52,265 nucleotides of DNA from Synechococcus sp. AG-670-B23 (lineage in GTDB: Bacteria > Cyanobacteriota > Cyanobacteriia > PCC-6307 > Cyanobiaceae), in contig QCSL01000012.1 of assembly GCA_003209165.1 (NCBI GenBank), positions 1-52,265 of the forward strand, written 5' to 3'. The notes beneath the pieces are model-generated. The model saw nothing but the letters and a program-made list of their open reading frames with translations. It made no database searches and was not told the origin of the DNA. Both the position numbers and the translations under genes were made by a program. Position 1 is the first letter of the stretch. Each line of letters starts with the position of its first letter. This document shows, piece by piece, positions 1 through 52,265 of this stretch.

Positions 1-623
1 TTGACGTTTTCTCTGAGTATTTTTGCGGAGCGTGGCGCGGCAGTTTTGCCTTATGTGTGTCTTGTTGCCTGTTTACCTTTAAATATAACTTAGACTTTTC
101 ACTATCTATTAGTTTACCTTATCATCTAATGCTTAATCAACCTACCAACTTCACCAGGCTCAGAGGGCAGAGAGGGTTCATCTACAACCTAGAAACCACA
201 CCAGTAACCGTTACCCATAACTGATATGACCAGCTCATCGCATCCCCTCTACAAAACCTGGCACTTGGCACAACAAGGAACATATATATGTCAATAGTAG
301 CTAGAAACAAAAAATCATATTTATAATATTCTTAAAGGCATTTAGAACCTAGTTTTTAGAGACAACGATAACTAAACGGTTAAAGAAAAGATGAATCATG
401 AAATGCTAGAAAATTGTCAAGAAACATGCATCTGATGGCTAGCCAAATGAGTTTTGAATATGTATAAATATCTTCATCTTGATTATATTCAGGCGGTGAT
501 TTCTTAATATAATTTTGGACATAGGGACTAGAAATCATTCCAATCAGAATTATTTACAGGTATATTTAAACGTGGTTGTCTGTTCAAAGTTATGGCAAAA
601 TTAAATGTAGTTCCGATAGATGA
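1..623. other. AT-rich stretch without a recognisable gene
   Basis: No credible coding region was seen on either strand. The sequence is clearly more AT-rich than the host genes at the right end of the window. It lies downstream of the minus-strand fasciclin gene. No strong repeat or terminator was recognised. Confidence 0.5.
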
Positions 624-1151
624 TCACTTCGGCATCAATACAGTATCAATCACGTGGATTGTGCCATTCGTAGCTTCAATATCTGACTTTATAACTGTGG
701 AGTGGTCAATAAAAACCTTTCCATCTTTTGTTTTGATTGTAATTGACTTACCATTAAGTGTTTCAGCACTAGACAACTTGACGACATCTGCAGCTGTTAC
801 ATTTCCAGCAACTACGTGATACGTAAGGATATCAGTCAATTTCTGTTTGCTTGAAGGCTTTAACAACGATGCAACTGTCCCAACAGGAAGCTTTGCGAAG
901 GCCTCATCTGTTGGCGCAAAAACGGTGAAAGGACCTTCGCCCTTAAGTGCTTCTACTAATCCAGCTGCACCAAGCGCTGCCGCTAGGGTTTCAAAGCTGC
1001 CCGCAGAAACAGCCGTGTCAACTATGTCTTTGGAGGGCATGGTGTGATCCTTATCACCCATGTGACCTCCTGCGAAAGCGCTTGTAGAGGTCAACAGGCT
1101 TAGAGACAATGCGGCAGCACCAAAACGAAGCGTGCGATCGAGAACTGACAT
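624..1151 (-). CDS. Secreted fasciclin (FAS1) domain protein
   Basis: 175 aa. An N-terminal signal peptide (hydrophobic [15 protein letters not shown], residues about 13-27) is followed by one FAS1/beta-Ig-H3 domain. The hallmark blocks are visible: [24 protein letters not shown] and, at the C-terminus, [16 protein letters not shown]1 proteins are small exported or surface adhesion-type proteins common in cyanobacteria; the exact role is not known. It is a single gene facing away from the prophage, with no operon partner. The start was chosen because it gives a complete signal peptide. The family call is secure and the function is not. Confidence 0.9.
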
Positions 1152-1226
1152 TTGCGGGAACCAAAGTTCACCAAACTTAACAAGGCGCTTTGGCGTAGCG
1201 TGGGTCTATCGCACCATTGTCCTTAT

Positions 1227-1442
1227 TTATAAGGGAAGCATTGAAGTGAAGTTCACGCTGACTGCGCCATCCTCAATCTTCAGACATTTCTCAATATTCT
1301 TCAGGATAGTGTCTTTTAAGCCTTCCTTGATTTCCTTTGAAGGATGACGACCAGTCATGCCAGCACTAATGTCGTCAGCGAAATCAGAGGCATCCTTTAT
1401 TACAATGTTGACTTTTGACGAATTCTTGATCTGCTCAGTCAA
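1227..1442 (-). CDS. Small hypothetical protein
   Basis: 71 aa, charged, without signal peptide or membrane segment. It is not recognised. The composition (alternating Lys/Asp/Ile with a central HPSKEIKEGLKD stretch) looks protein-like. It lies just upstream of the fasciclin gene on the same strand with a gap of about 75 bases, so co-transcription is possible. Confidence 0.5.
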   Translation of the reverse strand: MTEQIKNSSKVNIVIKDASDFADDISAGMTGRHPSKEIKEGLKDTILKNIEKCLKIEDGAVSVNFTSMLPL

Positions 1443-1595
1443 GTGACTACAAATAGCTTCTACCTTCTTATTGCGTGACTTTAAATCGTTTGTAGAGTCT
1501 GGAGTAAAAGGGAACGATATTTAAAGATTCCTATTAGATAAATTGGGTTTCTGTTTCGACATTGGATTGATAAGGAGACTCAGAGATATAACCCT

Positions 1596-1796
1596 TCACG
1601 AAGTATTGACGCCTAATTTTTTAAGCTTCTTCTGTCTTTCAAGCTCATGCAGCTCATCGATAGTAAGAACAGGACAGCGATTAAGCTTCAAGCTAACATT
1701 CAATCTATTCAAGTAGGTTGAGATAGACATTGAACTGAAGCAAGGAATAGAAAGGCACGAATCGAACCTAACTCCGCTGTATGCGCAGCGTACCAA
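1596..1796 (-). CDS. Possible small hypothetical protein
   Basis: Up to 66 aa. The C-terminal half (TIDELHELERQKKLKKLG) looks like a genuine charged helix, whereas the N-terminal third does not. An internal ATG at 1730 giving 44 aa is an alternative start. No family was recognised and no clear ribosome binding site was seen. It could be a gene remnant in the AT-rich flank. Confidence 0.3.
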   Translation of the reverse strand: MVRCAYSGVRFDSCLSIPCFSSMSISTYLNRLNVSLKLNRCPVLTIDELHELERQKKLKKLGVNTS

Positions 1797-2022
1797 CAGG
1801 AGTTTTACTGTTGACCATACATCCGAAGAAACATTGGATGTGTTGTGGTAATAACAAGGCTCTTTTCTGGAGTAGTCCAGGCTTTGAGTGCTGCACTGCT
1901 TTTTGATCCTGTATTACGAGTTTGAGTTGAGTTTGAGTAAATGCCTCTTCCTATCTGGCACTTGCTCAACAAGGACAGATCGCGTCAAACCTGCGCGGGA
2001 GCACAAGCGAGGTTGTTATCCG

Positions 2023-2051
2023 TTGTCAGGGGGTCAGCTCGGGCGTATAAT
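2023..2051 (+). promoter_or_regulatory. Sigma-70 type promoter for the DUF4278 gene
   Basis: A -35 box TTGTCA at 2023-2028 and a perfect -10 box TATAAT at 2046-2051 are separated by exactly 17 bases. The start codon at 2151 follows about 100 bases later, leaving a leader with a CCTCGC/GCGAGG hairpin near 2087-2102. The promoter lies inside the longer open frame that begins at 1941, which argues against that upstream start. Confidence 0.75.
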
Positions 2052-2150
2052 CTTTCTGTAGCAACAGCTACTAACAACGTTCACCTCGCTTCTGCGAGGC
2101 GCAGATCACCAGGCCAAGGAACGGGGACCTGGATTTCTGAGGAACCACAA

Positions 2151-2252
2151 ATGACCCTGACCTATCGCGGCCAGAAGTACGACCAGCAAAAGGTGGCTAG
2201 CGCTTCCAACAAGCCTGCTCTGACCTATCGCGGCGTTTCCTACGCCAAGTGA
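2151..2252 (+). CDS. DUF4278-type small protein (two TYRG repeats)
   Basis: 33 aa, with two copies of the motif LTYRGxxY (LTYRGQKY near the N-terminus and LTYRGVSY at the C-terminus). This matches the short DUF4278 domain typical of cyanobacteria, whose function is unknown. A consensus promoter lies about 100 bases upstream, GAGG precedes the ATG by about 8 bases, and a strong terminator follows, so it is a self-contained monocistronic gene. It is the last host gene before the prophage. A phage frame at 34998-35111 ends with the same motif. Confidence 0.75.
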   Translation: MTLTYRGQKYDQQKVASASNKPALTYRGVSYAK

Positions 2253-2269
2253 TCAAGGCTTAATCAGAA

Positions 2270-2287
2270 GATCTCAAGCCCCTGCCT
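2270..2287 (+). repeat. 18-bp direct repeat, host-side copy
   Basis: GATCTCAAGCCCCTGCCT is identical to 2623-2640. This copy forms the 5' arm of the terminator after the DUF4278 gene. Confidence 0.75.
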
Positions 2288-2305
2288 TTGGCGGGGGTTT
2301 CTTTT
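2279..2305 (+). terminator. Rho-independent terminator after the DUF4278 gene
   Basis: CCCC-T-GCC / GGC-G-GGGG stem with a TTT loop, followed by TTTCTTTTT. It sits 26 bases after the stop codon. Confidence 0.85.
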
Positions 2306-2309
2306 TGCC

Positions 2310-2520
2310 TGGAGTCGGCATCCTTGAGGTCATCGAACGTGTGACCAAAGGCGACCGGCCTCAGGACCTAACACTTGAGGAGATAGTGGCCCTCTTCAAA
2401 GACTCACTAAAAGGCACTATTCACTAGTAAGTGAGCATCAATTACTAACCCTTATTGAGAATGGAGTAGTAGATGCCAACAGATACAACCCTTCAGTATT
2501 GATCAGGGTTCTTGATCGTT
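2310..2520 (+). pseudogene. Possible degraded coding remnant
   Basis: Two adjacent open stretches in different frames read like one broken gene. One is acidic and helix-like (contains DLTLEEIVALFKDSLKG, ending in a stop near 2427). The other, in another frame, continues with LTLIENGVVDANRYNPSV. No start codon or family could be assigned. It sits between the DUF4278 terminator and the tRNA. Chance open frames are an equally simple explanation. Confidence 0.2.
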
Positions 2521-2525
2521 TGGTA

Positions 2526-2610
2526 TGCGGATGGGGAGACTTGAACTCCCACGATGTTGCCACCACTAGTACCTGAAACTAGCGCGTCTACCAGATTCCG
2601 CCACATCCGC
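2526..2610 (-). tRNA. tRNA-Leu(CAG), reconstituted at attL
   Basis: 85 nt. The acceptor stem GCGGATG/CATCCGC, discriminator A, D-arm with GGTAGAC, anticodon arm CTAGT-TTCAGGT-ACTAG (anticodon CAG), a class II long variable arm and T-arm TTCAAGT are all present. CCA is not encoded in full (TACCA follows). Bases 2567-2610 belong to the att repeat and are interpreted as phage-supplied, whereas 2526-2566 are host. The D-loop carries one extra base compared with the truncated copy at attR and with tRNA-Leu(CAA) at 49610. Upstream (higher coordinates) is phage DNA carrying int in the same direction, so the native promoter is gone. Confidence 0.93.
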
Positions 2611-2615
2611 TGGCG
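2567..2615. repeat. attL core repeat (tRNA-Leu 5' part)
   Basis: 49 bp matching 48082-48129 except for one inserted base at 2594. The exact blocks are 27 bp (2567-2593) and 21 bp (2595-2615). The core runs from the anticodon stem to five bases upstream of the tRNA 5' end. A tyrosine integrase gene lies 91 bp inside it. Confidence 0.93.
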
Positions 2616-2622
2616 CAACAGG

Positions 2623-2640
2623 GATCTCAAGCCCCTGCCT
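2623..2640 (+). repeat. 18-bp direct repeat, phage-side copy
   Basis: It is identical to 2270-2287, located 7 bases inside the attL core. Here the matching 3' stem arm is absent, so it is only half of the host terminator sequence. Confidence 0.75.
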
Positions 2641-2661
2641 GCCAAGAATATAGCAGTTGAT

Positions 2662-2705
2662 GGTCTCTACCCCCCATTTGGCATAGGGGGTAGACGCGGT
2701 AGACC
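2662..2705. promoter_or_regulatory. Hairpin with tandem GGTAGAC repeats between int and tRNA
   Basis: TCTACCCCC (2666-2674) pairs with GGGGGTAGA (2686-2694), and GGTCT/AGACC form an outer stem. GGTAGAC occurs at 2689-2695 and 2698-2704, and the first copy extends to GGTAGACGCG, the same ten bases as the tRNA D-arm. There is no U-run, so it is not a typical terminator. Possible roles are RNA processing between int and the tRNA, or integrase arm binding. Confidence 0.45.
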
Positions 2706-2706
2706 T

Positions 2707-3750
2707 TCAGGCTGCCCTAAAGATCTGCCCGTTGAGGTAAATCGAGCCGTCAGGAAGAACAACAGGTTCACTTGCCGCTGCCTTGGGAGTGGCATCAACA
2801 GGTGAGGGCAGTGATGCCTGAGCATCCATCGCCGCTTGGTTGTCTACGTCGCAATACTTCATTACGACTTCAAAATCCTTCCAGCCACCAACAGCCATCA
2901 GTTCACGAGGCTTCATCGTGCGGCCATACCAAGTTGCCCCAGTTGATCGCAACGACTTCCAAAGCACCTCGTCACCCAACATGCACTTGCGGCGCACGCG
3001 CTCAAAGCGACGAAGCAAGCGCTCACCATCTGGCACGCCACGGCTATTTAACCAATGCTGACCAAACACTTTTTCGTTCGGGTCATCAGCTTCATTAACC
3101 ATGGTTTGGCAGATCTCACGAATGCGTGAATGGATCACTGTTGTGCGTCCTGCCTCTTTGCCTTTGTTCAACAAACCTCTCCGTGGATCACCGCCAATAC
3201 GGATGTAACCCATTTCGAGATCGATGTCTTTGGCACGCAAGCGAAGCAATTCGCTTTGACGAACCATGGTGTAGGCAGAGAACAAGATGGCCTTTGCCAG
3301 GTATGGCATCTCAAAGAAATCGCTGGCAACACGGGCAAGCTTTTCAACTTGCTCTTGCTTAAGCCAGACAACACTTTGAGGTGTTGGTTTTTCCTTAATT
3401 TTGAGGTCAGGCATGTGAACGCTATGTCCACCAGCTTCACGGGTAAAATTAAGCATGGTTGAGCCTGCTGTTATCACCTTGTTAAGTGTGCAGTTACTCA
3501 TGCCTGGGCGTTTGGTTTTTACATCAGCTTTGAGAGCATTCCACCAATAGCCGTTTGCCATGTTGGAGATCGCTTCATTGCGTCCGCAAAAATTGAGAAC
3601 GTGCATGGAGTTGTAGTAGTTCGTCTTAGCCGAAGCCTTGCCGGACCACTTGTGTTCCATGGTGTAGTCGTACATCTGTCCAACAGTGCGAAGCCGAAGT
3701 TTCTTGGAATCCTCGGCCTCTGCTTTGCGAACAGCTCTGCGTGTGGGCAT
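2707..3750 (-). CDS. int: Phage integrase, tyrosine recombinase
   Basis: 347 aa. Site-specific recombinase expected to join attP to tRNA-Leu. The C-terminal catalytic domain shows Arg I in TMVRQSELLRLR (about residue 163), Arg II in WKSLRSTGATW (about 263), the GGW block (about 288) and the nucleophile Tyr in MKYCDV (about 299). The usual His of the HxxR box is Lys here (KSLR) and the following His is Ser. The N-terminal part fits a core-binding domain. A Pro/Ala-rich tail of about 40 residues follows the Tyr. The gene is 91 bp from the attL core and is transcribed toward the tRNA. Int next to the tRNA-derived att site matches the arrangement reported for cyanophage P-SSP7. Confidence 0.93.
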   Translation of the reverse strand: MPTRRAVRKAEAEDSKKLRLRTVGQMYDYTMEHKWSGKASAKTNYYNSMHVLNFCGRNEAISNMANGYWWNALKADVKTKRPGMSNCTLNKVITAGSTMLNFTREAGGHSVHMPDLKIKEKPTPQSVVWLKQEQVEKLARVASDFFEMPYLAKAILFSAYTMVRQSELLRLRAKDIDLEMGYIRIGGDPRRGLLNKGKEAGRTTVIHSRIREICQTMVNEADDPNEKVFGQHWLNSRGVPDGERLLRRFERVRRKCMLGDEVLWKSLRSTGATWYGRTMKPRELMAVGGWKDFEVVMKYCDVDNQAAMDAQASLPSPVDATPKAAASEPVVLPDGSIYLNGQIFRAA

Positions 3751-3814
3751 GGGTCATGCAGCGGTGTGTACTAGGTGAGTATAACACGGTAGACACCAGT
3801 CTACCAACTGCATT
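3751..3814. promoter_or_regulatory. int upstream region with inverted repeat and GTGTGTA motif
   Basis: GGTAGAC (3788-3794) and GTCTACC (3799-3805) form a perfect 7-bp inverted repeat with a 4-base loop. GTGTGTA lies at 3764-3770, between the repeat and the int start codon. Suggested operator, processing hairpin or integrase arm site; not proven. Confidence 0.4.
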
Positions 3815-3979
3815 TTACCCAGGCTCATCTGTGCAGAAGGTGAGTTCAGGAACTGCACACCTTTCCAACCAATCGCCAAGGGTTGCGAGTGCTGCCCCTT
3901 GGTCGTATTGGTCTGTTGAAACGTAGTGCTGAATGCGTTCAACCATGGTCGCGTTGGGTGCTGGTTTGAGGTCGTCCAT
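3815..3979 (-). CDS. Small hypothetical protein between RNAP and int
   Basis: 54 aa. The start codon overlaps the RNAP stop by one base (TAATG), which indicates translational coupling. The protein is acidic and helical (TMVERIQHYV, GAALATLGDWLERC) with no recognised domain. Its position directly before int makes a recombination-related role such as a directionality factor imaginable, but nothing in the sequence shows it. Confidence 0.7.
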   Translation of the reverse strand: MDDLKPAPNATMVERIQHYVSTDQYDQGAALATLGDWLERCAVPELTFCTDEPG

Positions 3980-6306
3980 TAGCAAAAGAAGTAATCGGAT
4001 TCATTCACCAGTTCAATGTCCAAGGTGTTCTTAATTAGGTCGTCAGGTACTTCTACCCCCACCTGATTGGCCCAGTCTTGGAGCACTGGGTGCTTGTACA
4101 TTTCGGCAAAGTGGAGCCTGATCTGTTCAGACATTTCACGCATGTCGCATGAGCGTCCAAGGGTGCAATCATGTATGCACATAAATGGCTTGTCCCAGTA
4201 CGCAAAGGTGTGGTGAATTAAGGCTGCGTCTGCGGCGTGAACCACGTTCGGCGCAAGCGCATTTTTGTGATGTGCCTTGTCAACTTCGGCATCGCCAAGC
4301 TCATGGTCATTTACAAAACAGAAGACTGTTGAGCCCATGAGACGTGTCTTGACTCGCTTTCCTTTTGGCTTGCGGAGGTCTTGTACAACCTCGAAGCCTG
4401 ATGGCGATGTCCAGCAAATGACATCCTGTGTTTCAAGGATTTTTAAAGCTGCGCTTTGCAGCCAGCTCATTGCATTCACTGGGCCAGGAAAGATAGCCGG
4501 AATGGCTTCGTCATAGATGGCATACACAATGTCCGATAGAACGCCAGGCTGAGATAGATCCCTGCCTTGCTCAACCAACTCCCTACGGATGTAGGCACGC
4601 GACGTATTGCGTGAGACTCCATATGGAACTGTCATGCAGGTGCGCTTTGTCACCTTGCGATTCATCCAGGAATCGTGTGGCTCGTCCAGCAAGTTGGCCG
4701 CATATTCAGCAACTGTTTTGTAGCCGTCCATCGGCTTGTCGCCAGGCGTGAGATTCACGAGGCTTCCGGTGCCGTCCAGCGTCATAGCACTGAGGTGCTG
4801 AATGCCGGACTGGGTTGCATCGATGCCCACTGGCAAACCAGAGGTCCATTTGGTTTTCCAGATGCAGCACTTTGCAAACTCGCAGCAGCTCGCCATAAAG
4901 ACCCATGGCTCAGCAGCAACCTCCCACTCGGGAATGGTCCCGATCGGATCGCGTGCAATCCGTTCAATCAGGGAAAAGTTGTCGTATGTCCAATCAATGC
5001 GATCGTCCATTGACATCTTGTCGTTGCCGTATGCGTTGCTGACGTTGAACGCCAGGTAGTACGAATCAACGACACCCTCCTCTGAGAAGTACAGAAGACT
5101 TCGGTCGAAGTCTGTGCCTTGTGGATTGAGAGCGGTGTTGTTGTAGTAGATGCGACCACGGTAGTCCGCAGAAACCACGCAGTAAAACGCGGGTTCATCG
5201 GCATACTTGTTAGCCACATACATCACCTCAGAGGTGCGCCAATTCTTTTGTGCGAGCTGTGCGTTGTGATCCTCAATCTTGCGACGCGCACGCTTGTACT
5301 CCTTTAGTTGTTCTTCTGTTGGGTGCTCACCTGGCGATGCAGGTGGGTCAATGAATTTGTCACAGCAGAATTTACCAATGGAGATTTGGTGCTCTTTGCA
5401 ATGGTTCGCCACCTCCAACACATCACGGTTAATCCGAAGAGCAACGCTCATTAGATTGTTCATCATGCGTAAGGGCAGCTCTCCCTGCTTACATGTACGC
5501 AATGAATGCGACTTGCGAATCACAGGTTGAGACTGCCTAACAATTTCAGTGAGATACCCACCCGGCTCCTCATTGCTATGTGCAATCGGAGGGCACAGCA
5601 TCGGCCACTGACAGAAGGCAACACGCTCAGCCTGGGCAATGATCGTGTCGCGTGCTTGGAGAAACTCAGTGCTGTATTTGATGACAGAGATTTTGCGTAG
5701 CTTGCTGACCTGCTTTGATTCAACAGTCATCCACCCTGTTGATCTCATAAAACAGTCGAGAAGCCAGGCCCCAACACGGTGATGGACTGTTCGACTCCAC
5801 GTCGGCCACTCAATTCCTGCCTTGTTAAACGCACGCTTGAGCACTGTGTTCTTCTGTCTTGTGCCTGTCGAAGGGTGGAAGTAGCGCTCTGTGTCCTTGT
5901 ACAAATCCTTGTTCTCAGACCAGTACCAATCAAGACGCAGTTGATTGTGTACCGATTGAGACATTGGAACCGACACATCCAACAGTTGTGGATGGGATTC
6001 CTTACCAAGGACATCCAACGCTGTCTTTGCTACCAGCAGATACACAACGGCTGCATCTGCTTCTTTGAGCTTTGCGTACACCAACTCTGCATCGACAGCA
6101 GCCTGCCCTTTCCGCAATAGGTGCAGTCTCTCTTCATACAAAACAACAAATGCTGAGGCACTCGCCTTGATCATCACCTGCCCATCGATTGTTGATGATG
6201 CGTATGACTTCTGCTTTGCCTGCAGTGTCTTTCTCCTCAGCGTCTCAATGGCCTCTGTACTGGCCTCCTGTTCGCGTTTGAGCTGGCGTGCAACGTTGTC
6301 AAGCAT
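3979..6306 (-). CDS. T7-type single-subunit DNA-directed RNA polymerase (gp1)
   Basis: 775 aa from ATG 6306. Expected to transcribe the phage middle and late genes from phage-specific promoters. Palm motif A, GIDATQSGIQHL (catalytic Asp about residue 494), motif B, KVTKRTCMTVPYG (about 550), and motif C, MCIHDC (Asp about 711), are all intact, so the enzyme should be active. The length is slightly below T7 RNAP (883 aa), as expected for cyanopodoviruses. An upstream in-frame start at 6423 was rejected because a strong terminator (6320-6343) lies between it and 6306 and the extra residues are unlike RNAP. It is followed by a coupled 54-aa gene and int. Confidence 0.97.
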   Translation of the reverse strand: MLDNVARQLKREQEASTEAIETLRRKTLQAKQKSYASSTIDGQVMIKASASAFVVLYEERLHLLRKGQAAVDAELVYAKLKEADAAVVYLLVAKTALDVLGKESHPQLLDVSVPMSQSVHNQLRLDWYWSENKDLYKDTERYFHPSTGTRQKNTVLKRAFNKAGIEWPTWSRTVHHRVGAWLLDCFMRSTGWMTVESKQVSKLRKISVIKYSTEFLQARDTIIAQAERVAFCQWPMLCPPIAHSNEEPGGYLTEIVRQSQPVIRKSHSLRTCKQGELPLRMMNNLMSVALRINRDVLEVANHCKEHQISIGKFCCDKFIDPPASPGEHPTEEQLKEYKRARRKIEDHNAQLAQKNWRTSEVMYVANKYADEPAFYCVVSADYRGRIYYNNTALNPQGTDFDRSLLYFSEEGVVDSYYLAFNVSNAYGNDKMSMDDRIDWTYDNFSLIERIARDPIGTIPEWEVAAEPWVFMASCCEFAKCCIWKTKWTSGLPVGIDATQSGIQHLSAMTLDGTGSLVNLTPGDKPMDGYKTVAEYAANLLDEPHDSWMNRKVTKRTCMTVPYGVSRNTSRAYIRRELVEQGRDLSQPGVLSDIVYAIYDEAIPAIFPGPVNAMSWLQSAALKILETQDVICWTSPSGFEVVQDLRKPKGKRVKTRLMGSTVFCFVNDHELGDAEVDKAHHKNALAPNVVHAADAALIHHTFAYWDKPFMCIHDCTLGRSCDMREMSEQIRLHFAEMYKHPVLQDWANQVGVEVPDDLIKNTLDIELVNESDYFFC

Positions 6307-6319
6307 CAGTAATAGGTAC

Positions 6320-6343
6320 AAAAAAGCCCCCCTTGCGGAGGGC
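6320..6343 (-). terminator. Rho-independent terminator immediately upstream of RNAP
   Basis: On the minus strand, GCCC-T-CC / GG-G-GGGC with loop GCAA is followed by six T. It ends 14 bases before the RNAP start codon, so early transcripts must read through it or a promoter must lie within or just after it. Confidence 0.8.
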
Positions 6344-6364
6344 ATAATCACGAGGGTGCTAACT

Positions 6365-6395
6365 TTGTGTATGAGGTGTGTTCCTACATACACAA
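6365..6395. promoter_or_regulatory. 9-bp inverted repeat upstream of RNAP
   Basis: TTGTGTATG (6365-6373) and CATACACAA (6387-6395) are perfect inverted repeats around a 13-base spacer containing GGTGTGT. The spacing resembles an operator for a dimeric DNA-binding protein. It lies between the last early gene (6470-6658) and the RNAP terminator. Confidence 0.5.
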
Positions 6396-6469
6396 GAAAA
6401 GAACATCGAGCCAAAGAATGCATGACAATGCAATAAGCAGAGCCAATGGTGGTAGGTATGAACTGATGG

Positions 6470-6658
6470 TCATGCTTTTTCGATGCTATGAATTCGATGT
6501 AAGGGCTTGCACTGTGCTAGTGCTATTTGATAAGCACTTTCCCAACTAGATGCTTGGATCTTGCGGGGCTCTGTGATTTGTCCGCCGTACTTGAAAGAAA
6601 TTAAGTAGTTCTCTCTTAGAGAGGGCGGCAATGAGATGCTGCGACGACTGTGGTGCAT
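6470..6658 (-). CDS. Small early phage protein, hypothetical
   Basis: 62 aa. AGGAG lies five bases before the ATG. The central part (YLISFKYGGQITEPRKIQAS) looks like a two-strand sheet followed by an amphipathic helix, a layout seen in many small phage early proteins. No family is assigned. It overlaps the preceding gene by 43 bases and is the last gene before the RNAP regulatory region. Confidence 0.6.
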   Translation of the reverse strand: MHHSRRSISLPPSLRENYLISFKYGGQITEPRKIQASSWESAYQIALAQCKPLHRIHSIEKA

Positions 6659-6816
6659 GATGGCTCCTGTTGACGTTGCTTAAGTGCGATGAAGTAGCCA
6701 CGCTCAAGGGCAGTGAGAACGGGGTTGGGTTCATTGAGTTGCCTTTGAGCGTTATTGCGTGCGCGTTCGCAGTTGGCTGCGATCGTCGATGTACCGATGT
6801 AGCGACCTCCAGTCAT
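6616..6816 (-). CDS. Small early phage protein, hypothetical
   Basis: 66 aa. Its start overlaps the stop of the preceding gene in an ATGA arrangement, which supports it as a real gene. The N-terminal half is rich in Arg/Asn/Gln (ANCERARNNAQRQL) and followed by TALERGYFIALKQ. The C-terminal 25 residues overlap the next gene in another frame. No family was recognised. Confidence 0.5.
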   Translation of the reverse strand: MTGGRYIGTSTIAANCERARNNAQRQLNEPNPVLTALERGYFIALKQRQQEPSCTTVVAASHCRPL

Positions 6817-6965
6817 GCCTTTGCACCTGCAAAGGGCTGAATGTCGTTGTCGATCAAGTAATCAGTGATGAGTTCGTACGCATCACCTAGATCGGCTTGT
6901 GCTTGCTCGTCGCCGTCCAAAGAAAGGACGAGGTTGACCATCAGTGAGATCTGGAAGTCAGTCAT
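6813..6965 (-). CDS. Small acidic early phage protein
   Basis: 50 aa, strongly acidic and helical (LSLDGDEQAQADLGDAYELI). It overlaps the DUF7249-type gene upstream by four bases (ATGA) and the next gene by four, so it is part of a tightly packed early operon. An acidic protein of this size could be a host-enzyme inhibitor or DNA mimic, as many early phage proteins are, but there is no direct evidence. Confidence 0.6.
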   Translation of the reverse strand: MTDFQISLMVNLVLSLDGDEQAQADLGDAYELITDYLIDNDIQPFAGAKA

Positions 6966-7225
6966 TTGCGTGCAAGCCACCAAAAGTTTTTGTTGATGTT
7001 GTCGGTGTCAACCTTTTGATCTGCGTAATACACGCCATCAGGAGTGCAAAGCACGTTGACGGTCTTCAAGAACTTTTTAAAAGCTGTGAAGTTTTCGCAT
7101 TTGGCAGCGATGGAGTTGAGTGTTGCATCGTTGCTAATCCAAAGAGCGACGTTCCATGTCTGATAGTTGGTCCAGCCGTTGTAAAGCTGGCTAACTGCTG
7201 CCTTGTCGAGTTCGGCGGTAATCAT
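6962..7225 (-). CDS. DUF7249-like phage protein (NGWTNYQTWNVALW motif)
   Basis: 87 aa. The signature NGWTNYQTWNVALWISND at residues about 16-33 is widely shared among phage early proteins of unknown function. The C-terminal half contains FTAFKKFLKTV and ends FWWLARK. It is the first gene of a four-gene run with overlapping starts and stops. A 100-base gap with repeated motifs lies upstream. Confidence 0.75.
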   Translation of the reverse strand: MITAELDKAAVSQLYNGWTNYQTWNVALWISNDATLNSIAAKCENFTAFKKFLKTVNVLCTPDGVYYADQKVDTDNINKNFWWLARK

Positions 7226-7293
7226 GTGTGGTGCGAAGTCGATGGTGGAATTGATGGCTTGGGAGCGTTAGATCCCTCGCCATGGGCACAAGC

Positions 7294-7314
7294 TACACAC
7301 TTATACCCACCTGT
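7294..7314 (-). promoter_or_regulatory. Early-gene upstream element (GTGTGTA plus ACAGGTGGGTAT)
   Basis: On the minus strand ACAGGTGGGTAT (7314-7303) is followed by AAG and GTGTGTA (7300-7294). The same 12-mer occurs upstream of the ribbon-helix-helix gene at 8109-8120, next to another GTGTGTA. TATAAG within it could serve as a -10 box. It lies 69 bases before the start at 7225. Confidence 0.45.
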
Positions 7315-7325
7315 GCAATGCCTTG

Positions 7326-7541
7326 TTACAGAGCCGTTACCTTGGCCCCGCGCCTTAGCTGATCCTCAAGCATCCGCGCTATCTCACAGCGCTGCTCGTA
7401 GTCACGAGGGTAATTAGTAATTAGACGGCGAGCCATCTCCTTTACTGCCTCTTGTCCGTGTCGTCTCTCAATCAAGTGGAAGGCGTACTGGATGCACGCT
7501 CTCCATGCCTTGAGGTTTGGATCCCCATCCAACTGATTCAT
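7326..7541 (-). CDS. Small early phage protein, hypothetical
   Basis: 71 aa, helical and basic toward the C-terminus (EMARRLITNYPRDYEQRCEIARMLEDQLRRG). No signal peptide or known domain was seen. ATG 7541 is preceded by ACTAGAA and has no strong ribosome binding site. It is flanked by two short regulatory gaps. Confidence 0.6.
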   Translation of the reverse strand: MNQLDGDPNLKAWRACIQYAFHLIERRHGQEAVKEMARRLITNYPRDYEQRCEIARMLEDQLRRGAKVTAL

Positions 7542-7553
7542 TTCTAGTCATGT

Positions 7554-7581
7554 CCGTGGGTGTGTCACCTGTTGCCCACGG
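7554..7581. promoter_or_regulatory. Hairpin in early-gene gap
   Basis: CCGTGGG (7554-7560) and CCCACGG (7575-7581) are a perfect 7-bp inverted repeat with a 14-base loop. There is no clear U-run on either strand, so a processing site or operator is more likely than a terminator. The rest of 7542-7667 shows nothing recognisable. Confidence 0.4.
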
Positions 7582-7667
7582 AAAGAAACTACAGGAGAAC
7601 GTCAGTTTCTGGACTAAAACATGTTGGTGCTCAAGATTTGCTTAACAGTGTTTGTGCAAAGCTAGTT

Positions 7668-8069
7668 TTATGGATGAGCTTCGTTGCAATGACTTGACGA
7701 GCATTGTTTTTTGTGAGAAGGCCACGCTTTCCTCATCTCACCAATAACAGCTTTTCCGTGAGCAGTAACTGTGGGTTGGATCTGTTCTGGAATCTCAACT
7801 AATCCCTGGTACACACCAGTACGGCACTCGGTGCGCTTGCTGCAAATGTTGCACCTGAAGCCGAAACAAGGCTTTTCACTGCCCTTGTCCAGCTCAATGC
7901 CTAAATAGCTCAGCGTGCCATCCATCCATGAACAGCAATGAGCCTGCTCATGAAATCCAAAACGTGCGTATCGATAAAGCAGCTCACCCATCGGAACACC
8001 GAGGAAAGCTGACCATTGCTTCAGTGCCTTGTGGCACTCATCGGACATCTTGACTTGAACAACAGGCAT
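7668..8069 (-). CDS. Ribbon-helix-helix-like protein with Cys cluster
   Basis: 133 aa from ATG 8069, chosen because GGAG stands six bases upstream; an in-frame TTG at 8084 would add five residues. The N-terminus (VVQVKMSDECHKALKQWSAF then VPMGELLYRYARFG) has the strand-helix-helix pattern of RHH DNA-binding proteins. The middle has a Cys cluster CFGFRCNICSKRTEC (spacing 4, 2, 5) that could bind zinc. Candidate early regulator. It lies next to a second RHH-like gene. Function is inferred from the fold pattern only. Confidence 0.55.
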   Translation of the reverse strand: MPVVQVKMSDECHKALKQWSAFLGVPMGELLYRYARFGFHEQAHCCSWMDGTLSYLGIELDKGSEKPCFGFRCNICSKRTECRTGVYQGLVEIPEQIQPTVTAHGKAVIGEMRKAWPSHKKQCSSSHCNEAHP

Positions 8070-8108
8070 GAACCACTCCGGCAATTGGTGGCGATGGCTA
8101 CATCATAC

Positions 8109-8126
8109 ATACCCACCTGTACACAC
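8109..8126 (-). promoter_or_regulatory. Early-gene upstream element, second copy
   Basis: On the minus strand GTGTGTA (8126-8120) runs directly into ACAGGTGGGTAT (8120-8109), the same 12-mer as at 7303-7314 but with the two motifs in the opposite order. It lies 40 bases upstream of the start at 8069. Confidence 0.45.
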
Positions 8127-8158
8127 TCCGTGAGTACAAACCCTCAAATCCACGCGGG

Positions 8159-8491
8159 TTATGCCTGTTCGTCGTCTTCAAGCGATAGCAACAGGGCAGA
8201 CAACAGACGCTTGATCTCTGGCTTGTTCAAGTCAGCACCTTCTATAGCTGCTTGTGTGATGTCCTCTCTGAACTGATCTTGTGGTGCCCCTATGCGTGGA
8301 TCTTTCTTCGGTGGGAATTTGATGGCTGCCTCCTCTAGTTGTGCTTTGAACGTTGGTGTGTTCATTGCATGTACTACTAGCTCAGCAGCCATGCGGCTAA
8401 GGCTATGCCTGTTGTGCTTTGCCAAGGTCTTGAGGTTTGCGTAGACCTTGGGTTGCAACAACACCTGTACACGGTCAAGTGCGGTAGGCAC
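8159..8491 (-). CDS. Ribbon-helix-helix DNA-binding protein
   Basis: 110 aa with GTG start. Residues about 7-45 (RVQVLLQPKVYANLKTLAK then SLSRMAAELVVHAM) match the CopG/Arc-type RHH fold: one strand, a helix, a turn and a second helix. The acidic C-terminal half (DLNKPEIKRLLSALLLSLEDDEQ) may mediate oligomerisation. RHH proteins bind short inverted or direct repeats as dimers. A perfect ACACAC-A-GTGTGT palindrome lies about 40 bases upstream, which would suit autoregulation. With no CI-like repressor present, this is one of the better candidates for a lysogeny or early-gene regulator. That role is inference. Confidence 0.65.
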   Translation of the reverse strand: MPTALDRVQVLLQPKVYANLKTLAKHNRHSLSRMAAELVVHAMNTPTFKAQLEEAAIKFPPKKDPRIGAPQDQFREDITQAAIEGADLNKPEIKRLLSALLLSLEDDEQA

Positions 8492-8527
8492 AGAAAGAAG
8501 CGGGGTGTGGTGATGTGATCATAAGGA

Positions 8528-8542
8528 TACACACAGTGTGTG
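8528..8542. promoter_or_regulatory. ACACAC-A-GTGTGT palindrome upstream of RHH gene
   Basis: A perfect 6-bp inverted repeat with a one-base centre (8529-8541). It includes a GTGTGTA motif on the minus strand (8534-8528). It lies about 40 bases before the GTG start of the RHH protein. Confidence 0.5.
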
Positions 8543-8663
8543 TCTCCGCAAGATGTATCGTACACCAATACATTAATGTTAAGGGATGCAGCCGCTCACG
8601 CGCTGTCACTGCTCTAGCCATCCCTTGGTGGCGAGTAACGGTATGAAGCGATGAATAGATGAA

Positions 8664-8685
8664 TGTGGGCTCGACTAAGCCCACA
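8664..8685. promoter_or_regulatory. 8-bp stem hairpin
   Basis: TGTGGGCT (8664-8671) and AGCCCACA (8678-8685) are perfect inverted repeats with a 6-base loop, 28 bases past the stop of the gene ending at 8714. The U-run is poor, so it may be a weak terminator or a processing site. Confidence 0.45.
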
Positions 8686-8713
8686 ACAAGAGTGTAGGAG
8701 GTGAGTAACCAAC

Positions 8714-8932
8714 TTAGCGATCAAACTCGATCACACTCAACTCACGGCGTTGGTCGCTGTCAATGATCCACTCCTCTTCAATGGCAAAGATGGCGTCTGC
8801 TACCTCGTCTATTGCTGCGTTCTCTCCTGGTAGCCAGTCAGTGTTCTCAGGAATGAAGTCGAGGAGAGTGTTGATACGTTTGCACATCTCAAGCAAGCTG
8901 TACTTGAGCATTGGTGCGGCTGTCTTATCCAT
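8714..8932 (-). CDS. Small early phage protein, hypothetical
   Basis: 72 aa, acidic (NAAIDEVADAIFAIEEEWI) with an N-terminal helix (LKYSLLEMCKRINTLL). It is the first gene after the long regulatory gap 8933-9231, so probably the first gene of the early region. No family was recognised. Confidence 0.6.
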   Translation of the reverse strand: MDKTAAPMLKYSLLEMCKRINTLLDFIPENTDWLPGENAAIDEVADAIFAIEEEWIIDSDQRRELSVIEFDR

Positions 8933-9231
8933 AATGAGTATGAGTTAGAAATCGAACAGATGTGGAGAGAAATATGAGGGCGGCGCGATAACTGATACAT
9001 GCGTACTATTGAGAGGCTTATTGATTCTCATTATCAAGTATTATTGAGAATCCCAGTCATAGCCAGCCCACCGGTAGATGCATAGTCTACCGTGGCCCTG
9101 CCCAGATCCCTTGCGCTGCAGTCGTTCTCATGCGTTCGCAATAAGGCCCCCCTGCCACCCTCAGATCGAAGGGGGTAGTACGGGGGTACTAGCTCCGCCG
9201 CCCATAAGCGTATAGGTAACGGAAATTTTTG
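8933..9231 (-). promoter_or_regulatory. 300-bp gap upstream of early genes with several inverted repeats
   Basis: No gene was seen. GATTCTCA (9023-9030) and TGAGAATC (9045-9052) flank a minus-strand GATAAT (9035-9030) that could be a -10 box. CGGTAGA (9072-9078) and TCTACCG (9086-9092) form another inverted repeat around ATGCAT, related to the GGTAGAC repeats near int. A G-rich inverted AGTAC/GTACT element lies near 9177-9190. This is the natural place for the host-RNAP promoter of the early genes and its operators. Confidence 0.5.
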
Positions 9232-9906
9232 TCATTTTTTGAGGGATTCCACTGCAGCCATCACTGTCGGGAGCGCTTTATGCAGCTCTTTCCGACACAA
9301 CTTTGCAATGTCCTGATGTTCTTTCTGCGTCCCATTGCCACATCGAAGCTGGACATAGTGGACCCAGGACCGCACAGAGCCCGCCATATAGAGCCTAGAA
9401 GGCGTTGCAAGGGGCAATACATCCCTTGCACACTCTTTGGCTACACCAGCTCCCAACATCTCCTTGTAGAGCCTCTGAGAGCTATCAAAAAGGTATTTAG
9501 CTCTGATACTGAACTCAGCCTTAGTCGCATCATCAAGATCATCGATGCTGTTCTGTCTGTTCTTGGTGTCTTGTCGCCTCAATTCGGGAGGTTTAGCGAA
9601 CCTGATAGAAGACACATCGGCATAGCGTTGTGAAAATTCTTGGAATGCGAAGCTTCTATGCCTAAGGCACTGAGTTGTCACCGTTCGACTTGCTTCTATA
9701 GACATCACCACATGAGCCATCTCCAATGGGGACCAGTGTTGATGTTTGATCAAATATCTAATTAGTTTCTCATTGTCAGGGTTGTCTTGATTCTTTGGAT
9801 TAGACACCCGAGCACAGTAAGCAATCAGTTGCTCTGCATTAGGAGTAACACTAATTAATTGTACAGGACTATGATTAATAGTAGAAGACACTAATAGTAA
9901 TAACAA
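9232..9906 (-). CDS. thyX: Flavin-dependent thymidylate synthase
   Basis: Up to 224 aa. Converts dUMP to dTMP using FAD and methylenetetrahydrofolate, supplying dTTP for phage DNA synthesis. The ThyX signature appears as RHRSFAFQEFSQRY (about residue 80 on), and ARVSNP and SPLEMAHVVMSIEASR match conserved family blocks. The start is uncertain: 9906 is a TTG and 9891 a GTG in frame, and family proteins usually begin close to the VQLISV strand. It lies between the terminase and the early region, apart from the RNR genes. The family call is firm. Confidence 0.92.
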   Translation of the reverse strand: MLLLLVSSTINHSPVQLISVTPNAEQLIAYCARVSNPKNQDNPDNEKLIRYLIKHQHWSPLEMAHVVMSIEASRTVTTQCLRHRSFAFQEFSQRYADVSSIRFAKPPELRRQDTKNRQNSIDDLDDATKAEFSIRAKYLFDSSQRLYKEMLGAGVAKECARDVLPLATPSRLYMAGSVRSWVHYVQLRCGNGTQKEHQDIAKLCRKELHKALPTVMAAVESLKK

Positions 9907-10175
9907 TAAGGGGTAGAGGTATCCCCTTCACTAGCAATTTGAATGTTTGGGTAAAAACCTACCCCCCTATAGTCCCCCCACGGAGGGATTTACAGGGCTT
10001 CACTGAGCGAATTTTGAAGAGGTTACGCAGACTAGGGAACTACCAAAACCCTGAATGCGCGGGAGTGCCGGGAGTTGTGAATCCCCCTGATGAAACAAGG
10101 GGGAAACTCACCGCATGTGATTAAAAATCCACACAGAGAGGCACCACTCTCTCTGCTTACATGTACTCAATAAAA
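9907..10175. other. Terminase-thyX gap; candidate site of the virion genome ends
   Basis: No gene was seen. It holds several G/C-rich inverted elements: AAGGGG/CCCCTT (9908-9913 and 9923-9928) and CCCCC/GGGGG around 10083-10103, plus a terminator-like hairpin. In T7-like phages the linear ends carry a direct terminal repeat just past the large terminase gene. In the integrated circle a single copy would remain, and this gap or 8933-9231 is the likeliest location. The repeat cannot be delimited from one copy. Confidence 0.3.
10122..10155 (-). terminator. Probable terminator after the large terminase gene
   Basis: CAGAGAG (10155-10149 read on the minus strand) pairs with CTCTCTG (10140-10134), with an 8-base loop. 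A T5 run follows 6 bases later. It lies 21 bases after the terminase stop. Confidence 0.6.
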
Positions 10176-11897
10176 TCACCAGTCCCAAACCTTAGTCGTA
10201 CCAAGGTGTTTGAGTGATTGAAAAGACCGTCCCAGCACTAGGGCATCTGTGGCCTCATGGGGGTGCTCTTCAAAGGCATTGACCATGGCCTGCCACTCCA
10301 AGTTTTTACGCATGGCCTGGGCCTTGTGAGCGCTCTGAGCGATGGCATCGACGAACCATTGGACACCCATAGCGAGAGCATCGATACGGTCGTCATGGCG
10401 GAGGGAATTTCTGTCTCGGGTGATGCGGCTCCACTGGCTCCCGAGCATGTACTCCAGACGCTTTTCAGGGGCCTCATCGGGGTTAGAGGCATAGTCCCAC
10501 TCCCAGATCTTTGGATCCATAATCAACTTGTGCTGGTTAAGGACCGGCTCCAGGGTGTCAATGATGCGCTCTTCTTTACGGACAGTGGAGCGAATCTCTT
10601 CTGTGACGCAGGTGGCTTGCTGCTGAGTAATATGTCTTTTAAATAACTCGCATATCATTCCATCTCCGAAGTTTGATTCAACGAGGAGACGGCTTGCACC
10701 ATACTTTTTCCCAAGTCGTACAATGCTACTGAGGGTGCTATCAGAATAGCCATCGCGGAAAGCACGCATATCGCGAACAAAGACGTAGCCATTAGCCTGG
10801 CTAAGTACCACTGCAACAGTTTCATCTGTACCACGTCCAGAAGGGTCTACAGAGACGATTGTTTCGCTAAACTCACACATACCCTCATCAATGAACATCG
10901 GTCCGTAGAAGCGATCTCCGGGCAGTCCTACGGGGTTTAGATCCTTGATCATGTAGCGCGGGTCTGAGGACCATGCGTAGCGCTCTGCACACTCGTTTCC
11001 AAGTGGGGTAACGATTAGATCAGCAAACTTAAGGGGGAAGCGCTCAGCATCACTAAGGGAGGTGTCGAGCTGGAACTGCAGCATGAAGTTTGAGCGACCC
11101 ATAGAGGTCTCTCGTTGCTGTAGATCTAGCTCTCCAAATCGGGTGTCGGTGGGTGTCCATGCCTCCACTCCCTGCTCAAGGTCTGCCAAAAGTTGGGGCG
11201 CGAGAAGTCCTTCGTATTGACCGACATTTTTCGGATAGCGTGCGGGCCATACGAACGGACGATAGTTACGCTCGGCCAACTTCCGATAAACGGTAAACAC
11301 CGACTGCGGTGTCCCAAGAAAGCATATTCTGGAATCATCTTTAGGAGTTAAGATAGATTCAGCTTCAGTAATTAATTGCAAAAGTTTTTCCCTTTGCATA
11401 TCTGTAGCTGAGTTATTTGGAACTTCTACGTCATCAAAGATGAGAAGATCGGCACGGCTACCGGTCAAAGATCCTGTGATACCGCAACTCTTACAGCTAG
11501 GTGCCTGGTGGGGTTTTGCGGGACCAACATCGAAAGAGATCCTCGACCACCTCTGATCGTCCGAGTTCGGTGCGAGATGGCTTAACCAATTTATGTCGAT
11601 TATCAGCTTCTGACAAAAGATCGAGAAGTTGTCTGCACGCTCTTTGCTTGCAGAGATCACCATGATCTTTTTGTCCGGGTCTAGGTACAGGGTCCATAAA
11701 ACAAAAGCAGCAGTAATCCATGACTTGCCCACGCCCCTGAACGCCGAGATTTGCAAGCGCTTAGGACCGTGTTGCAGGTACTCAGCAATACAGAGCTGAG
11801 CGCGTGTGGGTTTCGGCAGATCCAGCTCTCGCCAGACAAGGGTGAGGAAAACGCGGAAGTCCGATTGGATCTTCTGCTGTAGTTCTTTGACATCCAT
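10176..11897 (-). CDS. Terminase large subunit (gp19)
   Basis: 573 aa. DNA-packaging ATPase and nuclease that cuts concatemers and drives DNA into the prohead. Walker A FRGVGKSW (about residue 52), Walker B LLIFDDVEV (about 152) and the nuclease Asp in VSVDPSGRGTDET (about 347) are present, with DDRIDALAMG near the C-terminus. The length and motifs match T7 gp19-type terminases. A UUCG terminator sits directly before its start codon. The small terminase subunit lies about 1.3 kb upstream. Confidence 0.96.
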   Translation of the reverse strand: MDVKELQQKIQSDFRVFLTLVWRELDLPKPTRAQLCIAEYLQHGPKRLQISAFRGVGKSWITAAFVLWTLYLDPDKKIMVISASKERADNFSIFCQKLIIDINWLSHLAPNSDDQRWSRISFDVGPAKPHQAPSCKSCGITGSLTGSRADLLIFDDVEVPNNSATDMQREKLLQLITEAESILTPKDDSRICFLGTPQSVFTVYRKLAERNYRPFVWPARYPKNVGQYEGLLAPQLLADLEQGVEAWTPTDTRFGELDLQQRETSMGRSNFMLQFQLDTSLSDAERFPLKFADLIVTPLGNECAERYAWSSDPRYMIKDLNPVGLPGDRFYGPMFIDEGMCEFSETIVSVDPSGRGTDETVAVVLSQANGYVFVRDMRAFRDGYSDSTLSSIVRLGKKYGASRLLVESNFGDGMICELFKRHITQQQATCVTEEIRSTVRKEERIIDTLEPVLNQHKLIMDPKIWEWDYASNPDEAPEKRLEYMLGSQWSRITRDRNSLRHDDRIDALAMGVQWFVDAIAQSAHKAQAMRKNLEWQAMVNAFEEHPHEATDALVLGRSFQSLKHLGTTKVWDW

Positions 11898-11920
11898 AAA
11901 AAAGAGGGGCCGAAGCCCCT
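11898..11920 (-). terminator. Strong UUCG rho-independent terminator directly upstream of terL
   Basis: AGGGGC-TTCG-GCCCCT on the minus strand is followed by C and six T. The terL ATG (11897) begins at the end of the T-run. A C(UUCG)G tetraloop is exceptionally stable. Confidence 0.88.
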
Positions 11921-11924
11921 GCGG

Positions 11925-12059
11925 TTACTTTTTCTTTTTTTTCTTTTTGGGAAAGCCAGCTTTCATGTTGGCGTAAGACTTAGCACTAATGGTGCTGTTC
12001 TTTTTGCTACGGGAAGTGCCAGCTTTCTTGCGCTTGTTGATGTTGCGATAGAGGCTCAT
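11925..12059 (-). CDS. Lys-rich 44-aa protein
   Basis: 44 aa, very basic, ending in a run of Lys (AGFPKKKKKKK), with KRKKAGTSRSKKNSTISAKSYA in the middle. The start overlaps the stop of the 20-aa gene before it (ATGA). It may be a nucleic-acid-binding or virion-associated peptide. It ends just before the terminator upstream of terL. Confidence 0.6.
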   Translation of the reverse strand: MSLYRNINKRKKAGTSRSKKNSTISAKSYANMKAGFPKKKKKKK

Positions 12060-12118
12060 TTTTTCTTTTTCGGGGGACGGCCCTTCTTAGAGCCATAGGT
12101 TCCTTTTCCTTGGGGCAT
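12056..12118 (-). CDS. 20-aa basic peptide, cyanophage type
   Basis: 20 aa, beginning MPQGKGTYGSK and ending GRPPKKKK. Very similar mini-proteins occur in marine cyanophages from general knowledge of the group; function is unknown. Its ATG overlaps the stop of the preceding gene (stop ends at 12118), and its own stop overlaps the next ATG. This coupling on both sides is the main evidence that it is translated. Confidence 0.6.
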   Translation of the reverse strand: MPQGKGTYGSKKGRPPKKKK

Positions 12119-12609
12119 TAGCTGACAGTGATAGTGATTGCTTCTTCGTAGGTTTGGCTAGCCGAATCCGTAACGCGGACACGGATAGCAAGTGATCCGG
12201 CAGAGGCAGCACTACCCGTGTAGGTGAGCGTCGTACCAGAAATGGCAAAAGAGCTGTTGTTAGTCGAGCCAGTACCAGTCACCAACGCAAAGGTGAGCGT
12301 GCTGGAAGACGACGTAGCAGACAAGGTGCCGACAGTCACAGCGGTGCTAGAGCCATCAGCGCCAACAGCGAGAGTGTCGCTTGACAGGAAGATGTCAGAC
12401 GGAGCCAGCAGGCCAAGGGAGGCTTTACCAAAGGTGGTGGCAGCGTTGCCAACACGACCGTTCTGAGCAGTTTCGATCAGTGCCAGAAGAGCAGACACGG
12501 TGTAGGTGGAGTTAGGGGTACTAACTGTGGCGTCGAGGGCATAGCCATAATCAACAATCTTTTTGACGCCGTTAAGATAAGCAGTAGAAGTGATCGTTTC
12601 TGCAGTCAT
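12118..12609 (-). CDS. Ig/cadherin-like repeat protein, probable virion surface protein
   Basis: 163 aa. The first half is helical (LNGVKKIVDYGYALDATV). The second is Ser/Thr/Gly-rich and resembles an immunoglobulin-like or cadherin-like domain found in large adhesins and phage decoration proteins (FAISGTTLTYTG, IRVRVTDSASQTYEEAITITV). It overlaps the HNH gene by four bases. A structural decoration or fibre-associated role is inferred from composition. Confidence 0.6.
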   Translation of the reverse strand: MTAETITSTAYLNGVKKIVDYGYALDATVSTPNSTYTVSALLALIETAQNGRVGNAATTFGKASLGLLAPSDIFLSSDTLAVGADGSSTAVTVGTLSATSSSSTLTFALVTGTGSTNNSSFAISGTTLTYTGSAASAGSLAIRVRVTDSASQTYEEAITITVS

Positions 12610-12884
12610 GATGCAAGAGATAAAATTGTGTCCATGAACTCATCCACCTGCATGGATCCTTTTGCAAGATTGCAGGAGCGACAAGCAGTCGCGCAGTTGG
12701 TTGAATTCGTCGCCCCGCCTTTTGTACGCGGAACAATGTGATCTATCGTTAAGTCTTCAGTGCTTCCACAATAGATGCATTTGTACCCATCCCTTCGCTT
12801 AATTTCTTCTCTCCACATTCGCTTGGCATCGCCTGATCGAAATGTAAGAAGTTCGTGCATGAGGCTTCGGGGGGTACGATCCAT
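12606..12884 (-). CDS. HNH endonuclease
   Basis: 92 aa. A compact HNH domain: CIYCGST (first Cys pair), LTIDHIVPRTKGG (catalytic DH), TNCATACRSCNLAKG (second Cys pair, Asn). In many phages a small HNH nuclease near the terminase genes assists packaging; here it lies between TerS and TerL, which fits. A homing enzyme is the alternative. The family call is firm. Confidence 0.88.
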   Translation of the reverse strand: MDRTPRSLMHELLTFRSGDAKRMWREEIKRRDGYKCIYCGSTEDLTIDHIVPRTKGGATNSTNCATACRSCNLAKGSMQVDEFMDTILSLAS

Positions 12885-12904
12885 CGGTGGCTCATTAAAG
12901 GGAA

Positions 12905-13210
12905 TTACTTTTTCGTTGAATTACCGTTCTTGCCATTACGGCCACGGTTCTTAGTTCGGTTTTCTGTCGTCAGCCGTCCAGACTTGGTGTGAGAAATATC
13001 CTTCCCACCTTTTCGAGCAATACCTCTGCGCTTGCGCTCAGCCCAACGCTTTGCACCTTCTGCGTTCAGTCGGCGTTTTTTAGGGCCATCAGGAGCGAGC
13101 GAACCTTTCTCGCGCTTGCGATAAGCACGGTCATACGCCCGCTTCTTCTCAGCAGAGGTTTTGTTAGATGCGTAATGACGGCTGGATTTACTTGATCCAG
13201 CGTGTGCCAT
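12905..13210 (-). CDS. Highly basic cyanophage protein, hypothetical
   Basis: 101 aa, about one third Lys/Arg, with SSKSSRHYASNKTSAEKKRAYDRAY near the N-terminus and GGKDISHTKSGRL near the C-terminus. Proteins of this pattern are common in marine cyanophages, function unknown. DNA binding is likely from charge alone. It lies immediately after TerS with a two-base gap. Confidence 0.65.
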   Translation of the reverse strand: MAHAGSSKSSRHYASNKTSAEKKRAYDRAYRKREKGSLAPDGPKKRRLNAEGAKRWAERKRRGIARKGGKDISHTKSGRLTTENRTKNRGRNGKNGNSTKK

Positions 13211-13212
13211 CG

Positions 13213-13440
13213 TTACAGGTGGTTTTGAACGTCATCAAAAGTCAGCTCGGGGATAAGACCGGCTAGGCCAGAAAGGGGGCTGCCATCGGCTGCTACACCA
13301 GTCACATTGTTTTTAGATAACCAGTCGGCCGCGGCTTTAAGGTCAGACGTGGTTGCGGTGCCGGACTTGATACGAGTAATTAGCTCAGTCGTAAGCAGTC
13401 CATGCAGCTCATCAAAAGCGTCTTCATTGGCTCTAGACAT
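13213..13440 (-). CDS. Terminase small subunit (gp18-like)
   Basis: 75 aa. An N-terminal helix (AFDELHGLLTTELITRI) is followed by DLKAAADWLSKNNVTGVA, a helix-turn pattern typical of T7-like small terminase subunits, and then GLIPELTFDDV. Expected to recognise concatemer DNA and hand it to the large subunit. Shorter than T7 gp18 (89 aa) but in the right place, downstream of the lysis block. Confidence 0.78.
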   Translation of the reverse strand: MSRANEDAFDELHGLLTTELITRIKSGTATTSDLKAAADWLSKNNVTGVAADGSPLSGLAGLIPELTFDDVQNHL

Positions 13441-13451
13441 ATTAGTAAGCC

Positions 13452-13982
13452 TTAATTAGTTTCAGGAATTTGTATAGCAGGTAGACTAGACAAAGCAGCA
13501 ATAGGAACGATGTCATTACATAAGATTTCGTACTTACTTCCAGGTCTAAAGGTGAAACCTTGCGTCTGAAGCTCAGCACATTTAAGAGCCCTTACTAATG
13601 CTTGGTCGAGTCTCAATTTTTGTTCATGCCGTCTAGCAATCTGCTTACATAGCTCAACCATTGAGCCGTCCAAAGGAATGCTAAAACTGATTTGCATTCC
13701 AAAATTGTTAGTACGGGTATAACCTTGGGCTTCATAGGGAATCGTATCGTTCCCCATATAGAACGGACTTATCTGTGCAGTAGCACCATTGCAACTGTTA
13801 TTAGCAGCAAAAAACTGACGGGATGGTGCGCCAGAATTTTGCATATTTACATTTTGATTAATAACATTTCCCGTTGCAGCGGCGACTGGGTTTGAGTTGT
13901 TGTGGACTGTTGGATCTTCAGGTGTAGCAAACGCAGGGCTTACTGAGAGAAGACTGATAGCGAGGTAGTGGTAGAGGTTGAT
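13452..13982 (-). CDS. Secreted cyanophage protein with probable ATC start
   Basis: About 176 aa if it begins at ATC 13982, encoding NLYHYLAISLLSVSPAFA, a clear signal peptide with AFA cleavage site. No ATG, GTG or TTG exists in this frame between about 14132 and the signal peptide. AGAGG stands seven bases before the ATC. The mature protein is Asn/Gln-rich (NVINQNVNMQNSG) with four Cys and a C-terminal helical part. It overlaps the preceding secreted protein gene by 43 bases. Export to the periplasm during late infection is inferred; function unknown. Confidence 0.6.
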   Translation of the reverse strand: MNLYHYLAISLLSVSPAFATPEDPTVHNNSNPVAAATGNVINQNVNMQNSGAPSRQFFAANNSCNGATAQISPFYMGNDTIPYEAQGYTRTNNFGMQISFSIPLDGSMVELCKQIARRHEQKLRLDQALVRALKCAELQTQGFTFRPGSKYEILCNDIVPIAALSSLPAIQIPETN

Positions 13983-14287
13983 TCGATAGCCTCTTCGATG
14001 CTGTACGTCTCTACTACTCCCGCGTCCCGAACGACAGTCTCCAGTTGAAACTGTTCGCCTGCGTTGGTTACGGAATAAGTTGTGGAGTCGCTTAAAATAT
14101 CCCCACTGGGGGTGACGTTGGTTCCAGACCATGATTTGTAATCACCGCCCATAATCTCACGCTCGATAGTGCGTTCGATGTCAACGGTGGTAGTAGTTGT
14201 CGATTGCATTGACCCCTGAGTGAAATTAGGGGTTACTTGAGCTACAGCGGGACTAGCCAACATCATCAACAAAATAAGACGTTTCAT
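13940..14287 (-). CDS. Secreted cyanophage protein, hypothetical
   Basis: 115 aa. A signal peptide (LILLMMLASPAVAQ) is followed by a Thr/Ser-rich region (GSMQSTTTTTVDIERTI), GGDYKSWSGTNVTPSGD and FQLETVVRDAGVVET. Similar proteins are widespread in cyanophages from general knowledge, function unknown. The start overlaps the stop of the holin candidate (ATGA). Its place in the lysis block suggests a late periplasmic role. Confidence 0.65.
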   Translation of the reverse strand: MKRLILLMMLASPAVAQVTPNFTQGSMQSTTTTTVDIERTIEREIMGGDYKSWSGTNVTPSGDILSDSTTYSVTNAGEQFQLETVVRDAGVVETYSIEEAIESTSTTTSLSVFSQ

Positions 14288-14586
14288 TCTTCTTTCTTTT
14301 TGTGATCAGGAGGTTTGGGATTCGCTCCATTTTTACTGTTAGATGTAGTCAGGCCAAATGTCGCAAGTGCTCCTGTAAAGACGCTAGCTACAAAGGTTAT
14401 ATCTCCACCACTTTGTCCTTTTTTAATCATAGGAAGTTCAACGTAGTTAAGAGTGATAATAAAACCACTCCATACGACGACCCCTAACCGGACAAAGGTG
14501 CCGAGAATCTGCAATTCATCCTCAGTGTTTTCCTTAACTTTTTCTAAGAAGCCTTTGACTCCTTCTTTTTTGTTATTTTGTTCCAT
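14284..14586 (-). CDS. Putative holin
   Basis: 100 aa. The N-terminus is charged, with two hydrophobic segments at residues about 32-48 (LGVVVWSGFIITLNYV) and 64-80 (FVASVFTGALATFGL) and a Lys-rich C-terminus (DHKKKEE). This topology fits a class II holin that permeabilises the inner membrane at lysis. It lies between the fibre genes and terminase, as T7 gp17.5 does. No separate endolysin was found nearby. Confidence 0.65.
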   Translation of the reverse strand: MEQNNKKEGVKGFLEKVKENTEDELQILGTFVRLGVVVWSGFIITLNYVELPMIKKGQSGGDITFVASVFTGALATFGLTTSNSKNGANPKPPDHKKKEE

Positions 14587-14999
14587 GTGGTTTTCATAAT
14601 GGGTTTCAAGACCATCACGATATATTTGAACAAAGAAGTAGCGGTAAGGGTTGCGGCGACAGAAATAAATGCTGTTGTAGCTGCTGTAGTCATAATTGTT
14701 GTCGTCGGCATAGGAACCGATATATCCGTAAATGGGATGTCAACAATCTGAGCTTCTGTTGGTAAATTTAGATTAGGGTTAGGTGTGCTATTTGGTTTGG
14801 AGTTTTGATTTGGATTAGCTGATTCCTTTTCGCTCCCTTTAATCTTAATACCTGGGGGCGGTCGAAGGTCGCTAGGAGGCACCACAATGGGCCTATAAGA
14901 CGGCAAATCAGCCTCTGGGAGGGATAGTACCGGAGCAGGTATTTGAGGGGCCTCAGGGAGCGACCAGGAGGGAATCTGGGGTGGCTCAGGCCAGCTCAC
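14544..14999 (-). CDS. Pro-rich membrane-anchored phage protein
   Basis: 151 aa, GTG start. The N-terminal half is Pro-rich (WPEPPQIPSWSLPEAPQIP), then Asn/Pro-rich. A hydrophobic segment at about residues 105-130 (TTAFISVAATLTATSLF) is followed by a basic tail. The layout resembles a spanin or other envelope-spanning lysis protein, though this is not demonstrated. It overlaps both neighbours in different frames. Confidence 0.5.
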   Translation of the reverse strand: MSWPEPPQIPSWSLPEAPQIPAPVLSLPEADLPSYRPIVVPPSDLRPPPGIKIKGSEKESANPNQNSKPNSTPNPNLNLPTEAQIVDIPFTDISVPMPTTTIMTTAATTAFISVAATLTATSLFKYIVMVLKPIMKTTWNKITKKKESKAS

Positions 15000-15150
15000 C
15001 GAACAAACCTTTCTCTACAAAGTCAACCATTTTATTATCTACGTCTGTTTCAGTAGATTCGGCAAACTTACGGAGAAGATCAACGACAAGTCGTTTTACT
15101 TGTTGGGATTGAGCAAACTTGAGAAGTAGTGGGCGGATGAGGAGAATCAT
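14986..15150 (-). CDS. Small amphipathic phage protein
   Basis: 54 aa from ATG 15150. Begins MILLIRPLLLKF and continues with RLVVDLLRKFAEST. It overlaps the stop of the gene before it and the start of the next. No family was recognised; a membrane-active role in lysis is possible from its hydrophobic N-terminus. Confidence 0.55.
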   Translation of the reverse strand: MILLIRPLLLKFAQSQQVKRLVVDLLRKFAESTETDVDNKMVDFVEKGLFGELA

Positions 15151-15656
15151 TCTTCAGTTGCAGCAGGTGTTTCGGTCGGAGTGGGCTCTGGAGTCGGCTC
15201 CGGTGTGGGCTCAGGGGGAAGGGGCTCCCAACGGCTGTAGTCAGATCCGGTCACATAGGCCACAAGCTCAGGCACGTCACTGCAGGCGGCAATAGCAGCC
15301 TCTTTGACGTTGCTGAAATTACGGATTTCACCGCGGCGGCTAAGAACAGCAGCAGGCACAGCAGCGCTGTTTTCTGCCTGTCGCACCACGTACCAGTCAG
15401 TAGGAGAAAGCAGGGTGCCAGCAGTTTCCTTAACCTTTGCAGTCCAAAGTTCTTTTAATTGATCAAGATCTTTAGGGTTATCGACACCCCAATAGAAGCG
15501 CTGATCCCAAGATTGGTAAGTATCAGCAACTTCTGTAATACCAATAGCTTGCTTTTCTTCTAAGGTGGTCAAGCGCAGCCAATTAGCAGGATAAGAGATT
15601 TGGTTGTGTGTAAATGCCCTGTCATATTGCAGGGTCTTACCATCAAGTTTTAGCAT
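15147..15656 (-). CDS. Tail fibre assembly-like protein with PEPT repeats
   Basis: 169 aa. The first 140 residues include WLRLTTLEEKQAIGI, QSWDQRFYWG and LSPTDWYVVRQ, a pattern seen in phage fibre-assembly or DUF4376-like proteins. The C-terminus is a tandem PEPTPEPTPEPTP stretch. It lies directly after the large fibre gene, where chaperones usually are. Function is inferred from pattern and position. Confidence 0.5.
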   Translation of the reverse strand: MLKLDGKTLQYDRAFTHNQISYPANWLRLTTLEEKQAIGITEVADTYQSWDQRFYWGVDNPKDLDQLKELWTAKVKETAGTLLSPTDWYVVRQAENSAAVPAAVLSRRGEIRNFSNVKEAAIAACSDVPELVAYVTGSDYSRWEPLPPEPTPEPTPEPTPTETPAATEE

Positions 15657-15671
15657 AGTTATGTTTGTTAA

Positions 15672-18600
15672 TTAGCGTGCGCGTGAGTGTTTCAGGGGAT
15701 GTTCAGCTATTGCGATATAAACGTATTCAAACCCTGAATAGTTTGAATAGCCGGTGGAGTCAGCTTGCAACGTAAAACCATTTGAAACAAAATCTACATC
15801 TGGATGACCGCTGCTTTCTGCGTTGCTTAAATTTGGAGACAACGTATTATTTGCACCGTTAAAAGCATCTCTACTGTTATCCAGAATATGCCAAGACCCA
15901 GTGTTATTAGTACTTTTCAGTAAGATAAATGCGGGTTTGAAGCCTGTGTAAATGAATTTTTGGCTACCGGTTCCGCTGTACGACCCCACGGCAGAATATC
16001 CGGATACTGGTGATATACAATATGCGACTAGATCTCCATCTGTATTACCACCGGTTGAGGAATTTTCTAAGCTAAAAACACTGCTTGTAGGTGCTGAACT
16101 GCCCCAGACATTTGATGAAGTTCCTGCCGCAGCAGTACTATTAAGTATCAAATATTTATTAATACCAAGATCCTTATGGTAAGCAATCCATACTTTATTA
16201 ACAGTCCGGCTTTTAGTCAGGATGAATTCGGGAGCCGCATTTAAACCATGCCCAACTGTTCCGTTTGCGGATCCGGTATAGGTAACAATGCTGAACCCTG
16301 TTGACGGATTGGCTTTAACTATTGCATTGATTGATCCAGAAGTATTTAAACAAGGATCAGTAATAATAGTCCCATCGATTCTTATCGCAGCAAGGCGTGG
16401 AGCACAGTTGACGCCTGTATCACCTTGTACTTGTAGGGAAGAAAGTGACCCTGTAAATCCAAGATCTTGCCAGCTACTATTGTTCAATGCAGATGATTGT
16501 GTACCACCATTGACAGTAAACTTTGATTTACCGTCTATAAGGTATACTTCAAGAGAGGTGTTAACAGTAATAGGGCTTGCAAGAGTCCAAGTAAAGGTCG
16601 ATGACGCAGCACCAGCACCATTGGCTTGGGTTGTAATTAAACCATCAAAAATTTTATCTGCACCCGAGCCCGCATTAAATGAGCCAGATACTTCGGCTAC
16701 ATAACTACGTGTATTACCAGCGTCAAATGCCCAGGCAATGTAATTATTAGATCCGCTAGTGGTCGTAGTTGAAGTATCAGTACCACTGTTGTAGTTAGTA
16801 TTAACGGAAAAACCAGTTGCAGAAACGTTTGATATCAAGTCGTTCGCATTACCAACTTCTGCGTTAGAATCATTGGAAAACAAAGTTTTACCAAAACCAC
16901 GAATAGAATCTTGAAGAATATGCCAAGCAGTGTGGCTACGGCTTTTAATCCAAATCAAATCACTTGCGAAAGAGAGCCCACTAACAGTTTGAGGTGAAGA
17001 TGAACCGGTGTACGTCAATGCATCAAACGCCGTCGATGGGTCGCTAATCGTTGGCTCAGGAAGATTGGTTGTGCAGATACTGGAATAACCAGTTGGAACA
17101 GTTTGACTGAACGGGCGTTGACCTGCGTTAAAGGAAACGTTCGCGCTATAAACGCCGACTATTGGGAAAAGCTCGGTGACATTATCTGTGCTTGCAGTCT
17201 TAGTGGATGACAAGCTAATGCTTGCACCAGCTGTACCGTTTTTGTAAAACACTGCTGTTTGGTTATCCATATCCAATGCAATACCAACAGTATCGCCAAC
17301 ACCCATTCCACTGCCGCTAAAATATCCAGTTCCAGCTCCATTTGGTTGTAAAACCTCAGTACCATTTCCAAAATTAAAGAGCCAACTGTTTGCAGGTGTG
17401 CTGCCAAAGCTTTCAGTAAGACTGTACGCTTTATTGCCAAAACCAATAAATGCGTTACCACCACTGCCGCCAGTCCTCGTAACCTCCCAAAACCATTTTC
17501 CTGATGTCACACCAATAGTGCCACGAACGTGAGCAGCAGACCAGCTAGACGATCCTGCTGCATCTAAATTTCCGTTCGTCAGGTTTGAGCCGAGGGAGCT
17601 ATCTAACGAATTCAACGTGCAATAGTTCCCGCCATTGTTACCAGAATCTGCCGTGTAATTTGTCGGCGTGTCGATCAGGCTGTCGATGCCAGTCGCTAAT
17701 GGATCAGAAATGGCAGGATCTGTCAGTGGCTGTCCATCAACAACAAATTGAGCTACAAGTGTCGTCAGAGTAAGGGCTATAACTTCAATTTTACTTATTG
17801 GGTCATTGTTCCAATTACTTGGTGAATAATTAAAGTCCTGCCCGTTTGATTTGGTCTGGGTAAAAGCTGCTGTACCTGAGTCTGTGGTATAAACTTTATA
17901 CGTTAAATTCCACCCTGAAGAAACACCGCCAATAACAGTTTGCCTGCTTTTAATATTTAAACTGCTGGTACAGTTTATTGATGGAGAGAAGGTAAGCTGT
18001 ATGGTCTCACCTGCATTTTGTGTTTCAGCGTAGGTTGTAGTTGATCCGTCAAAAGCATTGGCAGCGTTGTTTAAAGTCCCGTCAGGAGAAGACAGGTCGC
18101 TGCTCCAGGTGGAACTTTGGTTAAAATTCGATCCAGTGGCTTGAAGGTTATTAACCGTCCAAGTATTGCTGTTGCCGCTGCTATCCGTTCCAAGTGCAGC
18201 GTTGCTGCTGTTGTCTGCAAACTTTAGATAAAAACTATTTGCACCACCGCCCTGCAAACCGACACCAGAAGGGGGTGTCCAAGTTTGAGCGTTAACAATA
18301 GTATCGTTGATGCGAATAGCATAAAAATCAACGGTTTGAGTATTAGTTGAATATGCATTACCGACAGAAGTCAGCGTAATAGGGCTGCTGGAATCATAAA
18401 GAGTGTACCAACCAGGATTGCCGCTACCAGATGCAGAGACTGATGCCCCGTTAAGGAAGTGATTATAGTTTTGCGTGTATACTTCAACTTTAGTGACATT
18501 AGTAAGTGGGGGGCTAAAACTAATAGTACCTACACTATTATTGTTATAGCCAACTGCTCTTGTACTCGTATTGCCATCCCAGATATTGGCTTGATCAGAT

Positions 18601-19229
18601 GATGCCCAGCCAACTTGAGATAATGAAGTTGTTGAACCACTGGCAGCTACAGTATAAGAACCAGTGAATTCCTTAGCCACCCAAACATTGTTGCTATCGT
18701 ACTCAGCAAAGTCAGTCGGATTAAGGGCTTGATCACTTACAGCCTGGAAGTCAGCAATATATTGATTACCTCCATAAGAACCACCGCCAACGAACTCGCC
18801 AATTTGAGAATTACCGCCACCAAGAAAGAAATTTGATGCTGTTGCAACTTGTGCGTTGTTGACGTAAAGAGTAGCAGAACCACTCGATACTTTTAGGCAT
18901 ATGTGATAAAATGCAGAGACATCTCTAAAGAAAGCAGTTGTAAAACTGTGACCGCCATTGTAAAGAGAAATCCTATCATTAGAAGACCAAGCTATACCAC
19001 AATAGCTTGATCCATCATACTGGGACCACATATATTGCCAAGCACCAAGCTTTGATCGTTTAATCCAATAAGACAGTGTAAAAGTGGTACTACTTGTACC
19101 TGAAAAAGTCTTTGATAAATTCGACGAATCTGCTGCGTTGAACCTAAGTGATTTCGAAATCTGGTAAGTATCGGCAGCCCCAGTTGCTGTACCTGAGGCT
19201 CCGGCTAAAATATTATTAAATACTACCAT
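15672..19229 (-). CDS. Giant tail fibre / receptor-binding protein (LamG and SPRY-like domains)
   Basis: 1185 aa. Residues about 30-190 form a concanavalin A/LamG-like domain (FTLSYWIKRSKLGAWQYM, ATLYVNNAQVATAS). The centre has a SPRY-like domain (SGKWFWEVTRTGGSGGNAFIG near residue 590). The C-terminal third repeats a module with YTGSSSPQTVSGLSF and, later, YTGSANGTVGHGLNA, each followed by a SRxxxxWHIL or related strand. Such sugar-binding modules suit recognition of the cyanobacterial cell surface. It is downstream of the gp17-like fibre and is the likely main host-range determinant. Confidence 0.8.
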   Translation of the reverse strand: MVVFNNILAGASGTATGAADTYQISKSLRFNAADSSNLSKTFSGTSSTTFTLSYWIKRSKLGAWQYMWSQYDGSSYCGIAWSSNDRISLYNGGHSFTTAFFRDVSAFYHICLKVSSGSATLYVNNAQVATASNFFLGGGNSQIGEFVGGGSYGGNQYIADFQAVSDQALNPTDFAEYDSNNVWVAKEFTGSYTVAASGSTTSLSQVGWASSDQANIWDGNTSTRAVGYNNNSVGTISFSPPLTNVTKVEVYTQNYNHFLNGASVSASGSGNPGWYTLYDSSSPITLTSVGNAYSTNTQTVDFYAIRINDTIVNAQTWTPPSGVGLQGGGANSFYLKFADNSSNAALGTDSSGNSNTWTVNNLQATGSNFNQSSTWSSDLSSPDGTLNNAANAFDGSTTTYAETQNAGETIQLTFSPSINCTSSLNIKSRQTVIGGVSSGWNLTYKVYTTDSGTAAFTQTKSNGQDFNYSPSNWNNDPISKIEVIALTLTTLVAQFVVDGQPLTDPAISDPLATGIDSLIDTPTNYTADSGNNGGNYCTLNSLDSSLGSNLTNGNLDAAGSSSWSAAHVRGTIGVTSGKWFWEVTRTGGSGGNAFIGFGNKAYSLTESFGSTPANSWLFNFGNGTEVLQPNGAGTGYFSGSGMGVGDTVGIALDMDNQTAVFYKNGTAGASISLSSTKTASTDNVTELFPIVGVYSANVSFNAGQRPFSQTVPTGYSSICTTNLPEPTISDPSTAFDALTYTGSSSPQTVSGLSFASDLIWIKSRSHTAWHILQDSIRGFGKTLFSNDSNAEVGNANDLISNVSATGFSVNTNYNSGTDTSTTTTSGSNNYIAWAFDAGNTRSYVAEVSGSFNAGSGADKIFDGLITTQANGAGAASSTFTWTLASPITVNTSLEVYLIDGKSKFTVNGGTQSSALNNSSWQDLGFTGSLSSLQVQGDTGVNCAPRLAAIRIDGTIITDPCLNTSGSINAIVKANPSTGFSIVTYTGSANGTVGHGLNAAPEFILTKSRTVNKVWIAYHKDLGINKYLILNSTAAAGTSSNVWGSSAPTSSVFSLENSSTGGNTDGDLVAYCISPVSGYSAVGSYSGTGSQKFIYTGFKPAFILLKSTNNTGSWHILDNSRDAFNGANNTLSPNLSNAESSGHPDVDFVSNGFTLQADSTGYSNYSGFEYVYIAIAEHPLKHSRAR

Positions 19230-19231
19230 AA

Positions 19232-19777
19232 TCAGCTCAAGTTAAGTGTAGCTACTGCATGAATAGAAGAAGCACTGCGAACGACATAATCGACCCGATC
19301 TACAGCATTAGCGGCAGTCGTTAAAACTGGTGCTACTCCGCCAGCAAAGTCCCAGTAAGAGCCCCACGCGCCTAAACGACTACCAGTGCCATCTTGCACA
19401 AGGAAAATAGAACCTGTTTGACCAGCAGTGCAGTTAGTAGGATTAGCAATAGTTAAATTTTGATCGAGGGTCAAAGTAAAATTATTTGAGTCATCAAGGT
19501 TGGGTGTGACAGTTGCGCCTGGATTCAACGTAGTAATTTCTCCACGTTGTGCTGCTGTATATGTTTGAACAACACCTGTCTTTGCAAATCCTTCGGCCTG
19601 GACGTAAGCCGTAGTTGCTAGCTGAGTGGTGTTAGTATTGACAGCGGCAGTAGGAGCTGAAGGGGTGCCAGTAAAAGCTGGAGATGCGGTTGTAACAAAA
19701 TCAGCAACGTTGATTTCTACATCTGAACCACTGTTGTCGCGGATCAATGCATCTACTTTAAGTTTTCCGTAAGCCAT
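19232..19777 (-). CDS. Short tail fibre-like protein
   Basis: 181 aa. The N-terminus contains ASPAFTGTPSAPTA and TTQLATTAYVQAE, a motif common in phage fibre and collar proteins. The C-terminal part (TLTLDQNLTIANPTNC, TGSIFLVQDGTGSRL) is beta-rich. It lies between the gp17-like fibre and the giant fibre and is probably a connector or accessory fibre subunit. Confidence 0.7.
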   Translation of the reverse strand: MAYGKLKVDALIRDNSGSDVEINVADFVTTASPAFTGTPSAPTAAVNTNTTQLATTAYVQAEGFAKTGVVQTYTAAQRGEITTLNPGATVTPNLDDSNNFTLTLDQNLTIANPTNCTAGQTGSIFLVQDGTGSRLGAWGSYWDFAGGVAPVLTTAANAVDRVDYVVRSASSIHAVATLNLS

Positions 19778-19779
19778 GA

Positions 19780-21222
19780 TTATTTAAGTACAGTGAGTTG
19801 AGAGTTAGAACCGACAGTAATAGTTACACCGGATGCGAGAGCCACTGTCGGACCCATTAATCCTGCATTAGTGTTTGCAGCAATTACTGCGTTGGTAGAA
19901 AGTGTTTGTAGTGTCTCAATAAATTGAGAAATTTTCTGGTATTGATTCTCGGGATCAGTAGCAAAGTATTGCTGCCATTCCCATTTGGTAGTTGACGAAT
20001 TGTATTGAAGTCGGATTGTTAGTAAGCTAGATCCAACAAAACCCGCCGGTACACCTGAAACATTACTATTACTTTCAACACCGGTTGAATTACCAACCTC
20101 AACCCTATCCTCATTAGAAGGACTCGCAGGAAGGTTAGCAAGAACTCCAATAGGTGAATAAAAAGCTGCAGTAGATACCGCATTAGCAGCAGCATTTGCC
20201 GTTGCAGAGGCAACGTTGGCAATGCTAATAGCAGAATCAAATCCACCTTGTCCGTCACTTTGGCGGCTATTAGACAGCGCACTGTTGGCGGTAGTGGTGG
20301 CTGCGTTAGCAATGCTAATAGCAGAATCAAATCCACCTTGCCCATCACTTTGACGACTATTGTTGAGCGCTGCAGTCGCATTCGTACTGGCAGTATTGGC
20401 CGTAGTTACGGCATTGCTAGCGTCTGTGCTTGCGGTGGTAGCAGTAGATACGGCATTTGAAGCGTTTGTGCTTGCCGTATTTGCAGTAGAAACAGCAGAA
20501 GTTGCATCAGATGCGGCCTGGCTAGCCGTACTAGATGCGTTGTTGGCAATGCTAATAGCAGTATCAAAACCACCCTGACCATCTGACTGGCGAGAGTTGT
20601 TAAGAGCCGTAGTTGCAGTAGTAGATGCTGTATTTGCTGTTGAGATAGCCGATGCAACATCTGTAGCGGCTTGTGCCGCGTCAGCAGCAGCCGCTGTAGC
20701 TGAGGTTTGTGCCGCTGTAGCTGATGTTTGAGCTGCAGTTGCAGATGTACTAGCTGCAGTGGCCTGTGTAGAGGCTGTAGCGGCACTAGCAGCAGCCGCT
20801 GTAGCTTGTGTAGTAGCTGTAGCAGCACTTGCGGCGGCTGCTGTTGCATTGGTGTTGGCTGTTGTGGCTAGGGCCTCGGCTGTAGCAGCTTTAACGTCAG
20901 CATCAGAGGAGACGTTTTCAGACTCCTGGGCTAGATAAAGAGTCTGAGTAAAATTATCATTTAGATCTCTAGCTCTAATGGCTGAACCGGCGAAGAAATT
21001 ACTCTTTTGTTCTGCTGAGCTAGTTTGTCTATAGATTCTGATAGCAACACCACTTGCCGGTGCAGTGTTGAACTCAATTTGGGTAGCGTTGGCGTAAGAA
21101 TATGCAGTTGTAGCCGTACCGTTTAACGTAACGTAAACGTCGGTTTCTTCAATATAGGGGAATGTAAAGCTATACAGGGTGGTTGATCCATTCCCTGTAT
21201 AGGTATTTTCAGTTGTCGCCAT
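19780..21222 (-). CDS. Tail fibre (gp17-like N-terminus, coiled-coil shaft)
   Basis: 480 aa. The first 110 residues match the T7 gp17 tail-attachment domain (YSFTFPYIEETDVYV, IRIYRQTSS, FFAGSAIRARDLNDNF). A long Ala/Ser/Thr-rich coiled-coil follows (about 115-350) with three copies of NNSRQSDGQGGFD or a close variant, each followed by AISIAN. The last 100 residues have no obvious receptor-binding domain. It probably anchors the two following fibre proteins to the tail. Confidence 0.9.
   Translation of the reverse strand: MATTENTYTGNGSTTLYSFTFPYIEETDVYVTLNGTATTAYSYANATQIEFNTAPASGVAIRIYRQTSSAEQKSNFFAGSAIRARDLNDNFTQTLYLAQESENVSSDADVKAATAEALATTANTNATAAAASAATATTQATAAAASAATASTQATAASTSATAAQTSATAAQTSATAAAADAAQAATDVASAISTANTASTTATTALNNSRQSDGQGGFDTAISIANNASSTASQAASDATSAVSTANTASTNASNAVSTATTASTDASNAVTTANTASTNATAALNNSRQSDGQGGFDSAISIANAATTTANSALSNSRQSDGQGGFDSAISIANVASATANAAANAVSTAAFYSPIGVLANLPASPSNEDRVEVGNSTGVESNSNVSGVPAGFVGSSLLTIRLQYNSSTTKWEWQQYFATDPENQYQKISQFIETLQTLSTNAVIAANTNAGLMGPTVALASGVTITVGSNSQLTVLK
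20216..20369. repeat. 90-bp-spaced near-identical repeats inside the fibre gene
   Basis: Two copies of about 64 bp start near 20216 and 20306 and differ at only a few bases. A more diverged third copy lies near 20547. They encode the SRQSDGQGGFD motif of the fibre shaft. Confidence 0.75.
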
Positions 21223-21234
21223 TGTACTCCTAAA

Positions 21235-24200
21235 TTAAAAGTCGATTAGACTTTGGAAACGAGCTTGATCTTCTTCGCTAAAGTTTTGAACACCACCTGT
21301 GCCTAACTTGGCACGACGTGTTTCTCTTGTTTCTCTATAATTAACAGAAACTTCACTGGATCCATTCATAAGCTCCATTTTGGCCTTTTGAACAAACGTA
21401 CCAGTCATTTTATCTAAGCGAGCCCACCACCTTGAATCTTCTTTAGCAGGAACTGGGGTTCCATCTGGGAATTGACCATTAGCATAAGCTTCCTGCCAAT
21501 TCTTAAGTTCTTGCCAGAAGATATGATCATCGTTTCCTAAAATCGAAGACATAGCTTTTGCAAAGTTACCATTGTCGTAGATAGCTTGTCGGAGTAAAGC
21601 ATCTTCGAGGGGTTCTACAGGTACACCACCCACACGGGAAGGAACCATATCAGCAATTTTTGAGTAGCTAAGTTCCGAAAGGGTTTCGATGATCGGGTGA
21701 GGATTAGAAGTTTGGGTAGTAAATGGATTTACAAGGTTCCAGCGGTTGCTTTGATATTTAGTGAGCATTGGCTTGCCCGTAAGAATATCAGTTTTAGCAA
21801 TAGGTTCAGTAATACCGAACTGAGTAGAGAGACCACCCGATACTTGTGCTAAAAACTTTTCACGCCAATTTTCATAGTCGTGCATCGACTGCGCAATAGC
21901 ATTTTCAAAAGTACGACGCATTTGCGCACCACCTAATGCACGATTAGTAATATCGAGCATGGTTTCAGGAGTTGCGTCCTTAGGCCAGCTTTCAAAGTCA
22001 AGAAAATTACTCAGATTCATCACACCCTGGAACATAGGTTGTGAATCAAGAGCACTTGCAATAAAGAACGGAAGTGCATCTAAAGCGAATTGAGCATCAC
22101 CTTCGCTAGCTTTTTGTACAACATTAACAGTATCTGCAACAACAGACCAGATCATGGACATGCCTGGAATTACGCGATGTTCAATCCACACGGGATTGCC
22201 ATTTTCATCATCGTAAAAAGAAATTGAATGTGGCTTGTGAGTTTTAAGCCAAAGATTACGATCAGAGCCAGGTTTAGGTCCATATCCAGTAACACGATCA
22301 TTTGACGCACCAAGAGCTACTGCACTCATAAGAAAAGTGCCGGCTGCCATGCGACCTTCCATAATCGCCTTTTCATCAGGAGTACCATATTTAATAGCGT
22401 CTTGATATTGACCCATCAATTTAGCTGCAGGTGTGCCTTGCAATCCGTACCTAGTGATATTGGCACCAGTAGTAAAGAAAGGCATGAAGAAAGTTCGCCC
22501 ACCAGGCAAGCCTTGAATAGATTCACCCATGCGTTTTACCCACCCCTCAAGAGGACGTTGGAAGGCAGCGTCTTCTGTAATGGCTACAAGATCGTGATCA
22601 AGAATTTTGCCATTAGGTGCAATTTTCTGGGTCTTAAGCTGGTTGTAAGTTCGGCGGCGAACAATCTTTGAACGACGTGGGTCCAGGTTTGCCGTAAGCT
22701 TTGCAGCTTCATCTGCAGCTTGTACTTTTAATTCCATACGAGCAAGCAAAGACTTAGTAAAGTCGTCACCAGCTTGCAATCCTTTACCAGGCCAAGTAAA
22801 CCAAGGGTTATTGGACAAGGCAAGAATGCGTTTTGCGTGCATAGCAGCAGCACGCTCAGAATCATTCGATGCAGTTTTAATTAACGTATCGAGCTGCTGC
22901 ATGGTTTCAGCAGCGTAGTCTTTAATTTTGCCCGCAGGAGTTGTAATTGAACCTACATTATTCCAAGACCGTCCAGCAACAAGCAAAGATTCAGCAACAC
23001 TCTCGTGGATTGCACCTAGCGCTTGGAAAGATCTTGCAGCTCCAGCAAAGTCTCCTTGCATTAACCGGCCGATGGGCCGACTAATTAAGCTACGTTCACC
23101 GATAGCAGTGAGGTTGCCGGCGATGTTTCGCGCATGGGTAAGCGGACCAGACAACAATGAATTGATCATCACGCTGGAAAAACGACTCCACCCCACACGC
23201 GCAAGGCCTTCAATAAAGGACATTTGCAGCATGGGATCGCCTTTGGCATGGCTTAGACCAATAGCCAAGGCACGAAGTTTTTTCTTACCTTCTCGCAGCT
23301 CTACTGGATCAGAGCTGTTGAGATTTTCCCGTAGCTCACCAAATAGTTTGGCAGCTTGTTCACGATCACGGGCGATAGCAGCCTGTAGATTGTTGGGAAC
23401 CTCTTTCCAATTTTCAAGATTTTTAGAGCTAAACTGAGTAGCTTCTTTTTTGATGTTGGTAAAGATTTCAACCCGAGCCAACAGTTGATCGGCTTGTGTT
23501 TTTACAGAGCCACCAACTTCTTCTAGTTGCATAATGGCTTCTGAAAGCACACCCACACGTTCAGATACTGATTTTAAAAGAGTATCAAGAACAACAGCAC
23601 CACCAGCATCTACACCTTTAATGCCAAATGTATTTGTAAATCGAAGGTCTTCTAAATCAACGATACTTCCACTGTTAGCGAAGTTTGCCAAGCTGCGAAA
23701 GACTTCAGTGACATATTCAGGTGGTTGGCGAGACAAACGGCGAGAAATCTCATCGACATCTACGCTATCGATGCGTTCACTAATAAAATCTTTAAGGCCT
23801 TGCTCAGTTTGAATTTGAGCAACATCAACCTCATCAACGACAGAACGCCCGCCACCAGACATATCGTCTTCCCAGAAGGAAGCTGCAGAGCTGTTAATGT
23901 CAGGTTCTTTATCTACTTGAACAGCACGTTCCTGTGGCTCGAACAAAGAAGGTTTAGCTTGGATAGCCTCTTCACGCACGCGGCGTTGAATTTCAGGAAT
24001 TTCGGAAAAGCTATTAACTGGTTCCAGCCACCGCCTGCCTTGTGGTGATCCACGGACAACTGCAAATTGATTGAAATCAATAATAGGCCCAAAGCCTGCA
24101 CGCTGATACAAGCGAGAGCGAGCGCTAGAGAGATCTTTAGTGCTTGGCCCTGCAACCATTTCGCGGGCTCTATCAGTTATGCCACGATAATGTTCTTCTA

Positions 24201-25875
24201 CATTTTTGAATGTATAAGCATCAACACCCTCACCAATAGTTAAGGGATATTGCCCATCCATTTTTTCCTTAAACTTTTCAAATTGCTTAACATCAAGGGT
24301 GTCTCGATTTGCAGCTTCAATACGACTTTGAGCCTGTGATTGACCCTTGCCAATGCCATCATCGGCAGGTTGGTTACGAACAATAGTTCCAGGCTCTAAC
24401 TGCTCAAAAACACTATTTAGTTCCTTCCAGATCTTAAGCAGCCCTTCAGTACCAACTTCACCAGATGCAAACCAAGTAATGTCATAGACTTTGGCAGAAC
24501 CAGCAAGTCTATTCCTACCAGTAAGAAGGTCGTTGGTGGTTGCATTGCTGACATCCTCCGACGACAAGCTAGTCAGATCATCAGTGCGTAATGCACTTTG
24601 CAGTCTGGCTGTAACCTCTGGGTCACTGACGGGAATACGAGGGTCAATGTCAGCAGTAATACTAATCTCTGCTTCACCCTTAGGGCCAATATCAACATCA
24701 CGATTAAAGTCACCAAGCTCAATTTGCACATGAAATGGTAGCTGCTTACTGATGGCAGCCATTTGATCTATGTAAAAACCAGCCTCTTCCTCTCTGGCGG
24801 TGTCAACTAAAACATCAACTTTGTTTCGAAGTTCTATAAATTCATTTTTTAGCTGCTCAATCTCTTCAGGACTTTTAGAGACTTGAGGTTGTGGAGCAGG
24901 ACGACCTGATACACCTTGATTTTCTGCCTTTGCTGCATCAGCAAAAACGCCTGTAGGATCTTCCTGTGCAACCTTGCGAGCTACTTCAGCTTTTTCGGAT
25001 GACGTACCGTCAAAAGCATTGCCAGCACGAACACCCCTATAGAAACCTTGAACTGCTAATACGCCGACGCCAGGTATTAGACCCTCAAGCGAGTTTTTAA
25101 ATCTGCGCCAGTGAGGGTTGTCTTCGTCCTTATGAGCAAGTGCTGCAGACAAAGGGTTAGCAAGAGACTCCCCAGTGAGAGGATTGTTTTGAACTAGGTT
25201 GCTTAGATTGCCACCATCAGCATCACTAAAATAGTCAAGGATAAAATCAGAGCTGAGAGCTAAAGCCGCTTGTCCTTTGGCGCTTAATCCCGCTGCGGTT
25301 CCAATAGCGCCCGTTGCGCCACCGGCCATTGCAAAAGACAAAGCCTCCTGAATAAGGCCGCCGTAAAGAGTTTCAGTCTGTGCAAGTCCCAGGTCGTATT
25401 GGGCATAGCGATAGTTTTCAGACCAAGGAATGTCTTCCTCTTCACGGTCAATAATTCCTAGTGCATCAGCAACAGCACCAGCAAAGTCACCAGTAAATTC
25501 TGCAGCACCTGCAAGTTTTGCACCAAGATTGACTGGCGCACCAAGAGTAGCCTTACCAAGCTCGGCAGCTACCTTGTCAGCGCCTTCTGGTCCGTCGCCT
25601 TGATTGATGGGATTTTGCTGACCTTGCTCAACGATTTGTTGGTATTGAGTGGGATCAATATCATTGCGAAGAACAAGATTGCCTAATCCCTCAACAGCTT
25701 GTGTAAAGAAATTGCCAGCCTGTTCAGCATCAACTGATTCGGGCAGCTCAACTTCAGGTAGCTCAAGTGTGGGAGATTCAGATTCAGCCGCAGCTTTGGC
25801 CTCGGCCGCTGCAGCTTCTGCTTTTTTACGTTCCTCTTCCATGCGCTGTAGAGCGCCTTCTGTGTAATCTGCCAT
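21235..25875 (-). CDS. Internal virion core protein (gp16-like)
   Basis: 1546 aa, larger than T7 gp16 (1318 aa). Expected to form the innermost ejectosome ring that enters the cell envelope with the DNA. Charged Ala/Glu-rich N-terminus; residues about 150-260 carry Gly/Ala-rich hydrophobic stretches (AMAGGATGAIGTAAGLSA). The C-terminal 600 residues include LARVGWSRFSSVMINSLLSGPLTHARN and PGKGLQAGDDFTKSLL, patterns typical of phage core proteins with amphipathic helices. I saw no transglycosylase motif at its N-terminus, unlike T7. Identified mainly by size, order and these blocks. Confidence 0.85.
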   Translation of the reverse strand: MADYTEGALQRMEEERKKAEAAAAEAKAAAESESPTLELPEVELPESVDAEQAGNFFTQAVEGLGNLVLRNDIDPTQYQQIVEQGQQNPINQGDGPEGADKVAAELGKATLGAPVNLGAKLAGAAEFTGDFAGAVADALGIIDREEEDIPWSENYRYAQYDLGLAQTETLYGGLIQEALSFAMAGGATGAIGTAAGLSAKGQAALALSSDFILDYFSDADGGNLSNLVQNNPLTGESLANPLSAALAHKDEDNPHWRRFKNSLEGLIPGVGVLAVQGFYRGVRAGNAFDGTSSEKAEVARKVAQEDPTGVFADAAKAENQGVSGRPAPQPQVSKSPEEIEQLKNEFIELRNKVDVLVDTAREEEAGFYIDQMAAISKQLPFHVQIELGDFNRDVDIGPKGEAEISITADIDPRIPVSDPEVTARLQSALRTDDLTSLSSEDVSNATTNDLLTGRNRLAGSAKVYDITWFASGEVGTEGLLKIWKELNSVFEQLEPGTIVRNQPADDGIGKGQSQAQSRIEAANRDTLDVKQFEKFKEKMDGQYPLTIGEGVDAYTFKNVEEHYRGITDRAREMVAGPSTKDLSSARSRLYQRAGFGPIIDFNQFAVVRGSPQGRRWLEPVNSFSEIPEIQRRVREEAIQAKPSLFEPQERAVQVDKEPDINSSAASFWEDDMSGGGRSVVDEVDVAQIQTEQGLKDFISERIDSVDVDEISRRLSRQPPEYVTEVFRSLANFANSGSIVDLEDLRFTNTFGIKGVDAGGAVVLDTLLKSVSERVGVLSEAIMQLEEVGGSVKTQADQLLARVEIFTNIKKEATQFSSKNLENWKEVPNNLQAAIARDREQAAKLFGELRENLNSSDPVELREGKKKLRALAIGLSHAKGDPMLQMSFIEGLARVGWSRFSSVMINSLLSGPLTHARNIAGNLTAIGERSLISRPIGRLMQGDFAGAARSFQALGAIHESVAESLLVAGRSWNNVGSITTPAGKIKDYAAETMQQLDTLIKTASNDSERAAAMHAKRILALSNNPWFTWPGKGLQAGDDFTKSLLARMELKVQAADEAAKLTANLDPRRSKIVRRRTYNQLKTQKIAPNGKILDHDLVAITEDAAFQRPLEGWVKRMGESIQGLPGGRTFFMPFFTTGANITRYGLQGTPAAKLMGQYQDAIKYGTPDEKAIMEGRMAAGTFLMSAVALGASNDRVTGYGPKPGSDRNLWLKTHKPHSISFYDDENGNPVWIEHRVIPGMSMIWSVVADTVNVVQKASEGDAQFALDALPFFIASALDSQPMFQGVMNLSNFLDFESWPKDATPETMLDITNRALGGAQMRRTFENAIAQSMHDYENWREKFLAQVSGGLSTQFGITEPIAKTDILTGKPMLTKYQSNRWNLVNPFTTQTSNPHPIIETLSELSYSKIADMVPSRVGGVPVEPLEDALLRQAIYDNGNFAKAMSSILGNDDHIFWQELKNWQEAYANGQFPDGTPVPAKEDSRWWARLDKMTGTFVQKAKMELMNGSSEVSVNYRETRETRRAKLGTGGVQNFSEEDQARFQSLIDF

Positions 25876-25886
25876 GTGATTAAAAA

Positions 25887-28619
25887 TTAACTACCTCGGT
25901 AGCGATTAACAATATCCATGGTGTATTCAGCAATAGATGGGTATTCCCGACCGTTGTAATACTGTTTTTTGGTATTGTTGTATAGATTAGAATTGCCGGA
26001 ATACCAGATAGAAGCAACCCGACGCATCAAGATGTCCCCTGAATATCCAGCAGCAACTTGTTGTTGCATCATTTTTTCGAAGCGATCATTGATCACTCTC
26101 ATTTGAATATCAGGACTTCTTAAAAACTCACGCGCAGAGACTTCATATCCAAGAGCTTGTCTTGTCCATGAAGGGACGTTAGACGGCATAACTTGGCCGT
26201 AACCGAGAGCACCACTATCAGGATTAACACTTGTAAAATTGTTAGTACTTTCTTTAGCAATAACAGCATTACGCAGTCCATCTAAGGAAACATCACCAAA
26301 AAATTTACCAGTGTCAAACTCAGAAATCTCAGGAGAAGAGATAGCGGCAGTGGGTTGAGTGGGTGGTTGTACAGGTTCAACTAAGGAGGGATAGGGTCGG
26401 TTGAACCTAGCGAGCTGTTGGCGGAGCAATGTCGTCCCGTTAGTACCGAGAGCAGCAGCACGCTCTTCAATATCGCTAGGAATAGGTTGACCATTTTGTA
26501 CTGCATAAGTTGCCCTATCAATTTCTCTACCACTAAGGATGGCGGTTTTATTTAATTCAAAGTTTGGATTTGCTTTTACAAATGATTGAAGTTGAGGAAT
26601 AGAATCCCCACGCAAATCGTTTGAATTTGGGAATTGGTTACGTCCAAACTCATACTGAAATCCTTTGCCATCAACGTAGGTAACTTCGGATTTGATTTCA
26701 TCCCTACGATTGGTCATCCATTCACGGATTTCCTGATCAGACATATCAGGATTAGCTCGAAGTTTGTAATCTAAATCTTCTAACATTCGAGCAGAAATAT
26801 CAGCAGATGCAGCAGAGCCATTCCCTTCAATAGCCAGCCTAATGAGCCCTGATGGATCAGTAGATGATCCACCTAGATTAGCTTTTTGAGTAGCATCTAA
26901 AAGTACGGCCTTTGCTTGTGAGTTAGCGAGTTTTTTAAAACCTTCTACTCGTTTAGCCCTTGCCGTATCAGCAGACAAGCCACCTTCCTTGTTCCAGCCA
27001 AGAGTCTCGGCTTCTGAAGGTTTGATGTCTTTAGTATTTACTAATTTTTGTAAGTATTCTTGAGTAAAAGTAGCGCCATCTGCCTGTTGCTGCTGCAGAT
27101 CTAAAAATGTAAAAGGGCTATATTCCTTTTCAAGGGTAAGTTCTTTAGCACGCATGACCGCTTCAGGAGTACCTAATTGCATAATTTCAGCAGCAGCCTG
27201 AAGATTTAATGCACGTTCTTGAAGTGGATCATCTGTTTCAGCAAGCTGAAAGTTGAGCTTACGTTCTACTTCTTTAATTTGTGCATTTGCATAATCTGTA
27301 TCAAGCTTGTTTTTATCAATAAGACCTTTTTTGAGGTTGTCTCTAGCTTCTTTAAACTTTTGTTCGTACTGACGGCCTAGTGCAGTGCCTACATCACCAG
27401 GCTTTTTCTGTATAATCTCAAGGTTGTCGATGACATCTTCACGCCTGTTACTGACAGCCCAACCGAGAATAATATCTACAGTATCTTCATTGGCCTTGCC
27501 TTTAGCTCCAATGTAGTTACCAGATCCATAAACACCAGAAAATCCCTGAGCAAAGACAGTCCCAATGTTTTCATTAGAGGCGAGAGCATCAGTAATATCT
27601 AATTGAGCTGATCGCAAAGCAGCAGCTTTTTCACCAGCAATAATTGCCTCTGCTACCTGCTTTTCCCATGCGCCTGAAACAGCAAGAACATTCGGAACAA
27701 GCACAGACGCAACTTGTGCTTGACGCATACCACCAACATCGGCAGCTTTGTAAAAAGCTTTTCTAGCTGCTTCAGACACTTGCCGAGCATCGCCTGCCTC
27801 CATGCTGGTAACAGTAAAAGGCGTTCCATCAGGCCTTGTATAAACAACAGACGTATCGTTTACCCAGTTGTAGTAAAAGGTGGGAAAATCACTATTAGCT
27901 TCATAGACATCAGCTCTTGCCTTTTGACCAGCTACTGCAGATGCAGATACTTCATTGCGAATCGCTTGCTGTGCAATAGGATCATCTACATCTTGGATAG
28001 AATCTTCTACTGCAATACGAGAGGTTGCATCAGCTCTATCATTGCGAATTGCTTGTATAGTGCGATCGCTAGTCGGATTATTTTCAATTCCAAATGCACT
28101 GCGAATGCTTGTCCTTTCGTATTCCTTCTTCTCTGCAATCTTTTGAGCTTTACCATAAGCTTCGACTGCAGTGCCTGCAAAGCTAATAAGACTACTGACA
28201 GCATTTGAGGCAGCGCTAAGCTTTGCCCTACTTACCTTCTGCTGCGCTTCTAATCCAGCGCTCGCCAAGTCCATCTTAGCTTCTTCATATGAGTGCTCTT
28301 GCTTGAGAGAGTCAACATCATATTTTTGCTCAATCTCTAAAGCGTCTGCTTCGCGCTTGTTATTGAGCTTTAGAAGACCAGCATCTGCCTGTTGTTGCGC
28401 TTTGAGGCTCGTAGTAACAGCCTCTTGTTCACGATACAGTTCACGCCTTTTGGCTTCACCATCTTCGATAACTCTACGACGCTGCTCTTTAGTCGCCTTA
28501 TCAGTGCTTACAGCTTTTACTGGATTAAATTTTAAAGTCGTTGCAGAACCTTTGTACTTAACTTCGGCAGGCTTGCCTGAGTAAATTCTGCCGCCGCCGG
28601 TAGATTGTTGTGTAGCCAT
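25887..28619 (-). CDS. Internal virion protein (gp15-like) with C-terminal transglycosylase domain
   Basis: 910 aa. Mostly helical and rich in Ala/Gln/Glu, as expected for the middle ejectosome ring. The last 130 residues form an SLT-type lytic transglycosylase-like domain: LRNAVIAKESTNNF (catalytic Glu, about residue 787), SGALGYGQVMPSNVPSW, and a final helix YTMDIVNRYRG. This domain would locally open peptidoglycan during DNA ejection. In T7 the equivalent activity sits at the N-terminus of gp16. It lies between gp14 and gp16, as in T7. Confidence 0.86.
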   Translation of the reverse strand: MATQQSTGGGRIYSGKPAEVKYKGSATTLKFNPVKAVSTDKATKEQRRRVIEDGEAKRRELYREQEAVTTSLKAQQQADAGLLKLNNKREADALEIEQKYDVDSLKQEHSYEEAKMDLASAGLEAQQKVSRAKLSAASNAVSSLISFAGTAVEAYGKAQKIAEKKEYERTSIRSAFGIENNPTSDRTIQAIRNDRADATSRIAVEDSIQDVDDPIAQQAIRNEVSASAVAGQKARADVYEANSDFPTFYYNWVNDTSVVYTRPDGTPFTVTSMEAGDARQVSEAARKAFYKAADVGGMRQAQVASVLVPNVLAVSGAWEKQVAEAIIAGEKAAALRSAQLDITDALASNENIGTVFAQGFSGVYGSGNYIGAKGKANEDTVDIILGWAVSNRREDVIDNLEIIQKKPGDVGTALGRQYEQKFKEARDNLKKGLIDKNKLDTDYANAQIKEVERKLNFQLAETDDPLQERALNLQAAAEIMQLGTPEAVMRAKELTLEKEYSPFTFLDLQQQQADGATFTQEYLQKLVNTKDIKPSEAETLGWNKEGGLSADTARAKRVEGFKKLANSQAKAVLLDATQKANLGGSSTDPSGLIRLAIEGNGSAASADISARMLEDLDYKLRANPDMSDQEIREWMTNRRDEIKSEVTYVDGKGFQYEFGRNQFPNSNDLRGDSIPQLQSFVKANPNFELNKTAILSGREIDRATYAVQNGQPIPSDIEERAAALGTNGTTLLRQQLARFNRPYPSLVEPVQPPTQPTAAISSPEISEFDTGKFFGDVSLDGLRNAVIAKESTNNFTSVNPDSGALGYGQVMPSNVPSWTRQALGYEVSAREFLRSPDIQMRVINDRFEKMMQQQVAAGYSGDILMRRVASIWYSGNSNLYNNTKKQYYNGREYPSIAEYTMDIVNRYRGS

Positions 28620-28625
28620 ATTGTA

Positions 28626-29447
28626 TTAAGCGAAGGCGGGCTGTGTATCTTGGTAAGGATCTACAAAGTTGGGTACTTCTGGAAGAGCCGGCATATAGGG
28701 ATCGGTTGGTCTCATGCCAAGATTCCCTATAGCTTGATTGTTAGCACCAAGAGCTTGTAGATAAGCTTGATCCATACTGATCAATGACTGCTCATAAGTG
28801 CTTTCCATTGCGGCGTCTGATTGAGCTGTTTCAAATTCGATCTGCCGCTCGACATCGTTAACAAGCAAACCAATAGATTGACCCGATCGGCCAGCAGCAA
28901 GAATTGCGCCTTTTGCACCGATTGACTTTGCTAGTGCAGACTGCTGAGCAAATGCTGCTTTTTTACGTGCCTCTGACATCTTGGCTTGCTGCTGCTCATA
29001 CGAGCGATTAGCAGCTTCATTGTTATATTTAATCTGGGTCTGCTTTTCTTCTTTACTTCTTTGATAGCCAATACGATCAGCTTCGTAACGCTTTTGGATG
29101 TTGTTACGTTCAGCTTCTACTTGCTGGCGTTGTTGAAGATACTGGTTAGCAATCTGAATGTTAGTTTGTTGTATAGAAAGATTATATTGATCTTGAGCTT
29201 GACGCTGTTGAAGAATAATTCTTTGACGTTGTTGTTGTTGACTCTGTAGCATTTGCTGACGTTGCATCTCCTGCTGGCGCACAGCTTGCTGAGCCTGCAT
29301 GTTCATTTGAGCTTGGGCTTGAGCTGCCTGCTGTTGAGCGGACATAATGCCCATACCAATAGAGGCAACAGTGCCAACTGCAGAGATAGCTACAGCGGCT
29401 GCCGTCAAAGGTGCTGCGGCTGCTGCCGCTCCTAATGCTGCACACAT
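28626..29447 (-). CDS. Internal virion protein (gp14-like)
   Basis: 273 aa. A hydrophobic Ala-rich N-terminus (residues 5-35) is followed by a very Gln-rich coiled-coil (residues 36-180) and a C-terminal region with AKGAILAAGRSGQSIG. T7 gp14 forms the outer-membrane channel of the ejectosome; position and composition agree. Its start overlaps the end of gp13 by 16 bases. Confidence 0.85.
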   Translation of the reverse strand: MCAALGAAAAAAPLTAAAVAISAVGTVASIGMGIMSAQQQAAQAQAQMNMQAQQAVRQQEMQRQQMLQSQQQQRQRIILQQRQAQDQYNLSIQQTNIQIANQYLQQRQQVEAERNNIQKRYEADRIGYQRSKEEKQTQIKYNNEAANRSYEQQQAKMSEARKKAAFAQQSALAKSIGAKGAILAAGRSGQSIGLLVNDVERQIEFETAQSDAAMESTYEQSLISMDQAYLQALGANNQAIGNLGMRPTDPYMPALPEVPNFVDPYQDTQPAFA

Positions 29448-29890
29448 AGTTTTACGATTTCATAATATGGAAGAGCATTAGGTCCAGTTGGAACTGTACG
29501 CAAAGCGCGAAAACCTAGATGCTTGAGTAATTTGTGGTGGACATCATTTCTGGAATCAGCCAGATTCCATAAAAGCTTGTAGTCAGATTCGACCTCCCTG
29601 AGCCAAGCTTTAGCTCCACGCACAAAGGTGTGCGGTTTGGTAGTGATCAATGGAGTGCATAGCATCCATATCTGGCCTTCTGTGGGGCTTAATCGAACGA
29701 CGCCAGCAATACCTGCTGGACTACCGTCAGTGTCATGAAAGAAAGTAGCGTGTTCACTCATGAGCACCCCAAAAGGAACATGAAGGGGAGACAAACCTGC
29801 ACCCTTCACTTCCTCTAGGTCTTCTTTGCGTAGATTGTTAAGCACCAACAAACCATCTTTATATGTGGCAGCGCGGTGATACTTAGACAT
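29432..29890 (-). CDS. gp13-like protein with GNAT-type fold
   Basis: 152 aa. Contains VPFGVLMSEHATFFHD, GSPAGIAGVVRLSPTEGQIWML and VHHKLLKHLGFRAL, a pattern resembling the acetyltransferase-like fold of T7 gp13, needed for virion assembly. It starts on the gp12 stop (TAATG). Whether it is a structural protein or assembly factor is not visible. Confidence 0.75.
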   Translation of the reverse strand: MSKYHRAATYKDGLLVLNNLRKEDLEEVKGAGLSPLHVPFGVLMSEHATFFHDTDGSPAGIAGVVRLSPTEGQIWMLCTPLITTKPHTFVRGAKAWLREVESDYKLLWNLADSRNDVHHKLLKHLGFRALRTVPTGPNALPYYEIVKLCVQH

Positions 29891-32800
29891 TACATCAGGC
29901 GAACGCCTCGGTTGTTATAGTGGCCTTCCCAGCGATAACTGGTAATAGATGCGGGAAGTGGATCGGATGCAGTGATGGTGAGCGTGGCATAGTCTCCACG
30001 GCTATAGACAGGAATTTGCTGCGTACTAATCTCATCAATAGCTGCTGAGTTAGCAGAATAAATATCTGCAATAGTAGTATCAAGATCAACTGTCTTAAGA
30101 TCGTAACCTCTACGCTCAATATCGACAGAGTATCGTCCTGAGAAATACAGGTCGATATAGACGTTTTCAATCATAGGAATGTTTAGTCGATCAGACTTCT
30201 TTTCTTCTTTGACAAAGAATGAAGGAAGCTTGACCTTCATATCAAAGTCGATACCAAGAATAAAATCTTGATTTGCTAGGTCTTCGTCAACAGTAATAAA
30301 AGATCCAGTAGAATCAGATTCAATAGCAGGGCTTCTATACAAGGTGCTAAAGCCTCCAACAGTAAGAATCAATGTGGGCTGCTTACCACTAACAAAAGAT
30401 CCTGCAGGAAAACGCACAATCTTTTTACCGATTGTTGCTGAGGCTGCAACTGTAGTTTGAGCTTTAAGCAGACTGTGATCAAGACGAGGAGCAAACTTAC
30501 TTCCGTGTGCAGAGATGGGTGATGTTTTTGGATCATCCAACATCTCCATAGTTAAGAGAATGTGGGAGCTTCCATTACGGCAAACAAAGTAACCAGTGTC
30601 ATGGTCATAGCCCACCATCTCTACAGGGCTAGGCATGATCCATTTAGACCAACCTGCAAGGCTTCGTTCGTTACCAGTATTAAAGAACTTAAAGGTGTAC
30701 AGGTTCTCAGTACCATCACCAAAAATACAGAGACTGTTGTTGGGACTAGATGAAGCTAGCGTCAAGCCAGGCGGAATATACTCAGGAACAATCCGTGTAT
30801 TTTCACTGACAACAGGACGGTTATCAATAGAATCAACAGCCATCTCATATACCTTGGTATAGGTATCAGCCTCGGTACTAAAGAGAATAGAAACACCTGT
30901 TTCCAATGGTGCGATTGTGCTGTTATAGCTGTACTGAGACAGTTCTTTTATAGAAACAGTAGATGGGCCAAACGCTGTCTCTGAAGTAGATAAAAGAAAT
31001 TGACTATTTTCAGCAAACAAAAGCAAGCCTTTAGGAGTACCAAGTGCCGCCTTTAAAGCTGCTGGCTTAGTGCTACTAGCTGCCATATCTATAGGGTCAG
31101 CATCACTAACAGCAATAGCAGAAGTAGTAAAGAAATTAAAGAAATCACCAGGCTGACTAAGAACAATAGTGTCACTGCTTAAGAACCCAAGACGGTTCAT
31201 ATAGAAGACCATACCCTTAATGGGTTGACCTACAAATGAAGGGTCAGGGTTTGTTTTCTCATCACCGACTTCGCGAGGTGCCCAACTCAAAGTATCACTG
31301 TAAGTAGAAGAAAGCTGTCGGACAGTAAAGTTGCCGTTTGCCTCACGAATCATTGCGTGCGGCATGGTGGCAGGGTTTAGATCTGTAGTGATCCCTGGCT
31401 TGTGAGTTTCTTCCCAAGAGCCTTGTCCTGGAATCTCACCAGAAGCCGGAACAAACTTGACGTAATAATCATCAGCAGCAGAGTCTGATGAGTTTCTTAC
31501 AAGTAAAATTACACCTTTAGTGCATTGTCTAGGTAAAAGGCTAACATCATTGACAGAGCCTTTAATACCGTACAAAGCATTATTGGTTGTACCTCCCTTG
31601 GTTTGGATATTAAAATCCCTACCATCAGATCTTTTGACAACAATAACGTTACCAATAGGTGTAGCTGAATAGCCCGATAAAGCTTGGATGGAAGTTGTTA
31701 AAGACGAAACAATTAGGTTTACATCTAGTGCTCCAGAACTTGCATTGGTAGGCGTTGTGTAAGAGGCTGTGGCTTCAGAGGCAAAAGAATAACTGAAGGT
31801 TTCTTCCTCTACCGTAACCACATAGTTGTCACCATTATGTACCACAGTCGCCCTGTCACCTTTTCTCCAACCAGTGCCACCTGATTTGAGCGTAACCTTG
31901 GCTGTGTAAACACTTTTATATGAGTAATTGTTGGTGCTTTGCGTCTGTTGGATATTGCTAACCTCCATGACAATACCAACTTTTTTACCAGCATCATAGT
32001 CCGGCTTATTTTGATTACTCCATCTAGGAAGAGCACTAGTCAATACTTCGGTATCAATAATATCAGTGCCTACTCTCCAATCCCTACTGCCAGACATGTC
32101 ATAGCTGGTAATGTTAAAGGATGGTTTTGTAAATTCATGCTTACCATCACTTCTTTTTTGAATTCGAGTTTCGGCACGAATGCCGATGTTTCCTGCATCA
32201 GTGTTAGCAGTAAAGTTATGATAGAGATATGAACCTACAGCAAAGGTATCGGCCTGACCTATTTTTTTAGTGAAGTAACCATTGTGATCATAATCAATAT
32301 TATGGAGATTCATGCTTCCCGAATGGGTATTATCTCTTATACCTGTGGGAAAAAAATCTCCTTCAATTGTATCTGTGACCAGTGTAGGCTGACAACTAAC
32401 TGTAATATCAAAGGCTAATCCAGTTTTAGTTTGTTGAGCATTAGATTCAACATAATTAGTTGATCCAGCTTTTGCACAGTTTCCATTGTCATTGCTCTCA
32501 AATGAACCTGGCCTAACAGCTAGTTTGGTCGCCCGATAAACTTTCTGCTGTGTAGCAGCCTGACCATCTTTTAAAAAGTCAACGGAATACTGCGTATTGT
32601 ATGCAACTTGATTGACAACAATAAGAGCTTCAGGATCAGCCTCATCATCAGATGCTGAATCCATACTTACATTCTTTTCTGTATTACAGAGAAGCGTGTA
32701 ATCATTGATTGTAAGGTGTTGAATATTTTTTGGATTAGAAGCACTTAAGTATTCATAAGCATCAGATGCGATGTTGACGGTTTGCTCTGCACCTGTGTCG

Positions 32801-33078
32801 GCGTCCCAAACACGGATGCTGGTAGAACCACCACTGGTGTAGATCGCAGAGACATACCTCTCAATCCCATTGCGAAAGATGTTGAACCACTTAGCCCCTG
32901 TAGGGACGTTGGTAGCCAGCTCCCCTACAAACTGAGTAGGTGGACGCTTACGGCAACCAAAAGTGGGATCGAGAAGTACGTTTTCGGCTTCCTTCACCTG
33001 GCCGGGAAGCTTGAGCGGATCAGGCTGCTGGCTTACACCTCCCAGAAGGTTCGGGACAATTTGAGAGATAGCGGCCAT
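29890..33078 (-). CDS. Tail tubular protein B (gp12, nozzle)
   Basis: 1062 aa, larger than T7 gp12 (794 aa). N-terminal block SQIVPNLLGGVSQQPDPLKLPGQ and CRKRPPTQFVG are diagnostic of the T7 nozzle family. WAPREVGDEKTNPDPSFVG and MNRLGFLSSDTIVLSQPGDF mark the conserved core. It forms the lower tail and fibre-docking surface. It is three bases downstream of gp11. Confidence 0.95.
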   Translation of the reverse strand: MAAISQIVPNLLGGVSQQPDPLKLPGQVKEAENVLLDPTFGCRKRPPTQFVGELATNVPTGAKWFNIFRNGIERYVSAIYTSGGSTSIRVWDADTGAEQTVNIASDAYEYLSASNPKNIQHLTINDYTLLCNTEKNVSMDSASDDEADPEALIVVNQVAYNTQYSVDFLKDGQAATQQKVYRATKLAVRPGSFESNDNGNCAKAGSTNYVESNAQQTKTGLAFDITVSCQPTLVTDTIEGDFFPTGIRDNTHSGSMNLHNIDYDHNGYFTKKIGQADTFAVGSYLYHNFTANTDAGNIGIRAETRIQKRSDGKHEFTKPSFNITSYDMSGSRDWRVGTDIIDTEVLTSALPRWSNQNKPDYDAGKKVGIVMEVSNIQQTQSTNNYSYKSVYTAKVTLKSGGTGWRKGDRATVVHNGDNYVVTVEEETFSYSFASEATASYTTPTNASSGALDVNLIVSSLTTSIQALSGYSATPIGNVIVVKRSDGRDFNIQTKGGTTNNALYGIKGSVNDVSLLPRQCTKGVILLVRNSSDSAADDYYVKFVPASGEIPGQGSWEETHKPGITTDLNPATMPHAMIREANGNFTVRQLSSTYSDTLSWAPREVGDEKTNPDPSFVGQPIKGMVFYMNRLGFLSSDTIVLSQPGDFFNFFTTSAIAVSDADPIDMAASSTKPAALKAALGTPKGLLLFAENSQFLLSTSETAFGPSTVSIKELSQYSYNSTIAPLETGVSILFSTEADTYTKVYEMAVDSIDNRPVVSENTRIVPEYIPPGLTLASSSPNNSLCIFGDGTENLYTFKFFNTGNERSLAGWSKWIMPSPVEMVGYDHDTGYFVCRNGSSHILLTMEMLDDPKTSPISAHGSKFAPRLDHSLLKAQTTVAASATIGKKIVRFPAGSFVSGKQPTLILTVGGFSTLYRSPAIESDSTGSFITVDEDLANQDFILGIDFDMKVKLPSFFVKEEKKSDRLNIPMIENVYIDLYFSGRYSVDIERRGYDLKTVDLDTTIADIYSANSAAIDEISTQQIPVYSRGDYATLTITASDPLPASITSYRWEGHYNNRGVRLM

Positions 33079-33080
33079 AA

Positions 33081-33686
33081 CTACGGACGAAGGAGAACGT
33101 TAATAGGTCGGTGTGCGGATTTCTGATAGGTGTCATCACCATCGCTATCAGCAAAGATTGTGTAGTTACCCTGCTGAGTGTCGTACTCCATGAGAGTTGC
33201 GCGGGCGATAGTCTCTTCGCGTTGGCCGAAGCTCACAGCTTCCTGGGATCCAACGGAACGACCGGCAAACACGTTTGCTGCACGAATGGTGATGTAGTTC
33301 TTAAATGCTTCGGGCAAATGCTCGAATTCAAAAAGCCATTGGACATCTAGCTCTTGCTGTTTATCAAATGTGTAGGTGTGTTTAACACGGTCGTACAGCT
33401 TGCCGTTGCGTATCACGGTCTGTGTACCGTCACCAGGATTAGTGTCGAGCTGCAGCACGTTGTCAGGAATGACAATCTGGTTATTGCTGTCAGGAGTAAA
33501 CGGATACCCACGCTCCGTGTTAAACTGCCAGCCTTCAGCTAGGACTGCAATAGTAATCTCGTCTAGGATTTGTTCAGCCATCTCCACCAACGGATTGCCT
33601 GACTCCAGGTTGGTGACAGGAGCTTGGCCGATGTTAGAAATGATGGTATTGACGGCTTGTAGTTTAGTCGCCTTTTTGATTGCCAT
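33081..33686 (-). CDS. Tail tubular protein A (gp11, adaptor)
   Basis: 201 aa. Contains AVNTIISNIGQAPVTNLE, LAEGWQFNTERGYPF and FKNYITIRAANVFAGRSVG, typical of the T7 gp11 adaptor that joins portal and nozzle. Length agrees with T7 (196 aa). It is the first gene after the terminator that follows the capsid gene. Confidence 0.94.
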   Translation of the reverse strand: MAIKKATKLQAVNTIISNIGQAPVTNLESGNPLVEMAEQILDEITIAVLAEGWQFNTERGYPFTPDSNNQIVIPDNVLQLDTNPGDGTQTVIRNGKLYDRVKHTYTFDKQQELDVQWLFEFEHLPEAFKNYITIRAANVFAGRSVGSQEAVSFGQREETIARATLMEYDTQQGNYTIFADSDGDDTYQKSAHRPINVLLRP

Positions 33687-33714
33687 TTATTTACTTAGGG
33701 AATGGGAAGCCCAA

Positions 33715-33728
33715 AGGCCCGAGGGCCT
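33715..33728 (-). terminator. Probable terminator after the capsid gene
   Basis: AGGCCC/GGGCCT hairpin with only two unpaired bases between arms, followed on the minus strand by TTTGGGC. The T-run is short. Its position, directly after the major capsid gene, is the same as the T-phi terminator of T7. Confidence 0.6.
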
Positions 33729-33743
33729 AAGGGTGGGTATAGA

Positions 33744-34742
33744 TCAGGCAGCTTGGAGAGAACCAGCCACGGAAACACGCAGGGTGTCAGCACCCATTGC
33801 GAGTTTGCCGACCACAAGATCACCTTGGTATTGGACGTTAAAGTCACCAGAGGTGGTTTGGATCGAAGGAGCCACGGAGGTGAGAACACCAGCGGCTTCG
33901 CGGTGGAACACCAGACCAGCAAGGTTGGTGTTGTTCACTGCGTAGTCGTTGTTTTCACCAGTGACAGCAGCGTTGTTCGATGCAGTCTTGCCGTACTGAG
34001 TAGCCAGCACGTTGGACTTCAGGATTCGGATTCCGGCGATCTGGTAGATGCCGTCGCCCGTTGCAAGCGAACCGCCGGAAGCGCCAAGATCCCGAGACAG
34101 GATGTTGGTGTCCACGGAGGAGATCAATTTATAATATTGCGTAGGCGAAAGTACGCAGACCCTCCCGTCCTGGGGGGCATTGCGGGTGTCAAGAGTTGCA
34201 GCAGCGGTGAACAGGCCATCAACGATTGCTTGTGCGTTGTTGGTGTTACCAGAACCGATGTTGACTTGGAAGCCACCAGGCTCACCAGTCACCACAGAGT
34301 TCTCGGTGGCAGCCTTACAAAGGACGCGACAAATGCGGTCGTCCATGTGCAGTGCGAGAGCCTCACCGATCTGCTTACTCAGCTCAGAACGAGTGTCGTA
34401 CTGAGAGAGGATCGAATCCAGATCGTAAGTGAACTGGCTGGAGACAAGAAGATCATCCATCAGGATAATTTTCTCATTTGCCTTCAGTGCGGTATCACCC
34501 AGGATCGGTTGACCCGGAGTGTGATAGCCAGCACTGAGTTTGCCAGTCAGCAGGAACTGCTTGGACTTACCACCACGGAGGGTGTAATTACGGACCAAAC
34601 CTTGGAAAATTGTCGCACTATTGAAGGCAGTAAATACCTCCCCAGAGAACAATTTAAGCGCGGTAGCATACTTAGTTGCGTAAGTATTGCCCTGGTTTCC
34701 ATTCACGGCATTAGGCCGTGTAATGTTTGCCATGTTAGTCAT
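33744..34742 (-). CDS. Major capsid protein (gp10)
   Basis: 332 aa, HK97-type T7 capsid. Conserved stretches are KYATALKLFSGEVFTAF, FLLTGKLSAGYHTPG, LLVSSQFTYDLDSILSQYD and SPTQYYKLISS. Two in-frame starts (34742 and 34733) are possible. Flanked by hairpin-rich DNA upstream and a terminator downstream, consistent with separately controlled high expression. Confidence 0.96.
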   Translation of the reverse strand: MTNMANITRPNAVNGNQGNTYATKYATALKLFSGEVFTAFNSATIFQGLVRNYTLRGGKSKQFLLTGKLSAGYHTPGQPILGDTALKANEKIILMDDLLVSSQFTYDLDSILSQYDTRSELSKQIGEALALHMDDRICRVLCKAATENSVVTGEPGGFQVNIGSGNTNNAQAIVDGLFTAAATLDTRNAPQDGRVCVLSPTQYYKLISSVDTNILSRDLGASGGSLATGDGIYQIAGIRILKSNVLATQYGKTASNNAAVTGENNDYAVNNTNLAGLVFHREAAGVLTSVAPSIQTTSGDFNVQYQGDLVVGKLAMGADTLRVSVAGSLQAA

Positions 34743-34997
34743 GGTTTTAAATAAATAAGGGGTGTATTAGTTTGCGAATCGATTCTTAGTTTTGTCTGTT
34801 TAGGGCCACAGACAGGGCACCGGCACCCAGAGAGTTGTCCACCGCAGTGGGCTCAAAGGGCAATCAGAAGGGGATCCGACTCTGAGGTGTCCCCTTCCTT
34901 CAGCTCTAGGCCCCCTATCCCTAGATCCTTAAACCGTTTCTCGGGAATGGTCAAATGTATAGGGGGTCAGATACAAGGCCTCTGAGGGGGCCAGGGA
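34743..34997 (-). promoter_or_regulatory. Capsid upstream region with stable hairpins
   Basis: No gene was seen. AAGGGGA (34868-34874) pairs with TCCCCTT (34890-34896). CCCCCTAT near 34910 pairs with ATAGGGGG near 34972. A TTGACC box followed 17 bases later by TAAGGA on the minus strand is a weak promoter-like match. Suits RNA processing or promoter elements boosting capsid mRNA, as in T7 upstream of gene 10, but no specific promoter can be proven. Confidence 0.4.
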
Positions 34998-35111
34998 TTA
35001 ACGCTGTTTCAGGTATGCCACACCGCGATAGGTGAGCTTAGTTTTTTTCTCTGCAGCCTTTTGAAGACGGACTGCATGGCGGATCTGAACCTCTTGCATG
35101 AGTAACTCCAT
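34998..35111 (-). CDS. Small phage protein ending in a DUF4278-like TYRG motif
   Basis: 37 aa from ATG 35111, or 33 aa from ATG 35099, which has GGAG seven bases upstream. The protein is basic and ends KLTYRGVAYLKQR, closely resembling the LTYRGVSYAK end of the host protein at 2151-2252. It lies between the beta-barrel gene and the capsid gene. Function unknown. Confidence 0.55.
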   Translation of the reverse strand: MELLMQEVQIRHAVRLQKAAEKKTKLTYRGVAYLKQR

Positions 35112-35179
35112 AAGACCTAGGCCGCGTTCCATGCCTAAGCAGACCCGTCCCTTAAGGGATGAACGTACTTGGAGTTACT
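35101..35179. repeat. 10-bp inverted repeat between beta-barrel and capsid genes
   Basis: AGTAACTCCA (35101-35110) and TGGAGTTACT (35170-35179) are perfect reverse complements about 60 bases apart, with an inner GTCCCTTAAGGGAT near-palindrome (35147-35160). The left arm covers the start of the DUF4278-like frame, so the fold could hide its ribosome binding site. Confidence 0.5.
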
Positions 35180-35531
35180 AAAAATTCCACTTAAGACCAG
35201 CCTTTAGCCCCCATGCTGGATCACCTGAGGTGGTGGAGCCAGCAACTTCGCCATAAACGGAGGCAGAAGGACTGACAGCAACTGAGCCACCCATCTTGCC
35301 ACTGAGTTCAAGCTGACCCGTTTCGCCCTGAAGAGAGACATAGCTTGGCCCACCTTGTAGATACCAGCTATAAACTCCCTCTTCACCTTCGACGCCGTAG
35401 TGAATGTCTGTAACGGTAGCGCCGAGTTGGTTACCGGAATAACCTTGGTTTGCCTCGATATTTAGATAGGGGGAGGCGTGTGCGCCTTGGGCGGCTCCGA
35501 AAAGGAGACCAACAATAAGAATGGATTTCAT
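35178..35531 (-). CDS. Secreted beta-barrel (porin-like) protein
   Basis: 117 aa. A signal peptide (ILIVGLLFGAAQGAHA) is followed by alternating strands: PYLNIEANQGYSG, VYSWYLQGGPSYV, SVAVSPSASVYGEVAG and a terminal LKAGLKWNF. The final aromatic residue is typical of outer-membrane barrels. Only about 100 mature residues, so at most a small barrel. It is placed between scaffold and capsid genes, an unusual spot for a membrane protein. Possible roles are envelope remodelling or superinfection exclusion; not shown. Confidence 0.65.
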   Translation of the reverse strand: MKSILIVGLLFGAAQGAHASPYLNIEANQGYSGNQLGATVTDIHYGVEGEEGVYSWYLQGGPSYVSLQGETGQLELSGKMGGSVAVSPSASVYGEVAGSTTSGDPAWGLKAGLKWNF

Positions 35532-35537
35532 AATTAA

Positions 35538-36377
35538 TTAGAGAAGATCGTTGCTCACCGCTAGACGCGCTTCGACATCAGCGCGGAAAGCAGGATCGGT
35601 GTTGTACATGGGGTTTGCAATATCGCGAGCAAGCTCGGCATTGCTTCTGTAAGGCTGAATAGAAGAGGAAGCTTTCTGTCCGCTAATGAGGGGGGCTTCG
35701 TACCCAACATCACCACGGAAACGATTGTTCAACGCCTCCACTGCAAAGCGAATTGCAGCAGGATTATTAGTTGCAGTAACAGCGTTGAAGTTTTCGATTT
35801 CAGCCTGTTCAAGATTTTGACCGGCCCACGAAATCATTTCTGTGTAGACCTCTTCGCCGCCAATGGATTGCTTAATATCAGCAATCGCTGATTCTTGTAG
35901 CTGGGCTTCCTGAGCGTTAGCAGCGGATTGGGAATAATACTGGAGGTAACTTTTGATGAGATCTTTTTGATCCATCTGAGAGAGCCGATCGATAGCTTCG
36001 TCAGAGATGGTGCCCGTTTCGTCATACTCCTTACCAAGCTGCTGCATGTAGTCAACAGCTTCGTTAGTTTCCTGAGGCTCGGGCTGCTCATTAACGGTCT
36101 CTTCGGTTTCAGTGCGATCATCAGAATCTTCAGTAGTCTCCTGGCCTAGTTTTTTTTCAAGCTCTTTGTAAGCTTTGAGTAACTCTTCGCTAGATTTAAA
36201 CTTGCCATCGATAAGACCGACGCCTTGATTTTCAGCATCTGCCTGTTCAAACTGGCGAGCTTTGTCTTCAGCTTCTGCCTGAGCAATCCGCTCGCCTTGA
36301 GCAAGTGCCTGAGCTTCTGCAGCCTGTTGCTCAGGAGTGAGACCGTCAGAGGTGGTATCAAATGTGGATGTGGTCAT
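35538..36377 (-). CDS. Capsid scaffolding protein (gp9)
   Basis: 279 aa. Highly acidic and helical (AQGERIAQAEAEDKARQFEQA, FKSSEELLKAYKELEKKLG), lacking hydrophobic core segments, as usual for scaffold proteins. The C-terminal helix-rich part includes NPMYNTDPAFRADVEARL. It lies between portal and capsid, as in T7. Confidence 0.9.
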   Translation of the reverse strand: MTTSTFDTTSDGLTPEQQAAEAQALAQGERIAQAEAEDKARQFEQADAENQGVGLIDGKFKSSEELLKAYKELEKKLGQETTEDSDDRTETEETVNEQPEPQETNEAVDYMQQLGKEYDETGTISDEAIDRLSQMDQKDLIKSYLQYYSQSAANAQEAQLQESAIADIKQSIGGEEVYTEMISWAGQNLEQAEIENFNAVTATNNPAAIRFAVEALNNRFRGDVGYEAPLISGQKASSSIQPYRSNAELARDIANPMYNTDPAFRADVEARLAVSNDLL

Positions 36378-36635
36378 TTAGAACTCAGTTACAGTGATGT
36401 CACCAAAGCCCGCACTGCGAATCTTTGGTTTGATTGAATACTTACCAGCATCGCCATCACTGGTGCCGGTGACTTTTTTCTGGACTCCGTACTTAATGTC
36501 TTTGTCCAGACCAGCTTCAATCTCGGTGGGCTCCCAAGCCTGTTGGGTTTCGGGAGCACCTTCATTACCTTTGAATTCGCCTTTAGGCGTCCGTGCCCTG
36601 CGGCGGCTGGGCTTCTTCGGTTCCTGATTGTCCAT
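36378..36635 (-). CDS. Small basic phage protein between portal and scaffold
   Basis: 85 aa. N-terminus PKKPSRRRARTPKGEFKG, C-terminus GDITVTEF. Its first 53 bases overlap the 3' end of the portal gene in another frame and it stops directly before the scaffold start. No family was recognised; the position implies a virion or assembly role. Confidence 0.6.
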   Translation of the reverse strand: MDNQEPKKPSRRRARTPKGEFKGNEGAPETQQAWEPTEIEAGLDKDIKYGVQKKVTGTSDGDAGKYSIKPKIRSAGFGDITVTEF

Positions 36636-38217
36636 CTACAAATTGTTTTGTCATTTCTTCGCCAACAGGACTCTTGGCAAGTTGTCCAATTTGTCCCATG
36701 ACTTGTGCTTGTGCAGCTTGCTGTTGTGCCTGCTGCTGTTCTTGTGCTAGCTGCTCTTCAGTCTTGACAAGACCAAGTGATTCAATACCACTTGCAGCCG
36801 CTAGTCGTTTAATAAATTCAGTTGGATTGATGTAACGAGCAAGAGCTTCTGGACCCATGGTTTGAGCCAAGGTTCCAACAAACTCCATCAATGCCTGGCG
36901 ATCTTGACCACGTCCGACGCCGTTGAGACCAGCGACAATGGTGGGCATCACCAAGCCTTTTGGAAGCGCAGGCAAAAGCTTCTGCCGACGCATCAGTTGC
37001 ATCTTTCGATTGAGGTAAGGAAGCAACAGAGTGGTAGTCAAGTTGCCGTAGATGCCAGCCAACTGTTCAGACAGTTGCTGCTGTACAGCCATCACCTCAG
37101 ACGCAGTAGTGCGCTCGCTGTCACGGACCTCAAGAATGAGGAACGCTTGAGACAAACGCTGCGTCAGGTTTGCAATCATGTCTTGGACTGTTTTAAAGTC
37201 CGCTGTCTTGCCACCTGTGGTGACGACAGACACGTCATCAGCACGGCCCTGAATGATTGCACCGTTGGCACTATTAGCCAGAGATTGCGGCTTGGTAGTA
37301 GAGCTAGGTGACACAAGGAACACAACCTTAGAGGCTGCTGCTGTGCCTTCTACAAGAGACTTCATCAGCCCCTCAAGGCTCACAAGGTCGCCGTAAAACT
37401 CTTCCACGCGGCCACGTCCATAACTCTCACCGTCTACACGGGAAAAGGTCAGCGGAACCCAAGGGCTGCTATTGACTGGACTCGATGAACGAGAGCCTGG
37501 AATCTCTTTGCCGTCGCACTCTTGATACCAGCGATGCTGTCCATCCTTGAGTTCGACGTGGGTTAGGACAACAGCATCATCTGTCTTGCCCTTGTTAGAT
37601 CTGCTGGGGACACCCATCTTCGGGCCATCCTCACCAGGCGCATTTACATTTTCATCAGGAGCTGCAGCTTGGAATTGCTTTGGAAGCATTTCCCTGTCAA
37701 CAATCTCCTTAGTAATGATTTCAGTTACGTTGCCGTCACCATCACGGCACACGACATAGCGGTCGAGAGGATAAACCTTCAGAGCTTTCTTCCCTTGGTA
37801 GATAAGACAGTTGCCTGTCACTACCAGATGCTTCATAGCGTTATGCAAAGCCACACGGTCATTTGATTCGTTGACTTGCTGCATAATGATCCTCTCCATT
37901 TTATTCAGAGAAAGATCAATTTCAGAACGGACAGCATCATCGACGCCAGGAAGCTGGCTTAGTTCGCCGTCGTTAATTTGAAACTTAAAGAAGGGTACGT
38001 TAATGGGGAAGAGTGCAATCAGCAATTTACTGCTGAGCACGTTGGCCGCTCGGGCTCCTGTTGATTGATAAGGGGAATGCAAAGTACCACCCTGCTCAAG
38101 ACCATCCTCAGTGAGAAGGTAAGGCAGGGTGAGAACTGCACAACGTCGTCCCATATCTAGGAACTGTTGCCTCTCCGCTTCGAGACGCATTAAGCGCCCA
38201 TACACAGAGCTTTTCAT
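36583..38217 (-). CDS. Head-tail connector / portal protein (gp8)
   Basis: 544 aa, close to T7 gp8 (536 aa). Conserved blocks are MKSSVYGRLMRLEAERQQFLD at the start, LPYLLTEDG, KLLIALFPINVPFFKFQI and DSERTTASEVMAVQQQLSEQL. The C-terminus is very Gln-rich. Forms the dodecameric DNA entry ring. Confidence 0.96.
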   Translation of the reverse strand: MKSSVYGRLMRLEAERQQFLDMGRRCAVLTLPYLLTEDGLEQGGTLHSPYQSTGARAANVLSSKLLIALFPINVPFFKFQINDGELSQLPGVDDAVRSEIDLSLNKMERIIMQQVNESNDRVALHNAMKHLVVTGNCLIYQGKKALKVYPLDRYVVCRDGDGNVTEIITKEIVDREMLPKQFQAAAPDENVNAPGEDGPKMGVPSRSNKGKTDDAVVLTHVELKDGQHRWYQECDGKEIPGSRSSSPVNSSPWVPLTFSRVDGESYGRGRVEEFYGDLVSLEGLMKSLVEGTAAASKVVFLVSPSSTTKPQSLANSANGAIIQGRADDVSVVTTGGKTADFKTVQDMIANLTQRLSQAFLILEVRDSERTTASEVMAVQQQLSEQLAGIYGNLTTTLLLPYLNRKMQLMRRQKLLPALPKGLVMPTIVAGLNGVGRGQDRQALMEFVGTLAQTMGPEALARYINPTEFIKRLAAASGIESLGLVKTEEQLAQEQQQAQQQAAQAQVMGQIGQLAKSPVGEEMTKQFVDGQSGTEEAQPPQGTDA

Positions 38218-38220
38218 TTA

Positions 38221-38610
38221 TCAGGTAGGGATATTCAGGCCGGTAGATCCAGTGCCACCTCTAGCTACAGCTCCAAGCTTTTTGTCTAGTGGAATGCGAA
38301 GGGCACTCGCACCTTTAGAAGCTTGCTGTAGTTCTTTGCGTTTAGATTTGCGCTTTTTAATTACAGGCTCTTTGTCGCTCTGGCCCTCAATCATCACAGG
38401 CGGTGGGGCCTGTTGCTGCATCATTGTCATCGGGGCCGGGGGTGCAGGAGCAGGAGTAACGGCAGCTTGAGGAGCCGTGACACCAGGGAGCGGCATAGAT
38501 GGAGCTAGGGGAGGTTCAGGAGGCTGTTGCGGTGTTGGCATGGGGTTGTTCTCAGGCTCAGGCAAAGGCTCAGGCTTGGGAATTTTTGGTGGTTTGGGAG
38601 AGCTACACAT
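38221..38610 (-). CDS. Pro-rich tail protein (gp7.3-like)
   Basis: 129 aa. The N-terminal 80 residues are Pro-rich (PKPPKIPKPEPLPEPENNP); then a Lys-rich stretch; the C-terminus LRIPLDKKL and GTGSTGLNIPT resembles the end of T7 gp7.3, a tail assembly and adsorption protein encoded just before the portal. Low sequence complexity limits certainty. Confidence 0.65.
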   Translation of the reverse strand: MCSSPKPPKIPKPEPLPEPENNPMPTPQQPPEPPLAPSMPLPGVTAPQAAVTPAPAPPAPMTMMQQQAPPPVMIEGQSDKEPVIKKRKSKRKELQQASKGASALRIPLDKKLGAVARGGTGSTGLNIPT

Positions 38611-38791
38611 TGTTTAGTTTCGCCAATAGATAATCGACAACACTGCGCTGACCAGATCGATACATGATTCGAGCAATGTCATCTTTGGGGCTTGGTGTGA
38701 ATTGTGGATACATTGCATCTAGCTCTTCGATCAATTTCTTGATTGGCTCTTCGCCTTTGAAGATTTCAGAATGCGTTAGCTCATTAGGCAT
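38603..38791 (-). CDS. Small phage protein, hypothetical
   Basis: 62 aa, charged and helical (IKKLIEELDAMYPQFTPSPKDDIARIMYRSGQ broken by a central Pro). It overlaps the RNR beta stop and the gp7.3 start by eight bases each, so it is clearly part of the operon. No family is assigned. Confidence 0.65.
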   Translation of the reverse strand: MPNELTHSEIFKGEEPIKKLIEELDAMYPQFTPSPKDDIARIMYRSGQRSVVDYLLAKLNNV

Positions 38792-39503
38792 ACTGCGGTA
38801 GATCGTTGTTATTAGTCTCGAAAAACGCAGGCATGACGCTGCGACGAGTTTCTTTCAGCTCATCAGCACGGCCTTTTGTGTAAAGGTTGTCGGACTGACG
38901 CAGCCAAAAATCCTTGTCTAGATACTTGTTATTAGAAGTACCTAGAAGATCCATGGCCCAGTGAACAGTTGCCTTACGAAGCTTGTTCAAGTTCGCAGTG
39001 GGTTTAAGGCCAAGGTCATGTGCGACCATCCCGTGAAGGGCAACGTGAGTAACCTCATCACGGCTGACATCGCTTGCCAAATTGAGCAAACCTGCATCGC
39101 CATTGAACCTGTAATAGGGCAGGAGAACAAAGAAAACTGAACGCTCAAGGATTGCAGTCTTCAAAATTGGATGCTCAGGTGATTCAAGCCATGCCTTACG
39201 GATCATGGCAGCTTCACGCTCAGCTTTCTTATCAACGCCGTGAGCGTCAACAGCGTATTGAAAGCCAAGGTCATGCTTGTTTTCATCGAGCATGTTGGAT
39301 TGCAGGGCTGGTATTACGCCCGGATCATCGGGTAGATCTTTTTCCAGTCCTTGCTGCAGCATCTCTTTTACAGGAAGTTCGAGATTACGCAGCGCAAGGC
39401 AGCGCTTTAGGGTCTCTTCAGACCCCTCAGCAACTACCCCTTTGGTTACCTGAAGCGGGGTCCAGGAACGTTTACGGGATACAATTTTTGTGTATGCAGA
39501 CAT
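38784..39503 (-). CDS. nrdB: Ribonucleotide reductase class I beta subunit (small cyanophage type)
   Basis: 239 aa, much shorter than bacterial NrdB (about 330-375 aa). Metal-ligand motifs LDENKHD (ExxH) and SRDEVTHVALH (ExxxH-type) are visible, as is a four-helix ferritin-like core. Provides the radical or cofactor for the alpha subunit. Family knowledge: the cyanopodovirus RNR was reannotated as a B12-independent class I enzyme with this short beta subunit next to alpha. The gene directly follows alpha. Confidence 0.85.
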   Translation of the reverse strand: MSAYTKIVSRKRSWTPLQVTKGVVAEGSEETLKRCLALRNLELPVKEMLQQGLEKDLPDDPGVIPALQSNMLDENKHDLGFQYAVDAHGVDKKAEREAAMIRKAWLESPEHPILKTAILERSVFFVLLPYYRFNGDAGLLNLASDVSRDEVTHVALHGMVAHDLGLKPTANLNKLRKATVHWAMDLLGTSNNKYLDKDFWLRQSDNLYTKGRADELKETRRSVMPAFFETNNNDLPQYA

Positions 39504-40886
39504 TTACTCGGCACAGGAAGAACAGAATTGCTCCTCTTCATCTAACGCAAATATGTTTCGGTAGTCATCGTCCTCGATGATCGCAGCAGCATCGTCCTTA
39601 CGGAGTGTGTCTGGCTGCACCTGCAAGCTGTAATAGAGAGAGGTTTGTGGGGATGCGAACCAGTCCTGGATAAAGTTTTCATCCATGATGATCATGTCTG
39701 ACCACCAGTTCAAAGAGTATCCATGGAATAGGCCGGTGTCGGTCATCATTTGAACCAGACCATTTGCCACCTTTAGGAACGACTTGTAGCCGACTTCAGT
39801 AGCAATCTCTACGTCACCGTAAGAAACAGTCTGAGTACCAAAGGTGGAACTAACCCGGTCAACCTCGCGGTTGATCGGAGGGGCGATCTCTGGACAAGTG
39901 GTGTTACCACGCAGGTCCGTGTAGTTGTACGAACAGGTCGCCGTTGGTGCGATGGTAAACGCTCGTTCCATGCGGTTGGCACGGGCGATACGTTCAGCAG
40001 CTTCAATACCTTTACGCCACTCAGTTGCAAGCAAAAGAGCAGAGGTATCGCAAAGGGTATAAGGAGTAGTTGTAACAATATCTAGGGCTCTACCAAACTC
40101 GGCATAGGAGACACCATGAATGGATAGGTGATTAGCCAAGCCCAGGATGCCAAGGCCAACCTGACGATCCTCTTCGGGGGAAAGATAGTGACCAGATTTA
40201 TCCACGCCAGTGCGTCCGTGAAGCTCGCACAACTCAGTCATGCCCTGCTGAAAAGCAGGAACAATGTCATCAATGTGCAAAGCACCTGCGTTTACATGGC
40301 TCAACAAACATGTACCTTTGGATCTCAGATATATCTCCAAACATACGTTGGAGTAGATACGCTCACCTTGCAGATCCCATTTCATCTTTGACAACCAAAT
40401 GTCACCATTACGGATGCCATCCAAGATTAGATCCTTGGTTTCTTGAGACGCTTCATTCCACATTTGTTCTGTAACATCAACACAACGCTTTAGCCAAGGC
40501 AATTCTTTACGGCTAACTGTGACGTATTCGTTGATGTCTGGGTGACAAATAGTGCAATGACTGACAATCGCACCGGACCTGTATGTGCCACCTCTACGCA
40601 ACACTTCATTCAAAACAGAAAAGATTTTGAGAAAACTAACAGGCCCAGAACTTATTAAGCCTTTGCCGTTATCGCTGCCTTTAGGACGCAGCTTTGATAC
40701 GTCAAGAGCACAGCCAGCACCAAAGCGCAGAGCATGAGCAGCAAAGGTGATTGCATCACCAATGCCACCCTCGCCGTCATAACTATCTTCAATGGACATG
40801 ACAGTGCATGACACTGGAAGGCGACCTTCAGGATTCTCTTGCCACGATTTCACGCGGCCTGTCTTTGCGATAAATTGTGCAGACAT
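39504..40886 (-). CDS. nrdA: Ribonucleotide reductase alpha subunit (short cyanophage class I)
   Basis: 460 aa. Reduces ribonucleotides to deoxyribonucleotides for phage replication. Active-site Cys in LPVSCTVMS, the NxCxE motif in SNVCLEIY, the phosphate-binding PTATCSYNY and the C-terminal redox pair FCSSCAE are present. It lacks an N-terminal ATP-cone, so allosteric activity control is probably absent. Older annotations of such proteins as class II are probably wrong given the adjacent beta gene. It starts on the MazG stop (TAATG). Confidence 0.9.
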   Translation of the reverse strand: MSAQFIAKTGRVKSWQENPEGRLPVSCTVMSIEDSYDGEGGIGDAITFAAHALRFGAGCALDVSKLRPKGSDNGKGLISSGPVSFLKIFSVLNEVLRRGGTYRSGAIVSHCTICHPDINEYVTVSRKELPWLKRCVDVTEQMWNEASQETKDLILDGIRNGDIWLSKMKWDLQGERIYSNVCLEIYLRSKGTCLLSHVNAGALHIDDIVPAFQQGMTELCELHGRTGVDKSGHYLSPEEDRQVGLGILGLANHLSIHGVSYAEFGRALDIVTTTPYTLCDTSALLLATEWRKGIEAAERIARANRMERAFTIAPTATCSYNYTDLRGNTTCPEIAPPINREVDRVSSTFGTQTVSYGDVEIATEVGYKSFLKVANGLVQMMTDTGLFHGYSLNWWSDMIIMDENFIQDWFASPQTSLYYSLQVQPDTLRKDDAAAIIEDDDYRNIFALDEEEQFCSSCAE

Positions 40887-41278
40887 TAGATAAGATCAGT
40901 AAGGTAAGGGGGATGGTAGTGAGGTGGTTTAATTACTTTTCCAAACTCATTTTTAACGGGCTTACCATCGACAAGCTTGGACATGTTGGATTCAAACACC
41001 CGGTCCAATGCTTCATCGAGAGGCCAGCCCATAGCGGCTGAGTATTGAAAACAAACAAAGACCAAATCCGCTAGCTCTTTGAGAAGATGCTCGCGACTTT
41101 TTGGATTTTGTATGTATTGAACAGCCTCAGCATGTGCCTCCATAACTTCCTCGTACTCCTCCGAAATCAATCTCTGTTGCGTCGTCGCAGTAGCTGGATT
41201 GAATATGCCAATGGGTTGCTCCATCAAACTGCGGAACTTGATTGCTTGGCCCATCAGATCGGGGTGTGTTACTTTCAT
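40886..41278 (-). CDS. mazG: MazG-type nucleotide pyrophosphohydrolase
   Basis: 130 aa from ATG 41278. Helical, with the MazG metal-binding motif SEEYEEVMEAH and second motif ELADLVFVCFQYS. MazG enzymes hydrolyse (d)NTPs or alarmones; cyanophages often carry one, and roles in nucleotide recycling or dampening ppGpp have been proposed. Its start lies 152 bases inside the DUF3310 gene. It is coupled to nrdA. Confidence 0.85.
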   Translation of the reverse strand: MKVTHPDLMGQAIKFRSLMEQPIGIFNPATATTQQRLISEEYEEVMEAHAEAVQYIQNPKSREHLLKELADLVFVCFQYSAAMGWPLDEALDRVFESNMSKLVDGKPVKNEFGKVIKPPHYHPPYLTDLI

Positions 41279-41480
41279 CTTGTGATGCGATTTCGATAAG
41301 TTTGCGGAGGTAGGTTGCTGCCTTTGTAAGATCATCCAGGCGAGACTCGTCATCTTTGTGTCCTGCTCTTACGACATACTTAATAATGTTGCCCTCAAGA
41401 AAGTTAAGATCTTGAGCAATGATGAAGTCCCAGGGTTCAATGTCACCTCGGCGGTAGTGGTGTGGATTTGCTTTGCTCAT
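41127..41480 (-). CDS. DUF3310 family protein
   Basis: 117 aa from ATG 41480. NPHHYRRGDIEPWDFIIAQ and NFLEGNIIKYVVRAG then DLTKAATYLRKLIE are diagnostic of the DUF3310 family, small phage proteins of unknown function sometimes called nucleotide-kinase-like. The conserved domain ends near residue 65. The last 50 residues lie in a 152-base overlap with mazG and show no conservation I can recognise, so they may be a read-on after loss of an earlier stop. Confidence 0.82.
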   Translation of the reverse strand: MSKANPHHYRRGDIEPWDFIIAQDLNFLEGNIIKYVVRAGHKDDESRLDDLTKAATYLRKLIEIASQDESNTPRSDGPSNQVPQFDGATHWHIQSSYCDDATEIDFGGVRGSYGGTC

Positions 41481-41578
41481 GTAGAACTTTGTTGTAAAAG
41501 ATTTCTTTCCAATCAGGCCAGAGGTTGACACCATGTGGGATGTCCATACCTCTGTATGCCCGTTCACTCTGCAGAACG

Positions 41579-41803
41579 TTACGCAGGTAAGTCAGTTCCT
41601 GCGGCGTCAGATTCATGCCATGCGTGGATAAGGTTGTTAAGAGTGTTCTTTAAAAGAAAGTTGTGCTTTAAAAGTGTTTGGCAGATCTCAAGCGTTTGCT
41701 CAGAACTTGCTTTTTCAATGTCGCCTAAAAGTGTGGCGACTTGAAACTCTTGTTCAAGCGTTAGCTTTGTCACTGGGGGAGGAAGTGGGTTCATTGTACT
41801 CAC
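41579..41803 (-). CDS. nblA: NblA-like phycobilisome degradation adaptor
   Basis: 74 aa from GTG 41803, or 71 from ATG 41794. Residues 14-26 (LTLEQEFQVATLL) and 33-39 (SSEQTLE) match the NblA signature with correct spacing: LSLEQxF, 12 residues, SxEQ, then a helix ending LIHAWHE where NblA has LLKHEW. NblA dimers guide Clp protease to phycobilisomes, the light-harvesting antennae of Synechococcus. Phage NblA is known from Ma-LMM01 and from marine cyanophages. It is placed in the position where other cyanopodoviruses carry psbA/hli. The loss of some aromatic/Arg positions of cellular NblA tempers the call. Confidence 0.75.
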   Translation of the reverse strand: MSTMNPLPPPVTKLTLEQEFQVATLLGDIEKASSEQTLEICQTLLKHNFLLKNTLNNLIHAWHESDAAGTDLPA

Positions 41804-41958
41804 GAGTTACACACTGTAATTCCATTGGCCTCACATTAGTTACACACCTCAGGGTAGTAACTATGCAGATCTTTAAACTGGAACAATGATGCTTTTAGAG
41901 TCAGTCTTAGTGATAACTTTTTCATGCCTGGCCGGGTAACAACCACACATGAGGATCT
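41804..41958. promoter_or_regulatory. Divergent regulatory region between nblA and a + strand ORF
   Basis: 155 bp without a gene. On the minus strand GTGTGTAACT occurs twice, at about 41814-41805 and 41847-41838, 33 bases apart, the nearer one overlapping the nblA start region. The same GTGTGTA core is found in other phage gaps. The only clear divergent pair of genes in the prophage shares this region. Confidence 0.5.
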
Positions 41959-42105
41959 ATGTCCCAAGTCCAACTGCAAGTCGATCTTGCAAATCTCGCC
42001 ACTGAATACATCAGCGACGGAACTAAAACATCAGAGGATTATGTGCGAGCAATCGCCAGACATCTGGTGATCACAGTTGTTGATCTTGCATTAGATCAGG
42101 ACTGA
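41959..42105 (+). CDS. Small + strand phage protein, opposite to all other phage genes
   Basis: 48 aa, helical (LQVDLANLATEYISDG, EDYVRAIARHLVITVVDLAL). GAGG stands four bases before the ATG. It converges with the exonuclease gene and overlaps its end by ten bases. No family was recognised. It is the only phage gene I can support on the + strand; chance ORF remains possible. Confidence 0.5.
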   Translation: MSQVQLQVDLANLATEYISDGTKTSEDYVRAIARHLVITVVDLALDQD

Positions 42106-42848
42106 TTCAATTTGCAGGGGTCGATGAGAATCGGCTCCTGCTTTTCTTTATCCCAATCCTCTGCCTGCAAGATGCGAGCTAGTCGGAGGTTGCGTAGTGC
42201 ATCCTCTTCTGTCTGTCCAGCTTTCTCGTAGGTCTCTACGATCACCTTCCAGTAGTTTCCATCCTTGACTTTTTCAAGGATCTGCTCAGCCTTTTTAGGG
42301 CCAATACTTTTGCATCCTTTGTAGCCATCTGTGCTATCACCTGCGAGACATTGCTCCCACAGTTTCATCATTGCGCTCTCAGAGTCCTGTGTGAATTCAT
42401 CTTTGAGGTTGTAGATGCGACATGGGATTTGCAGCATGTCCTTATCAGGAGAGACAAGAACAAAATTGTCAATGTCACCTTTAGTAGCCAAGATGCCTAG
42501 GACATCATCAGCTTCGAGCCCAGGTTTAATCACACTGGGCCAGGTAGCCATAGCCCACTCCTTTAATTTCTTGTAGCCCGCAGGCTTTCGCTTGTCTTTG
42601 CGTGACCCCTTGTAGTCAGGGTCAATCTCTTTGCGGAAGTTAGTGGTGTCTGTGAAACACAACAGCAGATCATCAGTGTCAAACCGTTGGCGTAGGTTGC
42701 GCCACTCTTGCTTGACGATACGTCTGCCTTCCATAAAGTCTCCGACGATGACAGTAAGGTCAACGGCGTACTCAAGCTCTAGCTCGGCCGCGGCGGCCGC
42801 TCGATACAAGAAATAGTCAGCATCAATTAAAAGTTTGGGTGGTTTCAT
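42096..42848 (-). CDS. 5'-3' exonuclease (gp6-like, FEN family)
   Basis: 250 aa. PIN/FEN motifs: LLIDADYFLYR (first Asp), LLLCFTDTTNFRKEIDPDYKGSRK, LEADDVLGILA and VLVSPDKDMLQIP; helix-hairpin-helix TDGYKGCKSIGPKKAEQIL. T7 gp6 degrades host DNA and removes RNA primers. It is four bases downstream of the PD-(D/E)XK-like gene. Confidence 0.93.
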   Translation of the reverse strand: MKPPKLLIDADYFLYRAAAAAELELEYAVDLTVIVGDFMEGRRIVKQEWRNLRQRFDTDDLLLCFTDTTNFRKEIDPDYKGSRKDKRKPAGYKKLKEWAMATWPSVIKPGLEADDVLGILATKGDIDNFVLVSPDKDMLQIPCRIYNLKDEFTQDSESAMMKLWEQCLAGDSTDGYKGCKSIGPKKAEQILEKVKDGNYWKVIVETYEKAGQTEEDALRNLRLARILQAEDWDKEKQEPILIDPCKLNQS

Positions 42849-42851
42849 TTA

Positions 42852-43190
42852 TTAGTCCCAAAAAGATTCCCAGCCCTTTGGCTCTTTGCCTCGGGTCCAG
42901 CGAATCTCTTCAGTAAGAGGGTTGACGTGGATTACATGGACACCATCTGCTACTGATGCACCTGTCGATTTCCAACACTTGTTTTGATAGCGCATGGATT
43001 TGACATCACACTTGAGCTGCTGCTCACCCTGTTGGAGGATAAGATCAACAGCTCCCGTGCAACCGGCGTTTGAATAAACTTCTGCACCACGTCGCCATGC
43101 CTCGCGGATGACGTGCAGCTCAAAGAAATCTCCTTTACGGTTGGTATCAGTGGCAATCGGCCCAGCTTTCTCCGATAACGGATTCAGCAT
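42852..43190 (-). CDS. PD-(D/E)XK nuclease-like protein
   Basis: 112 aa. GDFFELHVIREAWRRGAEVYS, GCTGAVDLIL and LKCDVKSMRY give the order Glu, Asp, DxK expected for the PD-(D/E)XK nuclease fold, like small archaeal or phage resolvases. It starts 44 bases inside the end of DNA polymerase. It may cut or resolve replication intermediates; endonuclease I (46912-47265) already offers resolvase activity. Confidence 0.6.
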   Translation of the reverse strand: MLNPLSEKAGPIATDTNRKGDFFELHVIREAWRRGAEVYSNAGCTGAVDLILQQGEQQLKCDVKSMRYQNKCWKSTGASVADGVHVIHVNPLTEEIRWTRGKEPKGWESFWD

Positions 43191-44925
43191 CTAGTTCACA
43201 GCGGAAGTTAAATTGCTTCTGAACATCTTTCATTGCTGCTACCAATAAAAAGGCAGCTTGTTCAGCATGGTCGGGGTGGACGGAAAGCTGCTGTTCATCA
43301 TGTATAAATCCCAGCGGTCGATAGTCAAGTTCAGCATCTTGTAAAAGCTCATGGCTCCTAAGTAACCAAGCCTTGCACAAAATTGCGCCACAGCTCTGCA
43401 AAAGGTAGTTGGTGGCAGCATATGTTTTGCTGCCTAATCTGATGGGCCTTCCGTCCAAGGCCTTCAGTACACCTGTCTCCGCACGGGATGCGATTGCCTT
43501 ACTAAGTTCAGCAAACCCATCCAGTCCAGACATAATTGCTGAACGGATACGTTTACCTTCTTTAGCTGCATCTTGTTTGGATGCTCCGGCAGTCAATCCG
43601 ATGCGAAAGTTCGATCCTCCATAGATCATCGCGTAGGTCACAGACTTACCTGTAGATCTAGAAGTTTTGTAGATGTCAGCCAACTTTGTGTGGATGTCAC
43701 CTTCAACAACTTCCTTAGAGAACGCCTGCTTATCAAAGGGTCCTAAGTAATGCCCAAGACAACGAAGCTCTAGGCCAGAAGCATCAGCTCCGACCTGAAC
43801 TCTTCCTTTACCTGGACCCCAAAGTTTTCTGTACTCAGTTTCACTTGGAACCTGTGCGGCGTTGGGACGCATGTGAATTTGTCTGCCCGTGTTTGTATTA
43901 AGAACACAGGAGTGGTGGATCTTACCCTTGATTGCAAGTTTGAGCCAAGAATTTTGTCCCTCACTAAGTTGGCCTAGATGTTTTTGAAGTGTCAGGATAC
44001 GGGCGAATTTTATGGATTCGTCTGTACCAATCTCCGTCAAAATTTTTTCATCAATTTTTGGCCGACCTGTATCAGTCAACTCACGAGGGTTCCATCCTCT
44101 AAAGTTCTGAAAAGCAAAGGCAATGTGCTGACGGCTTGTGGGATTGAATTCCTTAAGCCGTGTCATGGTTGCCCCCTCTACATAGCCCTTGGTTTGATTT
44201 GCTCGTTTAGGAGTGAACTGACCACCATCAACCATGTGAAAGGTGTCACGCATCTGTTCTGAAAAAAGCTCCAGTTCAGACCGCAGCTTGCTTTCCAGTT
44301 CATGCGCTTTGCGGACATCAAAGTCCCAGCCTTCCCTTTCTTGCCATGCCATCACCTCAGCAAGGCGATGCTCTGTCTCAATACAAGCTTTGTACTGTTC
44401 CAGCTTTGGCTCAAAGAGTTTGCATAGTTCGACATTGACTGCCACGTCTTGGATGCAGTACGCCAGCATCTCTGCTGAATACTCTGACCAATCCGTGGTC
44501 TTGCCAAACTCAGACTTGTAATGTCCCAGGCGATAACCCCAGCTCTCTAGTGATGCCCGGCCATATAAGTTGCCTGGCATGTTAGGTGGCTTAGATCTAA
44601 AATCTCGATCCAACAAATCGGTAAAAAACAACCGACTCAAAATCAAGGTGTCATAGATCTTTTTGGGTTTGAAGAACGGGTAGATCTCTCTGATGAACTC
44701 AGTGTCAAAGGAAAGGAAGTTGTGCCCCCATACCTCTTCGGCTTCCATCAGATATTTAATGCCAGTAACAATGGGCTCATTGTCTGAACCTTCATCGTCA
44801 TAACAAATGACCTGACCCGTATCGAGATCTTGTGTAACCAAACAATGGATGACTGGACTGTCTTGTCTAAGAAGTCCATTCGTTTCAATGTCAGCAACTA
44901 ATCTCATAGGTTCATTGCCTTGCAT
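43147..44925 (-). CDS. DNA polymerase, T7 type (gp5)
   Basis: 592 aa from ATG 44925 (AGGAG eight bases upstream); ATG 44907 is an alternative overlapping the previous stop. The 3'-5' exonuclease domain starts LVADIETNGLL; polymerase motifs are GADASGLELRCLG (about residue 380), KSVTYAMIYGGSNFRIG and FIHDEQQLSVHP (about 540). Family A. Somewhat shorter than T7 gp5 (704 aa). It follows a thioredoxin-like gene, notable because T7 gp5 uses host thioredoxin for processivity. Confidence 0.95.
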   Translation of the reverse strand: MQGNEPMRLVADIETNGLLRQDSPVIHCLVTQDLDTGQVICYDDEGSDNEPIVTGIKYLMEAEEVWGHNFLSFDTEFIREIYPFFKPKKIYDTLILSRLFFTDLLDRDFRSKPPNMPGNLYGRASLESWGYRLGHYKSEFGKTTDWSEYSAEMLAYCIQDVAVNVELCKLFEPKLEQYKACIETEHRLAEVMAWQEREGWDFDVRKAHELESKLRSELELFSEQMRDTFHMVDGGQFTPKRANQTKGYVEGATMTRLKEFNPTSRQHIAFAFQNFRGWNPRELTDTGRPKIDEKILTEIGTDESIKFARILTLQKHLGQLSEGQNSWLKLAIKGKIHHSCVLNTNTGRQIHMRPNAAQVPSETEYRKLWGPGKGRVQVGADASGLELRCLGHYLGPFDKQAFSKEVVEGDIHTKLADIYKTSRSTGKSVTYAMIYGGSNFRIGLTAGASKQDAAKEGKRIRSAIMSGLDGFAELSKAIASRAETGVLKALDGRPIRLGSKTYAATNYLLQSCGAILCKAWLLRSHELLQDAELDYRPLGFIHDEQQLSVHPDHAEQAAFLLVAAMKDVQKQFNFRCELDAESVIGESWADCH

Positions 44926-45209
44926 TCTTTTAGCTCCTGATGCAAAGCGTCAAAACAGGCAGTGCCCCCAATCCATCGATCTAGTTCAATCCCGTGGGAA
45001 TCAACTAACAGCATGGTTGGAAACAAATCAATCTTGTAAGCCTCAAGCAATGCACTGTGATACTCCTTACGAAGCACAGAGATTTGATGTACTAAATCAG
45101 GCTCTCTCGAAATGATTGATTCCAATCGTTGAGCAACTCGCCCACATGGTGAACAATTCTCTTTTTTAAATAAAACAAGATGCTTCCTAGAAGTCGGAGT
45201 AGACATCAT
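44904..45209 (-). CDS. Thioredoxin-like protein
   Basis: 101 aa. Redox motif ENCSPCGR, cis-Pro block DLFPTMLLVDSHG and a final helix CFDALHQELKECKA match a thioredoxin fold. It starts ATGATG within the end of the primase-helicase gene and overlaps the polymerase start by 22 bases. It could reduce the phage class I RNR or serve as the polymerase processivity factor in place of host thioredoxin; both are inference. Confidence 0.8.
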   Translation of the reverse strand: MMSTPTSRKHLVLFKKENCSPCGRVAQRLESIISREPDLVHQISVLRKEYHSALLEAYKIDLFPTMLLVDSHGIELDRWIGGTACFDALHQELKECKAMNL

Positions 45210-46794
45210 TAGATGCAGGTGCAGGAGTGAGGGATTCAGTAAGACGGCCAGTTTCCTGGCTGTAGGTGAGGGTTCCAGCAGGGCCTGTACGGCCTGTGAA
45301 CCTGTTTTTGAGAACGACAAGTTCAGCGGAGTCATCACCTCCACTAATGTTTCTTTGAACGGCTATGCAAACATCACAAAGCTGAACAATTGAATGCGAT
45401 CCTCTCAACATTTGTAGAGAGATCTTTGCTCCATCCTCTGGACCTTTGTCACCTTGAGAGCGGCGAAGATGAGAGATAAGGAGCATTCCACACCCACTTT
45501 CTTCACAAAAAGACCTGAGCATTGTCATGCACTTGTCTATTGTTTGTCGCTCATTGTCCATCTCTAGTCCAGAGATAAGGATGGATAGGTGATCAAGAAT
45601 GATCCACTTAACGTCGTGATGAGCAACTAAAAACCGGATGTCATTAAGGATATGGTCGAGATCAATACTCCCGAAGCCATCCCGAAGGAATACGCGACCA
45701 CCACCCAGACTGCTATCAAAAGCGGTTCTGAGTTCGTCTGTTGGAACTTCATTATTCAAGTGAAGTGGTTTGTTTGCTTTGATACTCATCAGTCTCAGAG
45801 CAGTTCTCTTGACTGATTCTTCGAGTGCAATGTATCCAATTGAGCCAACATCTGAGTCAACTAAGTGACTACAAATCTCAGCAGCTAGCGTAGATTTGCC
45901 CGTTCCTGAGCCTGCGGTAAGGACCACAAGTTCTCCCGCTCGCAAGCCGGAAGTAACAGAATTGAGAGAAGGGAAAGGATAATCAACATCGCTTGTATGT
46001 AAAGGTGTAGATACAAGCTCGAAGAGTGTTCGTCCATCAACAATAGAAGCAGGCGTATAAGTTCGTTTATTCCAGATAGCTTGACGGATAGCCTCACTAT
46101 CACCAGCTTGCAAGGCATCGCTCGCATCCTTGTACTCAGACAAGGAAGCTAGAAACGCCTTACCAAACGGGAATAATTGAACGCATTCTTCGGCCGCGGC
46201 CACTCCTGCAGAGTCTTGGTCGTACATGAAGATGACTTCATCGAAGCCCATCAGGTACGGCAATTGAGCAGAAATAGCCTTTTTTGCAGCCTTGGCACCA
46301 TTGGGAACTGACAAAACAGGCCATTTTGGTCGGCATTGATACACAGAAAGCGCATCGAGTTCCCCTTCGGTAATAACAACAGACTTGCCACCACCGAATA
46401 ATTGCTGCCCAAAAAGCTGGTCGTCGCTGTTTTTGCCGTGCCAACGGAACTCCTTGTTAAGAGTTCTTTCTTTGTATCCAACGATTCGACCGGCTTGATC
46501 GTGATACGGAAACCGTATTACGGGGCCTTCATCGACTCGGACGTTGAACTTCCTGAGCGTATCCTCATGAAGTCCTCTGGACTTGATCCCGGTAAAATCT
46601 CCTGAATAGTCGATTGTTTTAGCTCGGTAGTGAGTTTTTTCTTGACCTGATTTCTCAGGAAAATAGGTGTATCCACAAGAAAAGCAATGACCGTGATCAT
46701 CACTCCAGATGCAATAAGCATCACTGCTAGAGCAGGACGGACACGCAATGTGTCTCTGGACGATGAAGGTTTCTTGATCATCCGTTGTCAACAT
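45187..46794 (-). CDS. Primase-helicase (gp4)
   Basis: 535 aa from ATG 46794 (TTG 46800 is an alternative). Zinc ribbon CPSCSSSDAYC then CFSCGY (about residues 17-40), TOPRIM VITEGELDALSVYQ, and a RecA-like hexameric helicase with Walker A GSGTGKST (about residue 295) and WIILDHLSILISG (Walker B). Synthesises primers and unwinds the fork, as T7 gp4A. Tail end overlaps the thioredoxin-like gene. Confidence 0.96.
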   Translation of the reverse strand: MLTTDDQETFIVQRHIACPSCSSSDAYCIWSDDHGHCFSCGYTYFPEKSGQEKTHYRAKTIDYSGDFTGIKSRGLHEDTLRKFNVRVDEGPVIRFPYHDQAGRIVGYKERTLNKEFRWHGKNSDDQLFGQQLFGGGKSVVITEGELDALSVYQCRPKWPVLSVPNGAKAAKKAISAQLPYLMGFDEVIFMYDQDSAGVAAAEECVQLFPFGKAFLASLSEYKDASDALQAGDSEAIRQAIWNKRTYTPASIVDGRTLFELVSTPLHTSDVDYPFPSLNSVTSGLRAGELVVLTAGSGTGKSTLAAEICSHLVDSDVGSIGYIALEESVKRTALRLMSIKANKPLHLNNEVPTDELRTAFDSSLGGGRVFLRDGFGSIDLDHILNDIRFLVAHHDVKWIILDHLSILISGLEMDNERQTIDKCMTMLRSFCEESGCGMLLISHLRRSQGDKGPEDGAKISLQMLRGSHSIVQLCDVCIAVQRNISGGDDSAELVVLKNRFTGRTGPAGTLTYSQETGRLTESLTPAPASNDVYSDF

Positions 46795-46915
46795 CTTCAA
46801 GAATTTCTAGGTATTCGCGGAGAATGTCGATAATTTCCACGAGGGGTGTGCCCTCCCGTTCTTGGTCATAAACCCAAGAATCGAGTTTATAGAACACATC
46901 TGTTTCAAGACTCAT
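46778..46915 (-). CDS. 45-aa phage protein between endonuclease I and primase
   Basis: 45 aa, acidic and helical (EIIDILREYLEILEDV). ATGA overlap with the endonuclease stop and a 17-base overlap with the primase gene. The tight coupling argues for a real gene; function unknown. Confidence 0.65.
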   Translation of the reverse strand: MSLETDVFYKLDSWVYDQEREGTPLVEIIDILREYLEILEDVDNG

Positions 46916-47265
46916 GACAGCCAATCGTCAGGAATGTAGGGATAAATGCACCACTTGAATCCATGCTTATCGCACCAATCCGAGTAGCGAGTTTTAGAGT
47001 TACGGGTAAGTGTGTTGTTTCGTTGAAACACAAACCTCAGATCTAAGTCAGGATGTTGTTCCTTAAGAGCAACATGTTTCCGCCTTTCTGATGGTTTGAA
47101 GAATCCTTTTATCTCTAAGACAACACCATTCCTCAAAATAAAGTCAGGTGTGTATCGAGACTCCAACACATATTTGAACTTTTGCGCCTCATACAAGAAG
47201 GGAATGTTCTTGGATTCCAGTTGCTCAGCCACCCGCTCCTCCAAACCGGAGCGGAACTTAAGCAT
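46912..47265 (-). CDS. Endonuclease I, Holliday junction resolvase (gp3)
   Basis: 117 aa. FRSGLEERVAEQLES, YTPDFIL, VVLEIKGFFKPSERRKH: the catalytic Glu, Asp, Glu-x-Lys series of T7 endonuclease I is intact. Resolves branched DNA before packaging and helps degrade host DNA. It starts on the SSB stop. Confidence 0.95.
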   Translation of the reverse strand: MLKFRSGLEERVAEQLESKNIPFLYEAQKFKYVLESRYTPDFILRNGVVLEIKGFFKPSERRKHVALKEQHPDLDLRFVFQRNNTLTRNSKTRYSDWCDKHGFKWCIYPYIPDDWLS

Positions 47266-47831
47266 TAGAAATCGTATCCCCCAGTAGCAACAGGCTCAGG
47301 ATCTGCCTGCCTTACTTGTGGCTCACTTGACTTAAATCCTTCGGTTGTTCCCAGCATTGAAAGCACATCTTCAGTGGAAAGAGATCCACTATCGGCTGCA
47401 CCATTCATCGCTTGGAGTTCAATAACCTGGACACCCAGCACCTTAAGAGTTGTACCCTTGTTCGGCTTTGTGTAAGGAGTTTGTTGACAAACGATTTTAA
47501 CTTTGGTCCCTTTAGCAATAGTTTTAAGGACACTAAGATGGATAGGATCACCATTGGAATCGACGAAGACAGGACGCGCACGGCCTGTTTCACCGTCGAA
47601 GCTGTACTTAACTAGACCCTCTTCATCCCATTTGGGTACATTTGTAGCAACCCTACCTGAGACCTTTGTTTCTACCCAAGCAAGTAATTCTTCGCGGTCT
47701 TTCTCTGCATCTACCAGCACAGAATCTGGCAAACGAAAGCTAAAACAGCAATTATTGTACTTGCCGCGGGGTTCACCTAAATTGATGAATCCTTCGAGGG
47801 TGGTGTTAAAAACGTAGCGGTTTTTGGACAT
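47265..47831 (-). CDS. Single-stranded DNA-binding protein (gp2.5-like)
   Basis: 188 aa. OB-fold core (YNNCCFSFRLPDS, AKGTKVKIVCQQTPY, TTLKVLGVQVIEL) and an acidic C-terminus ending with an aromatic residue (GGYDF), typical of T7 gp2.5, whose C-terminal Phe contacts the polymerase and helicase. First large gene inside attR. Confidence 0.9.
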   Translation of the reverse strand: MSKNRYVFNTTLEGFINLGEPRGKYNNCCFSFRLPDSVLVDAEKDREELLAWVETKVSGRVATNVPKWDEEGLVKYSFDGETGRARPVFVDSNGDPIHLSVLKTIAKGTKVKIVCQQTPYTKPNKGTTLKVLGVQVIELQAMNGAADSGSLSTEDVLSMLGTTEGFKSSEPQVRQADPEPVATGGYDF

Positions 47832-47837
47832 TTGGTG

Positions 47838-47981
47838 TTAAAGATCAAATAATTTGTAAGACCTGATGTAACTTTCCAACTCTTCTTCAGAGAGTTGTTT
47901 TAACTTAGGGTCGCCATATGCCAGATACCAGGCATATTCTTCCTCCGTAAGTTCGTCAATTTCTTGTTGAGATAGCTCCAT
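47838..47981 (-). CDS. Small acidic phage protein at the head of the replication operon
   Basis: 47 aa, strongly acidic (SQQEIDELTEEEYAWYLA, LSEEELESYI). It ends six bases before the SSB start. It is the first gene inside attR and follows a terminator. No family was recognised. Confidence 0.65.
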   Translation of the reverse strand: MELSQQEIDELTEEEYAWYLAYGDPKLKQLSEEELESYIRSYKLFDL

Positions 47982-48081
47982 GAGTGGACGGTAGATTCCG
48001 TAGAGAGTAAAAGGTGTGTACCCAACCCAGTGATGCCAATAAAAAAAGGGGCTTGTGGCCCCCTAGGTGTGTATCTTTACA
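47982..48081. promoter_or_regulatory. Region inside attR with two GTGTGTA motifs
   Basis: GTGTGTA on the + strand at 48014-48020 and 48067-48073 flanks the terminator. The segment between terminator and first gene (47982-48040) should hold the promoter of the replication operon; on the minus strand it reads TTGGGTACACACC, with no clear bacterial -10/-35 pair. Confidence 0.45.
48041..48062 (-). terminator. Rho-independent terminator just inside attR
   Basis: GGGGC/GCCCC with a 5-base loop, followed on the minus strand by seven T. It would stop leftward transcripts entering from the host tRNA promoter before they reach the replication operon. Confidence 0.82.
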
Positions 48082-48129
48082 TAGTACCTGAAACTAGCGC
48101 GTCTACCAATTCCGCCACATCCGCTGGCG
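48082..48129. repeat. attR core repeat and truncated tRNA-Leu
   Basis: 48 bp matching 2567-2615 minus one base. Read on the minus strand it is the first 40-odd bases of a tRNA-Leu, through the anticodon, and then phage DNA. It has the ordinary D-loop AATTGGTAGAC. The 3' half is absent, so it cannot make a tRNA. Confidence 0.93.
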
Positions 48130-48274
48130 TGTCGAGTTTCGACCGGAAGAACATAGGGCATCACCGATCCCTGGCTGCCACAGCTCAATAACAAACTATC
48201 CAGTTTGAACGCCGGCCGTCTAGACGGTCTCAAAGACTGTTGGCAAAATCCAGACTTAGGGGATCAGCTCATCG
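48130..48274. other. Host gap between attR and murA
   Basis: No gene was seen. It should contain the native tRNA-Leu(CAG) promoter (minus strand) and the murA leader. CCGTCTAGACGG at 48216-48227 is a perfect 12-bp palindrome, possibly an operator or hairpin. Confidence 0.4.
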
Positions 48275-49576
48275 ATGATGGTCGTTGCAGAAGCGTCTCA
48301 GGAGAGTCTCAAGCGACGCCTCAACGTCAGCGGCGGCCATGGTCTAAATGGCACGCTTCGCGTCAGCGGTGCTAAGAACTCTGCACTGGTGCTGATGACA
48401 GCAAGCCTCCTCAGCGAGGAGACCATTGAACTCACCAATATTCCGTCACTAACAGACATCGATGGCATGAGCGCCATCCTTCGATCTCTCGGGGTGCGGG
48501 TGGATAGAAGGGCTGACCGCATTCGCCTCACCGCTGCCGAACTCAGCGGCTCAGCCCCCCCATACGAACTGGTCAACAGTCTTCGTGCAAGCTTCTTCAG
48601 CATCGGCCCCCTGCTGGGACGGATGGGACATGCCAGGGTTCCCCTCCCTGGGGGTTGCCGCATCGGGGCACGTCCTGTCGTGGAGCACATCCGAGGGCTG
48701 AAAGCCCTCGGCGCCGTCGTCAACGTTGAGCATGGCATTGTCACGGCCTCCGTGCCGGGCGTTAGGAAACGCCTGTCAGGCGCTCAAATCGTTCTCGATT
48801 GCCCAAGCGTGGGCGCCACCGAAACCATTTTGATGGCCGCGGTTCTTGCTGACGGTGTCTCCAGAATTGAAAACGCTGCTCAGGAACCTGAAGTACAGGA
48901 TCTGGCCAAACTGCTAAACACCATGGGAGCACGCGTCACCGGCGCTGGCGGCCCGGTGATCACAGTTGAGGGAGTGGAACGGCTATTGGGTTGCAGCAAC
49001 TATCCGGTGATTCCCGATCGGATCGAGGCCGGAACCTTCCTAATGGCTGCGGCAATTACGCGCTCACCACTGCTGGTGGAGCCCGTAATTCCCGAGCATC
49101 TCAGCGCTGTGATCCAGAAGCTTCGGGATTGCGGCTGCAACATCGACATCATGGGGAGAACCGTGAGGATCACCCCAGGCGAGATCACTGCGGTTGATAT
49201 CACCACCCAACCTTTTCCAGGGTTTCCAACCGATCTGCAGGCACCGTTCATGGCCCTGATGTGCACGGCCAAGGGGACCAGTGTGATCAGCGAAAAGATT
49301 TACGAAAATCGTCTGCAGCATGTGGCCGAACTGCAGCGCATGGGTGCGTCCATCCGTCTCGAGGGCAGCACAGCCATTGTCGAAGGCGTGGCTCAGCTGA
49401 GCGCAGCCCCTGTCACCGGCTCAGACCTCCGTGCAGCCGCAGCCATGGTCCTGGCTGGCCTTTCCGCTAGGGGTATCACTGAAGTTGCTGGCCTGAAGCA
49501 CCTCGATCGGGGCTACGACGACCTTGAAGCCAAGCTCAGCGGTGTGGGTGCTGAGGTGAAGCGCAACATCTGCTAA
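48275..49576 (+). CDS. murA: UDP-N-acetylglucosamine 1-carboxyvinyltransferase
   Basis: 433 aa. First committed step of peptidoglycan synthesis: transfers enolpyruvate from PEP to UDP-GlcNAc. SGAKNSALVLM (Lys and Asn contacting substrate) and PLPGGCRIGARPV with catalytic Cys (about residue 128) are intact. GC-rich core gene of the host. Start is one of two adjacent ATG codons. It is transcribed away from the prophage. Confidence 0.97.
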   Translation: MMVVAEASQESLKRRLNVSGGHGLNGTLRVSGAKNSALVLMTASLLSEETIELTNIPSLTDIDGMSAILRSLGVRVDRRADRIRLTAAELSGSAPPYELVNSLRASFFSIGPLLGRMGHARVPLPGGCRIGARPVVEHIRGLKALGAVVNVEHGIVTASVPGVRKRLSGAQIVLDCPSVGATETILMAAVLADGVSRIENAAQEPEVQDLAKLLNTMGARVTGAGGPVITVEGVERLLGCSNYPVIPDRIEAGTFLMAAAITRSPLLVEPVIPEHLSAVIQKLRDCGCNIDIMGRTVRITPGEITAVDITTQPFPGFPTDLQAPFMALMCTAKGTSVISEKIYENRLQHVAELQRMGASIRLEGSTAIVEGVAQLSAAPVTGSDLRAAAAMVLAGLSARGITEVAGLKHLDRGYDDLEAKLSGVGAEVKRNIC

Positions 49577-49609
49577 AGCGGGGCCCTTCGATCAATACAA
49601 TCCCTGTGT

Positions 49610-49692
49610 GGGAGCCTGGCGGAATTGGTAGACGCAGCTGACTCAAAATCAGCCGGCCACTGGTCTTGGGGGTTCAAGTCCCCCGGCTCCCA
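49610..49692 (+). tRNA. tRNA-Leu(CAA)
   Basis: 83 nt. Acceptor GGGAGCC/GGCTCCC, anticodon loop CTCAAAA (anticodon CAA, reads UUG), long variable arm, T-arm GTTCAAGT. CCA is not encoded in full. It is in the gap between murA and argD. Its D-loop AATTGGTAGAC serves as a reference for the two tRNA-Leu(CAG) copies. Confidence 0.95.
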
Positions 49693-49705
49693 TCCATCCG
49701 CTGTG

Positions 49706-50887
49706 ATGAACACATACGGCCGTTTTCCTTTAGCTCTGGCCAAGGGGAAAGGGTGCTGGGTAAAGGACAACCATGGGCGTCGCTACCTGGATGCAGTCGC
49801 TGGCATCGCCACCTGCACCCTGGGCCATAGCGACAGAGCAATGCAGCGCGCTCTGCGCAAGCAGCTGGGACGGCTCCAGCATGTATCGAATCTCTATCGA
49901 ATTCCTGAACAGGAGCAGCTGGCCAGCTGGCTGGTACGCAACAGCTGTGCCGACAGCGTTTTCTTCTGCAATTCCGGAGCTGAAGCCAATGAAGCCGCGA
50001 TCAAGCTGGCCCGCAAACACGGCCATCTACGGCGCGGCATCGAACAGCCCGTGATCCTCACGGCAGCAGGCAGCTTCCACGGCCGAACCCTCGCGGCGGT
50101 TACCGCCACCGGCCAACCCCAGTACCACAAGGGTTTTGAGCCCATGGTGACTGGGTTTGATTACTTCCCCTACAACGATCTGAAGGCCCTCGAAGCCCTT
50201 ATCAACCGCCACGAACAGCCCGGCCCCTCGGTCGCGGCTGTTCTGATTGAACCCCTACAAGGTGAGGGTGGTGTCAACCCTGGAGACCGCACTTTCTTTT
50301 CACGCTTGCGCGAGATCTGCACGCAGAGAAATATTTTGTTGATCCTTGATGAGGTGCAGGTGGGTATGGGGAGGAGCGGCCGCCTTTGGGGCTACGAGCA
50401 GCTGGGCATCACCCCTGACGCCTTCACCCTGGCCAAGGGGCTTGGCGGTGGCCATGCCATCGGCGCCTTGCTGGTGAACGCATCAGCTGATGTGTTTGAA
50501 CCCGGCGACCACGCCAGTACCTTCGGCGGCAATCCCTTCGCCTGTCGGGCGGGGTTGACGGTGGCCACAGAAATCGAACGACGCGGTCTGCTGACCAATG
50601 CCACAGCCCGCGGTGAACAACTGCGCGATGGGCTCCAAGAGCTGGTGGTCTGCTTCCCCGAGCACCTGCAAACCGTGCGGGGCTGGGGCCTGCTTCAAGG
50701 CATCGTAATCCGGGAGGGCAGCAGTTGGACGGCCCCTGCGCTGGTGAAAGCCGCCATCGATCACGGTCTGCTGGTGGTCGCGGCCGGTCCCTCAGTGCTG
50801 CGGATGGTGCCCCCACTGACTATCAACAAGCACGAAGTCCGCGAGCTGCTGCGCCGTCTGGCGGCGACCCTCTCCAGCCTGAGCTGA
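49706..50887 (+). CDS. argD: Acetylornithine aminotransferase
   Basis: 393 aa from ATG 49706 (an earlier in-frame ATG lies inside the tRNA and is rejected). PLP-dependent step of arginine biosynthesis. CNSGAEANEAAIKLAR, LILDEVQVGMGRSG (Asp to PLP nitrogen) and TLAKGLGGGHAIGA (Schiff-base Lys) mark the class III aminotransferase. Immediately followed by folC. Confidence 0.95.
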   Translation: MNTYGRFPLALAKGKGCWVKDNHGRRYLDAVAGIATCTLGHSDRAMQRALRKQLGRLQHVSNLYRIPEQEQLASWLVRNSCADSVFFCNSGAEANEAAIKLARKHGHLRRGIEQPVILTAAGSFHGRTLAAVTATGQPQYHKGFEPMVTGFDYFPYNDLKALEALINRHEQPGPSVAAVLIEPLQGEGGVNPGDRTFFSRLREICTQRNILLILDEVQVGMGRSGRLWGYEQLGITPDAFTLAKGLGGGHAIGALLVNASADVFEPGDHASTFGGNPFACRAGLTVATEIERRGLLTNATARGEQLRDGLQELVVCFPEHLQTVRGWGLLQGIVIREGSSWTAPALVKAAIDHGLLVVAAGPSVLRMVPPLTINKHEVRELLRRLAATLSSLS

Positions 50888-52103
50888 GTGGATGATCTTT
50901 CTGATCTGATCCCACGCTTCGACTTGCGTGGCATGGATCTCCAGTTGGATCGCATGCATGCGGCCCTCCACGAGCTCGACCATCCCTGTCGGTCGATTCC
51001 CGCGATTCAGGTGCTGGGCACCAACGGGAAGGGATCCATCGTCAGCTTTCTGGAATCAGCCCTCTGCGCCGCCGGCCTCCGCTGCGGGGTCACCACCTCA
51101 CCTCATCTCGTGAGCTGGTGCGAACGCATCCGGATCCAGGGAAAAGCCATTGACGTTGAAACGCTGCGCTCCCAATTGCAGGCCCTGCAACCCCTAAGCG
51201 AACGGCATCGGCTTACCCCTTTTGAACTGCTCGTGACCGCAGCCTTCTCGACGTTTCAACGGCATGCCTGCGAGCTGCTGTTGCTGGAGGTGGGGCTGGG
51301 GGGACGGCTTGACGCGACCACAGCACATCCATGCCGCCCCGTGGTTGCTGTCGCCAGCATTGGCCTGGACCACTGCGAGCATCTGGGCAACAGCCTCACC
51401 GCCATAGCAACCGAAAAAGCAGCAGCGATCCCGCCCCAGGCCACCGTGATCAGTTGTGCCCAAGATCCTGCGGTTCAGAAAGTCCTGGAGGCAACCTGCA
51501 AGTCACAGCAAGCCAACCTCCGGTGGGTAAAGCCGCTGGATTCAACCTGGCAACTGGGCATACCCGGCGCGATTCAGCGAAGCAACGCAGCTGTGGCCCT
51601 CGGTGCCTTGCAAGCTCTCTCGGGCTTGGGCTGGTCGTTGCCTGAATTCGTGATCCAAGAGGGCTTCGCCACAGCCCGCTGGCCCGGTCGCCTGCAAACA
51701 GTGCATTGGGGGGGGCCACCAGCTACGCCTGGATGGAGCCCACAATCCACCGGCCGCGGTGCAACTGGCCGGAGAACGCAGCCAGTGGAGCGACGCAGCC
51801 AACGGTGTGATTTGGATCCTGGCGATTCAGGCCCACAAGGACGCTGTCGCCATGATCCAGGTCCTGCTGCAGCAACAGGACCTGGCCTGGATCATTCCAG
51901 TGCCGGGCCACAAGAGCTGGAGCAGGTCGGAGCTGCTCCAGGCTCTGCCTCAATTCAGCCACCAGCTGCAGGAGGCCTGCGGCCTTGAGACCGTGCTGCA
52001 CCAACTCAGCAGCGACGGATGGCCGACGCCGATGCCGATTGTTGCCGGATCGCTGTATCTGATCGGGGACCTGCTCTCTCGGGGCGTCGTAACGGCAGAG
52101 TGA
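50888..52103 (+). pseudogene. folC: Folylpolyglutamate/dihydrofolate synthase with a frameshift
   Basis: Adds glutamate to folates. The first 273 codons (GTG 50888) contain the P-loop VLGTNGKGSI, SPHLVSWCERI and EVGLGGRLDAT, in frame. At a run of eight G (51708-51715) the frame is lost. The family motif LDGAHNP and the rest of the C-terminal domain (QHKDAV-like region, GSLYLIGDLLSRG) continue in the other frame to a stop at 52103. Removing one G restores a full protein of ordinary length. A read error in the homopolymer is as likely as a real mutation. Confidence 0.85.
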
Positions 52104-52265
52104 GCACAGCTTGCACGCAGACTGTGCTTCGAATCTCCTGGGTGCTGAGCCTTCTCCTGCCCCTTCTGTTTATGGCAGCGCCTGCCCCAGCCCTGGACAC
52201 TTCAGCTGGGGTAGGACTTCAGGACCGGGCCCTGTTCCAGGAAAAAGTGGACTACACGCTTACCA
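52100..52265 (+). CDS. Secreted protein, partial (possible pentapeptide-repeat protein)
   Basis: GTG 52100 overlaps the folC stop (GTGA). A signal peptide (VLSLLLPLLFMAAPAPALD) leads into a mature start LQDRALFQEKVDYTLT, which resembles the opening of lumenal pentapeptide-repeat proteins of cyanobacteria. The gene runs off the end of the window, so no repeats are visible. Confidence 0.6.
   Translation, partial: MSTACTQTVLRISWVLSLLLPLLFMAAPAPALDTSAGVGLQDRALFQEKVDYTLT

Follow-up and report, generated by a model that had tools for sequence, protein, structure and literature searches.

A T7-like cyanophage prophage in Synechococcus probably replaces the control region of tRNA-Leu(CAG) with its own

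The prophage described here probably exchanges the control region of the host tRNA-Leu(CAG) gene for one of its own, instead of leaving the tRNA to read-through from the phage integrase gene (int). In the favored reading, the tyrosine integrase of a T7-like cyanophage of the P-SSP7/S-TIP37 kind inserted the phage genome into the 5′ half of tRNA-Leu(CAG), and the sequence shows the cut to fall between the 5′ half and a terminator. This suggests how a cell survives a phage that parts a promoter from a single-copy tRNA gene: a replacement comes with the phage.

The window (52,265 nt) is the entire contig C12 of a 2.27-Mb draft genome (100 contigs, 87.7% complete) and holds a complete T7-like cyanophage prophage (2567–48129) inserted in tRNA-Leu(CAG), with the phage genome between the two att cores on the minus strand. 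Genes identified between the cores by PHROG matches include those for RNA polymerase (RNAP), primase-helicase, DNA polymerase, exonuclease, ssDNA-binding protein, and RNR subunits, as well as portal, scaffold, capsid, tail, and terminase genes. The element has the features of the P-SSP7/S-TIP37 kind, with a T7-like RNAP gene (3979–6423, minus strand; PHROG 414, E = 2e-191) alongside T7-type replication and virion genes (PHROG matches), and a gene for a tyrosine integrase of 347 aa (2707–3750, minus strand; PHROG 1, E = 5.9e-28) directly downstream of which lies an attP that matches tRNA-Leu over its first half. Host genes beyond attR include murA, argD, and folC, identified by reading translations. 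The existence of the prophage is already catalogued, as the element is listed in IMG/VR (IMGVR_UViG_2716884610_000003). No close relatives of the integrase occurred in the family sample, in which other genomes gave distant matches only (26–30% identity). Capsid matches among the genome contigs were to two contigs, in one bin labelled Gammaproteobacteria, and were judged to be misbinned phage. The draft genome (G000) has fourteen integrase-like matches on many contigs (Pfam PF00589, likely including cellular recombinases) and may be rich in mobile elements.

The two cores comprise the 5′ half of the tRNA through the anticodon loop and five nucleotides of leader (CGCCA), and their sole difference is one C in the D-loop, with AATCTGG at attL and AATTGG at attR. 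The attL core (2567–2615, minus strand) is the phage version with the extra C, a 98% match to the attR core (48082–48129, minus strand), as aligned with the attP of relatives and the attB of a relative of the host. The attR core, without the extra C, is identical to the attB of host relatives and represents the stranded native 5′ half, with the native promoter left beside it. The extra C was found in seven phage loci, including the attP of the two nearest phages (L081 and L086), and was absent from the attB of host relatives; it was also rejected as a host allele, as none of the 399 other genomes in the family sample carries it. Present in phage attP and absent from these hosts, the extra C indicates that the tRNA of the lysogen has a phage 5′ half. 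This 5′ half (2567–2610), preceded by the phage promoter, is joined at attL to the chromosomal 3′ half (2526–2566), which gives a whole tRNA with one additional D-loop base, predicted to be functional in the lysogen (2526–2610, minus strand); the hybrid is still called by ARAGORN and folds as a cloverleaf. To judge from the position of the differing base, strand exchange took place within the ~27 nt after it, around the anticodon loop. The sequence-only reading had proposed that the phage supplies the 5′ part of the tRNA, which the phage-only D-loop base bears out, and the comparison of the cores with the attB of host relatives agrees with its view that the native promoter is stranded at attR. 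The intact tRNA does lie downstream of int on the same strand, as that reading had noted, with the two genes 97 nt apart. The prophage contains no further tRNA gene (ARAGORN) and differs from cases of tRNA-dependent lysogeny, in which the core is short, the tRNA is destroyed, and the phage has a separate tRNA gene of the same type, in that its core of ~48 nt restores the tRNA at attL. The other contigs of the 87.7%-complete draft showed no empty attB and no free-phage attP, which, with the two junctions assembled, suggests a stable, settled prophage, though as a snapshot and not as proof.

Upstream of the rebuilt tRNA lies an extended −10 element, TGCTATATT (2647–2655, minus strand), a candidate tRNA promoter 36 nt ahead of the gene with a probable start near 2640; the two nearest phages carry TGCTATGTT instead. 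Among 132 phage loci matching the half-tRNA, 126 lack the 3′ half behind it, and nearly all of the latter have int upstream on the same strand. After the removal of regions >80% alike, 64 attP regions were retained, and the interval 20–80 nt upstream of the half-tRNA was tested for the pattern TGnTAnnnT, which occurred in 44 of the 64 compared to a mean of 1.8 in dinucleotide shuffles (maximum, 6; n = 200). As controls, random windows drawn from these loci gave 1.1, and neither the opposite strand nor the 60 nt after the core gave any. TGnTAnnnT ranked first among 1024 gapped patterns of that shape (44 regions vs 25 for the runner-up), was present in loci nearest to six reference integrases, and fell into groups by distance to the half-tRNA (31–36, 53–57, and 73–75 nt). 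Approximately one-third of the non-redundant phages, mostly those nearest to the S-SRP01 and S-TIP37 integrases, lack the pattern in the tested interval, and some of these have other −10-like hexamers. The TGCTATATT site has no clear −35 and was not listed by a simple sigma-70 scan; a missing −35 is common for extended −10 promoters. Based on this conservation, the phage promoter at attL most likely drives the rebuilt tRNA with host RNA polymerase, and as the same switch occurs in dozens of related viruses, expression of the tRNA probably continues independently of the other phage genes. For comparison, the native promoter at attR has a −10-like hexamer (TATGTT; 48150–48155, minus strand) 25 nt before the stranded 5′ half, and this hexamer or a close variant is there in most host relatives. 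A search for a Syn5-type phage RNAP promoter (ATTGGGCACCCGTAA) returned one site with three mismatches, as by chance, that is not near the tRNA.

The leader of the rebuilt tRNA contains a stem-loop (2616–2639, minus strand) in an RNA fold of leader plus tRNA, and stems also occur in other phage leaders (mean z ~ −2). Although stems are common, covariation in a leader stem was rejected as a rule for the whole group, because the segment adjoining the tRNA (ATCGCTGGAATCC) keeps its sequence even where no partner pairs with it.

The main alternative is that most of the tRNA comes from read-through transcripts, begun either at the int promoter (near 3778–3807) or by phage RNAP, with RNase P cutting the tRNA out. 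The proximity of int, upstream and on the same strand, the existence of a candidate int promoter, and the displacement upon integration of the conserved terminator at which int transcripts of the free phage would stop are all consistent with this, and a similar scheme has been described for archaeal pTN3-like elements. It is nonetheless unlikely, as the stretch from int to the half-tRNA has a conserved, strand-specific extended −10, a strong hairpin lies behind int (2667–2693), and integrase is usually silent in a lysogen. The sequence-only reading had expected the tRNA to depend on int or RNAP read-through unless a dedicated promoter lay directly upstream; TGCTATATT is, at the level of sequence, such a promoter, and the dependence is not favored. 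Transcripts of int may still add to the supply driven by the phage promoter. It is considerably less probable that the conserved motif forms part of a site for integrase or an accessory protein. The motif is located in attP and is surrounded by GTCTACC repeats that resemble arm sites, but its fixed positions (TG, then T, A, and the last T) and variable middle follow the pattern of a −10, it occurs on one strand, groups of phages have it at different distances from the core, and the terminator completes a transcription unit. Least credible of all is that the junctions are artefacts of assembly or amplification joining host and phage DNA through their shared core in a draft of 100 contigs, as the differing D-loop base reduces the longest exact stretch common to the junctions to ~27 nt, both junctions sit at the expected point of integrase action, the assembly contains no empty attB and no free attP, and integration of such phages at the same tRNA has been shown by PCR (PMC8776855).

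Several other signals occur around int. The hairpin just after the gene (CTACCCCC/GGGGGGTAG; minus strand), read from the sequence, is without a T-run and may limit read-through from int or hold integrase arm sites. The candidate int promoter, found by a promoter scan (TTGGTA-18-TATACT; 3778–3807, minus strand), has a GGTAGAC/GTCTACC palindrome in its spacer and is weak evidence alone, because the count of promoter-like sites in the scanned region was not above that of shuffles. GTCTACC occurs nine times in the window compared to 3.4 expected, six of them in the cores, after int (2689–2704), and in the int promoter (3788–3805), a placement that suggests integrase sites and self-control of int.

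On the other side of the half-tRNA in attP, a terminator-like hairpin with a T-run was found in 53 of 63 phages (3.9 in shuffles), beginning 25–46 nt after the core. In the window this is an intrinsic terminator read from the sequence (GGGG-CCACAAG-CCCC-T7; 48041–48063, minus strand), which now stands behind the native promoter and 5′ half stranded at attR. There, the native promoter retains the native 5′ half alone and, given this position, would run into the phage terminator, which would cap it. With promoter-like and terminator-like elements flanking the half-tRNA, the phages appear to carry a cassette of promoter, tRNA 5′ half, and terminator. The cassette is kept both where RNAP precedes int (S-CBP42, S-TIP28, and the present phage) and where RNAP follows attP (S-CBP2, S-CBP1, S-TIP37, and S-SRP01), indicating that the promoter is not simply the RNAP promoter. 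A role for the cassette in the free phage, in which it would yield a short RNA (~110–155 nt) containing the tRNA-Leu 5′ half with its own function during infection, while the same promoter makes the whole tRNA in the prophage, is speculative and rather unlikely. In three loci (L157, L167, and L176), the half-tRNA is followed by GGAGTTCGAATCCC, which resembles a tRNA T-arm.

The use of a tRNA 5′ half is not new for T7-like cyanophages. P-SSP7, S-TIP37, and others have, like the present phage, an integrase with an attP behind it that corresponds to the first half of tRNA-Leu, and their integration into tRNA-Leu was demonstrated by PCR (PMC8776855). The paper reports integration as transient, without stable lysogens, and a survey that found no intact prophages of this group in isolates or in hundreds of single-cell genomes, whereas here a whole prophage is present with both junctions assembled (PMC8776855). 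The Synechococcus genome studied here has what appears to be an entire T7-like prophage, a state that the published survey called absent (PMC8776855), and this makes lysogeny of these ocean phages testable. A discussion of tRNA transcription in the integrants was not found in the passages of PMC8776855 consulted, and no report of a conserved separate promoter in T7-like cyanophages was found in the open-access literature. The conserved promoter-like element suggests selection on the integrated state in phages usually called lytic. More broadly, the usual tRNA-integrating phages, which carry a tRNA 3′ half, also rebuild an intact tRNA at one junction but leave it its native promoter, which the present phage does not. 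Rebuilt tRNAs normally keep their own promoter and exceptions are rare (PMC8371274), in line with the earlier view of the 5′-half arrangement as unusual among tRNA-integrating elements. Archaeal pTN3-like elements also use the tRNA 5′ half, such that the rebuilt tRNA loses its own promoter, and the integrase promoter is said to take over expression of the tRNA (PMC8371274). The present prophage shares the 5′-half attB of these elements but differs in having a separate, conserved promoter-like element (TGCTATATT) after int. Actinobacteriophages of the Fionnbharth type likewise supply a function that keeps an important host tRNA, with a phage-borne promoter, but in their case the tRNA is broken and a complete phage-borne gene takes its place, while the present phage rebuilds the tRNA from a half (PMC10865867).

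CUG is the main leucine codon in six host genes (0.42 of 235 leucine codons), as the sequence-only reading had anticipated for this host. The draft contains five leucine tRNAs (CAG, UAG, GAG, UAA, and CAA), and the search for a second intact tRNA-Leu(CAG), on which that reading partly turned, found none in the 87.7%-complete draft. A different leucine tRNA able to read CUG, also raised there, is present: tRNA-Leu(UAG), on contig C17, is of a type that commonly reads CUG too, and loss of the CAG tRNA might therefore be costly and not lethal. The suggestion that translation of CUG is tied to phage transcription stands in part, with the tRNA tied to phage DNA but, given the conservation of TGCTATATT, probably not to phage gene expression.

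The chromosomal side of attL may itself derive from a mobile element. When the host sequence bordering attR was fused to the flank of contig C79, the resulting 106-nt query was unbroken and 100% identical in seven relatives, representing the undisturbed site, and nearly identical in most other genomes of the genus, which places the native downstream side on C79. This contig carries a 3′ half of the tRNA followed by a gene for an 82-aa protein, a SpoU methylase gene, lpdA, and trpC (the last two by reading translations). The present 3′ half (2526–2566) is probably not in its native place and apparently of mobile-element origin, because a different 3′ half, on C79, is the one that adjoins the native downstream genes. 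The AT-rich flank in the window (1–2525, no strand assigned), with fasciclin and DUF4278 genes, would be the end of an older island and the source of this 3′ half. In G005, a complete relative, the same kind of island occurs alone in the same layout, in which ~3 kb of small genes follow the tRNA and are themselves followed by a decayed 3′ half and then the same 82-aa gene. The simplest reading would be two insertions, in which an older island brought a 3′ half that displaced the native one and the phage then brought the 5′ half; the link between C12 and C79 in the draft is likewise one that we infer. If there were two insertions, the functional tRNA is built wholly from mobile-element DNA.

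Several minor observations concern the same sites. On C79, the second 3′ half of tRNA-Leu(CAG) joined to native downstream genes lies within locus L036 (1–139), in which positions 1–82 are DNA of another kind that contains a long inverted repeat and probably marks the end of the older island. The G005 island is located at 942–4120 of locus L225, and its small genes encode probably secreted proteins. In genome G020 (L227, ~1168–1206), a fragment resembling the tRNA-Leu 5′ half (92% over 39 nt), at which no tRNA gene was called, may be left over from an old integration; G031:C62:8-46 has a similar one. Lastly, an 18-nt identical stretch, gatctcaagcccctgcct, noted by eye, is shared by the AT-rich flank (2269–2288) and the phage leader of the tRNA (2622–2641).
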